A DNA stretch of 64,000 nt, taken from Sphaerosporella brunnea (taxonomy: Eukaryota; Ascomycota; Pezizomycetes; Pezizales; Pyronemataceae). The DNA lies in NCBI GenBank assembly GCA_008704415.1, contig VXIS01000049.1, positions 143,348 through 207,347 on the forward strand. The letters run 5' to 3'. The notes beneath the pieces are model-generated. The model had not been told where the DNA came from, searched no databases, and saw nothing but the letters and a program-made list of their open reading frames with translations. Positions 1-64,000 of the stretch are shown piece after piece. The first letter of the stretch is position 1. Every line of letters starts with the position of its first letter. The translations under genes were made by a program, and so were the position numbers.

Positions 1-1030
1 AGGCACCGGGCTGGCGCGAACAAAACCCAGGAGTTATGAAAGATTTCGCAACCAATGAACCTTCACTGGTCCTGGCAGAGCGAGTAGCGCACACGTTAGT
101 AGGGTTATCATACATGCTTCCCCAGCTGAGGAGGGATCAAGCGTTTGGTCTGGTCAGCTGGCGAAGGTTAAATGGGAAGCGTTACTGGCCCGTGGGCGCA
201 GCCGCAGCAGGGAACAGGCATTGCACCCCACGGGGTTTCTTTCTCACGTAATAATTGAAGTCATGGGCGCCGCATTGACTGAGATGATAAAAAACACGGT
301 TTACATGACATATGGTCATGGTTCGTGGGGGATTTGTAGTGTGTTCCGTCGTGTCCTACACCTGCGGGGGCGGAAACGACCATCAGGTCTCGGGGTCGGA
401 TAACAGATAGAGTGATCGCGTGATTTACAGGAATGAATTTTGTATACACTAATGACATATCCCTGCTAATGGTTGCCATTGAGTGAATAGACTGCAGAAC
501 GCAGGTCTGACCAACATACGAACTCTCCCCCGTCGCCAGCGCACACATTCACAACGGAAGACAAAAACACGGCACGGAAATCAAAAATCGATTGGTCTGT
601 ACAATTTAACAGGTGGATGGAAGACTGCGATAAACATGTCGCAATTGAATTTTTCATCGGATTGCATGCACCATCTTATCAAGCCTTAGGGTCAGCCGGC
701 GGCAACAAAGCATGAAGGAGGTGCGATAGGTGTGTTCTGCAGCCGCTCTACACAACCGAGGTATTCGAGGAGTCTTTCAATGTTGAAGTTAAGCCTGACT
801 GTTGTCCGCAAGAAGGGCTTTCGACGTCTGGTGAAGTTCCCCATCTAGGACCAATTGGTCGATCTGAGGTTTAATGTCGGATTGCCAGATGTCATGGATA
901 TGTGATTTTGACGACCGGTGTTGAGAGTCCTTAAAGCGTCCACCAACGTCAATTATTGCGCAGCCACGAAAGTCTAACCTAAGAGATACGCATGTTACAA
1001 ACATGTTACAGGCCCCTGGTAGGCGTAGAT
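1..1030. other. no gene recognised
   Basis: Only short frames on both strands, none with a recognisable motif. I see no RNA gene or clear repeat here. Confidence 0.5.
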
Positions 1031-1164
1031 TGACCCTGCAAGCTAGTGATGGACACGAGCCGGCTCGAATTAAGCCTCCAAGGTCAGCTCGAGCTGCAGC
1101 TCGAGCTGTTCCGCTTTACCACATTCTAGGTAATAGTATTCAACATATCTAGAATATAAACGGG
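1031..1164. repeat. CTCGAG-rich subterminal region of a hAT relic
   Basis: Dense GCTCGAG/GAGCCGGCTCG motifs, including a perfect 24-bp palindrome at 1085-1108 (two AGCTCGAGCT halves around TGCA). It lies directly 3' of a hAT transposase fragment on the minus strand. The same motif class flanks a second hAT relic at 11.7-12.5 kb, so I read it as subterminal transposase-binding repeats of one hAT family. That role is inferred from known hAT biology. Confidence 0.5.
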
Positions 1165-1440
1165 CTACAATTCCTCGGCATCCGCATCATTCTCACTATC
1201 TAGCAGTGATTCCTGATAGGTATCGGGGACCGGAACCTCATCGCCACCACTGTCGATGTCTGCTGCATCCTCCTTGCTTAACCTTTCACGTTCCCACTGC
1301 TCCACATCATCCTGCCCCAACCAGCTTTTAAGCAACAAGCAAGCGCTACTTGAGGTTTGCAAGAGCCTGTTTCACGTTTTGGTTATAAGATGTCCGGGTT
1401 AGGAGAAAAGACTCTCAGCCAGGACACTTGTGGTATAGAG
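1165..1440 (-). pseudogene. hAT transposase C-terminal fragment
   Basis: The readable part at 1362-1165 contains LLLKSWLGQDDVEQWERE followed by an acidic tail ending in a stop, the usual C-terminus of fungal hAT transposases. Upstream on the same strand, up to about 1440, the conserved SVPAERLFS...GHLITKKRNRL dimerisation segment is still recognisable but holds in-frame stops (after LFS and before NRL) and lies in a shifted frame. Only the last 90 or so residues of a protein normally over 600 aa remain. Inactive relic. Confidence 0.7.
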
Positions 1441-1444
1441 GGAT

Positions 1445-2919
1445 ATTAGCGAGCATTCAGTGAGTGTACCCCAGTTCCCTGATAGCTTTTTAAAATGTGC
1501 AGCGCGCTCATCCGGGGGCAGTGCATCCGTCGATTTGTCTGCCATAGCTCGGCTGGTGGTGGTGGTGCACCCGCTCGAAGTTGGTAGTTATGGTCCGCTG
1601 AAGGGTAGGTAGGTAGTATTGGGTTGCGTGGCAGGAACAAGCGACTTGAAATTTCTATATGACACATTTGATTGTCTGTTTTCATTGTACAACACTCGCT
1701 GTAATTTCCATTCACATCAACCCGCCCCATCAGAACCCCCGTTCACCGATCATGGTGAAAACTGGAGCTGGCTCGGCTCGTGTGAATCACTACTGCAAGC
1801 TCATATTATGATCATCTTCGCACTGATGCGGCCATTGATCCCGACATGGGTAGTGTGCTTCATCCACTGTTGAAGCTGGAATGCATTGAATGGTGGAGAT
1901 GTAGGGCATCAGGTTCAAGCTGCCTCGCTGTGCTTTGGACACCAAACATTAAAATCCTTCTGTCATTGCCCGCATAACCTTCACACCTGTTCCCCACCAT
2001 GAAGCCCCTGTAGCGTTAGCGAGTACAATGTTTCCTTTGACGGTTTGCCGGGTTTCACGCACGCAATCTATAAAGAGGTACGGATGCCGCTAGCATATGA
2101 ATGGCACTGTTATGCTCTGTATTGGCTTTTCCTATACGGCCATTCATCATTGCAATATACAAACACAACAGGGGGCATGGGGGACCGATGCGAACCATTA
2201 CAACAGGCGTAGCATCAATGAACAGTGACTTACCGGCAGTGGCGAGCAATGCCCGGCTCAGGGTGCTGTCATCACGACCTCATGAAATCGAGTCCAGCGT
2301 GCGTTGGAGTGTTCTTCTACGATGCCACGTCCGGCAAAAACAACCATGCAAAGATGAAATGTGTGGACCCATGTCTAGCATCCCAGACAGAAAAGGTTTT
2401 ATGAGCGTGATGTCAATGACAGCAGGTTGTATACCGGTGTACGGTGCGGTGTAGAGGATGGCGTGGAGGTACATCGACATCCACCCGATTCGTGGTTTCG
2501 AGGGCCAACGCGTGGTACTTGCTCATTGCACCTGATTGCCTATCTAACCCGTGACTTTTGCTTCCCTGCATGTACCTACCTGCCCTACCGCTCTGCCGTC
2601 TTCCCACCGTCGAGGGGCTCTCGTCGGGGTTGCCGCAGCTGCACCTTAACAGTCACAGCATTGGCATCTACCGCGATATGAACGCAGGCGTTTCTCATGA
2701 TGGACTCCTCGGAGTGCTCATAACAAGTGAGCGGACGGTGCCAATGGGCACCGCATAGGGCAAACGGCAGACAAGGCCATGTAGGGCTCAAACTGCCGTC
2801 CTCACCACCATCGAGGATGTTTCTTGTCTGTATTCGACGGCGAACAATCATGACAGACCCCCTAAACGTTCCAACCCTCATCCTGGACGCCCCCTTATTG
2901 ATGCGATCATACAGGTCAA
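1445..2919. other. no gene recognised
   Basis: Overlapping short frames on both strands with no conserved motif and no splice-linked exon series that I could support. Confidence 0.45.
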
Positions 2920-3245
2920 CTAAGACCCACTAACTACCCGGACACAAAATACAATAGAGTGAAAAAATGGATGAAATATGCCTGTGACATCAGAAATATG
3001 ATCCGTGGCCACCAGAGCCGAATCACTCGTTGCCTGCTCACTCAATGACAAATCACCATCTTCCACCGCGCATTGCCCAAGCTTTGTATCCCACAGAAAC
3101 TGCAGGATGTGGTTCGTCGCCTTCATCTCCTTGAACAGCTAGTAGTAGGCTGGATCCTCACGGGCAGCCCAGCCACCTTCCTCGATATATCCGATGGCCA
3201 CACGCGGGCGAAATCAAAAAGGAACGATATGAACTCCTGAATTAT
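2920..3245 (-). pseudogene. decayed reading frame of unknown function
   Basis: Reading the minus strand from 3245, one frame runs VAIGYIEEGGWAAREDPAYY, stop, LFKEMKATNHILQFLWDTKLGQ and on to about 2920. It is broken by a TGA and a TAG. Each of these stops is one C-to-T change from a sense codon (CGA, CAG), and the sequence between them reads like normal protein. I do not recognise the family. Best read as a host or transposon gene inactivated by point mutation. Confidence 0.35.
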
Positions 3246-6200
3246 TGCGGTATATTTGGGTCCACCAAATGATTCGACGACGGCGGAACATGATAGAACA
3301 AATGACGAGGATCCCGGTCAACCAAAAATCCAGAGCAACGGCCAAACCCTGGAGAATCTCGTCCTGCAACCGCATTACAGAATGCGTGCACAATATGTGG
3401 GACCCGCCGCTCCGCAGTTGCGCTGGCAGCACCCCCTCGCAGCGGATGTGACTAGCATATATATATAGGCAGCTATGTTGGTGGATATCCAGGTACGCTT
3501 CAATTCCTGGTCTGAAATAGGCACTTGACGACCTATCCCAGATCCTTTCGCCATCCATTCTCCTTCGTATCAAGTGTTATTACTCTACCATCCAGCTGAA
3601 ACCACCACTATTCAGTCTCCCCATAATGCAACGACAAGGAAGGAATAAGATGTGCAGAAATGACATCAGACCAGTCACCGGGGAGGCATCGCGGTCACAT
3701 GACTTGGGAATCTTGAGATGACGATGCCGCCACACTGCAATCACATCACTCTCAAATGCCCTTTCCTGCGGCTCCACCAAACACCGCTGGATAGTTCTAA
3801 AACATGAGATCGCGTAAATTGACCTGCCCGAGCGGCCAGGCAAAGGCTTTTCAACAATAACCCTCAACCAGCCGCTGGCTAGTTCGAAACCATGCTCCGA
3901 TTCGTCGGATGTTCCGTCTTCACTTGAGCAAGGACGTGAATTGACCTGAGCGCCAGACCTAGCAAAGAAATCAGGTCTGATTTCAACGCCAATCAGGGTC
4001 TGCCTATGGAGCCATTAACATTCATTTCCTCATAGCCCGGCGGCACGAAACCGCCTGGTCCTCCGACCACATTGGTTCAGACGCCTCAAACCAAAAGCTC
4101 TGACGCCACAGCATTGAAATCAACGTCACGGAAACTCGCGCCCCCTTGCTGCAACGCCTCCAGAGAGAGATGATTGTTCCGCGGCACAGCGAAGGGGACA
4201 ACGTTGGTCATTTCCTTGCCTGCATTGCCATGCTCCTAGGTAAACGCATCATTCAGTATTAGTGAGCTGTTGGGGCGCAGGCGCAGGATCGTGCACCCGA
4301 TCGGGCGCTGCCACCATCTTGTGGGTTGCTGGATGCAGAGGTATGCGTTGTTGAAGAGGTTGTGACATCGCTTGCCGTGGTACGTGTCGTTCAAGGTGGT
4401 CAACCGTGACTCGAGCACGATTATTCACCTTTGGCAATTGCGACAGTCGCCTCGCCGGTCATCGTGGTAGGCGGAACGTGAAGCCGTCCGTGCATCGCTG
4501 CTGTCCATAGTGCACTGCCTGCCAGGATGATTCACCATACTCGGGCAGAGTCCACTATGCAATCTACCCCTATTATGCTTCTCCGCCTCGCAGGAGAAGG
4601 CTCAGAAGATGCAAGCAGAACCCCGACATGTGACGATCTCTACTGCACCCACTCCATTGACCAACCATTTGAATGCGGCTGTCTGGTTTCTTGCGAGTCC
4701 ATGCAACCACATCCGGCCACAGCACATCCAGTAGGAACATGGGATGTCGCACGAAGAAAAAAGTACACAGTCAGCTCAAGGACTATTTTCCTCCTCCTCA
4801 AGAAGCAGAGCTACGCTGCCAAGAATGTACAGTTGCTACTTGCTGTGACGACATCGTAGTATACGCGCGTATCAACTAAACTCTTCGGATTTCTGAAGAG
4901 GGTGCTTTAATCTTTGCAGATACCGACGAAGCCAATCTTTCGGAGACGCTGGAATTGAAGCCCTTTTCGCAGCACGAACCAATTCGTATTGCGACATATT
5001 TAATTATGAAAGCTGAGATGCAACAATATCTTGCAGCTCCGATAATTAACAAATTAACAAAAACAATGGTTACATTGTGAGGTGGGACAACAATGAGAAT
5101 CTATATGCTCTTCTGACGAGGTAAGCCTGGAACTATGCCGCGGGCACTTCCTCCTATGTCTCAGCTGTGCGAGTATCTGGTCGCGCTTGCGACCTGTGTA
5201 GTAAACAGTGTAGCCGTCAGTCCCCCAACAACGCGTTGTCAAGAAGGCGGCTGACTGAATAATGGTGGGGGGGATGGACCGTCCATCAGCCATTATCTTT
5301 ACAGGTTGGATGCGGACAATAAATTGAATTACACACAACGCAGATATGATCATGGTTGTGAAACATTCGCTGAGTCTGGCCAAGGAAGATGTTCCGGTTG
5401 TCGGGGTGGAATTACTAGCGATTGAACAGGGTCGTAGGCCCTTAGAGGCCTTGTGGGCGAATTTTGGGGGGGCGTGGGGGGGGGGGGTGCCGGCGGCGTG
5501 ACTCTGCGGCCCCCCGGGCACAGTTCAAAAGGTCAAATGTCAGGATAGATGTTTGTGTGTTGAGATATTTTCACACCACGCGCCAAAATCATGCGAATTT
5601 CATTGAGTCGATTATAACACCGAAATGCGCTTCGCACCCATCAGGAAGTCTACCCGGGTGGTGCGCGGGCCTTCCTCGCGCGTATCGGTGTCGCAGCCTC
5701 CATAGTGGATTTGGGCCTTTCGGTGCTCTCGATGTTGCAATCACTGCATGCCTCAAAACCACAGTCAAGGGAGCCTGCAATATATCATCAAACAGAACCG
5801 GTATTAAGTCCCGCTGACTGTAGCTGGTTGTTGAGCTCAAAGACATGCTGCTTCTCGGAGACAGGGGCAAAGAATTTGGTGCAGAGTATCACGGGTTTAG
5901 GAACAATTAGGTTGGCCGATGTGATGCTATCTTAGGTTCGCAAGTGCATTCACTCGTACAAGCGCTGTGAGGGACTGTGGGTCGTTGGGTGGGTAATCAG
6001 TCGGCGCTGGTCGGTATTTGTACGCACTTGGAGATCCAAACCGCAAAATCAGATGTAGACTTGGCCAGGGTCGTTGTGGGGCGCAGGCACATCACGTCTT
6101 CATGGGAGACGGGCGGATTGCGTGCACTCATGAGCAGCCACACGTGCACGAGAGCAGAACTAGTGATAGTAACTGAGTGTCATCATTGCAGATTGCGAAC

Positions 6201-6288
6201 TAATCACATGCTCTTGCACCACCAGAAATTCAATGAACGGTTCCGTGCAGTACGGGCCTGTACACTATTGCATAAACGCCGTCGATCC
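3246..6288. other. no gene recognised; G-tract
   Basis: A 155-codon minus-strand frame (5521-5054) is proline- and cysteine-rich without motif and I do not call it a gene. A G-rich tract lies near 5465-5487. Otherwise nothing supportable. Confidence 0.45.
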
Positions 6289-8390
6289 TCACGGCCGGTA
6301 CTCCTTCAAACGAGCGATGCCCCTATCCAAAATATCCAATACGGCGTTATACATATCGCGTATATCCTCCTCGGACTGGCGCGTGGCTGGTAACATCATT
6401 GGCGAACCATCTTCGTCCATGACCCACCGCGGGCTACAGCGGTTCTTCCGCGAGTGGTCAATCAGCTCACGCCAGGCATCGGCCACGACCCATAATTGCT
6501 GCTTTGCGGTGTCGTTAAACGTGGGGAACACGTTGCGCATAAACAGGTTCTGCTCCAAATACATGACTTTCTGGCTGGCGGCGGAGATTCGGAGGTCGTG
6601 GGCCTGGTCTGGTTCGGGGTTGATGCCTGTGAAGATGGTGGGAAGCGGCTTCGGAGTCCGCAGAGCACCACGCTCATCGTAATGGATGGCGATGTCCAGC
6701 AGCACGTAGTAGAAACTCTCCAGGTCCTGGATCGGCGAGTGCGGCTCGCTCATATCTCCTGTCAGGACGTCAATGCTCATGTACCTGAACGTGCCGGTGA
6801 TGAAGTCAGCTCCAGACAGTCCCAGTCGCGCGCGATCGATCGCGAAGTCGAAATCGATCAGGAAACCGTATGGGAACTTCGCGGGTGTTCCTCGTTGCGG
6901 ATGGAGGAGGATGTTGTTCAGGGATACGTCGCGATGCACGATGTTGTGTTCCGTGTACATGTGGCGATGACCAAGCACTGCGTCCCGCAGAGCGAGGAGA
7001 AGGTGTCTGTAAGAAGTGAACGCGAGCAAAGGGTACCCCAGTGGACTCATAATGAGACGTGTTTTGACGCGTTTCTGAAGGCGAGTGCCGTCATCTGTCG
7101 TCTTGTAGAGGTTCCTGCTGGTGTCGGTGAGGCGCCGTATCCAAGTACGCCCTTTGTCCTGCGCACCGTGGTCGATGCCCTTTCTGACGTGGCCAGCAAC
7201 GTCCATGACGCTCCCGGTTGGCCCACATCGCACGTCGGTGTGCCAGATATACTTTGGCAAGCCCACAGTTTCCGGCGTGACCCGGGCAAGGATATCGCCC
7301 TCTTGGTCACGCTCGAACGCTCGCCACTGGTCCTTAATGACATACACCCATGGGCTGCCATCGGGTTGATCGAACGGTCGAGCACGCCAGCACACTGTTC
7401 CACGAGTTGCTATTGCATACCGGCGAACGATGAAGCTGTGGCAGATGCGGTACTTTTCATTATCAGCGACGATGAACGGCTCGGGCAGGCTCCGGTTGAC
7501 GAAATGAACGGTTGGATCATAGACAACGTCGACGACAGTGTTGAACGGGTTCCATCTGATCGTGGGATCGAATCCCACGGCCTCTGAGTCTGGGGTCAAG
7601 AAAAACTTCATCGCGCCCAGGAAGAGCTTGGGTTGCTGGTGAATATCTATCGACGTTGATCCGAGAGCTCCGGATCTGTCAAAGCGGAAGATGCGCAGGA
7701 GTGAGCCACAGAGAGTGAAACCGAAAGCCCAACACCTCTGCGGCTGAGTACCGAAGATTTCACGCATGTAATTCGCGAGTTGGATGAACGTTCTGTCGCG
7801 GCCGTCTTTGTCTGGGTTACTCTTCAGCTCGCCGACGACGCGAACCTGGTCCCAGTATGTCCGAGGATGTTGCCCAGAAAGGCAACATCGGACAATCAGA
7901 TCACCTTTTCTGTTCGCATCTCCGTTCTTGATGACGATATTACCGGAGCTCACGTATTGCGTCGTGCACTCAAGCGCAGCCGCCGTGCACCCGTCTGGCG
8001 CTGCTGCCGTGGCATTTTTCGCAGCAGCGCGTGTGTTCCGCGGTCTAGGGGGACCATATTTCGACTGCTTAGAGTCGTTCGTCACCGCTCCTGGCGTCTC
8101 TTGAATCAGGGGGTGTATGTCCGTGAAAAACCACTTCAGAACCCTGTGCTCGTGTGTCGACTCGGGCCACCCGACCCAGCGGGAGCCATCGTGGAGGTGA
8201 GCAGGTCCAGCAATGTTGTCGAAAATCTCCCACAGCGTGTCGATGTCATAGATGACTCTGTCCCAAAGCTCGTTGTACAAACTGAGATCCGTCACCTTCC
8301 GAGCTTCGATCCTTTTTTTAGTCGGTTGCCGGTGTCATTGAAGGCGTGCGGACGCAAGGCGTCGGAGTTCATGCTGGGCGGCGTTGACAT
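6289..8390 (-). CDS. FunK1-type fungal protein kinase
   Basis: The 668-codon frame from 8295 to 6289 matches the fungal-specific FunK1 kinase family. The catalytic loop is HRDVSLNNIL. The metal-binding motif is DFD (LIDFDFA) rather than DFG, which is usual for FunK1. GTFRYMSIDVL takes the activation-segment position, followed by QDLESFYYVLL. The N-terminal half (ELKSNP..., FGTQPQRCWAFGFTL) is the usual family region. Its frame begins inside coding sequence. A second frame just upstream (from an ATG at 8390: STPPSMNSDALRPHAF) reads into it if one base is gained in a 7-T run at 8313-8319, so the gene either has a real frameshift or a base-calling slip there. These kinases are thought to phosphorylate Ser/Thr; substrates are unknown. 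A 1.0-kb repeat element occupies the promoter side. Confidence 0.85.
8313..8319 (-). other. homopolymer at the FunK1 frame break
   Basis: Seven T on the plus strand (seven A in the gene). The upstream frame encodes NRLKK and stops 24 bases later. The downstream kinase frame is open through the same bases, so a single-base gain or loss in this run explains the break. Confidence 0.6.
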
Positions 8391-8919
8391 AGTAGTCCAC
8401 GCAGTCGATTCGGTCGATGTCTGAGCCTGGTCTTCGATGGAAATCATGGCCACCGATGCGGCCAAGCCTGTGGTGGCACTCCGAGCCTCTGCAGCATCTT
8501 CGGATGGCGGTGGCAGTGGTTCAGGAGTCGCGGGAAGACCTGCGCAGAGCACAGGTGTTGAGCGGATCGGGCCCCGCTGCATTTGGCGTTTTAGGGCAAC
8601 CGACGTGGTAGATGGTGAAGTTGTTGTGGTGGATGGTGAGATTGTTGGAACACGAGCTGCAGCGATGGATGGATGGATGCCCGTGGCTTGATGATATGTT
8701 TTTGGGATGATGCTGTCCTCAGCTCAACCTCCAGAACAAGCTCTAAAACCCCGCAACTCGTCGAGTGCTTCACAGCTGACTTCCGGGTATCCCTGTGGTA
8801 CACGCGCGGAATGGGTAAAGATACTCGGATTTTTACTCATTCGATCTGGGTAACCAGCGGGTGAGGTTTTACCCAGTAATTTACTCAGTTTTTCTGGGTA
8901 AAATACCCAGGTACTGGGT

Positions 8920-8967
8920 ATCTCGCAGGCCAGAAATATGGATATCTCGCAGGCCAGAAATCTGGAT
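8920..8967. repeat. 24-bp tandem duplication
   Basis: Two adjacent 24-bp units beginning TATCTCGCAGGCC and differing at one base, inside the left arm of the 1.0-kb element. Confidence 0.8.
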
Positions 8968-9090
8968 ATCTGGGGTTTTTTACTCGGTGCAAGCAGTGTA
9001 TCTGAGGTGTTTTACACAGTCGAATCTTGGTATTGGATACCATTTTACTCTCCCGGATCCTTGTAAATTCTGGCGCTTCCCACACTCACA

Positions 9091-9140
9091 CCCCCCCCCC
9101 CCCCACCTTTTTTCATCCCGTTCACCCCGTTCACCCCGTT
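9091..9140. repeat. C14 tract and TTCACCCCG repeats
   Basis: Fourteen C at 9091-9104 followed by three near-perfect copies of a 9-bp CCGTTCACC unit. Low-complexity DNA inside the inverted-repeat element. Confidence 0.7.
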
Positions 9141-9798
9141 CGCCCACACCCCCGCCCCCAACCCTCGTTGCCCATCGCCAAGAAGCAAATTCAACTTAAC
9201 CCGCAAGAAAATTATGACTGTCCGGCCGGTCAGCGACGAGGAAAGTGTGGATGAAAGAGCGTACAACCCTCCGACGCAAAGAAATTGAAATTATTCGCGA
9301 GCTAAGTGTGCTGCTGCTCGCCTTGCCTTCTGAGCGTTATTTGCCGCTGTTACGGCGCGCGTCAACTGGGTCTGAAATATTGGGGGTGTGGGGTGGGTTT
9401 TTGGAAGTTCGAAAATATTGTAGGAGGGTATTGTGAGTTGTGCGAGGACGTATTTTTGCAAGGCTGAGCAAGTTCGGACTGGTGGCGACTTGGAGGATAT
9501 TTTGATGTGGCAGCTGTTTGGGAGGACGTAATGAAGGAATATAGCGCGTGGTATACCCGGAGAAAAGTTGCCTCACTTAGTATCACTCGAACCTGGATTA
9601 CTAAAAATCTCGATACACATATTCTATTGAGTAACTCAAGATGGTGGGGTGCGATATATCCATTTTCTACTGAGTAACTCGGCAAGGGTCGACGCGGTAC
9701 CCAGATTTGAGTATCTTTACTCAGATTCTGAGTAACTTTGTTAGGCGGGTCTGGGTAAGATACCCATATCCTACACAAGGCGTGTACCACAGGGGTAT

Positions 9799-10286
9799 GT
9801 GCGTTCTTTAGGCAGGGTAACGCATAGTACACCACTTGGAAATCGCATCAATTCCGGGATGGACTGGAATCTATCCGTATACACTCAATGAGAGCAACTG
9901 CACCGTGTTTCGTTTCACACAGATACGCCCTGACTGCAACGTAATTCACTTGTTAGATAGGGGCGACTTCCTTCGACAAGAATGCAAGTGCATAGGGGGA
10001 TGGGCGCCGCGAGGCAAAGAGAGTAAGGGAAAAAAAAAAAGAAAAACACCCAAATGGGGAGCGGCTGGGTGTGTTGGGATCAAAGCCGAAGGGATAGGAT
10101 GATAGCAGGCGGGGTATAGGATTACTGTTGTTCGTCAGCTGGGTTTTGGTATGCACGTCAGATGAACCGATTGCGGAAACGGGCATACATAGGATGACGG
10201 CAGTCGCAGTAGGTGGTGGTCATTTTCACTGCCTAGGGCGGGTACATGTGTAATGTAATGCAGAAGTGCGACGGAGATACGATGGT
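9799..10286. other. no gene recognised
   Basis: Short frames only; an A-rich tract near 10029-10046. Nothing else seen. Confidence 0.5.
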
Positions 10287-11095
10287 AGTTTTTGTTTTGT
10301 TTTAATCATATTGTATTCGGCCGCTTGCGGCCATGACATATGTAAAAGAAAGGACTATGCTACCCCTTCGGCAGAGCCGACTACTGAGGCCTGCGGCGCT
10401 TCTAAGGAAAAGGACTAAGGAAATCGCACCAAATCGTAAAAGCGCACCAAGGGAAAAAACAACGTCATAACAGGATGCCTCTATCAGGCCATGATCCGAC
10501 TTTGGTAGTGTTTAGGAAGTCAATGACGGCCGCTGTGCACCTATCATCCCCGAGCAGAGCGGAGGTGGCCGTCGCCGGCCAGCGCTTCCGTCCTCCTGCC
10601 TTCGTAGCCTCCGAAACCCTCCTCCGGAGGACCCGCTGCTCGTTCTTCCACCTCTTGCAACACTTGAAAAGGTGGTCCCGAGTCTGGACGGCGCTGCTGC
10701 CGCACCACCAGCACTTGTCATCCGCTCGTTGGCCCGTCTTGAGGAGGCATGGGACAGTGGGCGCTTTGCCGGCGCGGAGCTGATACAAGCGCGACGCCAG
10801 CGACATCTTTGTTTTGGCCGCGGCGGGGTCTGGCTTCTTTCGTCGTCGGTAGTACGTTTTGGCGGCGCAGTTCTTGGCCAGCCATTCTTCTCTGTCCCGG
10901 GACCTTGCCTCAGTGGTCAGGCGGTCGATTGCCGCGAGCGACGTGGTGCCGAGCAGATCGTCGGTCAGGGGCTTAATGCGGCCTTGTGCTGCTGGCTCGG
11001 CGTCCTTGTTTGCCAGCTCGTTGCCCGGAATGCCTTTGTGACCCGGCCCCCAGCGGTATTCGACCATCCATCCTACGTGTCTCATCATTGTATCA
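10287..11095 (-). mobile_element. 5'-truncated Tad1-like LINE
   Basis: The plus-strand left end (TTTTTGTTTTGTTTTAATCA) is the complement of a 3' tail. It is followed by a 3' UTR with the hairpin GGCCGCTTGCGGCC at 10319-10332 and then the RNase H end of ORF2. The tail and hairpin match the 3' end of the full-length LINE at 50963-51010, so both belong to the same or sister families. Homology stops near 11095, a 5' truncation typical of target-primed reverse transcription. I could not find a convincing target duplication. Confidence 0.75.
10465..11088 (-). pseudogene. LINE ORF2 C-terminus: partial RNase H and zinc motif
   Basis: 207 codons. YRWGPGHKGIPGNELANKDA is the last catalytic segment of RNase H; the three upstream acidic residues are missing. 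The C-terminal half holds CWWCGSSAVQTRDHLFKCC, a Cys/His module, and ends GDDRCTAAVIDFLNTT, as in other LINE ORF2 proteins here. The frame is intact but lacks endonuclease, reverse transcriptase and most of RNase H, so it cannot act alone. Confidence 0.8.
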
Positions 11096-11690
11096 TTGCA
11101 AGAACATGGTCACTGTTGACAACATCCGTGTCCCTCGGATGGTTTTTCGTACCATCAACACTTCTGTGCAAGGACTTCCAGGCGGCTTCGCTGAAAAACA
11201 TCGAGAGTAAGGCCTAGCCAAATTCACCCAGAGGGCCCAACGACTTCTATCTTGCAGATTGGAAAGGCCAACTGGTGGTCATCGGTTGAAGACGCGCGCA
11301 GATCGCTGGCGGGGAAGTCGGTTGTCTCGCGACCCCTTAAAGCGCGTCCAAGGAAGGGCGCGTGTGGGGAATGCGGAAAAGAGGGAGTCGAGGTCGCCGA
11401 ACACATGAGGGTGGTATGTGCGATTGCATGGTCGGTCAGACTCGACTGTTGCTGATCCCAGTGCTAGCATCACCACCTGTACGTGTGCCCCGCTGATCGC
11501 TACAAGTACATCAAGGCGACGAGATACCAAAAAGACTGGATCCGTCTTGCATGCCCCGGCGGGCACTGCCGGGTGGCATTCCACCCGGGATGCGCCGGGT
11601 GGTGGCCGTCGGAGGCTGCGGCCGAGGCGCACAGGAAGTAGTGTTGCGCCCGAGCGGAGTCGAGTCGAGCGCGGGGTAGACTCGAATCCG
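11096..11690. other. no gene recognised
   Basis: Overlapping frames on both strands without recognisable motif. Confidence 0.4.
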
Positions 11691-12510
11691 CTCGTGAGAT
11701 TTAGAAGCTCGACTCGTGAGCCCGAGCCGGGGCAGCATGAGCTCGAGCTAAAGCTCGAGTCGGCCATATAAAATCACATTTTGACGCACGCGGGAGGACA
11801 ATGTAGATTATCTATGAGAGTATAAAGTTCGCAGATCAATCGGATGAATCTGAAAGGCCCGAAGAGGAGTTCAGCGCAGCTTTGACGTCCGATTCAACAC
11901 CCTCCGCTGCATCATGGTCATCCTGGGCGGTGTCTATAGTTCCACCAATCGGCGCCGGTTCTCTCTCCGCCTCCTCATATGTAGTCTCGTTCCATTCTTG
12001 CAAGAGTCAGAAATCGGTGCTCATTCAGCGTCCACCAGGGAAGGGGGTCGGTTCTTACGTCCACGGGGGGGTCCGCATACATAACGTGGAGTCTCTGATG
12101 CCTCCATTGTGCCTGAAGCGTTGTTCGTAGCCTGCACTCGTCGTCTAATGTTGCCAAACATTGCAGCAAGATCTTCATCAACTTGAACGCTTCGAAGGTG
12201 AGTGTTTTCAATTGTTTCCACCGAGCCGCGCCCGCTGTTGGTTGGCTGACATCCGTGAGGTTGTCCGGGTGAAGTTGGGGTTTTGGAGTCGGGAGGGGGA
12301 GCGAGGGAGGTGGGAGCCGGGTGGTTATAGGACGGGGAGTCAACTGGAGGGTACCGGCGGCGAAACCTCGTGCTATCTAGAAAGCTCGAATGACTCGAGT
12401 CCGACCCGAGCTCAAACATTTTTCGATCGAGCGCACTCGAGCGCAAAAATACATAGACCCGAGCGGGCTCGTGCTCGCCGCCCGAGCTTTGGGCTCGAGC
12501 CGGCTCCGCT
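11691..12510 (-). mobile_element. hAT transposon relic with CTCGAG-rich ends
   Basis: Both flanks (about 11697-11762 and 12380-12510) are packed with CTCGAG, GAGCCGG and GCCCGAGC motifs in both orientations, like the region beside the hAT relic at 1.0 kb. The core at 12343-11840 holds remnants of transposase on the minus strand. Exact termini and target duplication were not found. Confidence 0.55.
11840..12343 (-). pseudogene. hAT transposase C-terminal remnant
   Basis: WWTLNEHRFLTLARMERDYI is the conserved segment just before the hAT dimerisation block. It is followed directly by a stop. An acidic C-terminal tail (AQDDHDAAEGVESDVKAAL, about 11930-11840) appears in another frame, so the dimerisation block has been deleted. 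Dead copy. Confidence 0.65.
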
Positions 12511-12803
12511 CGTGCGCCACACTAACAGGAAGGCGCTTGCCGGTGACGGCGACGATGACGGAGAGGAAGAGGCGGAATGGCGTGGATTCTCCGACCACGA
12601 GCCGGCGGAGGAGAGTGAGGAGTCTGAGGACTCTGAGGACTCTGAGGAGGACCCTGGTGCTGGACCAACATCCATCATGCATCTGGATTTCAATATTCAG
12701 AGCGGGGTGTCTCCCAGCGGTCCGGGTCGGATGGTCAGGGAGCTGCGGCAACAATGGGAGGGGCGTCGTTAAGGTCGCCGTGACTGGATGGAAGCCCCCA
12801 GTC

Positions 12804-12900
12804 TTTTTTTTTTTTTCTTTTTTTTTTTCGTTTAAATACAATCAACGACTTTTTTCTCGCGACACTCCGCATTATGTCATGGCCGCAAGCGGCCGGATAC
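12804..12900 (-). repeat. retroposon-like tail plus shared hairpin block
   Basis: A 28-bp T-rich tract (12805-12830) reads as a poly(A)-like tail on the minus strand. Beside it, 12881-12894 is GGCCGCAAGCGGCC flanked by ATGTCAT and GATAC, the same hairpin block seen in the two LINE 3' UTRs, but here inverted relative to the adjacent tail. Confidence 0.45.
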
Positions 12901-15900
12901 ATGCCAGGCAGTGGAACGTTCAGAATATGTGGACCTCGCGTGACATAGTCGTCGTCGCCCTCATTCTCCATCGGAATCATCCTACTCACTGGATCGCGCA
13001 GTGCACTGAGATGACGCTCGTGGAAACCGGAAGGCAGAATGCCCAGTCGCACCGAGTACCGAAATCCGGGAGGCCACAACGCCCATGGGGGGTTAGAAGG
13101 GGTGTGCCTGTTTCGTTGTTGTCGGGCGGTGCGCGGGGTGGGTGGGGACGACATGGAATGCAAGCTTGTTGCTAAGCTTGCTTTCCGCGGAAGGGGGGAT
13201 TGGTCAGCAGCGTGTGTCAGCAGCGTGTGTCAGCAGGACGACACCAAGAGTCTCGGCGGTCTTGGCGGCCGGGGCTTTCTCGCAATACGTGCCACGGCAA
13301 TGAAAGTGTAGCCGACGCAGCCGCGATCACGATACTTCGCACAGCTCAATGCTGGTCGATGAACACTCGCGACAATCGGCGGGGTTGGATTCTGGGACGA
13401 CATCGATGCAGCCGGCCGCGCAGTTAACTTTCCCGTGCAGGACACGTCAGCGCGATGTCGCCGACCCGCCGAAGGTTTGCGTGCCGAATGACTGGATTCA
13501 TCCAAGACGGGCGTGGAGTCTACCGATGCCGGGCAGTTATCGCGCCGAGAACGTTCCACTCCGATGGCCAGGCCTGACTTTATTCAGACTTTGTTTGCAC
13601 GGTTGTGTTTTTGTGCAAACGTAACCCTATCTAGGCTCGACGCGGCGGGCTGGATCGGACAAACGCGCGGCGCCGACCGGGTGGGGGCAGCCTAGATTGT
13701 GCGGATGACTGACGTGACCCGCGCGATTTGCAGCTGTGCAGGGCGGCTGCATAGTCGTCGTGTTCGCGCGGGAGATAGTCACAAAGTATAGACTTCCGTG
13801 AGACGCAGAATGCAGTGGCTGTCCGAACCTTCCGGGCGTGCCGCGCCCGTACAGCACATATAGTTTCAACAGAAAGGCAGTCGATACCCACGCCCCGCCG
13901 CAAAAAAAGGAAAATAAAGATAAAAGAATAGATAAATATATAAAAAGCACGCGCGTGACTGCTCAATCGCCCGGTTTTCGGCAACCTTCCGGCCAAATTG
14001 GAACCGCTCGACCTGGACTTTCTCGCGGGAAGTCAATATGTATATATATTAAGTTTGTTGCTGAAGGTTCCGGTGGCCTAGATCTGCGCTCCAACAGGCT
14101 CCCGATAGGAAGATTATCGGTGCGTGCGTACGCGGATACAAAAGCCGCCGCCGATCCGCCGCCATACGGTCCCGCAACAACGCAGTTACTCTCCTTCGCC
14201 GTTCGGCTACCCAACCCGCCTTGCCGTGGAAGCCTCCAGAGCCGCGTATTGAACCTCCTTCCCCGCTGAAGCACACCCGCAGACCCCCCTGGTAGGTCCA
14301 CGCCTCGCTCAATGCACGCACCGGCTTTCGTTGTCGATCGGGCTGTCAGGCGGAAATGGCCATCGCCCTCCACCCGCCACACCTGCCGACGATCGGTCCA
14401 GGCTTGGTGTTCGGGTAACCCTCAGGCGCCGCCGATCCAATACGGTTGTTATCTACTCCACTCATCGCAGCCGGCGTGCTACGACGCCCGCCGATGATAA
14501 AAGCTCAGTGCAAACACGCGTGGCGCTCAGGTATACACCCTCTCGCGACGTGCGGTTGAGCGGTGAGATGGCTGATCACAAATAGAAGCATCTCCGCATG
14601 CGGCTGATGAATACATCACCGCAAGCACCGTCGCTACCAACACACGATTGCCCCCCCACACCTGCTTGCCGCCGCGCACTTGTTATCCCACTTCTACGTT
14701 ACGTCGCCGCTCCGAGCACCCGAGCACCACTGGAATTCCGGCAGCGAGGTACATTCCCTCCCCATCCCCCGCCGCCGTCGCCGCACGCCCAACCTGCCAG
14801 ACCGTGCGCTGACTTGTTGTCAAAGATCGCCCATTTACTTCCCCTCGCCCAGTTTTACGCATGCTCGACCGGCATCGATTGCGAAATGAATGTGCATAGG
14901 TCCAACTGCCCCTGAGTGCTGGACTGGTTATCGCAGAAATCTTTAGTCTACGATCGGCTGAGGGTAGGTAAACCTTTATATTGACTCGGTAACCCGCAGG
15001 GCACTGTTGACCGCCGTTTAGCTGATATTTCCAAACACACGGCGGGCACACCGCTCTCGCAGGCACCCGCGAAAGCGCCGAGCAACATCGAAAAAACTGG
15101 CCCGTCTGTCGCTATTGTATCTCAGCTGCCACACCTTGGTCACCATCGTCTACAAATCCACCAACGTTTTCGGCGATTTTGATGGCAAATCAGCGCCGAC
15201 AAAGCGGTTGAATGTCTTTTTTTTTTTTTTTTTTTTTTTTTTTTGTTTTGACTTCTTGCATCTACTTGTTATCCGTTTAACTTCTTTTCTCAGTTCATTT
15301 GATCTTCGGTCTTGTTTCCGAGTTACTCTGTTCCATCCGTTGTGTCGATGCTGTCGTCCGTGCGTTTATTTGATCTCCGATTGTATGTGTTTCAGCCGTC
15401 CTACATTCTTTTTATCAGCGTGGTAATCAGACCTAGCTCACGTGAGCAGTATGTACGGATGTGGTTTGTTTTCTTCTGGCGAGATGTTTCTGCGAGTTCT
15501 GTTCCCGCTGGGTTCGTGTGCAGTTCCGGCGACCGTAACTTTGTTTTGTCTTGTTTTTCGTCGGTGATGGGTATCTCAGGCTATGCGGAAGTGGCAGATG
15601 AAAAAACGAAGAAAGAACGAAAGAAAAAAAACAAAAAAACAACTATGCCTGGTCGTTAGGAGAAGCAGGTACGTCTACGCACACGGTGCTGTTCTTCCGC
15701 ATTGTGTTAACCGGCTTACAGTATTACCTTTTGTCGTGCCCGAGATTGACAACACGGCCGATGTCACGCGCAAACCTTTCGAAAGGGGGAGCATATGGTC
15801 TATTCTGCAAACGATGCATCGGCGGACCATCGACAATTTCCGCGCACCTCGAACGGAATCGATACCCATCACGCAGCATCGCGACAATTTGCGCGAACTA

Positions 15901-16860
15901 GGTCAATCCAGTTGCCTGCGTGTCCCGATATTGCGGCAGTGCTTCATGCATCGATATGATGTCGCTGCTGACGATCTGGCTGGATTCGGAATTTCTGGTC
16001 ATATGAGCGTTGGCTCGCCATACTGACGCCTCGGGGGCAGGCTCGGCCCGACTTTGCCTGACCCACTGCTGTAAAAAAGATTGCAGTTCAGTTCTGCTTT
16101 GTCATTATCGAGATGTTAATTATGACTTAGGTTTCACACGCCATTTGATTCGCGCAGAAACCAGCGACGTTCCCGCGCGCTGAATGCCTTCTTCCCCGCC
16201 CAAACGACGTGCCGGCACAACCGCCCCTCAGACTCCCCGGGCAACGGTTTCTGATCCACCTCCCGGGTCTGCAGTTGAAAGCCGCATGACCACTCATACC
16301 TCTCCACCATACATACATCGTCTTCGAGATGCACTCGATGATACGATTCCGGCTGCAATAAACCTAGCACAAAACCGACCGACCGAGCGCGGGCGATCGA
16401 CGACGCGGTCTGTAGGAACAGATGGGCACAATATCTCGAACGCAATATACGCGGCAACCATCTTCGATCCGCCAGCTTCTCATTTTCAACCGCGCAAACG
16501 TTCTGCGTTGCACCATCGTCGCGGGCGGTGTTAGGCCAACTCGGCTTCACATGATGCTCCCACATCTGCCACCGGCTCCGCGGCGGCATCTTGTACATTC
16601 GAGCACGGTGTACATCGTGCAAATCTTGTGCCTCCGTCTTGGCTCCTCTGGCAGAGGCAATCACTACCAGCCGACGCTTAAGCGAGGCAAGATTGAGGGA
16701 CCTCGCAGTTCCGCAAGACGCGAATTTTCCCATCACAGCCAGTAGCAGCCCCTACGTCGGCAGGTCTGTTTTCTTCTCAGTCGAAGCGTGTTGCAGAAAT
16801 CTCCGAATTCTCAAGCCGGATGTCAAGGCGCAAACCCATCACAGCGACTACCATCACCAT
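12901..16860. other. GC-rich region without a convincing gene
   Basis: Contains a 14-bp GTCAGCAGCGTGTG direct repeat near 13203-13235. Several frames of 100-200 codons exist on both strands (for example 16736-16134, minus) but overlap each other in three frames, as expected of GC-rich non-coding DNA, and carry no motif I recognise. Confidence 0.4.
15217..15244. repeat. 28-base T tract
   Basis: Uninterrupted run of T. It could be the tail of a minus-strand retroposon, but no LINE coding remnant adjoins it. Confidence 0.7.
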
Positions 16861-17350
16861 TAGAGCTGTGCACGGGTCGGGGCGCCCCAACGGGGCACGA
16901 GGCTCGACGAGGCGGGGAAAGCCTCGCCCGACCCCGATCCACCTCGCCGCGCCCCGGCCACCTCGTCGCTGCCCCGGCCACCCCGCCGGAACCCCGGCCA
17001 CCTCGTCAGACCCCGAATACCCGGAACTCGCGTACAGCCTATCGACGACATCAGGATGCGCTCCTGGGGTACCTCGTTCGGCCGTGATCTCAGATGAGTG
17101 CCTTGCGCGCCACTTGGACTGTTAAGCGTAGCGGCCCTGAATGCCCGGCATATATAACTCTCCCCCCGCTGCCGCCCCGATGCCGCCCCGATGTACCCCG
17201 CCGCACCCCGAGCCACCTCGCCGCGCCCCGATCCACCCCGTCGTGCCCCGATCCACCCCGTCGTGCCCCGGCCCGCCCCGTCGTTCTCCGGCCCACCTCG
17301 TCGCGCCCCGCCCGCCCGCGCCCCGACCCGTCGCCCCGTGCACAGCTCTA
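16861..17350. mobile_element. hAT-type MITE, 490 bp
   Basis: Terminal inverted repeats TAGAGCTGTGCACGGG (16861-16876) and its exact complement (17335-17350), flanked by a perfect 8-bp target duplication ATCACCAT (16853-16860 and 17351-17358). An 8-bp duplication and a YARNG-type terminus define the hAT superfamily. The interior has no coding capacity. Each arm is built of about 20-bp degenerate units (CCCCGATCCACCTCGTCG-like), probably subterminal transposase-binding sites. Non-autonomous. Confidence 0.92.
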
Positions 17351-17358
17351 ATCACCAT

Positions 17359-20300
17359 CGCATCCTCCCCACACTTCGGAGTCCCCACTGCAAACCTCGC
17401 GCATGAAACTTACTGGTGAACCGACTGCGCCAATTTCAGTTCCATTTCCTGCCATGACGGAACACGATCCAACGTGCGCGGGAGCCTGCTGCATCTCTCA
17501 GCGACAATGTTTACTGTCGAAGAGCGGCCACTTCGCGGCATGTCCTGATTGCGCTGCCCGGTTGTGCGGTCGATGACGGAAAGCGTTCCGGACTGAGCGT
17601 GCTGATCCGGCTTGCTGTCATGTCCCCTGAAATGACCAAACCATCGTTTTCTCACAGGAAGTGTGGAATTGGCCAAATCACTGATTGGCAGCGGATGGAG
17701 TGCGGTGCGTCCTCGCAGCACAGAATGTGCTGGTCAACTCACCGGTGGCATAACTGCCCTGTCCCAGCCCCCTGTGAACGTTTCGGGACGATGCGGTAGA
17801 AGATGGTTTCGCTGTGAGAATCAATCTGCCACACGGGTATTCCGTTCATCTTGGCACAGTCCAATCCTTCGACATGTTCCCCTTCCATTTTTTCCCTTCG
17901 CAGCCGGCTCGAGACGGATACCGAGTGACTTCCATCCACCGACAACTTATCAGATGATTTTAAAGCACAACTCGGCAACGATCCTGTTTGCGCTGGGTTC
18001 TCCGCGATCAATTGTCGTCAATGCTACGTGTTCGTTTTGACCACCACCTGATTTCGAAAAGCGCGTCTTTTGCCGTCATCGCGGACGGTCCTCGAGGTCT
18101 CAGTGGCCCCTGCCTGCTCAACACCGCTTGCTCGGCTCCCATCAGCGGTAATGCTCGAGGTCATATCTGAGGACGATTCGCGGGAAGGTATCCATCCTCG
18201 ACTGAGAAATATCATGCACAGCCTCACCAAGGGCTTTATGCTCGAGAATGTGACCGCCTGGGGCCGACACGACACGCGGCGAGTTAGCGGTGACTTCGTT
18301 GCCGCGTTATGTGGGCGAAGGTCCGGCATCCGAAGAGACCTTCAGAGAGCCTTGGGAGGAGCGATCACGACCAGGGCTGCCAATAGACCAGCCAGTCCGG
18401 CTTTCGACGAGGTCTGAACCCGTTTGAATTAAACGGGCTTTTCAAATCGCGGCCCGTTTGGACCAGGCATTCCGGACGGAGATCCAGGTGCCCACGGGCG
18501 CGGCATGGGCTGCCTGACATGCAGGCGCCTACCGGGCCCGCCCGGCACCCGAACTATCTGCGACCACGGAAACGGCACGGCACCGTACACGGTGTCACGG
18601 AATACCGATAACCGACCAGGGATGCCGGTGTTTCGACCACACAGTGCGTTCGGAGATTGCCCCGTGATCGGCACGATGCCCCTACCGGCACAACCGGCAC
18701 CCAAAGGCGCCTGTCAGGCATCCAAACATTGACAACGTCGCCCGGAGCCTATCCGACAAGCGCGAGACGCGCCCCAGCCCGGCCTACTTTGTCGGGTCCC
18801 GTTTGCCCTGCGGGCCGGCCCGTCTATTGGCACCCCTAATCACAACGCCGGTATTCTCTGAGCTAGAGTAATGTGATGCGCTGGCTGCTTGCACGAGCCG
18901 GTTGGCAACGCCGCATATGACGACCACTTGGAAGCCGAAAGCGACACATTTATTGTACGCCCCGACGCCGCATCGTCGATAATATACAATCGGGAACCTC
19001 TGCTGCCACCGCACCAACAGCATATGAATCACGATTGAAAAGAAAAACATTGCCCCCCGCAGACGAAACTTGCGATATTCACGCATTGGGTCATTGTCCG
19101 CGTCAAATGCGATGTTGCTGCCGATCAGATCTGAATCCAAGGCTCGAGTCGATCCGCCCGAACGCGGAGGCTACACGGACGCCCAGCAATCGGTCGCAAC
19201 ATCAGCCGAACTGGGGTATGGAGTTCATCAGATCGCTGCGGCCTGGGCAGCGTCATCCACAAAATAGTATGCACCTCCGACCGCCGCGGTGCAAGGAGAT
19301 AGAAGCTCTGGCGCTGTCGGCGAAGTCGGAACGGGTGATACCGGACCGGACCCTATGCGACTATCTCCTTCGGCCAATCGCCGTCTCATCGTGCTCGGCA
19401 TGTCGTGCTCCAAGCCCTGCCCAGCGTGATACGTCGACGCCTCACTGGTGAATGCTGGAGAAGCGCGAAAGCCTGCGCCCGCACACTCGACCGAACGACA
19501 GTCGCTACTCCTACAATCTCGGCTGGATGCGCAACTTTATAGTTGAACTGTTTGTGGCAAGGACTCAGTATTCACGTACAGACCGGCCCGTCGCCGACCA
19601 CACCACATGACACCAGTTTTCTTTCGGGCTGCCAGCGGAGGTGCAGTCGATTGGATTGCAGGTCGGGAAGCACAAGCGGCACGCGCACCTGACGTCCATG
19701 GCCGCACACGGGGTCATCATGGTCCCACTTGTCCGCTGTGTGCCGCAACGCTTCCGCCGGCACCTGAGCCTGATTCTGAGCTTTGTGGAGGCTACTTCAC
19801 CGGCTTTTCTGGACGCAGAACGACCAGCAACCGGCAATGATTCCGTGTCTGTGATGGGGCGGTCACCCACCATCGTCGTCTGTTTATCGTCATGGCCGTC
19901 ACACAGGCGGTGCGAGAATCCACAGCTGTTCCCACGTTGATGTCGCACGGCCCCAGGTCCAGCGTGGCCTCGCTCTACCGGCGGCCCCATGTCCGATCCC
20001 TTTGACACGCTACACCCTCCTTTTTGCGATCCCAAAACACCGCTGCTGCTCCGTTGGCCGGGAGTCAGGAAGTGACCTCCGCTTCACAGGCGGCGCGGTG
20101 GAGAGAGGGCAGGGTGTAAGCACCCGCGATGTCGGTTCGAGGCCCGGGAAGAGAAGTCTCTTCCTCGCTGGCACGCAGCAGTTCCAACAGTGATTTCGAT
20201 GTGACGAACAGTCGAGGAGCGTCAGGAGCCCTGTCCGGTGAATCTGAGGTTAGAGACATCGCGCTGTCACGGAAGATCCAATACCTCGCCCCGGTTTACT

Positions 20301-21500
20301 TTTGCATGGCAACGACCAATGGGATTTCCGCCGAAAAGGATGGTTTTGGTGACAGCGAGCCCATTTGTGCGGTTTGCTGCCATGATGGATGCCGTCGGGC
20401 TCATGGGCTTTGCGCGAGAACCAACCGGATCGGCGATCGCTCATCCGATGGTCACCGCGTGGGCGTCTGCGTCGTCAACCCTTACGGTGGGCCATGATCA
20501 TCAGTTCCTACTGGCTAAGCCGCTGGATTGCTGGCGCGTAATGGAACGGCCGTACAAGATCACCCGAATCGACGAAGCACCAGGCAACTGCACACTTGAT
20601 TCCCCAATAACAAGCTTCCCTATTCTTAGTGGGTCCAGACAAGTTTAAGCTCCTCCACGGTATCTCGACAAGGGTTCTGCCTCCAAAAACGGCGATGGAG
20701 AGGAGGATCGTACCCTCTGCAGAATCACAAACGTTTATAGCCACAAGGACATTGATGTTGTTGGTTACGGGTTACATCGCCTGGGGAAATCATGGGCCGG
20801 AAAACAATTTTTGGGAAACGCATGGGCTGCTCCGCCGCAGTGGAACACATTCTGTCCTGAGATTCCTTTCGGAGAGACCGCAGGAGTCTACCTCCATTGC
20901 AGTCACGCATCCCTCTTGCATTTCCTTCTGTACCATCGGACCCGAGCGCTGCCGTTCAGAATTTGTTGTCAGGCTCCGCTTGGGTGGCCACAGGACCGAA
21001 AACCACCAGATCTATCACGAGCAACCTCTCCTCGGCCCCTGTTCACGGTGCTTAGCGCGCGATAGCAGTGAGCTATTGGCTGCGTTGACAGCCCTTGTTG
21101 ATAGTTCGTGAAGTGGGTCGCGCCAGGCATTACTACACACTGGATTGTGCTTCATCGTGACCAGTCTGTCGGTGACTGGCTGGCATTGCACGCCCCACGT
21201 TCCTACAGCTTTGATCGCCTCACTGCCTGTAGCCGTGTGCGCATGTTTTGAGAACATGGTGATTTGCGATGGGGGATTCCCGGATAAGGCGAATCTTCAT
21301 ATCTTCGCCACCGGTGAATGAGATGACTTCGCACGCATGTCGCAAAAGCTCAATCAGCCCCGACGCTGCACCTGTCCCGGTGGCTGTTCTACAGACATCG
21401 TCGCCAGTGACATCAGCGTCCGATGTGCATTGTTCACACATTCTGGCTCCCGCTCCACCTCGCGGCGTTTACGACTCTACTCTCGCCAGAATACCGCCCT
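17359..21500. other. no gene recognised
   Basis: Many overlapping frames of 60-160 codons with no motif. One part, about 20065-20150, contains an anticodon-stem-like segment but does not fold as a tRNA. Nothing else supportable. Confidence 0.4.
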
Positions 21501-21655
21501 GAGCATCCAAACACCTCCATTTGCACCTCGCACCGACGAACACAGTAAACACGTGGTAGTTGCCACAGACGCGGGGTTGGTACAGTACCTGGACACTGAG
21601 TCCCTTTGAATGTTTCTCTCTGAGAGCCTGAGCATTTGAACACCTGCATTCGCAC
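21501..21655 (-). repeat. diverged tandem repeat, second unit split by copia
   Basis: About 100 bp at 21501-21600 (beginning CTGAGCATCCAAACACC) recurs as 21629-21655 plus 26519-26590, with the copia element inserted inside the second unit. On the minus strand both units read VLYQPR... then a Cys-rich segment and (L/S)DAQ or SNAQ, suggesting a broken repeat protein. Family not recognised. Confidence 0.45.
21651..21655. repeat. copia target-site duplication, left
   Basis: CGCAC immediately before the 5' LTR; the identical 5 bp follows the 3' LTR at 26519-26523. Confidence 0.95.
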
Positions 21656-21854
21656 TGTTGAAAACGAGCTTTCTAGGTGTGACGGGACGAGTGGATAAGG
21701 GTCGAGGTGGGACTGAGTGATATCCAGTGAAGCTGTGAGATGGTGTCTATACGTAGCTAGGCTAGCATGAAAACTAAGCAATATAACCATCGCTTACCCA
21801 CCATCCATCTATTCTGACTAAGCTCCATCTCTCTACACGTCCACACTTTTAACA
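21656..21854 (+). repeat. copia 5' LTR
   Basis: Begins TGTTG and ends TTTTAACA. It supplies the promoter and transcript start; I see no canonical TATA box. A diverged relative lies at 39842. Confidence 0.95.
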
Positions 21855-21866
21855 GGTTATGAGCCC
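21855..21866 (+). other. primer-binding site (half initiator tRNA-Met)
   Basis: GGTTATGAGCCC directly abuts the 5' LTR. It is complementary to the anticodon stem-loop of initiator tRNA-Met (GGGCUCAUAACC) rather than to a tRNA 3' end. Drosophila copia is known to prime from a cleaved initiator tRNA half, so the same mechanism is inferred here. Confidence 0.8.
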
Positions 21867-21922
21867 TGTCGCGCTTTCCTGAAAACGAAATCGCTTCCTC
21901 CATCAACACCAAAACCATCAAA

Positions 21923-22849
21923 ATGTCCTCGAAAACGCAGATGTTTAAGCATCCCAAAGGCATCTTCGACCTCCTCACCACCGAAAACTACGCATCATGG
22001 GCGATAAACATGCGACGCATCCTTCGCTCGTCCGATGCCTGGGATATCGTAACCGGTGACGAAGAAGAACCCGATCAGCCTGCGCCCAACGCATCTGAGC
22101 GCGTACGGCAAGCCTTCAAAGACTACAGACACCGAAAAGAGGATGCAGCTACCTACATCTTCAATGGATGCTGTAAGACCGTGAAAGTCATGATAAGCGG
22201 CACCGATGATCCCAAAGAGATGTGGGATAAGCTTGCCAGCAAGCTCAACACGGCCAACTCGGCTCTCGGACGACAGCAACTGCACCAGAAATTCCTAGCA
22301 ATGAGGCCAAAAGCTGGAGCTCCCATAGCCGACTTCTTCACCGAGCTTGAGGAGATCCGAAACCAGATCGCAGGCACCGACGAGGCGATTTCCGACACGA
22401 CGTTCAAAACGCACATATTCAACTACCTGCCACCGGCTTTTGCGATGACAATCAACAATCAGCAGAACCGACCGGAAGCCACTATTGAGAGCATCTGCAC
22501 CGCCCTTATCGAAGATGAGAGACTGCGATCGATGAAGTCCAGCGCAGATGCAGCAGTGGAAGCCCTAAAGGCAAGCACCAAGCCCCCTAGAAGAAAGAAG
22601 CGATGCAACCACTGCAAAACAGCAACTCACGATACCGCGGAATGTTGGTACAAAGACGACAAAGATCACCCTAGAAGAAGATCGAAGCGACCTCGTGACG
22701 ACTCAGACGATGACAAGGTAGTATGCTACTACTGCTGCGAGACAGGCCATCAGCTCAGCAAATGCCCACTCCGGCAGAAAGCCAGGTCCATACGCAAAAA
22801 GGCTTCCGTCAAGAAAGACTCCGACTCCGATGAAGGAGCAGACCTCTGA
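21923..22849 (+). CDS. copia Gag
   Basis: 308 aa, starting at the first ATG after the leader. Residues 1-220 form the copia-type capsid domain (DUF4219/UBN2-like: WAINMRRIL, MWDKLASKLNTAN, ADFFTELEEIRNQI). Two CX2CX4HX4C zinc knuckles follow: CNHCKTATHDTAEC (about residue 230) and CYYCCETGHQLSKC (about residue 273), which bind the genomic RNA. Basic linkers and an acidic C-terminus (KKDSDSDEGADL) precede a TGA stop. Pol follows in the same frame, so Gag alone is the main product and Gag-Pol needs stop readthrough. Confidence 0.95.
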   Translation: MSSKTQMFKHPKGIFDLLTTENYASWAINMRRILRSSDAWDIVTGDEEEPDQPAPNASERVRQAFKDYRHRKEDAATYIFNGCCKTVKVMISGTDDPKEMWDKLASKLNTANSALGRQQLHQKFLAMRPKAGAPIADFFTELEEIRNQIAGTDEAISDTTFKTHIFNYLPPAFAMTINNQQNRPEATIESICTALIEDERLRSMKSSADAAVEALKASTKPPRRKKRCNHCKTATHDTAECWYKDDKDHPRRRSKRPRDDSDDDKVVCYYCCETGHQLSKCPLRQKARSIRKKASVKKDSDSDEGADL

Positions 22850-22901
22850 CGGTTACGGACCTCCGCTCTAACGGCATCAACCTCACTTGGTGCGGAGGTC
22901 C
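22847..22901 (+). promoter_or_regulatory. candidate stop-codon readthrough signal
   Basis: TGA at 22847-22849 is followed directly by CGG. After a 7-nt spacer (22850-22856) comes GGACCTCCGC (22857-22866), which pairs perfectly with GCGGAGGTCC (22892-22901) across a 25-nt loop. UGA-CGG with a stem-loop starting about 8 nt downstream is the type II readthrough layout known from several plant RNA viruses. The frame is open from gag through the TGA into protease, and the element is otherwise undamaged. Function is inferred. Confidence 0.75.
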
Positions 22902-25900
22902 TACTAGCCACAAGACCCATACTGTCTACCACTACCTGGATCATCGATTCAGGAGCATCTGAGCATATGTGTAACGATATCAACTGCTTTCTTCAAAAAA
23001 CCTTAGCAGCGACAAACTACAAGGTCAAACTCGGCGACGAATCTGAGTTATCGGCATCTTACGTCGGAACCGCATACATCGACGGAATACCCCTACACCA
23101 CGTACTACTAGTGCCTGAATTTCGTCTATCTTTAGTCTCAGTTTCACGACTGGACAAAGAAGGTTACAAATCCGTATTTAGTGATGGAAAAGCCACAATC
23201 ACCGATGAGAGAGATCGGACTCTGTTTGCAGCTACCGAAGAGCGTGGCCTCTACAGAATCTATTCGAAGAAGCATGATGCTTTGGTGACTACTCGATCAG
23301 GGAAGAAGACACTTCCACCACGAGATCGAAAGCACTGCATACGACCTCCAGATGAGGATATATCTCCACAGGAGACATTGATGGGCTTGATACCATCCGA
23401 AGATCCTACTAGGGTGATGCGCTTGATAGCATCTGAAAACCCTAGTAAGGTGACGTCTGAAAAGACATTGATGGGCTTGATACCATCCGAAGATCCTACT
23501 AGGGTGATGCGCTTGATAGCATCTGAAGACCCTAGTAAGGAAACGTCCGAAGAGACACTGATGCGCTTGACAGCACCCAGAAAACCTGCTAAGGTAACAT
23601 CTCCACACGAGATAGATAAAGATCTACTAGGATCTGAAGAAGCCGCAAGCAGCGTATCCACGCAAAACGCCGCAATATGGCATAGGAGACTAGCTCACCT
23701 TAACCACGCATCTATGAAGAAGCTACTCGGATCTCAGATCCCAAGCCTGAATTGCGATATATGCATCATAGCTAAACAAACTCAGAAGTTTGATAGAACG
23801 CAGCAAAAGAGAGCGACGAAGCCATACGAATTCATCCACTCAGACCTATGTGGACCCCTTAAAACAAGCATCGGAGGAGCATCATACTACATCGTGTATA
23901 TTGACGATCTCACCAGATATACTGAAGTCTGTTTCCTGGTCACGAAAAACGCCCCCGAAATCATCTCGAAGTTTAAGGGCTTTCAAGCAGCGATCCAGAA
24001 CAAGGGCTACTCCATTCAACGCTTTCGCTGCGACAATGGGGGTGGTGAATACAACAACACCGAATTCCAGAAGGTTCTGACAGACTCGGGAATCCGCTAC
24101 GAACCTGCTCCTGCCTACACGCAGCATAAGAATGGCGTAGCCGAGAGGATGATCCGGACTATCAATACCAAGGCTCGCTGCATGCTACTGGATGCTAAGC
24201 TCCCTATGCGATTCTGGGCTGAAGCCGTAAGGACAGCAGTCTATCTCCACCGGCGGACCCCAACTGCAGCCTGTAGCCACATGACACCATACGAAATGCT
24301 ATTTGGTGAGAAATCTCCACTACAGCATCTTCGGCGTTTTGGCTGTATTGCCTACAAATTCGTCCCGAAAGAGCAACGCAAGGACAAGAAGTTTGGTATA
24401 CGATCGCGACCCTGCATGATGCTAGGATACGTCCACGACACCACTAAGATCTGGCGTATATGGGACTTCAACCGTGGCTTACACGGTGGAGCTGTCGAAT
24501 GCTCGAATGTCGTCTTCAGAGAAGATCAAAACGGCTACAGTACCCCAGAAAACGACGATGATGACGTCAATTTTCCTACTGATGACGATGACGTAAGCGA
24601 ATCTGATGATAACGCTGTCACTCACTCCCGTCAAGCAGCAAATGCCATCATAGTCGAAAAGGCCAATCGAGGGGGGAGTGACGAAGTTGATCCGATTAGC
24701 CTTCGCTATGAGCCAGATCCCACCTCTCTCAAAGAAGCTATGACGAGCATCCACAAAGCCTCCTGGATCGACGCAATGAAAGAAGAGTGGAAGTCGCTGC
24801 TAGACAACCACACCTTTGAATTCGAAGCAACTCCGAAAGCCATCGAAATCGCAACTCCGAAAGCCATCGGAAGCAGATGGGTGTTTAGGACAAAACTCAA
24901 CCCAGATGGGACTACGAAATTCAAAGCCAGACTAGTCATCAAGGGATACGAGCAAGTCAAAGGCATCGACTTCAACGAAACCTACGCTCCTGTCTCGAAG
25001 CTCTCAACCCTTCGCATGCTATTGGCCATAAGCGCCCAGAAAGGCTGGAAAATCGACCACATGGACGTTAAATCAGCTTTCCTTAACCCTGAGATCGATA
25101 ACGACAACGTCTACATGAGCTTACCGCAGGGTATAGAAGAAGTTGATCCCTCGCTATCAAGCTCTACCGTACGACTGAGAAAAGCTCTTTACGGCCTTAA
25201 GCAAGCTCCGAAGCTCTGGTATGACAACATCAACCAGTTCCTGCTATCTCTCGAGTTTACTCAATCCACTGCGGATCCGAATCTCTACATCACAGATAAG
25301 GCTCTACTGCTACTCTACGTCGACGACATCCTCATCATCCATACCAAGCAGCATGGCAGTAGAGGAGACGAAATCAAGCGACAACTCAATGAGCGATACA
25401 AGATGACAGACCTGGGTCAAGTGCAGAGGTTCCTAGGCCTAGAGATTGGACGAAGCTCAGCTGGCATAACTCTTAGCCAATCGACGTATATACACTCCAT
25501 CATCCGAAGATTCGATCTTGAAAACGCCAAAGAAACCGCTTCACCGATGGATGCAAACGTCGATCTTGACAACCCCCTATGCAACGACAAGCAGGTGTCA
25601 GATACGACTCTATACCAGTCTATGGTCGGATCTCTCATGTATGCGGCACTAGGCACTAGGCCAGATATTGCATTCTGCGTCACAGTCTTGAGCAAATACA
25701 ACGCCAACCCTCTACAGATGCATCTAACAGCTGCGAAACGAGCTCTACGATACCTCAAGAAGACATCGAAATACGGACTACACTTCCCTAGCATCGAGCA
25801 GCATAATACCAGCATAGTAGGCTTCACTGACTCAGACTGGGCTGGGAGCACTGGAAGCAGAAAGTCGATCGGCGGATACGTCTTTCAGATGAATGAGGGA

Positions 25901-26305
25901 TCCATATCCTGGCAAGCGAAGTCACAGACAGTTGTCGCCCTATCGACGTTAGAAGCTGAATATATCGCCTGCTCGGACGCAACTCGAGAAGCCATCTGGC
26001 TTCGACGCCTGCAAGCCGAAATCGATCGACTCGGAGATCCCACGAAATCGACGCCGACACCTATAAGCTGCGACAACCAGGGAGCCTTGAAGCTTATAGC
26101 CACTGGAGTTCTGAAAGCAAAGACAAAGCACATAGACATCAAGTTCCACCATGCTAGAGACGAGCAAGAGAAGGGGCACGTCAAGTTCGACTACATAGCA
26201 TCTGAAGACAACATAGCAGACCTGCTAACGAAAGGCCTTCCGACTCCTCGACACCAAATGCTGACTAGCAAGCTTGGACTTTACGAAGTGGAGGACACTA
26301 CCTAG
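22850..26305 (+). CDS. copia Pol (PR-IN-RT-RNase H)
   Basis: Open in the gag frame from the codon after the TGA; the first Met is at 22967, already past the protease active site IDSGASEH (Asp at 22946-22948), so an independent start would lose protease. Integrase has the His/Cys finger (HRRLAHLNH...CDICIIAK) and a DDE set at SDLCGPL, CDNGGGEY and NGVAER. Reverse transcriptase shows FKARLVIKGYEQ, MDVKSAFL, LYGLKQAPKLWYD and YVDD (near 25316). RNase H shows TDSDWAG, LSTLEAEY, CDNQGA and KHIDIKFH. All key residues are present. Between protease and integrase lies a tandem repeat. Stop TAG abuts the polypurine tract. Confidence 0.95.
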   Translation, partial: RLRTSALTASTSLGAEVLLATRPILSTTTWIIDSGASEHMCNDINCFLQKTLAATNYKVKLGDESELSASYVGTAYIDGIPLHHVLLVPEFRLSLVSVSRLDKEGYKSVFSDGKATITDERDRTLFAATEERGLYRIYSKKHDALVTTRSGKKTLPPRDRKHCIRPPDEDISPQETLMGLIPSEDPTRVMRLIASENPSKVTSEKTLMGLIPSEDPTRVMRLIASEDPSKETSEETLMRLTAPRKPAKVTSPHEIDKDLLGSEEAASSVSTQNAAIWHRRLAHLNHASMKKLLGSQIPSLNCDICIIAKQTQKFDRTQQKRATKPYEFIHSDLCGPLKTSIGGASYYIVYIDDLTRYTEVCFLVTKNAPEIISKFKGFQAAIQNKGYSIQRFRCDNGGGEYNNTEFQKVLTDSGIRYEPAPAYTQHKNGVAERMIRTINTKARCMLLDAKLPMRFWAEAVRTAVYLHRRTPTAACSHMTPYEMLFGEKSPLQHLRRFGCIAYKFVPKEQRKDKKFGIRSRPCMMLGYVHDTTKIWRIWDFNRGLHGGAVECSNVVFREDQNGYSTPENDDDDVNFPTDDDDVSESDDNAVTHSRQAANAIIVEKANRGGSDEVDPISLRYEPDPTSLKEAMTSIHKASWIDAMKEEWKSLLDNHTFEFEATPKAIEIATPKAIGSRWVFRTKLNPDGTTKFKARLVIKGYEQVKGIDFNETYAPVSKLSTLRMLLAISAQKGWKIDHMDVKSAFLNPEIDNDNVYMSLPQGIEEVDPSLSSSTVRLRKALYGLKQAPKLWYDNINQFLLSLEFTQSTADPNLYITDKALLLLYVDDILIIHTKQHGSRGDEIKRQLNERYKMTDLGQVQRFLGLEIGRSSAGITLSQSTYIHSIIRRFDLENAKETASPMDANVDLDNPLCNDKQVSDTTLYQSMVGSLMYAALGTRPDIAFCVTVLSKYNANPLQMHLTAAKRALRYLKKTSKYGLHFPSIEQHNTSIVGFTDSDWAGSTGSRKSIGGYVFQMNEGSISWQAKSQTVVALSTLEAEYIACSDATREAIWLRRLQAEIDRLGDPTKSTPTPISCDNQGALKLIATGVLKAKTKHIDIKFHHARDEQEKGHVKFDYIASEDNIADLLTKGLPTPRHQMLTSKLGLYEVEDTT
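23372..23610 (+). repeat. 90-bp in-frame tandem repeat in Pol linker
   Basis: Two full 30-codon units (23372-23461, 23462-23551) and a diverged partial third, each beginning TLMGLIPSEDPTRVMRLIAS or similar. Lies between protease and integrase, so it lengthens a linker without touching a domain. An expansion by slippage or unequal crossing-over is likely. Confidence 0.9.
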
Positions 26306-26318
26306 AAAGAGGGGGGGG
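26306..26318 (+). other. polypurine tract
   Basis: AAAGAGGGGGGGG ends at the first base before the 3' LTR; it primes plus-strand DNA synthesis. The pol stop codon is directly upstream. Confidence 0.92.
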
Positions 26319-26518
26319 TGTTGGAAAACGAGCTTTCTAGGTGTGACGGGACGAGTGGATAAGGGTCGAGGTGGGACTGAGTGATATCCAGTGAAGCTGT
26401 GAGATGGTGTCTATACGTAGCTAGGCTAGCATGAAAACTAAGCAATATAACCATCGCTTACCCACCATCCATCTATTCTGACTAAGCTCCATCTCTCTAC
26501 ACGTCCACACTTTTAACA
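26319..26518 (+). repeat. copia 3' LTR
   Basis: 200 bp, TGTTGG...TTTTAACA, identical to the 5' LTR except for one inserted G at the left end. Followed by the target duplication CGCAC at 26519-26523. Confidence 0.95.
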
Positions 26519-26523
26519 CGCAC

Positions 26524-28952
26524 CTTACATTGAACGACATGATGAACCCGAGGTAGTCGCGGTTGGTATAGTACCCAGACGCCGGCTTGCTCATGGGGCT
26601 TACACTGCCCAGGTTGGTATTCAGGCCGTGGATACCGACATCCCGAACGCCGCAGGAATGTCCCCAGCGCCGTGCATTCCATTGAGAACCTCTCGCACAC
26701 AAGGCTGAATCAAGCGCGGCCACTTATGGTCGGCGCTGAGGTCGACCTATTCCACGGTCGACATCAGCAACCGCTGCTCCAGGCTCGTCTGGTTCCTCTG
26801 GTCGGCGACGAAGACGGCGAGCTTGGTGTGCTCAGTGGGAGCAGTCAGTGTAGCGGCTGATGACGAGCTGAGTGCTAAGAGGTGCGCAAGACCACGCGCC
26901 ATGGGCGAAACCCACGAACTCCAACACCCCCGATGTTCTCTCCACGGTCGTTCTGGTTGGTGCGCTGGTTTTGCGCGCGCGCGATATCCATAACATGCGC
27001 CGTGTTTTCGCGGCCTTCGTTGAGGATTTGGACGTGCACGTGACGCGGGTTGCCCCGGCTTAGTGTGGACTCTGCCCCCGACTGGCTGGTGGTGCACACC
27101 GCCACGCTTCTACCGCCTGCTTCACCTCACAGGCTGTGGCCGTGGATATGCTTCGAAAATGCAGCGCTGCAAGGACGCAGCGCTCTTCCGTCGCGTTGAT
27201 TTGCCCGCGATTGCTGATGCTGTAGGCGAGATACCGAGATGTGTGCAGGCATCCGATTCCGCTCCTAGCTCGCTCCTTTGTCGTGGGGCACGCCTTGTCC
27301 AACCTCGTGTCTGGCGGTGATCGCAGAGGGGTATCTGCGTCCTTCTTCGTCGACCTTCAGTTGAAGCTCGCGGGTCCAGGTGTCCGCAACGTTCTTTTCC
27401 AACCCTTAGTTCTGAGCAACCTTCTTTGACACCGTTGCGCACATGTTGAGATGTCCTCGACGTTTCGTCGCCAGCTTTGTCCCGTTTAGGCGTGATACCT
27501 TTTCGTTGATTTCCAACAACATCCTATGATCCATCGCTGGTGAATCCTGCAGGCCTTCACAGCTGGTGTGAGCCATGATGACGATCGGCCTCTGACGTGT
27601 CCGGTCAGCAAGCGAGGCACTGCAATCGCGTAGTTACTGGCAAACCCGGTCAAGCGTTTGAAAAATTGGATTTGAGTCTCCAGTCCATGGGCGGCAACAG
27701 GGAGCAGGGGCCAAGAAGTGCCTATACGTGTTGGTACCTTTCATCCACAGCACATCACCATTGCTCCCGACTCAGGGCGTTATCTTCCTCCAAACGGAGA
27801 TGCAATGTCGAAACACAGCTATGACGAGTCAGCTCAACCTCAACCAGGATTGAACCATCCTACCATCGTTGATTGCTGATGCCTAGGAAGCCGAAGGCCC
27901 AGCGGTGGTACCAGCGTTCTCACGGGACGTGTAGCGGCGGCAGGTGGCGATTTGGCGTGCAGGCGCCGGTCAAGGCAGCCAGGAAAAACCGGATAGGTGC
28001 ACTGGACATAGCTGTGCCAGGCGTGCAAGTTCTGGGCACACGTTTGACCGCGCCAAAATCAGCAACCGAAAGTGCACCGCCTGAGTGGCAGAATGCACCG
28101 GCCCGAGTCAATCGTCCCGGTTTTGCGCGGAATATCCGAAGGCTGGCAGGTAAGCTCGCTGGCTGGGACTGCTATTCAACGTAGCAAAATTCCACCGCGC
28201 CAGACCACACGTTGAGGCTGCGGCCGCAAGCCACCATCACCGGCTTGCTGGAGCGGCTCGTGCTGCACACGCTGCGCACTGTGGAGCTGTGTCACGCGGC
28301 TATCCCAACATGCCGCACGGTCTTCACGGCATGCTGGATCTGCCAGCGTACGACTGCGACGACGCCGTAGCGGGAATCCACTACGACACGGTTACCGGTA
28401 CGTGGGTACTGCAAATTGATCATAGCAGAACCGTTGCCACGGGGAACAGGGCGTGTGTTTGGCCCCTGCTTTGTTGCGCCGTTCGGTCAGACAGGCAACA
28501 CCCGGTTCAATTGCCTCTCGCGTCGCGGGGCCCTCTGAAGTGCCTCCAAAGAAGGCGAAGTATTTCCTATGCGGCCAAGCTAACCCTTGAAATACCGACG
28601 AAGGCAACTCCGTGGTTCATCGGCTGCGATGATGTCCGAGATGTTGGTGGTCACATGTCCGAAAGCATGTTAAACTGCCAGCCTGGCCACCTACCGTGTA
28701 AATGGGGGTGTTCGCATTATTTTGTATCTGGTGTTGCTTGGGCTGCATTCAGCAAAAGATTTGGGTCCCGGATTTTTTCGGATGGGTGATTCATCGGATA
28801 TCGATCGCGTCGTGTCTAGAATGTGAGAGTTCATGGATAATTGATTCATTTTTTTGATACCACTCGCCACGCTTTGTAAGAAACAATCCAGTGAGATTTG
28901 ACCCCGGGTTCGTGCACAGGACGCTGTTTGGTGGTCGCCGTGTACAGCTAGA
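26524..28952. other. decayed sequence, no gene recognised
   Basis: The first 70 bases complete the tandem repeat unit split by copia. Minus-strand frames at 26747-27442 read like fragments of one shifted protein (RGNPRHVHVQILNEGRENTA and neighbours) but do not join into a supportable gene. No motif seen on the plus strand. Confidence 0.4.
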
Positions 28953-29396
28953 TCAACCGAGCGCCTCAACAGAGACATCAAGCCCTGTATCGCCCGTCCA
29001 CGGGACCGTAATCACGCACCGGTATCCTGGCCAGTTGTCAATGATGAGTCCGCGCACCACAGTCGAGGACAAACAGACCTGCTGCGCGCTCGCGGCGGAA
29101 GCTTTAGTGAGGCGGCGTTTTGCCTCAGACTTGCCGACACTGAGGATATGCTTCACAAAGGCGACAAAGACGTGAGCATCCCTGATGCCGGGGTACGCCC
29201 GCGAGAGGAGATCGAGGTAGATCTCCTTCTCGACATCTTCACAATCGGTCCAACTGCGAGGGTCTGAGGCTAAATCGATTGGACAAAGAGCGCGCACATC
29301 CTCCGCTATCTCTTTGAACTCCGCCGCTGTTATCCCGGCGCGACCAAGTGATCTCGCAAGCCGCTGGCCCCATTTGGTCTGCAGATAGGTTGTCAT
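28953..29396 (-). CDS. hypothetical protein, 147 aa
   Basis: Starts at an ATG in fair context (TACAATGAC) and encodes a soluble, mixed-charge protein (TKWGQRLARSLGRAGITAAE, DVEKEIYLDLLSRAYPGIRD). Residues 20-110 look alpha-helical and read like genuine protein, but I recognise no family, cysteine motif, signal peptide or membrane segment. The C-terminus after residue 110 is less protein-like, so a splice site or a break may lie there. It could be a fragment of a larger gene. Flanked by a LINE 3' end on one side and nothing recognisable on the other. Confidence 0.4.
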   Translation of the reverse strand: MTTYLQTKWGQRLARSLGRAGITAAEFKEIAEDVRALCPIDLASDPRSWTDCEDVEKEIYLDLLSRAYPGIRDAHVFVAFVKHILSVGKSEAKRRLTKASAASAQQVCLSSTVVRGLIIDNWPGYRCVITVPWTGDTGLDVSVEALG

Positions 29397-29654
29397 TGTA
29401 CGCTCTGCTGATGGTTAGTTCATATTGTACGCGCGGGAAAAAGATATTCCGGCTGATATACCAACTTCGAGAAGTCCGTTGTGCAGTCAGGGGAGACACG
29501 GTGGCGGAAGTGTACCTCCATCCGGCCCTGTCAAAGCTGGATCTTTGATGGAAGTGAATAATGCAACGTAGCACGCTTTTTGTCAAGTCGACAGGTGTGG
29601 GTGACTCATTGCTAGTCAGTCGATATATCGCAATCACGAATTGGTGCCAAGCAG

Positions 29655-29668
29655 AGCCTGAAAACTAT
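29655..29668. repeat. 14-bp target-site duplication, left
   Basis: AGCCTGAAAACTAT, repeated exactly at 29812-29825 on the other side of the short LINE insertion. Confidence 0.95.
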
Positions 29669-29811
29669 TTGGTAAGACCGTGGGGACAGGATACCAGGTT
29701 TCGTATGTCCGTGATAGGCCTTTGGCCTCACTCCGATTCGCAAGATAGGAGGCACTTGGACTTACGTCCTCGTGTACGATGTATGATTTAAAACAAAACA
29801 AAACAAAACAA
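29669..29811 (+). mobile_element. 143-bp LINE 3' end (strongly truncated)
   Basis: Consists of the last part of a LINE 3' UTR with a short hairpin (AGGCCTTTGGCCT) and an (AAAAC)n tail, between perfect 14-bp target duplications. About 137 bp are shared with the 3' end of the LINE insertion at 61765-61903. A 5'-truncated non-LTR insertion made by target-primed reverse transcription; a SINE using the same 3' end is the alternative. Confidence 0.9.
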
Positions 29812-29986
29812 AGCCTGAAAACTATATCTACAAACTGAAACTCTTGGAGATTATTAACAATGTTATTGACAGGACAGTATTGGCGGTATAAGGTCAAACG
29901 AATGTTGCGTGTTGTTGCGGCGCTACGGGTATAGACTTGCGGCCCGCTGTGTCTGCATTGAGCTTCTGTCCATGTACTTGGGCGAC

Positions 29987-31323
29987 TAGTGTTGGGCACG
30001 AGACGAGACGAGACGAGATTTGAACACGGCCCGGGATGTCTTGTCTTGTGGAGAGAAAAGTCTTGCGGGCCCAGGACATGGGCGTCAGGCCCGGCGAGTA
30101 CCCGGGCTTACCATGCACGTGAGGCCTTGGAGTGGAGTTCGGTCGTTCAATTTCAATGCTATTACTCTATACATCGTCCTCCTCAGCTGCCCATTCGCCC
30201 TCGTTCACCCAGTCTGCCACTTCGACTTTGTCTTCGCGCTCCCATTCTTCCACATGCAGCTGTCCGATCCAATTCTTCACAAGAAGAAGGATGTTTGCGG
30301 TGCTGTCCCCCAGCCTGTTTCGCTTTTTGGTAATAATATCACCGGCGTGAGAGAATAGCCTTTCAGCTGGTACACTACTGGCGGGTATTGACGGATAGTG
30401 CCGAGCCATGTCTGCTAAACCACGGCGATAGCGTTGCCCATACAGCTTCCACCATTCTATACCATCAACATTCCATTGCGCCGGGGGTTCCTCTAACCAC
30501 TGGGCAGTTTCAGAGCGCTGCCGAGCAGGTTCCTGGACACCTGGTGCTGGGCCAAATAAATGCTGGAAGGGATCAACGTAGTCTTCGGATGCAGGAGACT
30601 GAGGCTGGGCCTGAGCGGGCTCTAAGACATCATGACCGCCTTTTTCATAACGTTGGCGATATATTCTTTCAAATATACCCTTTGCTTTTCGAACCTGAGC
30701 CGGAGTCCAACCAAGCCGCTGAACTGGCAGCGGGGGTCGAGAATCATGCTCAGCACGAGTGCGGTTTGATCGTCGGTCTTTTTCCAGTACTCATTGAGGA
30801 TCTCCCATCCATCGTTGCAAGCTCTTGACAACGTAGAGGGGTTTCCATTGTTCTATTCTTCCTCTTCAGTAATAAACTGTAAAAGCTGTCGCCGCAGAAT
30901 TGAATAATAGGGCAACTGCAGATGGAGCGTGGGGTATTTCGAGCCGCTGAGGGGCTCGGTAGGCTTAACAAATATTTTTAGAATTGTGTGGAGATGCGGG
31001 ACGTTTGGTGGTGAACGTGTTGTCTGAAGAAGAAAGGAAGAAAGGAAGCTATCTACTGTCCCCGCGCCTTATATCCTCTTCTCGCCTCACTCTTGTGCAC
31101 TCAACTCTAGATCCGAACCCTACATCAACGGATGGCCAACGGATCACGGCAATTCAACACGCATAGCACATCATAACTCATCACTCACGAGTACCCGGGC
31201 CTGATCGCCGCCTAATCAGATCCGTCCCGGGATATCTCCTCTCGTCCAGAAAAAACATTCGTCTCGCTCGTCATTTAGGCCCGAGACGAGTACCAGGGAT
31301 ATCTCGGCTCGTGCCCAACACTA
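29987..31323 (-). mobile_element. internally deleted hAT element, 1337 bp
   Basis: 16-bp terminal inverted repeats TAGTGTTGGGCACGAG (29987-30002) and complement (31308-31323), a hAT YARNG-type end. Subterminal ACGAG/CTCGT motifs are frequent at both ends, including a short GACGA tandem run at 30002-30016. The flanking 8-mers (TGGGCGAC, GGCAGACA) are not identical, so the target duplication is mutated or the edges are off by a base. Carries only the C-terminal part of a transposase. Confidence 0.8.
30167..30960 (-). pseudogene. hAT transposase, C-terminal third
   Basis: Reading minus from 30960: YPTLHLQLPYYSILRRQL, an in-frame TAG after EEEE, WEILNEYWKKTDD, a frame change near 30720-30740, then GWTPAQVRKAKGIFERIY, WWKLYGQRYRRGLADMA and the dimerisation block PASSVPAERLFSHAGDII followed by KNWIGQLHVEEWERE and an acidic end at 30167. 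The zinc finger and the DDE region are absent. Non-functional, though the dimerisation block itself is open. Confidence 0.8.
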
Positions 31324-32184
31324 GGCAGACAGGCTCCACAGTGTTTAATACGGCCGTGGCTCGCCTCCGATAGCAGGCAATTCAGTTGACCATCACTTTC
31401 AGCTGTGTCGCTATGCAACGCTTGTTTCATTTGATGACACTCTGCCTTCTTATAAGGTGCTTGCTCCAACTTTCCATCGGGAAAGACCAACCATTGCGTA
31501 GGCGCTACCGCGACTGCAATGCTTGGGACTCAATACAGTGCTAATGCGGGCGAAAGCATTCAGCAAAGTGTCAATGCGGAATGTCTAGGGACAGTCCCAC
31601 GTCGGACTGTCCCGCGGGCTTGCGGCTCAAGGTGCGGGGATATTGCCCGCACCAGCGCCCAAAATTTGAGATTAGAACGTGGAATTTAAGGGTTGAAATA
31701 ATTCAGACACCGTTTGTTACCGCGCGTTGTTTGTACGTCGTGTTGAGCCCTATTTGTCGCGATTAACACACCAACAACGGTACCACCGCTCCCCCGCGTT
31801 TCGCCAATCGCCAATCTCAGCGCAGCCCGCTATGTCGACGCATCAAAGTCTGTCCGCTGCGGCGCAGTATGGTTCAACCGAACTGGATGAAGGACGAAGC
31901 TTGTCCCAACCTTCTGCTGCACAGGGCCATCCGCGTCAAAGTCTCTTTACCATGCCCCGAACGATATTGACCAGAGAACGCCCTTCACTCACCGCGGAAA
32001 GCTGGTGGTGTCACGCGCTCTGTATCAAGGTGCCCTACACCACCAACCCCTCGCCGGAGAGGATGCAGAATGGTATGCTGAGCGCCTACCAGGAAGCACA
32101 TTTCGCGCGCCGGGCCCAGGTGAGACTAGCACACAACGCACTCTTCCTTCTCCAACGAGAAAGAGAAAGCCTAACCCTTGTGAG
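31324..32184. other. no gene; two strong hairpins
   Basis: No supportable coding frame. Contains a 10-bp perfect inverted repeat GGGACAGTCC (31588-31597 with 31604-31613, 6-nt loop) and, 17 bp on, GTGCGGG/CCCGCAC (31631-31651, 7-nt loop). Function unknown. Confidence 0.5.
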
Positions 32185-32330
32185 CGGCAAGATAAAATGC
32201 CTGTTTTATTCTTCTCGCACTGAGAAGGCTTGCAGTCATCAGAACAGCGTTGTTATGTAGGCATCGCCAGTCATCCACCGGCCACATGCCAGAAGCGCGC
32301 ATTACGGCCACCTCCCTCACAATATCATAC
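32185..32330. repeat. downstream flank shared with the 49.9-kb locus
   Basis: About 146 bp beginning GTGAGCGGCAA and containing GCAGTCATCAGAACAGCG recurs at 49895-50048 in the same orientation and the same place relative to a gene-family copy. Part of a duplicated unit that is larger than the gene. Confidence 0.75.
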
Positions 32331-32397
32331 AACAACCACAGTTTCTACGCCACATTCCTCAGCCTTGGAGGTAGGTATGTCTTTCACGATACAGTCG

Positions 32398-32637
32398 TTA
32401 GGTCGAGCCACGAAATGTGGACTTGATGCCGGAACCAGTGCCATTGGGTGTGATATTCCAGGCGATGTCCTTGCCTGTATATCCGGACACATGTAGGTGA
32501 ATGGACCCTGTGTTTTGCTGAACCGCCGATGCCTACGCCGGTTCCGGGGTGGCTGCGAGCCCGTCGGAATCACTGGTTTCGCCCGTGAGCTTGGGGACCT
32601 TGCGAGGATTGTCATTTGCCGGATGATGGATAGGCTT
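32398..32637 (-). pseudogene. gene-family copy C, second exon only
   Basis: Starts directly after a splice-acceptor-like TGACATCATCAGCAG and encodes NDNPRKVPKLTGE..., an in-frame TAG (EPA-stop-ASAVQQ), then HVSGYTGKDIAWNIT and FRGST before a TAA. It matches exon 2 of copies A and B. The first exon is missing: the 5' leader runs straight into the acceptor at the short shared string TGACATCAT, which in the other copies spans both the start-codon region and the acceptor. A deletion between these short repeats explains it. Function unknown. Confidence 0.75.
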
Positions 32638-32930
32638 CTGCTGATGATGTCAAGAGCAAAGGAAGAAAGAAAGAAGGAAGTGCTGCAAGACGAGATGTAG
32701 TTGATGCTATGGACCGATAGCTGTTGCTGAAGTAGGTCGAAGTGTTGATTGAAAGGTACGGAGCCTGGCGCTTGTTTCTGCCGTTTAAGAGGAAGAACCA
32801 AGCGCTAGATCCAAACTCGAAATCTGGCTTACAACTAACCCTTGGATATCTCTACAGATACCCTAGCTCTACCGTGTTACACTCGTTCATACTCGGATCC
32901 GTATAGAGTAACCGAGCATCCATACTGCAT
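32638..32930 (-). promoter_or_regulatory. family leader and promoter, copy C
   Basis: Homologous to the regions upstream of copies A and B. Contains the imperfect palindrome at 32766-32807 (GGCGCTTG...CAAGCGCTA) and the stem GGATATCTC..GATACC near 32855. Confidence 0.65.
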
Positions 32931-33163
32931 ATCTCGGCTCTCCCCGTTTCCGAGTATGAACGGGTCCCAAACCCAAATTCCTCCTAAGCCTGCCCAGTCA
33001 CCAAAACCCTATGTCCTCAAGAAACGTCGCATGCCTGACGGATCCGAACAGTTTTTGTCAATCCTTTATGATATATGGTCATACTCTAGTCGCTTCATTC
33101 CGTGTCGAGTCCAAGATGTCGGATTGGTTCCCAGATTGCTCCAACCCATCGTGTCATCATCGC

Positions 33164-33965
33164 TCAGAACCTCACTTTCATCACAGAAACCACTGTCTGC
33201 ATCATCCGTAGTGGTGTACTACGTCCGGTTACCCCACAGCACTTCGTAACGAGTTGGTTCACTGTCGTCGTCAAAATCGATTGGCAAAGGCGTACTACGG
33301 CCGTCCTGGTATCGGCCATGCTCTCTGGTAATGCCATTATATACTGTCTCGGAGGTCGTTCTCTCTTCGGCGACAGCATCTTCGAAAACAGCTCTCCTAT
33401 CGGTGAAACGAACTCTGTCTTCGCCGTCACAGCTTTCTCTTTAGCGAGCGCAACTGTCTCTTCGGTGTAATCGACTCCCTGTATCCCCAGTTCGGCTTCA
33501 AGAGCGATATCCTTATTAGTATGCGTCGCAAGTTGGTAATAGTTTTCCACCTTCGGCTTTTTGATCATCGCTTTTTCTGGTCCGAAGGCCGTGTTCGCCG
33601 GCTCCCTCTGCAACTCGTAGCCATCACCCGGCTGCTTTCTCTGGCTGTCGTATCGAGCTTTTGTTCGGCGAAAGCAGTTCTCTCTTGCTGTCACCCTTTG
33701 GCAAAACGAGCGCTCTTGTCGGCGGAACCAGCTTTGTCTTCGGAAAAAGCATCTTTCGTCGGAGCTTTCTTGTCGGCAGAGCTAGTTCTCTCCTCCTCTC
33801 TCCCTCCGGCGCAAGCTGTCTTTTCCGCGAACGTAGCTTTATCCAGCTCTCTGCGCCTCTCGCATGTGGCTCTCTTTTCTGCCTCCTGTAGCCAGCGCTC
33901 GCTTTCGCCGAAACTGCTTTGTCCTGCTTTCTTTCTCCGGCGAAACGAGCTTTCCTAGCCATCAT
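33164..33965 (-). pseudogene. charged, repetitive decayed frame
   Basis: Overlapping minus-strand frames of 113 and 176 codons. One frame shows repeated Ala/Lys/Glu/Asp-rich units (SADKKAPTKDAFSEDKAGSADKSA) interrupted by stops and shifts; another holds the quieter stretch ALEAELGIQGVDYTEETVALA. Looks like a low-complexity helical protein gone out of frame. No family recognised. Confidence 0.3.
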
Positions 33966-36829
33966 TGCAGCGAAAGCTGTTCAAGTTTCGCATATCGAAC
34001 GTCAGAAGGCCAGAACTTTCCTTCACTGAGTTCGCAGAGAGCGTCGTAGGCATCGCCAGCCGTGGTTTCTTGATAACCGGCATTGGGATGTGGGGATAAG
34101 CAGCGCGTTGCCGTGACTTCAGGCGTTTCGACCTTCTGATCGGACTCACGGTGCTTCTTTCGGTTTGCACGGTTTCGTTCCATGTGGGCCATCATGCCGC
34201 ACTACCAGCAACGCAGTCCTTCTCCGTTTCCACCCTTGGCATACATCGCCGCATCCGTTGCTGCTGCTTGCACATTGCTGCAGTAGCCATCACGTTGCTG
34301 TGGTATCCAGCGATACTGCTGTAATCCATTCGCTTCGTTTCCAGCAGTGCAGGGAGTCCTGCCATGAGATTTCGCTTTGCGGCCTGTTTGCATGCCTCAG
34401 CGAGAGGTTTCCCACAGGGCTTCCGCTGCGTCCAAGGCTTCATCGTCTTCATATTCGAACTCGCTTTTCCGGACGCTCCTCGTCCAGATCCGTCCTCTGG
34501 CGGCGGTCTGGCCGACGTCCGCAAGCGACTCCTTGCGTGCCAGCTGTGCGCACCCGCAGCTCCGGTTTCCCCGTGCAGCATATCCATACACCGGGACGAC
34601 TGTTCCAGACCCGGGAGCCGTTGGACATGCGGGCGACACGTGCCGGGGGGGCAGGGCTAGGGTTAGGGTTGTCAGGCGGGTGGCCAGCGCAGGGCTGCGG
34701 GCAGGCGGGAGGCTCCGTCGTCCCGGCAGGCATCACCCGCAGGGCGTGCTTCCCGCGATGACTCAGCGCGCGTCTGCGGATGTCTCGAGACCGGCGTTAC
34801 CCGTGCGAGGCGCAGTCGTGAGCACGCTCGCACGTCACCCTACCGTGTGGATCGAGCGAGAAGGGCGTCCCGCTGTTGAACGCTGGCGATGGCGGCACCG
34901 GCGATAGCTGAGGATGCAAATCGCGGCGGGCACAGCCATCGGTCATCTGGGCGTGTTTGGGCTTGGTCACCGCGATGTGGCCGTCGCTGTAAACGATACA
35001 TACGTGAAGGTCGTCGGGTAGTCTTACACCGGCGGCGTTCGGAGACGTGAAGCGCGACGGCACCGCGCTTGCTGCCACGGTACCTACTCGGCACGCGTAG
35101 ACGCCAAGCGCCGATGCAATTGAGCACTCACACAGCGAGGTCACTGCGAACCACTACGTTTAACGATTGCGTGCCTCGATCTATTGCCGCATTCCCCCCA
35201 ACAATGTAATCGCGCACCATGTCCACCTGTGCTGCTGGGCTGACCGTGTTGGATGCGCGAGTCTGAGTGTGGCCACTTCCGACAGTTGGGTGAGCGACCG
35301 TCCTCGCGGGGCAACCCGACGACGCCGCAACACTCACTGAGTATCACTCAACCAACCCCACTGACTGGCACTCATGCACCCAGCGTTTGCGCGAGACGCC
35401 TTCCGCTTTATTGTGCGGAGACAAACCTCCCCTCTCCTTCGCGGGCCGCTTCTGCTTGCTGTTTCACGTTTCCATATCGATCAGGGGATCGCAGCCTGCT
35501 CGCCTACCGTAACCACCAACGAAATTCGTGTGTCCCCGGTTTCGACTGAGGACACGTGTGACTGATCCGAGTAGACTGCGCTGCGTCTTTGTATCGTCCC
35601 GTTCTATCCTGTCCCGCAGATTTTACCGCCAACGGCCATGTTCGCCGACCGGCCAACCGTCCGTCTTGCCGGGCAGGTGGCCAGTCAGCCCCAGCAGAGC
35701 AATTTCAGCATGCGCCGACAGACAGGTCCACGCGGGTCACCGGAGCGCAAAAAGTGATTTTCGCAAATTCCACTACCCGCACGCACGCGTTTCAAACAAA
35801 GCATCGCAACAGCAAGATGGTGGTGACCCGACCGAGTCGGAGTGGAAGAAATCGTCGCTTTTGACGTGTACTTTGGTGCGGCCAAAATTGGCAGTAATTC
35901 TCAGGCATCCTGTGCACTCCGCTCTCGTGCGATAGATAGGCGCTGGGTTTTGTTTGGAACGTGATGACGTGCCCTGAATGGCGTGCGCCCGGTGCGTTTC
36001 ACGCGTTAGCTCGATGGCCGCATTTACCACCAGCGGTTGATGTGGCTATCCCGCGCGTCGTCGCCGCACCCGGCAAAACCTGCTCGCAAAGTCAGGAACG
36101 ACAAATCAAACGCACAACGTGGCGCGCGCGTTGTGAGCCACCATCCGACTGCAGGCACCCGGTCTGGAGATCGAGCTCTCACCTGTCGCCTTCCACAGCC
36201 TACAGCCCTTCTGGATTTCGTGCGTTTGCTAACATGGCATGGCACTTGCTCTTGCCGTGCTTCCCAGCGGTCTTCGCGCGGATCTGGTATGGAAACAGAG
36301 GAACGTCGAACGACGCTGAACGGTCGCTTTTATACTCCGCACCCTCGGCACCTTCAGGTTGCGCCACGCTCCGCAGACCCCGTGCAGTCGCGTTCGGGCT
36401 AATCGCGAAGTGCAAATCGTGGCAATGCCCGCAGGGATATCTTCCGGCCCTTTTTGCGCGCGCGGATGACGGACAGTGAGTCCACGACTCCACGGTATGT
36501 CGGCATGTCATTCCGCTGCCATCGGTAGATTCCATGTCACCCGCGCGCGGTCCGGGATTGGGAGTGGCACAATCCAAGTGGACGCTGGTGTCTCCGTGTC
36601 GGACAACGAGACCTGGTCGCGCGGTGTGTTTGCTCCAGTGGTGGGTCAAGGCGTGCGCAGAGCGATGCAGAAGATCGGCGCGTGTTTCGATGAAGTGCGG
36701 CGGCGGGTGGGTGCAATCTCGTTCTCTACACATTCCGTAACAATTCACGCTATCATCGACGTCAATCGTGTGAATCCACTCGCTGTAGCCTTTCCGTGAC
36801 CTTGCAAGACCAGCTATTCCAGAGATGCC
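33966..36829. other. no gene recognised
   Basis: Overlapping frames on both strands with no motif. Two telomere-like TAGGGT units occur near 34659-34672, too few to be a telomeric array. A TATA-like TATAAAAGCG lies on the minus strand near 36328-36338. Confidence 0.4.
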
Positions 36830-37031
36830 AATAGACGCAGAACCTCTGGCGTACCAAACTTGGAAAATACCAAGAGAAATGGTGGTCATAAGACGTACAC
36901 AGTCCGCCTTGCGAAGGCTAGACGACTCCAAACGCCGTAGCCAAGAAAGGTAAACAAATCCACAGAATACCGACATCATACCATCGGTTCTGAGACGCGG
37001 TTTTATACGTACCAAGCGCAATAATCTCACA
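36830..37031 (-). repeat. LTR-like dispersed repeat, copy 1
   Basis: On the minus strand begins TGTGAGATTATTGCGCTTGG and contains GATGGTATGATGTCGGTATT and TCTAGCCTTCGCAAGGC. A diverged copy in the opposite orientation starts near 38992. The TG start and the other copy's TATA and AATAAA signals suggest a solo LTR, but no 3' end is firm. Confidence 0.4.
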
Positions 37032-37156
37032 GTCGCTCTACATTGCGCGGGCAGTAATCCTTTGCTCTGACGCAATCCATTTTGTGTCCGCGGTGTCATT
37101 CGCTTTTTTTCCCTGTTTATCATCAAGCAGGATGAGAACCGCGCCTCAACAAGCGC

Positions 37157-37552
37157 TCAGAAGGCTGGTGTCCGCGTGGTCAAAATTATCCCCTGGGTTC
37201 CCAGCCTGTTGCAGCGGTCCAATTCTTCTTGCGTGCACTCGTATTGCTCCTCGATCAGGTGGTACGTGATTAATGACACCTGGGTCTGCAACGTCGAAAT
37301 TCGTTCATCCTGGGCAGCAAATTGTTCCCTGACCTCCTCAAATTGTTCCCTGACCTCCTCTTTGAAGGACCTCAACTCCTGTTTGACCGACTCAAACGCA
37401 TCCAGGATCCGCGCTTCCATATCGCTTGGCTTTTTGGCAGTTCTGTTCGTATATCGTACTCGAGACTTGGCACCCGCCTTTTCCGTCGGTGGCGGCTTGG
37501 AGACCGTCTTTCTTGCTGCTGTCCGGGACCTTCCACGCCTAGTTGCCGTCTG
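37157..37552 (-). CDS. coiled-coil continuation of the 37.5-kb gene
   Basis: In the same frame as the 215-aa frame upstream and separated from it only by a TAG at 37553-37555. It encodes a basic linker (RRGRSRTAARKTV, KPPPTEKAGAKSRVRYTNRT) and, from the Met at 37420, a heptad-rich helix (ESVKQELRSFKEEVREQFEE, AAQDERISTLQTQV) that should form a coiled coil. Either the upstream gene runs through here by a mutated or recoded stop, or splicing joins them. I found no clean intron that does so. On its own it would be an 87-aa protein. Confidence 0.4.
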   Translation of the reverse strand, partial: QTATRRGRSRTAARKTVSKPPPTEKAGAKSRVRYTNRTAKKPSDMEARILDAFESVKQELRSFKEEVREQFEEVREQFAAQDERISTLQTQVSLITYHLIEEQYECTQEELDRCNRLGTQGIILTTRTPAF

Positions 37553-38200
37553 CTACTCATCCTTTCTCCCAAGAGGTGACCCCTTCTGATCACTTTCGGT
37601 CTCAGCCTCGGCTCCCTCCTTCAACGTAGAGCCATCCTTCAACGTTGAGCCATCCTTCTTCCGCCGAGGGTCTTCCTTCTTGAGTGGTGTTGTGTTGAGC
37701 AAGACACTCTTGCAGCACGCCGGGAGACAATCCTCGTTCTCCATCCAGGTAGCGGTAGCGAGGTCAAACGCGTGACGAATGTTTCCATCCATCCACTCGT
37801 CCGGCAGGAAGCATTCCTCGTCATCGCAATCCTGGGCGTCATGTTCAAAGATATAATAAACCCCCGCGTCGACTACATCCTGACACTCGGGGCGGAACAA
37901 CCAAACCTCACCGTCCACCACGACCGCAAGGACAACATCGCGATCGGGATCGTCCTCCGGCTCGGGTATCTCGAACGACAAGGAGAGCATTTGAAAAAGC
38001 AGCTTGAACGTGACGCGGAACGAACCTTCCGAGTGTTGGTGGAACCCGGTTGTTGCGTATTCACCAGGCCCGAATGCCTTGATCACTATGTTTTGCAGCG
38101 TCCGGAAGTGCGTGTACTTGGGGTATTTGGCGTTGCGGAAGACCCCGGCGGTTTGCGCTGGGGCGCTCTCAGCAGGCGCTTTGGGGCGTGGCCTCGGCAT
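37553..38200 (-). CDS. hypothetical protein, 215 aa
   Basis: ATG at 38200 follows a pyrimidine-rich leader and a TATA-like box, so this looks like a real gene start. The N-terminus is Pro/Ala-rich; residues 20-165 look folded (NAKYPKYTHFRTLQNIVIKA, FKLLFQMLSLSFEIPEPEDD, VVLAVVVDGEVWLFRPECQD, YYIFEHDAQDCDDEECFLPD) with clustered acids and cysteines; the C-terminus is a charged repeat (KDGSTLKDGSTLKEG). No family recognised, no signal peptide or membrane segment. The frame stays open beyond its TAG into a coiled coil. Confidence 0.55.
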   Translation of the reverse strand: MPRPRPKAPAESAPAQTAGVFRNAKYPKYTHFRTLQNIVIKAFGPGEYATTGFHQHSEGSFRVTFKLLFQMLSLSFEIPEPEDDPDRDVVLAVVVDGEVWLFRPECQDVVDAGVYYIFEHDAQDCDDEECFLPDEWMDGNIRHAFDLATATWMENEDCLPACCKSVLLNTTPLKKEDPRRKKDGSTLKDGSTLKEGAEAETESDQKGSPLGRKDE

Positions 38201-38312
38201 GGCAGTTGATGGTTTTGAAGTCGCGTGTGTGTTCTGGTAGTGGCGAGGATGAGGGTGGTTGTGATAGTGAGGTAGAAAGGTGAGGTGCCTAGGTGAGAGG
38301 GTAGTCTTGAGG

Positions 38313-38322
38313 TTTTATTTAT
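38313..38322 (-). promoter_or_regulatory. TATA-like box of the 215-aa gene
   Basis: ATAAATAAAA on the minus strand, 113 bp before the ATG, followed by a C/T-rich stretch (CTACCCTCTCACCTAGG and on) usual at fungal transcription starts. Confidence 0.45.
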
Positions 38323-38990
38323 GGTTCGTTGGGATCGTTCAGGGTTTGTCGACTTGTGTATTTTAGGGCTTGCCGAGAGCACTAACACTGGAGCATCGCA
38401 CTCCAGTGTGTGATGACAAATCAACGCCGCGAGAGAAAACTCCCTGATATACGAGTGCAGAAGCAACCTTGGGCCCGCGACCTACACGGCGTGGTAGTTT
38501 GCAACACAGAGTATGGTGTGCCGGCAGCTAAAAGAAACTGCTGGCACCTTTGCACGTCTCCCGTTCGGCACAGCATGATTGGAGCCCCCCAACCGTCCCC
38601 CACCACTCCGGGTGAACTCCCGACCGCACCTGTCACTCTTGTTTTGCCTTCGCGACCCACCGACTCTGAGACCAGATTGCGGGGGCGTCCCCCGGAGAAA
38701 CCAAGATATACAGGCCTCTAACATTGATTCTAGGAGCGTCACCGCTACTTCCTGGTCCTTCCCGCGGAAACCCACGGATATGCCAGGCGCGGAAAGGAAA
38801 CATTTGTTCGCACCTTCGAACCTCGCAACCTCGCGGGTGGGATGATTAGGGTGGAGATGGACGACCACAATCAAAGCCGTCATCCACGCGTCGGAAATCA
38901 GAGAAAAACAAGCATCAAGCACCCAAAGCAGATGCGCTTTACAATCCAGTGCTTTCCGCTCTCACTGTTCCCGCCCTTGCGTGCTGTGTA
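38323..38990. other. no gene recognised
   Basis: Short overlapping frames only. Confidence 0.45.
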
Positions 38991-38991
38991 A

Positions 38992-39404
38992 GATTATTAC
39001 ACTTGCTATGGTTTCTTTCTTACGTATTTCCTTACTAAAGATTTAAAACTACGTCACAGTAACAATGGTATGATGTCAGTATTGTATGAGTTTCTTTACC
39101 TTTCTTTTACTACGTCATTTGGAATCTTCTAGCCTTCGCAAGGCAGACTTTGTAGGTCTTATGACCATTCTTTCGTTGTTTACGAATTTACCACCAAGCT
39201 GTTATGACATCATCTATTTGGCATCGTTGGCTATAAATGCTACGATCTTTTCCTACATTCACTCTCTTCTCTTCTCTCGATACGGCCTTTCGAGCAGCCC
39301 CGATTGTATCGACTATCATTCAATAAATACTGAGTTGATCAGTAACCTGTTTTCAAGTATCCTCTTGGTATTTATCAAGTCTGATACACAAAAGGTTCTG
39401 AGTT
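38992..39404 (+). repeat. LTR-like dispersed repeat, copy 2
   Basis: Starts TGTAAGATTATTACACTTGC, matches copy 1 (36830-37031, opposite strand) over about 200 bp, then carries TATAAA (39231) and AATAAA (39328), the order expected in an LTR. Probable end ...CTGATACACA. No internal element or clear target duplication adjoins. Confidence 0.4.
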
Positions 39405-39841
39405 TGTTTGCATCTGTGAAATCGCGGATCTTATAAGCTCACGACAAGGTTACATGCTGGCTTTCAAAAATCGCCTCTATGGACTGTGGAAAGCTTGGAC
39501 CAGCGAAAACAAGCATTGCTCCGCTATAGCGAGCTGCCAATACCTTGAGGGTTATCATGTCTGCACAGAGAGCTCAGACCCGAGTCCTCTTTCGTCATGA
39601 CTTTCAGCAAATACGCACCAAATCCACAATGCCTGAGCCAGCTGCCCCCAAACTCGTATCCTACACCACAGCAGCAGTGATCAACAGCAATGGGCAGACC
39701 GAGCAAAGGAACCCTACGTCTACGACAAGCTGGTGCCATTGGCGGCGCCTGAAAGCGCAGGCGTCTCAACCATGGTGAATCTCTCGGCGAACCCTAGTTT
39801 CAAGAAATCCTACTTGACGAACCTCACTTGCAACCGACATT

Positions 39842-40053
39842 GCTGTTGGAAACTGGCTTTCTAGGCATTGATAAGGACGAGTGAGAAGGAGCGATAGGAC
39901 GAGTCAGAAACTGAGTGATGTCAAGTGAGGCTCGGATGGGTATATAAACGCACTTAGATTGGCCTGTTAGATAGAAACAATTCCTTTTCCCACCACCATC
40001 CTTCACCACAACTTCGGCTACGCTCGACACCTACACACCTACACGTTCACAAC
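39842..40053 (+). repeat. solo copia LTR, related to the 21.7-kb element
   Basis: TGTTGGAAAC...GGCTTTCTAGG and AACTGAGTGATGTCAAGTGA align with the young copia LTR (TGTTGGAAAAC, GCTTTCTAGG, GACTGAGTGATATCCAGTGA). A clear TATATAAA box is at 39943. No primer-binding site or gag follows, so it is a solo LTR; the right edge is approximate. Confidence 0.7.
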
Positions 40054-40133
40054 CTTCCCCACCTTCGCTTGCTGCAATAACGAAGCTTCCTTCCAACGCA
40101 ACTCACAAAACTCACCGCCGAATCCAATCAACC

Positions 40134-40437
40134 ATGTCTGACAAGCACTGCTACATCTGTGGACACTTTGGCCACGAGTGCAATTTCATGCGCCACATGC
40201 GCCAAGTGAGCTGAACGCGATCGATCTCGGCGAGGTTGTGCGCTGACAAACGAACAGGTTCACCACAGGTACCAGTGCCTCCAGCACATGGACTACGTCA
40301 AGGCGGTTCACTACGTCACGAAAAGCACCGGTCTCCTCGAGTGCGGCTGCTACCACCGGTTGAGGATCGGTTCCAGCTCCACCGATTGGTGGAGGACTTT
40401 GATGCAGGCGAGAGCTTCGTTGGCGACGTGCACGTAG
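40134..40437 (+). CDS. small Cys/His-rich protein with one intron
   Basis: Exon 1 (40134-40205) encodes 24 residues with CYICGHFGHECNF, a zinc-knuckle-like CX2C...H...C array. A 52-nt intron (40206-40257; GTGAGC...GCTGACAAACGAACAG) is removed in phase 0. Exon 2 (40258-40437) continues YQCLQHMDYVKAVHYVTK and CGCYHRLRI to a TAG, giving 83 aa. The ATG sits in strong context (CAACCATGTC) 80 bp past the solo LTR with its TATA box, which may drive it. Without splicing the frame stops after 26 codons. Function unknown; a captured host exon pair is possible. Confidence 0.5.
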
Positions 40438-40652
40438 CTGCTGCCCGCGGGGCTGGTATGGGATAAGCTGGAATAGAACAGTCGGACCGTTTCTTTTCCA
40501 ATGTAATGTCGATCACATACTGTACAAAAATTGAAGATGTTGTCCTCTTGAAAGCTGTGGGGACCTACTAGAGCGGAATGTGAGCGGTACGTGTTCTGCG
40601 CAAAACCTGAATCGGGAGGTTTTTGGCGAAGGCGGTGGATTGGGGTGGGAAC

Positions 40653-40853
40653 TGTTGAACAACGACGAGGTTGAGAGAGGAGATGATGCTTTTCTTGCTC
40701 GCCAGAGTGCGAGCGTCGGATCTTTATATACAGCGCCGCGTGGGCAAAACAACAAGAGAAAGGACAACTATCAAAATACGGAAAACGGACAACGGAGTCA
40801 AGACTAAGAAATCTAGACCCACGGTTTCCACCCGAAAATCTTTTTTCCAACAC
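40653..40853 (-). repeat. copia LTR (second family)
   Basis: On the minus strand begins TGTTGGAAAA after a G-rich polypurine tract and ends TTCAACA, 201 bp, with TGTATATAAAGATC as TATA region near 40722. It lies just 3' of an RNase H fragment, so it is the 3' LTR of a truncated copia element. Confidence 0.7.
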
Positions 40854-40929
40854 CCCCCCGTTGCCCATGCGGTCGCAAATCAGAAAGAAAGAAAGAACAA
40901 AACAGCGGGAGGTTTAAACCAAGCGCAAA

Positions 40930-41133
40930 CTAAACGAGACCAATCTCCTGAACAAGCTTCTCGTGCTTCACATTTCCCAATGCCTTTGTAAGACCGTCCG
41001 CCAGCATCTTGTCCGAGGGTATGTGTTTTATCATAAGTCTCTCAGTAGCGACAGCCTGATGCATGCTATAAAACCGAAGGCGAAGGTGCCGACTATCTCC
41101 CTTGAAATTTCCAGTGGTAAGGACCGTCACGCA
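40930..41133 (-). pseudogene. copia RNase H C-terminus
   Basis: KHIPSDKMLADGLTKALGN and EKLVQEIGLV before a stop are the usual last residues of a copia polyprotein. Upstream coding sequence is gone by about 41135. Followed by the polypurine tract and LTR at 40853-40653. Confidence 0.8.
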
Positions 41134-41139
41134 GACTAA

Positions 41140-43538
41140 ATTATCGTTGACAAGGCGGATCCCTCAGCGGTGATGGCGGTTCTCTCGCCGGCAACGGTAA
41201 ATCTCTCGGCGATGCCTGACTTTAAAGGTCAGCGGAGTCGAATTGAGGAGATTTTTGAGGATGCGTGACACCGAGTAATGTTCTATCCTAAATTCCACTG
41301 CGAACCTAACTGGATCAAATATTACTGGCGCATGCAAGCACTATGCCCGGAAGAACTGCAACTACACTCTGCCCGGTATTTAACCCTTCACCAGTAATGC
41401 AACAGTAGCTGACAGCCATCAGGTCTTATGGAAGCGGTCCCTGAAGCTTTGGAGTCTGTGAAGCCATCGCTCATTTTCAAGTAGTGGCGACGAACTCAGC
41501 GGATTATCCAGGCATATAGGGAAGGAGCCACCTTTGGAGACGAGGAGTACACAGCGCGGCTGTATATCAGTCACCGGCGGGTCTCACAGCGAGAGCCAGG
41601 CGCAGATGGGCGATAAATCGATTATTGGGGTCACGGTCTACCTGGCCTCAGCCTTCGCTCTGAACTTTGGTCCCCACCACTTCGTACCCTTTGACCACCA
41701 TCTACCCCGTGTCGGCTGCTTACTTTCCGACGAAAACATCCGTGCGACAACTAGGTGTATAGCTGCCTGCACCATAGGTTCTCCATGGGCTGGGATGCGG
41801 GCAAGAAATGACGTCCCTAGGATGCTGAAACCAATAGGTATCTCCTCCGGGCTGACTACGGTCTTCCTCACGCCCCGGTGATACATCCTAACCAATGCGT
41901 TCGGTGCAATTCTCAAGGTGTTGAGCATTGTGTTAGCAGCAGTTCATCGTGGATCGGAACAAGGGCAGTGACTTCTCCGTCGCGGATCGCGCTATGCTCA
42001 CACCGCCCCAGCTGCCGCCGTTGGGTTGCGCAACGAGCTGCAACATTCTCGCAGCGACGCCCGGCCGGATGTTACGATTACGACCCAACATGTTGATACT
42101 CATCGTGGACGCGCTGCGATATCAGGACCGTTCTAGTTTCCACATCATCTATGCTTCCACAATGATTTGTCATTGTTGGTGGCAATGTTCCCAAAACCTA
42201 AAAACATGATATATGGGGGGTGGAAGATACATGTGGTTGATATCTGTCCAGCCACACGCGACCGTACATTGATTCCGTTGGAGCTGTGATCCCCGGCGTT
42301 GGCGGACTGCGGCGAGCGTAGTGGCTTTAATGCAGCTGTAATTCCGGGACCTGGAATGAGTTCTATGTGTGCACGGAGAACTAACCGTACAAGAAAATGT
42401 CGAGGCTGGTACGGAAGACTGCAGGGGCAACTAATTAGCAGCAACGAAAAATAGGGTTGGAAGACCCGGCAAAGAGAAACGCAGATGACGGAGGATACGT
42501 CAGCGGTGATCGTTTCTGGCGAGCGCGCTCGTCAGGAAACTGCACATATGGATCCTTAAACAATCTGGGTATCACGCATTTTGACCCGTCCCCGCGTTCA
42601 AACCCTACGTGCGCCGATATTTTACAAATTCTCCAGCGTGTTCCATTCGAACCGTAACTGTTTCCTTGTGGGTTGGATTCATTACAGATTAGATTAGATT
42701 AGATTGGATTGGATCGGATGACGTTCACAGCGTCTGGCTTCAATGGGGTGCGACGAGGCCACGTCCGTGCTGCGGCGTCTGCAACAACAGTTTCCATCAC
42801 AGCATGCAAATGGGCAAAAATAAATGGCTATATTAAGGCTGTCGCGACCAGCAACTCCACTCCCAACGCTTGGTCTGGAACATCCCATCATAATTAATGT
42901 GATTGTATTGGGCCTCGGTAGGTGAAGCTCCGCCGTACACCGCCTCCAACCATCGATTGGTGTCTACAGCCGCCCTGGCCTATATCTACAAAATACACCG
43001 GTTGAGACGCCTCACCTACCTCAGGAGGGTACTGGCTGCACCCGTTGCTTGGTTTCTTTTTGTGACGAAGTTGGACATTCCCTCCATCCCCGCCGGAATA
43101 TTGGCACAGCAAGAAAAAATGCCATTCTGGGAGCATGATAACTGATGACTCAAATGCTGAAGTCGGGTCTATGCGGCCTAGGGCTTTGGACACAAGATCG
43201 AGGGTGGTATTAAGGATTTGAGGCGGAAACACGTCTGTTTCAATCTGGTGTCGGATGGTCGTTTCGTAATCGAGCTCACTAGCGTTGAAGTGCGTGAATA
43301 ATAAATACTACATGAGTCTCTTATACCTGTTATCCCTGACTATTTACTCCCGTAACGAGGAAGCTAGGTTTTTCGATTTTTGTGAAGGTGCGTCGTCACG
43401 CTCGCATGAACATTGTCCATCAAACTGCCGAGGGCGGGTTTCCATTTGCATGCGTCTTCTGTGCCATCTATTCTTCTGGCACCTCGGCTGCCCTTCTTAC
43501 TCTTTTGCCACCAACGCCGCAATGGCTGTAGCCATTCC
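41140..43538. other. no gene recognised
   Basis: Unrelated short frames on both strands. An AGATT/GGATT pentanucleotide run lies at 42686-42715. Confidence 0.4.
42686..42715. repeat. AGATT microsatellite
   Basis: Four AGATT units followed by two variant GGATY units. Confidence 0.85.
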
Positions 43539-44303
43539 ATGTAGTACCATTCTATCCTCGTTTTCGCAACAAAGCTCTGGATGACCAGGAAGCCGTTCAG
43601 TTGCTTCTACGCTATAACAATCCCACCCGTTGGAACAGTACCAGCCTGGATGTCTACATGGTACAGGTGAGTGTGTTCTACACTGTGCAGATCCCCAGCT
43701 TTGCGTGCTGCGGGTTAGGAGATTGAATGTCCAATATTTTCATCAAACTGTCAAAACATACGGTGTTATGGTTTCTATCTGCTGTCTATAGCTGTACATA
43801 CTATTCGGCTGGTGCTGAAAACCCACAACTAGGTATAATACAAGGTTCACGACAAAGGAACTGCGCAGATGCAACCATCACGACCCCCTGCTACGCGGAC
43901 CGCTTTTGACGTGGTTATGTTCGTCTAGGTTCGTTTAGGCGGCTTCTTTAGATGGAGAATGTGCCTTCTATGGAGTGAAAATACGGACGATTATTTGATC
44001 TGACTGCAGGAGCCATTTACGCTGAGTGTGGGCTGGTGGGCTGGGACCCAAATCACTGGCCATCCTATTTCGATCGGGAACGGCTCAGTCAGGCGGCTGA
44101 ACTTCAGAGTCTTCCTGAGTGAAGCCGGGGTCGGACTTCAATTTTCATCATATATCTTGCATTTCTTTAGGAGAGGCGAAGATGTTCCTGTCGGATGCGG
44201 CGCTCGCACTCCCCGCTCTCACACTGGCCCAACTCTCATGGGCATGACGATCAATTTACCTTCGTACCATTACCGCTTCGAACCGCTGCACTCTAGCAAG
44301 TGA
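43539..44303 (+). pseudogene. possible multi-exon gene fragment
   Basis: An exon-like stretch after a TAG acceptor (about 43526) reads PRFRNKALDDQEAVQLLLRY and NNPTRWNSTSLDVYMVQ up to a consensus donor CAG|GTGAGT at 43665. About 340 bp later, CTGACTGCAG|GAG (44010) opens a frame EPFTLSVGWWAGTQITGHPI... that ends in a TGA at 44303. Donor and acceptor look genuine, but the intron is long for this genome and may hide another exon. No start codon or family identified. Confidence 0.3.
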
Positions 44304-44653
44304 CGTCTAAATCAGCCCTGATAACACCGTGCCCAGCGAGATCTCACTCAGTCGTGTCTTGGCCGAAGCCGATGTGCACAGTCAGGCGTAGATGTGGTTC
44401 TCGGCGCCATCAGGTGACGCGATGAAGCAGACGTGGCATCACTTGAAACTGCAGTGATCGCTTTGTGTCCAGCGAGCGATGCTAGAGTGACACTGGACGG
44501 AGCCGGGATGGCACAGCCTCCCTCAACCTGTCCTTAGCCAATGCCGAAAGCTAGCGAGCATCAGACAACAAGATTTTGTGATCATGTTGCCCTGTCTTTG
44601 TCTATCTCATTCGAGTAGTGGAGGGTTCAATACCCGCTGGTTATGTGTATGTG

Positions 44654-45358
44654 CTATTGGTTATAAACAGGGATGAAAGCGCGGACACAATGGATTGAGT
44701 CGTAGCAAAAGCTTGATGGCAGCGCGATATAGAGTGCCTGAATGCACGCGATTGATGTAGATAATATCATGAATTCGGACGGAATGTGTGGAGAACGAGA
44801 TACCGAACCAAGCAATAGCGCCAGACACAGGAGAACTAACAATCCAATCCAAAAACAGAGTGCCGGCTGACAATGTGGAAACTTCCAGCGAGTTTGTGTT
44901 CTAAGCAGACGCACACTCCTCCGTAAGAGTGGATTGCGTGCCTTCCGGATGTCCCGAGTCCAATCAAACAACGAGTTTTGATGACATTTGGTACATCGCA
45001 AAAATTGAATTGCGGGTAAATGCGCGCACATGGCATTGCAAATGTTTTTCTTTCGAGATCGCGTGCCCGTTTGGCTTGTGCCACCACGCATCTGGCAGTC
45101 TGCACAACGGCAGTGAAGATTGTTCGTAATCACGCTCATTACCGTTTGTGTGCATTCACACGTAAGCCACTGGTTTGATGTGGCGGAAATGCTAGTGTTG
45201 CCCATGACCTGTGACTGGTTAGCAACGCTTGAATTTGTACACTGACTTCTGACCAAAAATGCGTGACCTAAGTTATAACTTTGTTCGTGACTGCAGTTCA
45301 TAAGTCTGAATAGAGTTCTCCACCAGTGAAAGCGAGAGCGCAGGCAAAAATCAACCAT
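44654..45358 (-). CDS. hypothetical protein, 234 aa, possible membrane protein
   Basis: Longest undisturbed frame of the area. Cys-rich in the middle (CECTQ, CRCADCQ, CTKCHQ). The C-terminus has a strongly hydrophobic segment (FWIGLLVLLCLALLLGSV, about residues 168-186) and a second weaker one. The Cys pairs recall zinc-binding domains but fit no family I know. Codon use and the absence of relatives leave real doubt; it may be a chance frame. Confidence 0.3.
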   Translation of the reverse strand: MVDFCLRSRFHWWRTLFRLMNCSHEQSYNLGHAFLVRSQCTNSSVANQSQVMGNTSISATSNQWLTCECTQTVMSVITNNLHCRCADCQMRGGTSQTGTRSRKKNICNAMCAHLPAIQFLRCTKCHQNSLFDWTRDIRKARNPLLRRSVRLLRTQTRWKFPHCQPALCFWIGLLVLLCLALLLGSVSRSPHIPSEFMILSTSIACIQALYIALPSSFCYDSIHCVRAFIPVYNQ

Positions 45359-45553
45359 GGTGCGAGCCTGAGCAGCCGTGACGGTGATGCAAATGAGACT
45401 GCAAGCCCCAGCGCACAGTGTCTTGTGGAGAATAAAAGACTGCCCAAAACCCGCCAGTTTTGAGAGCTCAGTGTGCTTTCATCGAATTGTCCTCATGTCC
45501 GCTTCTCAGGTACTTGATCCGCGCCTTCAGAACTTGAGGGCGGTCCCCAAGGT

Positions 45554-45561
45554 CATATCCT
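45554..45561. repeat. hAT target-site duplication, left
   Basis: CATATCCT, repeated exactly at 45804-45811 after the MITE. Confidence 0.95.
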
Positions 45562-45803
45562 CAGTGTTCTCAATAGCCGGCCCAAAAAGCCCGGGCTGGC
45601 TGTGGGCTGCGTCTTTGTATGTAAAAGTCGCGGATCGGTACAGAGTGATAATCAGTGAGGCAACAATGATGTCCATTCTTCATACCCAAGCAACAGCTCA
45701 TGCAGCCCACAGCCAGCCGGCCAGGCGGCGAGTTGAACAGCCGGGCTGGCTTTTTGATCAGCCCAACGCTGCCAGCCCGGCTGGCTGGCTATTGAGAACA
45801 CTG
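45562..45803. mobile_element. hAT-type MITE, 242 bp
   Basis: 17-bp perfect terminal inverted repeats CAGTGTTCTCAATAGCC (45562-45578) and complement (45787-45803) with an 8-bp target duplication. An inner 16-bp inverted pair GCTGGCTGTGGGCTGC lies at 45595-45610 and 45702-45717, and GGCTGGC/GCCAGCC motifs crowd both ends, as expected of hAT transposase-binding sites. No coding capacity. It landed 2 bp before the likely start codon of a hAT pseudogene. Confidence 0.95.
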
Positions 45804-45813
45804 CATATCCTTG

Positions 45814-47148
45814 ATGGACTCATCCCCCGCCACCAAGCTCTTTTCTTCCAGCCCCGGTATCCAGCCTACCGCCGCCGAGCGCAACGCCGAGAGCATTGCT
45901 GAGGGTACTGCCGAGCCATCTGCTGCGACCTTGAGGCGTGTAGTTCAAGCCTCAAACGTTCAACCACCTATCCTGGATTACTCATCCAAGGCTCTCTATG
46001 TAGAGAGTTTAGCTGGGCATTATAGTGTGTTTGCCTGCTGCCACTTAGACGCTGGGGATATCTTTGGCTGAATGGTTCCAGAATTTTTGACCTTCCGGCG
46101 TCCACAAGAAAGACTTCTTACTCCGGTATCCAACTTTCCCACCCGCTGCCGCGAAGCGCCATGAGCTATACTGCACCCATTGCTTTGATACTCCTGTTCA
46201 AGGCCCTGCTACACACAATCTTCCAGGCTTTTGGCGCATCAAGCGTGCAAGATTGACGAATTCATGTATGCATTATCACATAAAGCTTGTACACCCGGAC
46301 CTTCCACGTTCCTATGATCAAGACGGAGTCTGCTTTGCTTCTCTTGGGCAGCCTGTCAATGCCAGTCTGAAGCGAAGTTGCCCGGACAATGACGAGTTGG
46401 AGAATGATGGAGAAGAGCACTTTCGAACAAGATAAATATCACCTCATGACCGACGGTATTACTGCTCCTGGCATTGCTAGCATCTTGAATTCTCGTTTTA
46501 AGCTAAAACCTCTCGAGCTTTTGGGATGGAAGGCGGGCGACCTAAAAAAGGCAAAGACTGGGGCCCTAAAGCCTTTACTGCGCAACTACTTTCCATCCAA
46601 AAAGGCTTCATAGCCTGGTGAACCAGAGGAAGAGGACTCGGACCGTGATGGCTTCGGCGTGGAAGAGTTGTCCCCGGAAGACGTCATACTTTTTGCGTCC
46701 CACGAGGAGTACTCACAAGCGGAACACCAATTCATCAGCAGCACCGCGGCTGTGTGGGAGGCTGAGCTAGAGTGGTACTTGAAACATCCACGGGTCAGCA
46801 AAGACACCAACGTGCTGCTCTGGTGGGATGATAATGAACACCGCTACCCTCACTTGGCCAGACTTGCGCGCGACTACCTTGCAATTCCGGCCTCCTCAGT
46901 TCCCGCTGAGCGGGGTTTTTCAAGGGTCGGTGACTTAATATAGGGAAACCGCAAATATGCTTATGTGCCTTCGGTACTGGCATCAATTGCCCGAAGCTTC
47001 AGCTGAAGTGGTAGCTGCATATTTGCACCGCAAAATGGAGGATCCCAGCGCACAGCCTGAAGTTCTAGGAGAGGATGCGGATGTAATCCCCCTGCTTCAA
47101 TATATTAGGGAGAACGGGGCCCCATCTGATGACGAAATAGAGCTTTGA
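45814..47148 (+). pseudogene. hAT transposase pseudogene
   Basis: An N-terminal frame (45814-46071) is followed by sequence with several stops and shifts (KDFLLRYPTFPPA, HYHIKLVHPDLP in different frames). The C-terminal part is clearer: from 46389, LKPLELLGWKAGDLKKAKTG, TAG at 46611, then WWDDNEHRYPHLARLARDYL and PASSVPAERGFSRVGDLI, the dimerisation block, a stop, and in another frame an acidic tail to 47148. Dead copy of a different hAT lineage from those at 1.2 and 30.2 kb. Confidence 0.75.
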
Positions 47149-48929
47149 GAAGTTTATACAAGGGCATGGGGGCGAGGAAATGTTTTGTTTTTGTAAAGGA
47201 TAGGTAGGATAAATGCCTGGTGGTAGAGTAAAGCGCGGGCCGTCGCTGCTGCTCTACTCGCTAAGACAAAAGTTACGAACGATGTCATGACTATTGACCA
47301 ACGTTACTGAATATAACCTGAACGCAACTACCGTTCATGGGCAACACTAGGAAATGCCGCTTCCGAGAAGTACCGCAATCTCGTAGTGGGTATCATCGGA
47401 CCTCATTCAGCGGAACTGGAGTGACGTTCAGTGGATGCTGTTTTACCACAACGTAACACAGAACGATAACGGATGTTGGCAAATGATATCTTTCCAATGT
47501 GACTACGATCTGTGGAGCTGGGTTTGCAGGCGTTTTTTCCCTGACACAATTGCAAACCGTTAGTAGGGATGGGAAAGACTGCTTGTTGGGATCAGGTCTA
47601 CATTGCTGACTCCATGAAGATGGACGATGCTCACTGTGAGCCTCAGGCCCTCAGACCACATTAAACCTGAGGCGAAGGGTGCAGATGCGTTTTTGATATG
47701 TTGCAGTGTTTAACCAGCAATTTCGACTAAGACTTCATCAAGCGCCGGATATTATCTGCGCTTGTTTGTTTCAACCGTAGTGACGCTGGAAGACAGACTA
47801 GCCGGTGTTCGCGCACTTGGCCAGCCTACAGAAATGCATCCAAAGCCACAATGCTAGGCTCCACGAAGAAACCTGCTTTGTAAAGCAACTAGATCTGCGA
47901 AAGGTCTAATCGGCATAGGTCGAATACGTCTAATAACGCACTTCAAACGCTCAATGCTAATCCATAGAAGAAGAACCATTTAAATTTACGGCATATATGC
48001 GTGCTCCCGTGCTGGCTACCGAGAACACTCTGAGCGCCGATTACCACGGGCAAGGTCTCAATAAAGTAAGCCCCGACTGTCAGCGGATCAGGCTGCTCAT
48101 AAGACTCACAATTGAAACACATCAGCGGCGATCCAGACAGCATCGCTCCCACAAGCTGTTAAATCTGATGGCAACCCATCAATCGCACCGTCGGCAAGAA
48201 GACCACCGTGCTTTAGTGGCACCGTTAGTGCTTTCAAAAAATTGATGATGGAAACTCGGGGTATCTGGCAACCGAAACATATTTGCAGGTGGTCCAAGGA
48301 GATCCGTTGCATAACGGTCCTTTATGCACCGACCATGCCACCAGTTTCCGCCTGTGCAGGACCATAGTCCTTGGTGATGGTTTATCGACGATCTCTCCGG
48401 GCAAAACTCGGGGGTGGTGCCGGTGACGTAGTTCGTACATGGCGGTAATGAGCAGTCGTCTTCAACTCTCGCAATGGACAGGATCGCCATCACCTTAGAC
48501 CGTCCGGTGAATTGCCGGTCCGCATGCGTATGCACATGCAGCAGCACAGGAATCCCTGCATGCCGGTTCTGACACTGAATTCGATTGCCAACTCTACCCC
48601 GATATGTGAAAATAGTGCTCCAAAAGCCGATTGACCGAGCCACCACGGCGGCGCGACAGAGCTGGCAGCACAGCCGACGCGGGCCAAGAGGTCGTTGAAA
48701 TCACTAGGGAGCCCGATGCCTGTATCACGCGTGGCGCTCTTTCCCTGGCAACTTAAATTTTGCAGTGAATCTTCTCAAGAGGCACCAAGATGTGCTCAGG
48801 ACTCGGGCGATGGAATTCAGGCGTGTGCGTTGGCTGCGGCACGCTAGGTTTCCCGTTTGGTCATCGACGGCTGAGATGTAGGATTGCTTTATGAGGGCAG
48901 TGGACATGACGAAACAAGATGTGTGTGCC
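47149..48929. other. no gene recognised
   Basis: Short frames only. The right 200 bp are the 3' flank of family copy B. Confidence 0.45.
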
Positions 48930-49516
48930 CTAAGAGGTCGATCCACCAAATGAGAAGGTGACTCCGGAAATAGTGCCATTGGCGTTGAGATTCCAGGCAA
49001 TGTCCACGCCTTGATAATTGGGCACATCGACGTTAATGGACCTGGTGTTTCCCTGAACCGCCGACGCCGACGCCGACGCCGATTCCGGGGTGTCGCTCTT
49101 GTGCTTGGGAACCTTCCGAGGATTGTCATTTTCGATAGGCATCTGCTGATGATGTCAGACCAAATGTTCTTGGTTATCGGGGTCAGGGAATTAACCTTGG
49201 ACTTGCGCTTCCGCTTGGACTTGCGCTTGTGTGTCTTGAAATCGTCGGACTGTCCTGACGCTGGAATCGAGGGCACTGTTGTGTGATTGTCAGGCAAGGC
49301 TCGGTAGAGTGGAAGAGGTAGTTAGATACCGGTGGCTTGAGAGGTTTCACCGTCAGCAGCGGGAGTCACAACCACAGCGTCGTCAGGAGCGTCAGCAGCC
49401 GGAGTCACCACCGTAGCGTCGTCAGGAGCGTCAGGAGCTGGAGTAGCAACCGTAGCGTGAGGATCAGCAGCAGCCGCAGCGCGTCCCTGAATGAAGCGGC
49501 GAATGAATGCAGCCAT
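48930..49516 (-). pseudogene. gene-family copy B (two exons, one stop)
   Basis: Exon 1 (49516-49196) begins AAFIRRFIQGRAAAAA after the Met, continues with TPAAD/DAPDD repeats and ETSQATGI, then a TAA (49322-49324) where copy A has a Tyr codon, then LPLPLYRALPDN and a Lys/Arg-rich end (THKRKSKRKRKSK). A 53-nt intron (49195-49143, GTTAAT...TCTGACATCATCAGCAG) is followed in phase 0 by exon 2 (PIENDNPRKVPKHKS, SINVDVPNYQGVDIAWNLN, TFSFGGSTS). Without the stop it would be 177 aa. The C-terminal module reads like a beta-rich domain. Function unknown; the basic cluster could bind nucleic acid or direct nuclear import. Confidence 0.7.
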
Positions 49517-49790
49517 GATGTCAAGCGAAATGGAAGAAGGAAAAAAAGGAGAGATGCAAGACGAAAGGAAGGGAGGCTGTAGATGCTATGGATGGAGTCG
49601 GAGTCGAGAGGTGGTGCTGAAGAATGTAGAAGTGTTGATTGGGAGGTACGGAGCCTAGCGCTTGGTTCTGGCTCTTAAAGTGCAGAACCAAGCCCTAGCT
49701 CTTACATGTAACCCTAGGGTATCGATAGAGATACCCTCGTTCTACCTTGTTACACCCGTTCATACTCGGATCCCTATAGAGTAATACAGC
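49517..49790 (-). promoter_or_regulatory. family leader and promoter, copy B
   Basis: Pyrimidine-rich leader (TTTTTTCCTTCTTCCATTTC) before the ATG, a palindrome at 49656-49697 (AGCGCTTGGTTCTG against CAGAACCAAGCCCT), and GGTATCGATAGAGATACC near 49727. All are shared with copies A and C. Confidence 0.65.
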
Positions 49791-49894
49791 ATTCTGCCGC
49801 CTGCAAACGACCGATTACTTTGGCATACCGTGAGCATCAATACGCTCAAAGCAACGAAGCGGATCCGGATAGTGCAATGAACGTTGTGAGCGGC

Positions 49895-50048
49895 AATATA
49901 AAACGGATTTTTTATTATTCTTATTCTCGCACTGAGCAGGGTTGCAGTCATCAGAACAGCGCTGTGATGTAGGTATCGCCAGTCATCTTCCACCTGCCAA
50001 ATCCCAGAAGTGCGCATCACGGCCGTTTCCCTCTGCCTATCACTCAAC
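49895..50048. repeat. downstream flank shared with the 32.2-kb locus
   Basis: Direct repeat of 32185-32330, downstream of copy A before the mariner-like MITE. Confidence 0.7.
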
Positions 50049-50050
50049 TA

Positions 50051-50555
50051 CAGTAGAGTCCCTATACAAGAATAGGGTCGGGACCGCAGGGACATAAAGA
50101 GAGTATGGTTTGGCACAGGTGATCGTTCATGATTGCGATCCGCGGGGTACTCGCCAACCCAAAATCTGGTGTATTTTCACGGCGCGAACGCCGGGCAAGG
50201 AATGTTAGGTGAGAGTATTCATACTGTTCACTGTCTGTACTGACGGCGGCTTGAAATCGCGATAAAAAAAAAAAAACCGTGAGTCTGCTACAACCCGCGA
50301 TGCCCCGACCCGTAACCCACCCCCCCCCCCCCAACCCCATACATACTTATCCCTATAGCTGATCATTCTCGCCATGATATGCATCCTCCATCTACATAAA
50401 ACCGTGGTCAGAAAGAAACTGCTAGGGTGTTTGAGGTGCGCATACCAAAATGTCAGTTCTTTATTTCCCATACAAAATCGGTTGTGACCAGCCACCCATA
50501 TTCTTATAGAGTGGATATTCTTATATGACCGTATTCTTATATAGAGACTCTACTG
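50051..50555. mobile_element. Tc1/mariner-type MITE, 505 bp
   Basis: 24-bp terminal inverted repeats beginning CAGTAGAGTC (50051-50074 and 50532-50555, two mismatches), flanked by TA on both sides (50049-50050, 50556-50557). TA duplication and this end type fit Tc1/mariner or pogo. Subterminal ATTCTTATAGAG motifs recur at 50501-50541. No transposase. Confidence 0.85.
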
Positions 50556-50575
50556 TACCACATATTCCACGCGAC

Positions 50576-50962
50576 CTAGGTCGATCCACGAAATGTGAAG
50601 GTAATTCCGGAACCGGTGTCATTAGGTTTCCAGGCGATTTCCATGCCTGTATAACGGGACACATCGACGTAAATGGACCCAGTTTTTTGCTGAACAGCCG
50701 ACACGGACGTCGGTCCCGGGGTGACTGCAAGGTCATTTTCGGGCTTCTTCTCCTGATGGATAGCCGTCTGCTGATGATGTCAGAGCGAATGCTCTTGCTT
50801 GTACGGGTCGGGGAGTTCACCTTGGGCTTTAGCTTGGGCTTGGGCCTGCGCTTGCCTTCTTGCCATCAGACGCTGGAATGGGGGGTGGCGAGGAAACTAT
50901 TGGTTGGTTGTCAGGCAAGCCTCGGTAGAGTGGGAGAGGTAGGTAGATACCGGCGCGCTTGG
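50576..50962 (-). pseudogene. gene-family copy A, 3' part (after LINE insertion)
   Basis: Resumes at the target duplication with AGIYLPLPLYRGLPDNQPI, then a frame slip near 50855-50880 before the basic cluster (RRPKPKLKPK), a 53-nt intron (50820-50768; GTGAAC...CTGACATCATCAGCAG) and exon 2 (50767-50576; HQEKKPENDLAVTPG, YVDVSRYTGMEIAWKP, TFRGST). Intron length, phase and position match copy B exactly. Disabled by the 6.6-kb insertion and the slip. Confidence 0.7.
50950..50962. repeat. 13-bp target-site duplication of the full-length LINE
   Basis: CCGGCGCGCTTGG, repeated exactly at 57559-57571. Confidence 0.95.
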
Positions 50963-51157
50963 TTTTGTTTTTGTTTGTTTTAATCATCCTGTATTCGGCC
51001 GCTTGCGGCCATGACATGTGACTATGTACATAAATCTACCCTTGGACCTCATGTGTCCACAGACGGGCGTGATTCAATAAACATACCAAGGAAAGTCGTG
51101 TTCAATGTGTGACAAAGGGAAGACAAAAGGAAAAAACAAAGGGAAGAACAGGCGGGG

Positions 51158-54100
51158 TCATTCTTGTGGCTTCTCTGGCCACTTTCCTACATGCGTGCTC
51201 GACAGGAAGCCCAACAGGGCTCCCGTACACCTAGCGTCTGCCAGGACCCTGGCCACCGGAGTGGAGGACCTCTTCCAGCCCTCCTTGCCGCCTACTTTCG
51301 TTGCCAGCCCTATGGCCTTCCATAGGGCTTCCTGCTCTTTCGTCCATCTTGCGCACCTCTTCAGAAGATGCTCCCTCGTCTGCTTGGGGGCCTTGCGGCA
51401 CCACCAGCACTTGTCGTCCGTCCTGCGGCCGGTCCACATCAGATATGGGGAGGTGGGTGCTTTGTTGAGCCGGAGTTGGAAATACCGGGACGCCAGTGCT
51501 TTAGGAGCCTTGGCCGCAGTCTTGTCCCACTTAGCTTTGCGCTTATAGTATGCTTTGGCTTTGATCTGGCGGCTCAGCCAGGCATTTCGGTCTTTCGTCC
51601 TGGCGTCGGTGACCAGGCGGCCAATGTGCGCCAGTGAGGTGACTTCGATTGTGTGCGGCCTATCCAGTCGGTCTCTTGCAGCGGCTTTGGCGACTTGGTC
51701 GGCCATTTCGTTGCCTGGGATGCCCTTGTGTCCGGGCACCCATCTGTATTCGGTGTTCCAGCCGAGGAGGCGTAGCTCATTTTCAGCTTGGCGGATTCGT
51801 GGCAGCATCCATTGACCTGCTCCCGGGTCACCACGCCTCAGGCGTTTGAGTGCCGCTTGAGCGTCCACAAAGATGTAAACGGTCCCAGACAGGTTCGGCG
51901 GGTCTTCTTGTCGAAGGCGTGATCTGACGTGGGTGCTTCTCGATGCCAGTTCTAGTCCAGCCGCGATGCCGAACAGCTCTGCGTCATAGGCTTCCTTGTT
52001 ATTGCCAATGTAGCCACTGCTTCGGCACCACTCGTCGACAGTCATGCTGGTCCGTGCGACTGCGCCAAAGGCACAGTGGCCGTCTTCCAAGCGTGATCCG
52101 TCCGTGTACACTGCCATGTGGTTTTTTGTGGGCTGTTCCAGTGACGAGGCCGTCAGCGCCGCAGTGTTTTCGTCATCCTCAATGGCGACATGGCCGGTGG
52201 GGTGCTGGAGATTCGGTCGAGTCGGTTCTATGCTTGTGGGGTGTCTAGGGATGGTTACGGCCAATCTGCCCATGATGTTGGGTGGCTGAGTTTCTGGGGC
52301 ACTCCCACCAAAGGCGTTGCTTGCTATAAAGCGGAGCAGGTCGTTGGTAGAATTGACTTCTGGCTGTCGGTTTCCGTTTAGGTCGGTTGCGGCGTTCCGT
52401 AGCCGGTTGCCGGCTGGGTTATCGTCTGGAGTCGCCGCCAGGCGGGCTGCAAGGCGCCTGCGTCTGTGGCGGAGGACAGTTTCGGCGTCTGTCAGGCCGG
52501 CTTCGCAGATGAGGGGTCCGATAGCCGACGTCGGTAGGGCACCCAGTACTGATCTGGCCTGCCTGTTGAACAGCTTCTGTATATCTGCAGTTCGTTCCTT
52601 TTAGCCATCAAACCATAGTTCGGTTCCGTATAGGGCGACAGCTTGCACCGCGGCGATCTGGATCCGTCGTACGTTCTCGGTGCACAAACCCAGCCGGCCC
52701 GTTAGTGACCGGATCCTGGCCTCCGCGGATCTTGCCTTGCCCATTCTGACGTTATGATGATGTTGGAGGGTCAGTTTGGAGTCCAAGAAGACTCCAAGCC
52801 ATCGTGTCGCATGCTTGTTATAGGGAACTTGTGTGCCAGCCACAGAGACCTTCATGTCGGGAAGCCTCCGCTTCCGCGTTAGCAGGATTGCTTCGGTCTT
52901 GGCCACATCAAAGGCCACTGCGTTGGCGTCTGCCCACTTGAGGCTGGCGGTCGCGCAGCGGTTAAGCATGTTTGTAACGTCTGCTACTGTGTCTCCGGTA
53001 GCAACCCATGCAATATCGTCTGCGTATGAGAGCGCGAAAGTGCCCTGGACGGCTTTCTCCACCTCAGGAAAGAGGCCTGAGAGGTATATCGCGAAAAGGA
53101 TGGGCGAGATTGGGGATCCTTGTGGTAGCCCTGTCTTGATGTTGATCGTCTCGCTGAGTTGTCCTTCGACCTTCATCTGGACACGCCTATTTTCCATGAA
53201 GGAGGCAGTCCATTTGATCAGGCTATGTGGTGCTCCTAGCTTGATGAGTCTGCGTATGAGCACGGCTTTAGATACATGGTCGAAGGCTCCTTTGACATCC
53301 ATCAGTAGTGCGCCGACCATGCGTTTCTCCTGCCAAGCCTCTTGTGCGTGATCCATCAGGATTGCGACCGCATCCACGGCTGCTCTTCCTCGTCTGCTGC
53401 CAAATTGGCCAACATGCAGCCAGCCTTTTGACTCTGCAGCTTGAGCCAGTCTGCCTGTGGCTACTCGCTCGATTACCTTGCCCAGGCAGCAAAGTAGGGA
53501 GATGACACGATGAGCTCGGGCTTTGGAGTAATCGTCCTTGCCAGGTTTGGGTATGACGACGCCGATGGCCTGGCGCCATGGCAGTGGCTGGTGACCTTGC
53601 CAGATGCACGCGCGTACAAGCCCTGTGATCCTGTTGGGGTCCCACTTGTAAGCTAGCCTGACGGCTGGAGGACCCAGCTTGTCTGGGCCAGCAGCGGAGC
53701 GGGAGGCTTGCGCAAAGCATGCCTGCTCGATCTCTTCATCTGAAACATACGTGTCGTTGTTCAGTCCGTCAAGCTCTTGAGGGGACCAGTTGTCGGATGG
53801 AGGCTCGGGGAAGGCTTGACGTGCCATCATGTCGCTCTTCTCCCTTCGTGGTGATGGCCATCCTGCCGTCCTGACCGGTGAGCGCACCCCCTTCAGTCAT
53901 TGTGGGAGTGTTGTTAGTGTATCTCAGGGCCTTCCATGTGTCTTCTGGGCCGGCGTGTTGTAGAAAGGTCGTCCAGTGTGCCCGTTTAGCTTTCCTGATA
54001 GCGCTCCTGAGAGCCCTGCGTGCATTTTTCACAGCCTGATGGGTGGTCCCTTGACGTCTGCGAAAGGATCGTTTGACCGCATTGAGTACACGGCGTAGTT

Positions 54101-55023
54101 CGTCGATGTCTGCGTTCCACCAGCGCTTAGAGCGTGCACATATACGTAGCGGCTTGGCGTGCATCTGGAGGGTTTGGGTGATGGCCGCTGAAATCCAGGT
54201 AGCCTCCTGGTCAAGAGCTGTCACTGGGGCAGTCGAGCTGTACCACCGGCCTGTTTGCAGCCAGTTCTCTCCACGTGTCCTCGGCGTCTTTTAGCTGTGT
54301 TTCCGTCATGCCGTTGATGTCCCAGCCAGTAACTTCTGTGCTGGTTTGGTTGGAGCGGTTGGGCTTATCCTCGAAGCATGACCACATTATCAGCTGGTGG
54401 TCAGAGCCCGTCTCGAGATCAGGCTGGTCTATAGTCCAGTTGCTGACAATCACGTTCTTTGACAGTGTGAGGTCCAAAATGGCTGGCTGTGCTCCGCGGT
54501 CGCACGTGGGGGTGTCGTCGTTCCAGACAGTCAGCTCATGGTGGTCGATGAGTGTCTCAAGCCAAGCGCTATTGCGGTTTGTTTGGCAGGTTGGGTCCCA
54601 GCGTACGCTATGCGCGTTGAAGTCGCCTGCTAGGATGACCTTATCTGAGTCCATAATGGCGGCCCAGTTTTCGGTGCGACTGGGCCTTTGGCTAGTGAAG
54701 GCATTGTTGACGACGTTGATTTTGAACTGATCGTAGACGTTGATGATACGGCATTTTGCGCCGGATGGTGAGGTTGCGTCGATAACCATGACGTCACCCG
54801 CGCTGGATACCAACTGAGATTGAACAGTGAAGTTGGTCTTGGAGTCGGTACGTATGGCAGCCCAGGTCCTGCCTGAGCCGTAGAACCGAAAGGCCTGGTG
54901 TGTAATGCGGTAGGCTGGGGGCTCCTGAATGAGCACTAGGTCCGTCTTGTTGCGAATTGCAATTTCTAGACAGGTATGCAGGACTGGCCCGGACCTGTTG
55001 ACGTTGTGTTGGATGCACCGCAT
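51158..55023 (-). pseudogene. LINE ORF2 (endonuclease-RT-RNase H), three lesions
   Basis: Endonuclease (55023-54211): HNVNRSG, QEPP, GDFNAHSVRWD, LDLTLS, GSDHQ are all present. A frameshift near 54215 leads into a linker (RWWNADIDELRR), a second near 53835 (TTKGE to KSDMMARQ) into reverse transcriptase (to 52601): IPKPGKDD, LMDVKGAFDHV, GLPQGSPISPILFAIYLSG, YADDIAWVA. A single in-frame TAA at 52601-52603 (WFDG-stop-KERT) precedes RNase H: YTDGSRLEDG, AYDAELFG, IFVDAQAALKRL, PGHKGIPGNEMADQ, then the Cys/His motif CWWCRKAPKQTREHLLKRC. All catalytic residues remain. The ORF2 ATG overlaps the ORF1 stop. Confidence 0.92.
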
Positions 55024-55025
55024 TA
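55021..55025 (-). promoter_or_regulatory. TAATG stop-start overlap of ORF1 and ORF2
   Basis: On the minus strand the ORF1 stop TAA and ORF2 start ATG share one A. Such UAAUG junctions mediate termination-reinitiation in some non-LTR retrotransposons (known for the silkworm SART1 element); coupled translation is inferred here. Confidence 0.75.
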
Positions 55026-57377
55026 TAATTCTTCGTCTGCCCCCGGTGTGACCGGGACTGACAGTGAGGCCTGTTCTAGATCCATATCATCGGTCATGGC
55101 GTCGTCTACGTCCTCTTCATCCTCTTCTTCCGTACCCAAATTCGCCGTCGGAGTAGCCTTGGTGTTGGCTGGCTGAGCTACCAGACGTGGTCGGCGGGGG
55201 TCTCTGAGCATGGCCCCGGCTTCGGGTCGTTGTCCTGGGGTGTCCTTAATCGCCCCAACCGGGGTGGCGTTCGCTCCTGTAGCCTGAGTGGCGGTAGCCG
55301 ATTCTGCGGGATTAGATTTTCCTCTGGCCTTTCTAACCGCCTCCTTCTTCTTAGGGCACGTGTCGCTTTTTGCGGAATGTTTCCCCATGCAGTTGGGGCA
55401 TTTAAGCATTGAAGCGGAGTGCTTGCAGATGCGGCCTGTCTTCTTGTTGCACTCGGCGCAGCTGGTGATGTTGCACTTGTGGGTGGCGGTAAGGTGCGAA
55501 CCGCTGCAGTGCGCGCACTTGGGTGAAGCTTGCATCCTCCTGTGGCCGCAGTTAAGTGACAGGTGGCCCCAGCCCGAGCAGTGATCGCAGAAGGCATCAG
55601 GACCTGCTTTCAGGTATGATTCTACCTTCAGGCAACGTCCCGCGAGAAGCAGACCCTTTCGGATGGCGTGCATAGCGGTGCCGCGGTCTTTAACGGCGAA
55701 GGTGACAGAGGAGGCCCGTATGTTGCCGTCTCTGGTGCGTTGTTGGACTAGAGTCTCCGGGACCAGCCAGCGGATCTTCATTGGGATGTCCAGGCCATCA
55801 TTATCGGTCATCAGGTCTCGCTTGAGCATGTCGAGCTTGCCGATGTAGCGTTGAGTGTCTACGCCGTGGAGTTTGATTCTTGTCCATTCCTCATTTGGGC
55901 TTACAGCCACTATGGATGAGTCCAGTCGTCTTGCCGCAGCTAGGATGGTGTCGCTGAAGGTGCAGACCTGTACAGCAGTTGCCGAGGGGTATGACAGGGC
56001 GGTGACTGTGCCTTTCCGGTTCTGGGTTATCTTGGCCAGACGGATGAAGCCGGGGGCTCGTTTTGCGGCCAGCGCGTCGTTGATGGCTCGAACCAGGTTG
56101 GAGCCATAGCTGTTGTTGACGGGGTGCTGCGAAGCACCTTCCTCGCGGGCTAGGATGATCGTCCGTGCTCTGTCAGGGACGTCTTTCTCGGCTGGTTTGA
56201 GGGCGGCGATTGGGGTGCCAGTGGCGAGGGAGACTGTTGTTTTGGGGGCCCTGTGGGCCTTCCTCTTGACGACCGCTGTCCAGGACCCGTCCGTCCTAGA
56301 GGTGTCAGCCTCGCTTGGTTTATCTGCCGCAATGAAAATGCTTGGTTTCGATGCAGGGCCCGCCTTGAGTTCCTTTGTCTTGGTGGGGTTAGTTGCGTTG
56401 TTGGTACGACTGGCCTTTGCTGCAGCCGTGGCTGAACGTTGCAGGATCTTCGGGGGCCTATCCTGCTCCGTCTGGTGAGGTTGGTTGTCGATCTTGGGGA
56501 GTGCGTGCTGGGACGCTGCGAGGGACTCTTCCTTCCTTGGTCGGACTAGCTGTGCTAGCAGCTGTAGCTCCACGGCGTGCTCTTCTTCGGTCCTGTTCAT
56601 GATTTCCGCCTCCTCCTCTTCAGTCACCCACTCCATGGATGAGCCCGGTTGTGGCGCCGTAACTGGAGTCGGAGTAACGGCTGCCTTGTGTTTGGAGGCA
56701 GGGGGCTTGTGCGTTTGAGGGCTGACCGTGCCCTGGAGCTTTGCTTGTACGGTGCGGGTAGCTTGCTGCTGGATCGTGACCATGCGTTCCAGCTCTGCCA
56801 CTTTGGCAATGAGTGGTTCTGTGATTTCGGCCATCAGCCTGAGCATGCGGCTTGTGTGCATCTCAAAGCCGGCATCTAGGCGGTTCATGTGGCCGACCAT
56901 GGCCTCTTTGACGGCGTCGTGGATGATCTCCACAAGTCTGTTGTTTTCGGGCGCTTCCTGGCGTCGGCGTTTGCGCGATTCCGTCAAAGGCTGGGCGGGC
57001 GGCCCATCGAATGTGGTGGGGGTGCTGAACCTGCTAAGGTCCATGGGGTTGCTTCCTGTCAGGCCGCGTGTCATGGCGCGGGTCATGCGCGGGGCGTTCA
57101 GGGCGCCCGGGGTCGGCGGGGTTGGGGTCGGGGCTGGAGCGTCAGACCCAGTCTGGGGCTCGGCGGGTGTCATGGCGACGGGCTCGGCGGCGTGCGTCAT
57201 AGCGACGGGTGCAGCGGCGCGCGTCATAGCGACGGGCGCGGCGGCGGCCGGGGTTGGAGTCAGGGTCGGTTCGGACCACTGGGAAATTCCCCGGAGGTCT
57301 ACATCCATATTGTCCGCTTGGGACGACACAATCGGGTCAGATGGGTCCTCCAGATGAGGCGCGGCGTTCGGGTCCAT
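55023..57377 (-). CDS. LINE ORF1 (Gag-like, zinc knuckles)
   Basis: 784 aa from the ATG at 57377 (DPNAAPHLEDPSD after the Met). A Thr/Ala/Pro-rich N-terminus, a helical segment (MHTSRMLRLMAEITEPLIAK) that may be a coiled coil, a long basic linker, an RRM-like region (VRAINDALAAKRAPGFIRLA...) and a C-terminal zinc array: CDHCSGWGHLSLNC, CAHCSGSHLTATHKC and CPNCMGKHSAKSDTC. It should coat LINE RNA. Intact. The frame is also open upstream through the LINE 5' UTR into the host exon (to an ATG at 57839), so a 938-codon fused frame exists; I prefer the internal ATG because the extra part is host and UTR sequence. Confidence 0.9.
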   Translation of the reverse strand: MDPNAAPHLEDPSDPIVSSQADNMDVDLRGISQWSEPTLTPTPAAAAPVAMTRAAAPVAMTHAAEPVAMTPAEPQTGSDAPAPTPTPPTPGALNAPRMTRAMTRGLTGSNPMDLSRFSTPTTFDGPPAQPLTESRKRRRQEAPENNRLVEIIHDAVKEAMVGHMNRLDAGFEMHTSRMLRLMAEITEPLIAKVAELERMVTIQQQATRTVQAKLQGTVSPQTHKPPASKHKAAVTPTPVTAPQPGSSMEWVTEEEEAEIMNRTEEEHAVELQLLAQLVRPRKEESLAASQHALPKIDNQPHQTEQDRPPKILQRSATAAAKASRTNNATNPTKTKELKAGPASKPSIFIAADKPSEADTSRTDGSWTAVVKRKAHRAPKTTVSLATGTPIAALKPAEKDVPDRARTIILAREEGASQHPVNNSYGSNLVRAINDALAAKRAPGFIRLAKITQNRKGTVTALSYPSATAVQVCTFSDTILAAARRLDSSIVAVSPNEEWTRIKLHGVDTQRYIGKLDMLKRDLMTDNDGLDIPMKIRWLVPETLVQQRTRDGNIRASSVTFAVKDRGTAMHAIRKGLLLAGRCLKVESYLKAGPDAFCDHCSGWGHLSLNCGHRRMQASPKCAHCSGSHLTATHKCNITSCAECNKKTGRICKHSASMLKCPNCMGKHSAKSDTCPKKKEAVRKARGKSNPAESATATQATGANATPVGAIKDTPGQRPEAGAMLRDPRRPRLVAQPANTKATPTANLGTEEEDEEDVDDAMTDDMDLEQASLSVPVTPGADEEL

Positions 57378-57558
57378 GGGGCTGCGCGTTCCAAAGTGTC
57401 GCGCGCCCTTAATTTTTCGATTTGCTTGCGCGCCCGTGAGCGGCAAGCGAGCTTGAAGCTTGAGTGTTGTTCGCGATGTCAGTTTTAAGCCAATCGGAGT
57501 TTGACACGTCGCGGCTTGGCGTTTCCAAGCACGGTGCGTGTGAGGTGTTGGTGTGTTG

Positions 57559-57839
57559 CCGGCGCGCTTGGGATTAGGCTTGCGCTTACGTTTCTTCACA
57601 TTGTACGACTGACCTGCGGCTGTGATCCTGCTCGTCCGGGGCGAGGCATCTATTGGTCGGTTGTCAGGCAAGGCTCGGTAGAGTGGAAGAGGTAGGTAGA
57701 TACCAGCGGCTTGAGAGGTTTCACTGTCAGCAGCGGGAGTCGCAACCGCAGCGTCAGAAGCGGGAGTCACAACATCAGCGTCAGAAGCAGCAGCAGGCGG
57801 AGCGCGTCCCTGGATTAACCTGCGAATCAATGCGGCCAT
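57559..57839 (-). pseudogene. gene-family copy A, 5' part of exon 1
   Basis: AALIRRLIQGRAPPAAASD follows the Met, then TPASD repeats, ETSQAAGIYLPLPLYRALPD and a basic end (KKRKRKPNPKR) at the LINE target duplication. Past the LINE, the sequence restarts with a second AGIYLPLPLYRGLPDN, so before insertion exon 1 held a tandem duplication of this module. Function unknown. Confidence 0.7.
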
Positions 57840-58110
57840 GATGTCAAGCGAAATGGAAGAAGGAAAAAAAGGAGAGATGAAAGACGAGACGAAGGGAGGC
57901 TGTAGATGCTATGGATGGAGTCGGAGTCGAGAGCTGTTGCTGAAGAATGTAGAAGTGTTGATTGCGAGCAACGGAGCCTAGCGCTTGGTTCTGCCTCTTA
58001 AAGTGCAGAACGAAGCGCTAGCTCGTACATCTAACCCTAGGGTATCTCTACAGATACCCTAGTTCTACCTTGTTACACCCGTTCATACTCGGATCCCTAT
58101 AGAGTAATGC
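57840..58110 (-). promoter_or_regulatory. family leader and promoter, copy A
   Basis: Leader nearly identical to copy B (TTTTTTTCCTTCTTCCATTTC). The palindrome at 57979-58020 has 14-15-bp arms (TAGCGCTTGGTTCTG against CAGAACGAAGCGCTA, one mismatch) around CTTTAAGAG, a possible TATA element. GGTATCTCTACAGATACC lies near 58039-58056. Confidence 0.65.
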
Positions 58111-59465
58111 TCTATATCTCAATAGAGGGTGCACTGCAGTTCAGATGCTGACTCAACCGTCGAACCCGTGCCATGTGTACCAGAGGTCATCCAATTACAT
58201 CGCATTTCGCCGCCTGCCAACGAACGGTCAATTCGGCACACCCTGACGACTGCTGCAGAAGACATTGCAGTGACAAACAACGTGTGTGCTGTGTCGTGAC
58301 GCAATACTCAACCGTGCATAAACGCCCATGATGGGACTGTAACATGCCGACGGGGGATTATCAGTGGCCCGCATATAAACAATGATCCTCTCGGTGCGGG
58401 TTTCAAGCATTTTGGAAGCCAAAACAAATATCGCCCGTACCAAGCTCCAGAGTAAACATGTTTCATAACTCCGATCGCCACTTAGCAATAAGTAAGTGGC
58501 AGGCGATCCCGCCGTCCAATTACATGGCTACTGCGCCGTTCCATTTTCGAGATTTCAAATGGATGGTTCGTGTAGCCCGGGAACTTTGGCGGTTGGCGGC
58601 ACAACTACTCAGACTGCGCCTCATTTGCCTGACGAGTAGCCTTCCGCGCGGTGGCTTGTAGACGTTTCTCCCCAACCCCCTTCGACAGGAGATGCCGTTG
58701 ACAGCAATTTTGCGTGCGGTGAAACGTCTAGCGCAGCGTCGATTTTTTTTTTGCCGTCCGCCAGTGGGAAACCACAAGGCGGCGTGGATCACCATGTATC
58801 TGGATGCGGAGATTCTGCGATTACGGGTTGACGTATAGCAAGATAAGCAGGCTTCTGGCAGTTGTCGCGAAGTGCGAAGTGCTGTGCGGCACAGCCCAAA
58901 GTTCACATGGACCTATGCGATCCGACCCAAATTGTGCGCAACGTCACCGAATTTGCATCCAGTAAACGGTTTCCACCTTGTTGGTTGGCGTTGGGGACTG
59001 AGCGGAGAGGTGCTCGGCAGTGGTTCTTACATTTAGGGGCGATGGATGGTCACATAGAGCTCAAGTTTAAACAGCCTTGAATTATGCAGCACGATTGTTA
59101 CACCTACCGGTACATGTTGATGTTGAGTGGGTACAATCCGGGAAATTTCATTCAGTAACGATTAACTCTAACCCACACAATGTGGTCCTTATACTACCTC
59201 CCCGATGGAATGCAAGAAGGTGTTGAGTATCTGCTCAATAACGGCAGGACTCGCGCCTTGATCCTCCAGAGCCCGCACGAGGCGGGTCATGTATAGGCTC
59301 GCTTCGGGACACACCACTCCCACACGTACGGTGGCTTCACTCTCTTCGATGTCCGACAATCCCGGCGTGCGCTGTTCCCGATTGTGATAGAGAGAACTAT
59401 ATAGGGCGGTGGGCGCAGCCGTGGGAACTCCGGGATGAGGTAGAATTACTTGTGCTTGCTTCCTT
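58111..59465. other. no gene recognised
   Basis: The first 140 bp still resemble the region upstream of copy B (GCCGCCTGC.AACGA). Beyond that, only short frames. Confidence 0.45.
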
Positions 59466-60360
59466 TCACCGAGGCGGTCGACGCCTCCTTATATACACAA
59501 AGATCCTCCGCTTCACGGAAGTAAACAGAACAAGAAGAAAACAACCATCAGAAGATTGCGCAATCCGCAATCTCCAACTGCCAGCCATCAGGATATCCGA
59601 CTCCTTCCTCATCTCCCTCAGACGCCAGGCGTTTCCTCGTCTCGCCGCATATGCTTCTTGCAGCCTAGCGGCCGCCCATTTCCTGTTCCAACAGATTGGA
59701 CACTCCAACGTGGCCTCGTTTCTCGTGTTGCTGCTGCACAGCAGGAATGTGCAATTGTGGGCCCCCAGCTTCTCATCCACCTTCTTCTCGAGAAGAAGGT
59801 GGATTGAGTGCAGAGCTGGGAGCCCAATGTCCGCAGTCTCAAGACCGAGCTTCTCCCTACAGCACCAATTTGCCTCAGCGATGATGGCTATATCAAACAA
59901 CATGACTCGGAACGTACCCCAGAGCGGCTCGGGTAATGTCGCCGGACGGAGCGGGTGACGGAGCGGCGGACGGAGCGGTGGGCGTGATGTTGACGGAGGT
60001 AGGGGCGGCGGAGGTAGAGGTGGCGGCGGAAGCGACGGTTGGAGAGGCGGAACCTGAGCCACCAGCAACTGCCTGATCAAACAGCAACCTCTCTCTCGCC
60101 AATTTGACCTTCTCTCTCTCCAATAGAACCTGCTCTCTCTCCAATTGGACTTTTGCCGCCTCTTTTTTGAGTGCGATCAGTTCCCGCTCCTTCTTTGCCG
60201 CATCTCAACGCCTGTGGCCAGCTTCCTCCTCAAGGAGCGCACCCTTGGTGCGGGGTTTAATGAACAGCCTCTCATCGTCTGCGGCATCGGTGCGCGTCTG
60301 GCCGGCTGTGGGCTCGAGGGTAGCCCCCTCGGTACGGATTGTTGAATGAGGTTCGGTACG
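59466..60360 (-). pseudogene. spliced gene, paralogue 1 (coiled coil)
   Basis: Exon 1 on the minus strand runs from about 60360 (no clear ATG; TEPHSTIRTEGATLEPTAGQ) with one TGA near 60206 (RR-stop-DAAKKE) into a long helix (KKERELIALKKEAAKVQLER, EREKVKLARERLLFDQ) and a Pro/Ser/Thr-rich part. A 61-nt intron (59917-59857; GTACGT...GTGCTGTAG) joins in frame to exon 2 (59856-59466): EKLGLETADIGLPALHSIHL and a basic Cys-containing tail (CPICWNRKWAAARLQEAYAA). Intron and exon 2 start match the neighbour at 60.5-61.1 kb. Function unknown. Confidence 0.45.
59775..59804. repeat. 30-bp perfect palindrome in an exon
   Basis: Centre CTCGAG, arms ATCCACCTTCTT and complement. Because it is palindromic, both strands encode the same HLLLEKKVD-like peptide. 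Confidence 0.95.
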
Positions 60361-60527
60361 GAGGCGTATCGGAAAGACTGGAGATCCGTGAGGATACTCG
60401 GGGACTCGGACAGAGAGAGAGAAGTTGTTGATTATCGTTGTCTAGTGTGAAGGAGAGTAGGGAGGAGAGAAGCTCTGTACAAACCCTTTTAACCACGAAA
60501 CCCTGACCAACCCCCGAACCTCTCAAT

Positions 60528-61053
60528 TCAATGGCGAGTGCCAATCATGACAGCGCTCGGCGCTTCAACACGGATCCCCGCTGCAGCCATTTCCTGGTCT
60601 GCGGCATCGACTCGGGTGTTGGCAGCAGCCAACCCCCTCTCCGCAGCAAGCTTCTTCGGCGCGGCACTGATCTGCTTCTGCTGGACGGTCAGCTCCTCGT
60701 CCACCTGCTTCTTGAGAAGAATGTGGAGAGAGTGCAGAGCTGGCTGTACAATGTCCACAGTGTCAACGCCCAGCTTGACCCTACAGCACCAATTTGCATC
60801 AGCGATGATGGCTATATCAAACAGGATGACTCCGTACGTACCACAGTTCGATAGCCTTGTTGAACCAAGCGTCCGTGGTGATTGTCTTCGTCTCTATCAG
60901 GCGGTCCACGCGCACAGGGATCCACCTGGTGTGGTTCGCCCTGTTGAGCAACCATTCCTCGTTTTCGAGGAAGTAGCGTTCCAGCTGCACGCGAACATTT
61001 GCGACGTCGAGGCCGAGTGACTGAGAAAGCTCGTTCAAATTGGTGTTTCCCAT
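60528..61053 (-). CDS. spliced gene, paralogue 2, about 154 aa
   Basis: Exon 1 (61053-60842) begins GNTNLNELSQSLGLDVANVR after the Met and includes LERYFLENEEWLLNRANHTR and TTDAWFNKAIELW. A 61-nt intron (60841-60781; GTACGT...CGCTGATG...GCTGTAG) is removed in mid-codon, restoring exon 2 (60780-60528): VKLGVDTVDIVQPALHSLHI, then an Ala/Lys-rich helix (QKQISAAPKKLAAERGLAAA). No lesion seen. Upstream, CTGACATAACCAG just before the ATG resembles an acceptor, so an extra 5' exon is possible (a minus-strand frame lies at 61542-61063). No family recognised. Confidence 0.5.
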
Positions 61054-61577
61054 CTGGTTATGTCAGCCACGAAATCCGAGCGACGAGATGATCAGCGAAA
61101 GCAGAAAAACCAGCGGATCGTTGCGACGATGCAATAGTTTGTATTCCACAAAGTCGCAATTCATGCGCAATTCATTGTGTCTATTATACTGGTGCAATGC
61201 AGGGGCGCTTACTTTGTGTTTGTGAATTTGTTGTTGGTAGGCTTTTCGTGCGTGGAGGGTGAGGGAAAGGTCGGCAAGGTGAGTAGTGGAAAGAAGGGAG
61301 CGGGCAAGCGGGGAAGGTGGTGGTTTCAATTCAACCTCCTGGTGGAGCCTGATGATGTCGCTATAGCTTGTCTCGTGGGAAGCGGCGGACAGCTTGCCAC
61401 CGGTCCAACGGTGGCGATACAATCCGATGCAATGCTCCGTCTGCCAGCTGGCATGGCACAACCGAAGGGAATACCGCACTGCTTCCAGCATGGCACCACT
61501 GGCAAGACCATCCATTCGTCGGTTTGCTTCACTGAATATCACTCTGTGATGTACAGCGAGTACGTGCCGACGGCGCT

Positions 61578-61591
61578 ATCACTCGATGTTG
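61578..61591. repeat. 14-bp target-site duplication, left
   Basis: ATCACTCGATGTTG, repeated exactly at 61904-61917. Confidence 0.95.
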
Positions 61592-61903
61592 TGTTTGGAG
61601 ATGATAGGATGACGACGGTTGTGCTAGGATTCCTTAACGAAACTGAAATTGGAAGACGTACGGGTTAAGTCCCCATCAAGGGGCTGATACCGCTGATTCA
61701 GGGTGTGTTTAATGGTTCGATTTGCTTTTATGTATTTCTTTTGTATGGGGAGCCCCAACAGACGGGTAAGACCGTGGGGACAGGATATTAGATTTCTTAT
61801 GTCCGTCATAGGCCTTTGGCCTCACTCCGATTCGCAAGATAGGAGGCACTCGGGCTAACACCCTTGTGTACGCTGTATGATTTAAAACAAAAACAAAACA
61901 AAA
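61592..61903 (+). mobile_element. 312-bp LINE 3' end with coding remnant
   Basis: Between perfect 14-bp target duplications. The first 77 bp encode the last ORF2 residues (FGDDRMTTVVLGFLNETEIG, stop TAA 61666-61668), matching the C-termini of the LINE copies at 10.5 and 51.2 kb. Then follow a 3' UTR with the AGGCCTTTGGCCT hairpin and an (AAAAC)n tail. Same subfamily as 29669-29811. Confidence 0.93.
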
Positions 61904-61917
61904 ATCACTCGATGTTG

Positions 61918-62331
61918 GAATGCTGCGGAAGGGAGTACTGGTCCCTCCCCATGGTGGGCAAGTCCCTCGCCACGGTAGACTAGTCATCACCAACGCAGTA
62001 CTCCGCACCGTCACAATCCTCTGGTGTGCACGACGCCAGCTCGAAAGCAGTTTGCGGTAACGGACCTCGGTCGCCAGGCATGAATCAGGCCGCGACTGCA
62101 GCCAACGACCAGAGGCCGGCCTTTCATAGCCAGTGCTCCTCACGGTCCGTCTAAGACGGCGGTCCACACTGGACCGTATTCCGCTGTCCAGTCCAGTTCT
62201 CACTCAAGAGGGACCGCAACTATTTAGTCCGATTCAGTCCGCGGGACCCAGGGACTGGACAAGACCGCGGGTGCCTACCGCCAACTGAATGATTGCTAAG
62301 CTCGGTGGATGTATGATAATAGATATCCGCG
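61918..62331. other. no gene; GGTCCG/CCAGTC motifs
   Basis: No supportable frame. GGTCC, CCAGT and GGACTGGAC motifs crowd 62110-62270 in both orientations, as in hAT subterminal regions, next to the hAT fragment that follows. Confidence 0.4.
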
Positions 62332-63030
62332 GTGTTTGGGCTCCGTGTACCGGGGGTGGACCCTTTTCGGGCGGCGGAGCTGTGGTCTGCGGATATTGTT
62401 GCAGTCGCACTCGACCCAACGATGAAACTCACCTGGTTCCGTGACCAGTCAAAGCATAAGCCGGCATGGATTGAGCAAGCACAGGAAACGGTCGAGGAAA
62501 TCTGGCAAACATCATACCGTGGTCAAAGTGGAGAAATAGTTGCCAGCGCTCATGGAGGACCAGAGGATATCACCTCAACACTCCCTCTGTGGAAGCGGAA
62601 TCGCCGCCAGCTCCAGGCAGCTGATTATGTGAACCGTGACATCATGGAGGTCTCTCAGCAGGAGCCACCCCTATACGAACATGTGGTTCCCGATGTGATG
62701 AGATATTGGGCTTTGAAGCGCACCGAACCCCGCTGGAAAGGTCTGCCGCAGATGGCACTAGAGTATCTACGTATACCAGCAATGTCCGCTGAGCCAGAGC
62801 GTGTCTTCAGCGCCGCAAAGAGCACAATTAGCCATAATCGGCGCAGTCTGAGCGGCGAGGCCATTAGCACTGTCGAATGTCTAAAAAGCTGGTCGCACGA
62901 TGTCCTTGTAACGGGACAGGCGCGGGGGACGTCCAAGGTACGTAGCGTTCGAGGCAATGACAGGCAAGGCAAGGACAGGAGGCAGGTGCTAGGCATGGCG
63001 AGACTCGGAGAGGTGGTTCAAGGTTGCTAG
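62332..63030 (+). pseudogene. hAT transposase C-terminal fragment
   Basis: 232 open codons. ALDPTMKLTWFRDQ is the pre-dimerisation segment; LPLWKRNRRQLQAADY..., MALEYLRIPAMSAEPERVFS and SAAKSTISHNRRSLSGEAIS are the dimerisation block, followed by VECLKSWSHDVL. The zinc finger and catalytic Asp region are absent; the last 35 codons look like flanking sequence. Different lineage from the other hAT relics. Confidence 0.8.
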
Positions 63031-63053
63031 ATTGGCTAACATACAAGACGTTC

Positions 63054-63194
63054 TGTAAAGAAGAAAAGAAGAAAAGAAACAAAAACAAATGAAACCTCGC
63101 TAAATATACTTTCCCGTCACGTGACCGCAATGCGATGCGTCAAGTGACACCCTAACCCTAGCTCTGAGCCACCACCTATCCTGGCACCGTGACA
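63054..63194 (-). repeat. probable chromovirus LTR
   Basis: Minus strand from 63194: TGTCACGGTGCCAGG, preceded by the purine-rich GGAGGGTGATAC (polypurine tract), with GTATATTTAG as TATA-like element and a possible TTTACA end. Short (141 bp), edge uncertain because a hAT fragment adjoins. Confidence 0.45.
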
Positions 63195-63229
63195 GTATCA
63201 CCCTCCTATGGCTGAGCTCCGACAAAGCT

Positions 63230-63814
63230 TCAGCTGTCTTCTGGTAGTGGTCCGGGTTTTTGCGGGTACAACTCGTGGAAGCTGTCGATTGCTTCGAGGC
63301 CATTGATTGCTTCCGCTGCTTCCCATTCCAGTTGGTCGTAGCCGGTCCACTTCACCAGATACTTGAGGCGTCCTCGTATCAGACGTGACTCTATAATCGC
63401 ATCTACGGACAATTCTTCTTCGCCATCGACAACCACTGGGAGAGCAGGTGGAATGATCTGTCCAGGGAGTGGGTCGGAGGATGCCGAGTTTAGGAGTGAG
63501 ACCGGAAAGGTGCGATGGTTCTTCATGGTGTCGGGGATGTCTAACTCGTAGGCATGGGTGCCAATGGCTCGAACCACACGGTATGGGTCCAGGTGTCACG
63601 GCCCAAGTTTGGATGGAGTTTTCCGACTAAGCTACCAGCTTTTACTCTCAATGGAATTGGCTGGAACTCTCAGATCTAAGACTTCAAAGGATGCTGATTC
63701 ATTTGCTGTTCTCAGATCTACCCGCCCGTGGATGGTTGTTTGTGGTGTCGTGATGAGGCTCTGTAGGGAGGCTCGGTGAGATGGCTCCGAGCCGAGGTTA
63801 TGTTTGGCTACCAC
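63230..63814 (-). pseudogene. Ty3/gypsy chromovirus integrase end with chromodomain
   Basis: Minus frame with two stops: TAG at 63632 (KSW-stop-LSRKTPSK) and TGA near 63596 (KLGP-stop-HLDPYRVV), each one C-to-T change from CAG or CGA. After these, AIGTHAYELDIPDTMKNHRT is the integrase C-terminal GPY/F-like region and VDAIIESRLIRGRLKYLVKW plus TGYDQLEWE is a chromodomain, which targets integration to marked chromatin. Nothing of the core integrase or RT remains. Inactive. Confidence 0.85.
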
Positions 63815-64000
63815 GTGGCGCGGCGCATCGCGACCACGTGATTGCTATGATAGGTCTTCGCTTCCGCTTTGTTGTTCGTTTTCCTTTCCTCTTTACTGAA
63901 CCTTCGTATGTCAATCTGAGTACCTTCCTTCCAATCTGAATCCTGACCGTGCGCGTCGCGCCTCTCGTCCTGCCTCTGGATCCTGTCCCGGTCCCTCGTT
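63815..64000. other. no gene recognised
   Basis: Contains an inverted CCACGTG pair at 63812-63841. Nothing else seen before the window edge. Confidence 0.5.

Follow-up and report, generated by a model that had tools for sequence, protein, structure and literature searches.

The gag and pol genes of a Ty1/copia retrotransposon in Sphaerosporella brunnea share one reading frame that is interrupted by a UGA codon, and the UGA-CGG sequence together with a downstream hairpin very probably serves as an intrinsic switch through which a small share of ribosomes continues into the enzyme-coding part. The element lies on the forward strand of a 64,000-nucleotide stretch of DNA, referred to here as the window, to which all positions given below refer. 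Type II readthrough signals consist of a UGA followed by CGG or CUA and, in most cases, a 3' structure that begins about 8 nt after the stop codon, according to the available text of a review (PMC3542737). Judging from the make-up of the junction, it is highly likely that Gag would be produced by termination at the UGA and Gag-Pol by readthrough at a type II element, a ribosomal event which we infer from known type II signals. The junction is conserved in four families of elements within one genome, and its helix carries paired changes.

The element spans positions 21656-26518 and is a Ty1/copia LTR retrotransposon, possessing LTRs, a 5-bp target-site duplication, a copia-type gag and an integrase that precedes the RVT_2 reverse transcriptase. 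The 5' LTR (21656..21854; TGTT...AACA, 199 bp) and the 3' LTR (26319..26518; 200 bp) share 195 identical bp, which occupy 26324-26518 in the 3' copy, and differ by a one-base indel near their 5' end. They are flanked by the duplicated target site CGCAC (21651..21655 and 26519..26523). A probable primer-binding site follows directly after the 5' LTR (21855..21874) and resembles the half-tRNA-iMet site of copia. A pattern search of the genome for the gene of the primer tRNA gave no match with full anticodon-arm patterns and 11 matches with a shorter pattern, nine of which are on contigs with junctions counted here; the remaining two are L096, which looks like the end of an LTR, and L097, and ARAGORN detected a tRNA in neither.

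The gag ORF (21923..22849) encodes 308 amino acids with a copia-type gag domain (Pfam PF14223, E 1.5e-18) and two CX2CX4HX4C stretches that were recognized by eye in the translation (22604..22645 and 22724..22765, the second being the zinc knuckle). Its TGA at 22847..22849, the proposed readthrough codon, is the sole separator from pol (22850..26305), which continues in the gag frame for 1151 open codons and contains the Pfam domains Pol_BBD, gag_pre-integrs, rve and RVT_2. The protease Asp codon (22946-22948) is located 33 codons from the stop. The integrase core (23816..24118; PF00665) scores 29.8 bits, which is below the curated cutoff of 32.6, and its assignment is backed by the flanking domains. 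Reverse transcriptase (24857..25549; PF07727, E 1.2e-64) follows, so that protease region, integrase and RVT_2 stand in the Ty1/copia order. Between the protease region and the integrase, pol also contains two in-frame 90-nt direct repeats (23373-23552) which are 94% alike and amount to a 30-residue duplication.

The stop codon is followed by CGG (22850..22852), and after a spacer of 7 nt from the stop the arm GGACCTCCGC (22857..22866; core ACCTCCGC, 22859-22866) pairs with GCGGAGGTCC (22892..22901) in a perfect 10-bp stem that encloses a loop of 25 nt and extends to 14 pairs if one mismatch is allowed. The preliminary description had reported one gag-pol frame split by TGA-CGG, a perfect 10-bp stem after 7 nt and near-identical LTRs; the first was borne out letter for letter, with pol open to 26305, re-reading gave the same arms and spacer for the second, and the LTR comparison agrees with the third. 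When helices starting 6-9 nt after a codon were ranked by a nearest-neighbour score, none of the element's remaining 1340 in-frame codon positions had one as stable, and when the peptide was kept and its codons were resampled synonymously, the observed stability was reached in only 42 of 5000 cases. A 79-nt fold of the window's junction had a z-score of -4.0, with none of 200 shuffles as stable. The z-scores of three other folded junctions, taken from the other families, were modest (-1.43, -1.76 and -0.43, with 18, 12 and 62 of 200 shuffles as stable).

Relatives were sought in one 50.6-Mb assembly of 640 contigs, from which every aligned DNA row is taken. A DNA search with the junction identified 15 places, five of them 99-100% identical (the window included) and ten 72-79% identical; all 15 have TGA and 14 have TGACGG. 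Two of the copies (L002 and L003) have a junction identical to that of the window and open frames of 1151 amino acids. The five near-identical copies are located on different contigs and are flanked by different 5-bp duplications (CGCAC, GCCAT, GGAAT, ATTAT and ATTTC), indicating that they arose from five separate insertions rather than by duplication of one segment. Searching at the protein level with the protease region returned 65 matches, and the junction region was covered for 52 of these (30 loci, 20 retrieved stretches, and C100 and C615, which came by way of the DNA search), with 13 weak matches left out. By eye, the 20 retrieved stretches comprise four readable junctions of the UGA lineage, four in which the junction is lost (L076, L080, L085 and L087) and 12 that belong to one-frame lineages. 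A second protein search of the genome with a family E query gave 53 matches, from which no loci were taken. A pattern search gave 76 matches as compared with 64 for a backwards control, and the loci from it (L046-L075) were left out of the counts.

Together the DNA and protein searches yielded 37 distinct places with a readable junction, which fall into four families: A, to which the window's element belongs (15 places), B (4), C (13) and E (5). Identity to the window in the protease region is 58-60% for B, 45% for C and 39-40% for E, based on two rows in each case. In five of 21 rows (L009, L010, L034, L039 and L040), a RIP-type dinucleotide index lay beyond the customary cutoffs in the direction of RIP. 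Beyond this assembly, public proteins include four Gag relatives from metagenomes besides the window's own, 43-65% identical, as well as three family E protease pieces. Read by eye, one of the Gag relatives (P0002) has the same EGSPL terminus as the Gag protein at L014, and the remaining three stop shortly past the zinc knuckle. A search of a viral contig collection revealed no relatives. A genome contig collection contained one (L098, JANSYO010000171.1; 34% identical), a one-frame copia element with no stop at the site. Its contig is filed under a Cytophagales MAG and is probably eukaryotic contamination.

At the position homologous to the window's UGA, 32 of the 37 places have a stop codon, which is TGA in 31 and TAA in one (L077). 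The TGA is followed by CGG at 29 of the 31 places, the exceptions being L013 (CAG) and L028 (CCG). Hence a UGA followed by CGG or CUA, as in type II signals, is present. The remaining five places (L034, L035, L039, L045 and L079) have a sense codon. Counting within the retrieved stretches around the junctions, each of these five is interrupted again in frame: the closest downstream stop is 15 to 229 codons away, and all but one of them also contain a stop within 51 codons upstream. Decay does not separate the TGA and sense-codon groups, since many of the TGA places are decayed too. Among 35 rows, however, TGACGG is found in every one whose retrieved stretch keeps pol open for 550 codons or more (the window, L004, L005, L009, L010, L042 and L043), and L042 and L043 belong to family E, the most distant of the families. 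A sense codon at the site was found in no open copy.

In an unrooted protease tree, which included L034 and L035 from among the sense-codon places, these two fall inside the stop-bearing lineage, and their sense codons look like derived losses. The same tree separates one-frame from UGA rows with a support of 79/56. Two other copia lineages (11 of the 20 retrieved stretches) and one single element have one gag-pol frame with no stop at the site (one-frame rows L081-L084, L086 and L089-L095), and open frames of 1547 and 1476 codons occur in the one-frame elements C86 and C342. In one-frame L084, a stop replaces a Trp just before the protease motif, and its sisters keep the Trp. With one-frame lineages beside the UGA lineage, two expression strategies coexist in one host.

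A perfect helix of at least 8 bp that starts 6-9 nt after the stop is present at 25 of the 31 TGA places, a number that rises to 29 when a single mismatch is tolerated; L015 and L029, both of which are decayed, have no helix even with one mismatch. Across the junctions, the stem is 8-10 bp and the loop 15-25 nt, pairing partners having been sought within 150 nt. A 3' structure placed as in type II signals, about 8 nt past the stop, is present as well. When the 10-bp helix of the window was projected onto 26 distinct rows of families A, B and C, 85% of the 260 cells were paired, as compared with 41-54% (maximum 53.8%) when the register was slid by 1-3 columns. Three helix pairs are changed on both sides between families (AU/GC, CG/UA and GC/CG). 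In these rows, doubly changed cells numbered 25 versus 11.1 in shuffles, with none of 500 shuffles as high, and the covariation score exceeded that of all 500. Shuffles matched or beat the observed number of pairs changed on both sides in 306 of 500 cases and the number of further pair types in all 500, and a register slid by -2 gave four pairs changed on both sides with a covariation score of 0.217 versus 0.249 for the true register. Since the paired changes follow family lines, they represent about three events and not dozens.

Family E has a helix (CGGCAGCAT/ATGCTGTCG) whose sequence is unrelated to that of the window and which begins at the same 7-nt offset; the position of its 3' arm, judged by eye on the codons, is shifted a few nucleotides downstream relative to the peptide, and 93.3% of its 45 cells are paired. 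Synonymous resampling reached the observed stability in 13 of 5000 cases for L031 (family C) and 15 of 5000 for L043 (family E). Overall, the observed stability was reached in at most 213 of 5000 resamplings for 15 of the 19 rows tested; the other four (L027, L029, L041 and L044), whose helices are interrupted, were unexceptional (4378, 581, 4079 and 1927 of 5000). Conservation of the stop, the CGG and the helix supports the proposal in the preliminary description that this element makes Gag and Gag-Pol by UGA readthrough. Its expectation for related copies in the same genome was also realized, as TGA-CGG and the stem are kept in four families with paired changes, and intact copies with a sense codon at the TGA, which it had named as evidence to the contrary, were not found among the places examined.

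The peptide that follows the stop is constrained in family A, and the tail of Gag just before the stop is not. Over codons 1-20 after the stop, comparison of the window with five relatives gave sd 4.5-8 and nd 1-3.5; for the last ten codons of Gag, two pairs gave 2-3 synonymous versus 10-11 non-synonymous changes. In family E, pS exceeds pN between the stop and the first ATG in seven of seven pairs. No clear synonymous excess was seen in two of three pairs for family B or in two of four pairs for family C, where the two were about equal. Changes in the family A loop are mostly at third positions, and L012 is the only row in which third positions within the arms have changed. This pattern of a stretch that is both translated and structured is clear in families A and E and weak in families B and C. 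In nine family A rows, the unpaired loop codons GCA TCA and TCA CTT, which in the window lie within 22874-22888 (codons 9-13 after the stop), are likewise frozen at third positions.

In the mechanism proposed here, most ribosomes would stop at the UGA and release Gag, while in a minority a near-cognate tRNA would decode the UGA and translation would continue in the same frame to give Gag-Pol. The cis-acting signal would comprise UGA-CGG and a helix of 8-10 bp, with 6-9 nt between the stop and the 5' arm of the helix. The CGG, and the helix at the mRNA entry side, may help the near-cognate tRNA to be accepted. The readthrough event, its rate, the amino acid inserted and stimulation by the helix are all matters that we infer. 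Alternatively, a dead or trans-mobilized copy may have been disabled by mutation to UGA, the stem being a chance palindrome. Most diverged copies in this genome are indeed decayed and a defective copy can move in trans, so the five fresh insertions alone are no proof of function. Conservation across families nevertheless contradicts this reading and makes it extremely improbable: four families share this codon at the homologous position (31 of 37 places), copies with open pol carry the UGA, and in families A, C and E coding constraint does not account for the helix. The claim in the preliminary description that the junction does not reflect simple decay is upheld by the shared position of the codon and by the TGACGG kept in open-pol copies. 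We regard as highly improbable a further scheme in which inefficient splicing removes the UGA to produce a gag-pol mRNA, although splicing is reported to regulate Gag and Gag-Pol in Drosophila copia (available text of PMC2194720). The window does have one YAG 58 nt after the stop with a CTAAC upstream of it, but no YAG acceptor is present between the stop and the protease Asp in three of 35 rows (L006, L007 and L008), which disfavours, at the level of DNA, a conserved intron that removes the stop, the outcome that the earlier account had offered as a refutation. Splicing would also require another reason for the helix and the CGG.

Synthesis of Pol by reinitiation or internal initiation downstream of the UGA is very unlikely. 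An in-frame ATG is found 21 codons after the stop in L009 and L010, and at codon 14, before the protease Asp, in all five family E rows (L041-L044 and L088), and the predicted protein P0007 begins at apparently the same Met as the latter; in these rows the position of the ATG gives no reason against reinitiation. However, most rows of family A (11 of 13, the window included) and of family C (12 of 13) have no in-frame ATG over the interval from the site to the protease Asp, or over the 40 codons that were searched. In the window the first pol ATG (22967) comes only after the DSGASEH motif, and the ATG of L077 (family C) is inside the motif that follows the Asp. Even in family E the peptide between the stop and the ATG changes mainly at synonymous sites, and initiation downstream would leave the CGG and the helix unexplained. 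A role of the helix in packaging, dimerization or RNA stability, with the UGA bypassed in some other way, is similarly unlikely. Structured RNA near the end of gag can do other jobs, and the frozen third positions in the unpaired loop codons of family A would fit such a role, but families with unrelated helix sequences all begin the helix 6-9 nt past the stop, which is the type II geometry as given in the portion of the review available (PMC3542737).

Type II signals had been described in the preliminary account as a class of plant RNA viruses. The UGA-CGG with a stem about 8 nt downstream stands, but the class is not limited to plant viruses, and the available text of the review names alphaviruses, tobraviruses, pecluviruses, furoviruses, pomoviruses and coltiviruses as members (PMC3542737). 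The junction described here shares with these viral signals, as they are presented there, the UGA, the CGG and a helix that begins about 8 nt after the stop (PMC3542737). It differs in its location between gag and pol of an LTR retrotransposon, where readthrough is predicted, and in what appears to be a compact stem with a loop of 23-25 nt in place of an extended stem-loop. The word retrotransposon is absent from the main text of that review. Two other classes of signal were considered. A CARYYA (type I) signal was rejected, as CGGTTA follows the stop here. Moloney MuLV and other gammaretroviruses (type III) likewise obtain Gag-Pol by readthrough of one in-frame stop, as is proposed here, but they use UAG-G and a compact pseudoknot; the window has UGA-C, and a search for pseudoknot pairing between the loop and the 150 nt downstream found no pairing common to 11 rows.

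Fungal Ty1/copia elements that are split by a UGA are already known, as the accessible parts of two reports describe Tca2 of Candida albicans (PMC2194720) and VdLTRE5 of Verticillium dahliae (PMC3441728). In VdLTRE5, gag and pol are separated by a UGA without CARYYA, and the authors suggest remote signals, as far as the text available to us goes (PMC3441728). By description, VdLTRE5 and the element studied here are both Ty1/copia elements of filamentous fungi with the order gag, UGA, pol and without CARYYA (PMC3441728, in part). Tca2 has an in-frame UGA between gag and pol and a structure 8 nt downstream, and its 300-nt junction directed no readthrough in S. cerevisiae, according to the sections of the report at hand (PMC2194720). 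The inactivity of that junction counts against the readthrough reading of the present element. Tca2 differs in that a purine-rich spacer and a MuLV-type pseudoknot are described for it in the same sections (PMC2194720). The Tj1, Tosmo and Tcry1 elements of fission yeasts also have an in-frame TGA between gag and pol, which in Tj1 is reported to be essential for transposition, but they are Ty3/gypsy elements with the conserved context TGA-CT, and no stem is reported for them in the available text (PMC10085805). Among the titles and abstract openings of the open-access literature matches listed, no description of a UGA-CGG with a stem in a retrotransposon was found, and the accessible portions of PMC5009743, PMC5014426 and PMC3562529 describe no such signal. 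What appears to be new is a candidate signal of the type II class for reading through the gag stop in this lineage, no signal having been found described for it.

These observations bear on the question of how UGA-split Ty1/copia elements make Pol, which was left by the failure of the Tca2 reporter and the lack of CARYYA in VdLTRE5. They offer a concrete candidate signal, roughly 60 nt long and available in natural versions from four families, which form a mutational series for what the ribosome may sense 6-9 nt after a UGA. If the readthrough reading is true, the type II class would extend from RNA viruses to LTR retrotransposons. The chances are about even that a broader proposition also holds, in which a whole lineage of fungal Ty1/copia elements would inherit an obligatory type II switch that is convergent with that of plus-strand RNA viruses. 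The helix would have been rewritten, even with another 3' partner, around a constant stop, CGG and spacing of 6-9 nt, and the same switch would explain UGA-split elements such as VdLTRE5.

Elsewhere in the window, a run of ORFs on the minus strand (51158-57839) resembles a non-LTR element that is broken into several frames. By eye, these ORFs comprise a zinc-knuckle ORF1, an endonuclease, a reverse transcriptase and an RNase H; a Pfam search with the 938-amino-acid ORF of the run gave no match. A fungal-type protein kinase gene, which makes a fungal host very likely, is located on the minus strand at 6289-8295 (PF17667, E 1.4e-91), and a fragment of a hAT transposase C-terminal dimerization region (PF05699) is present at 62332-63030.
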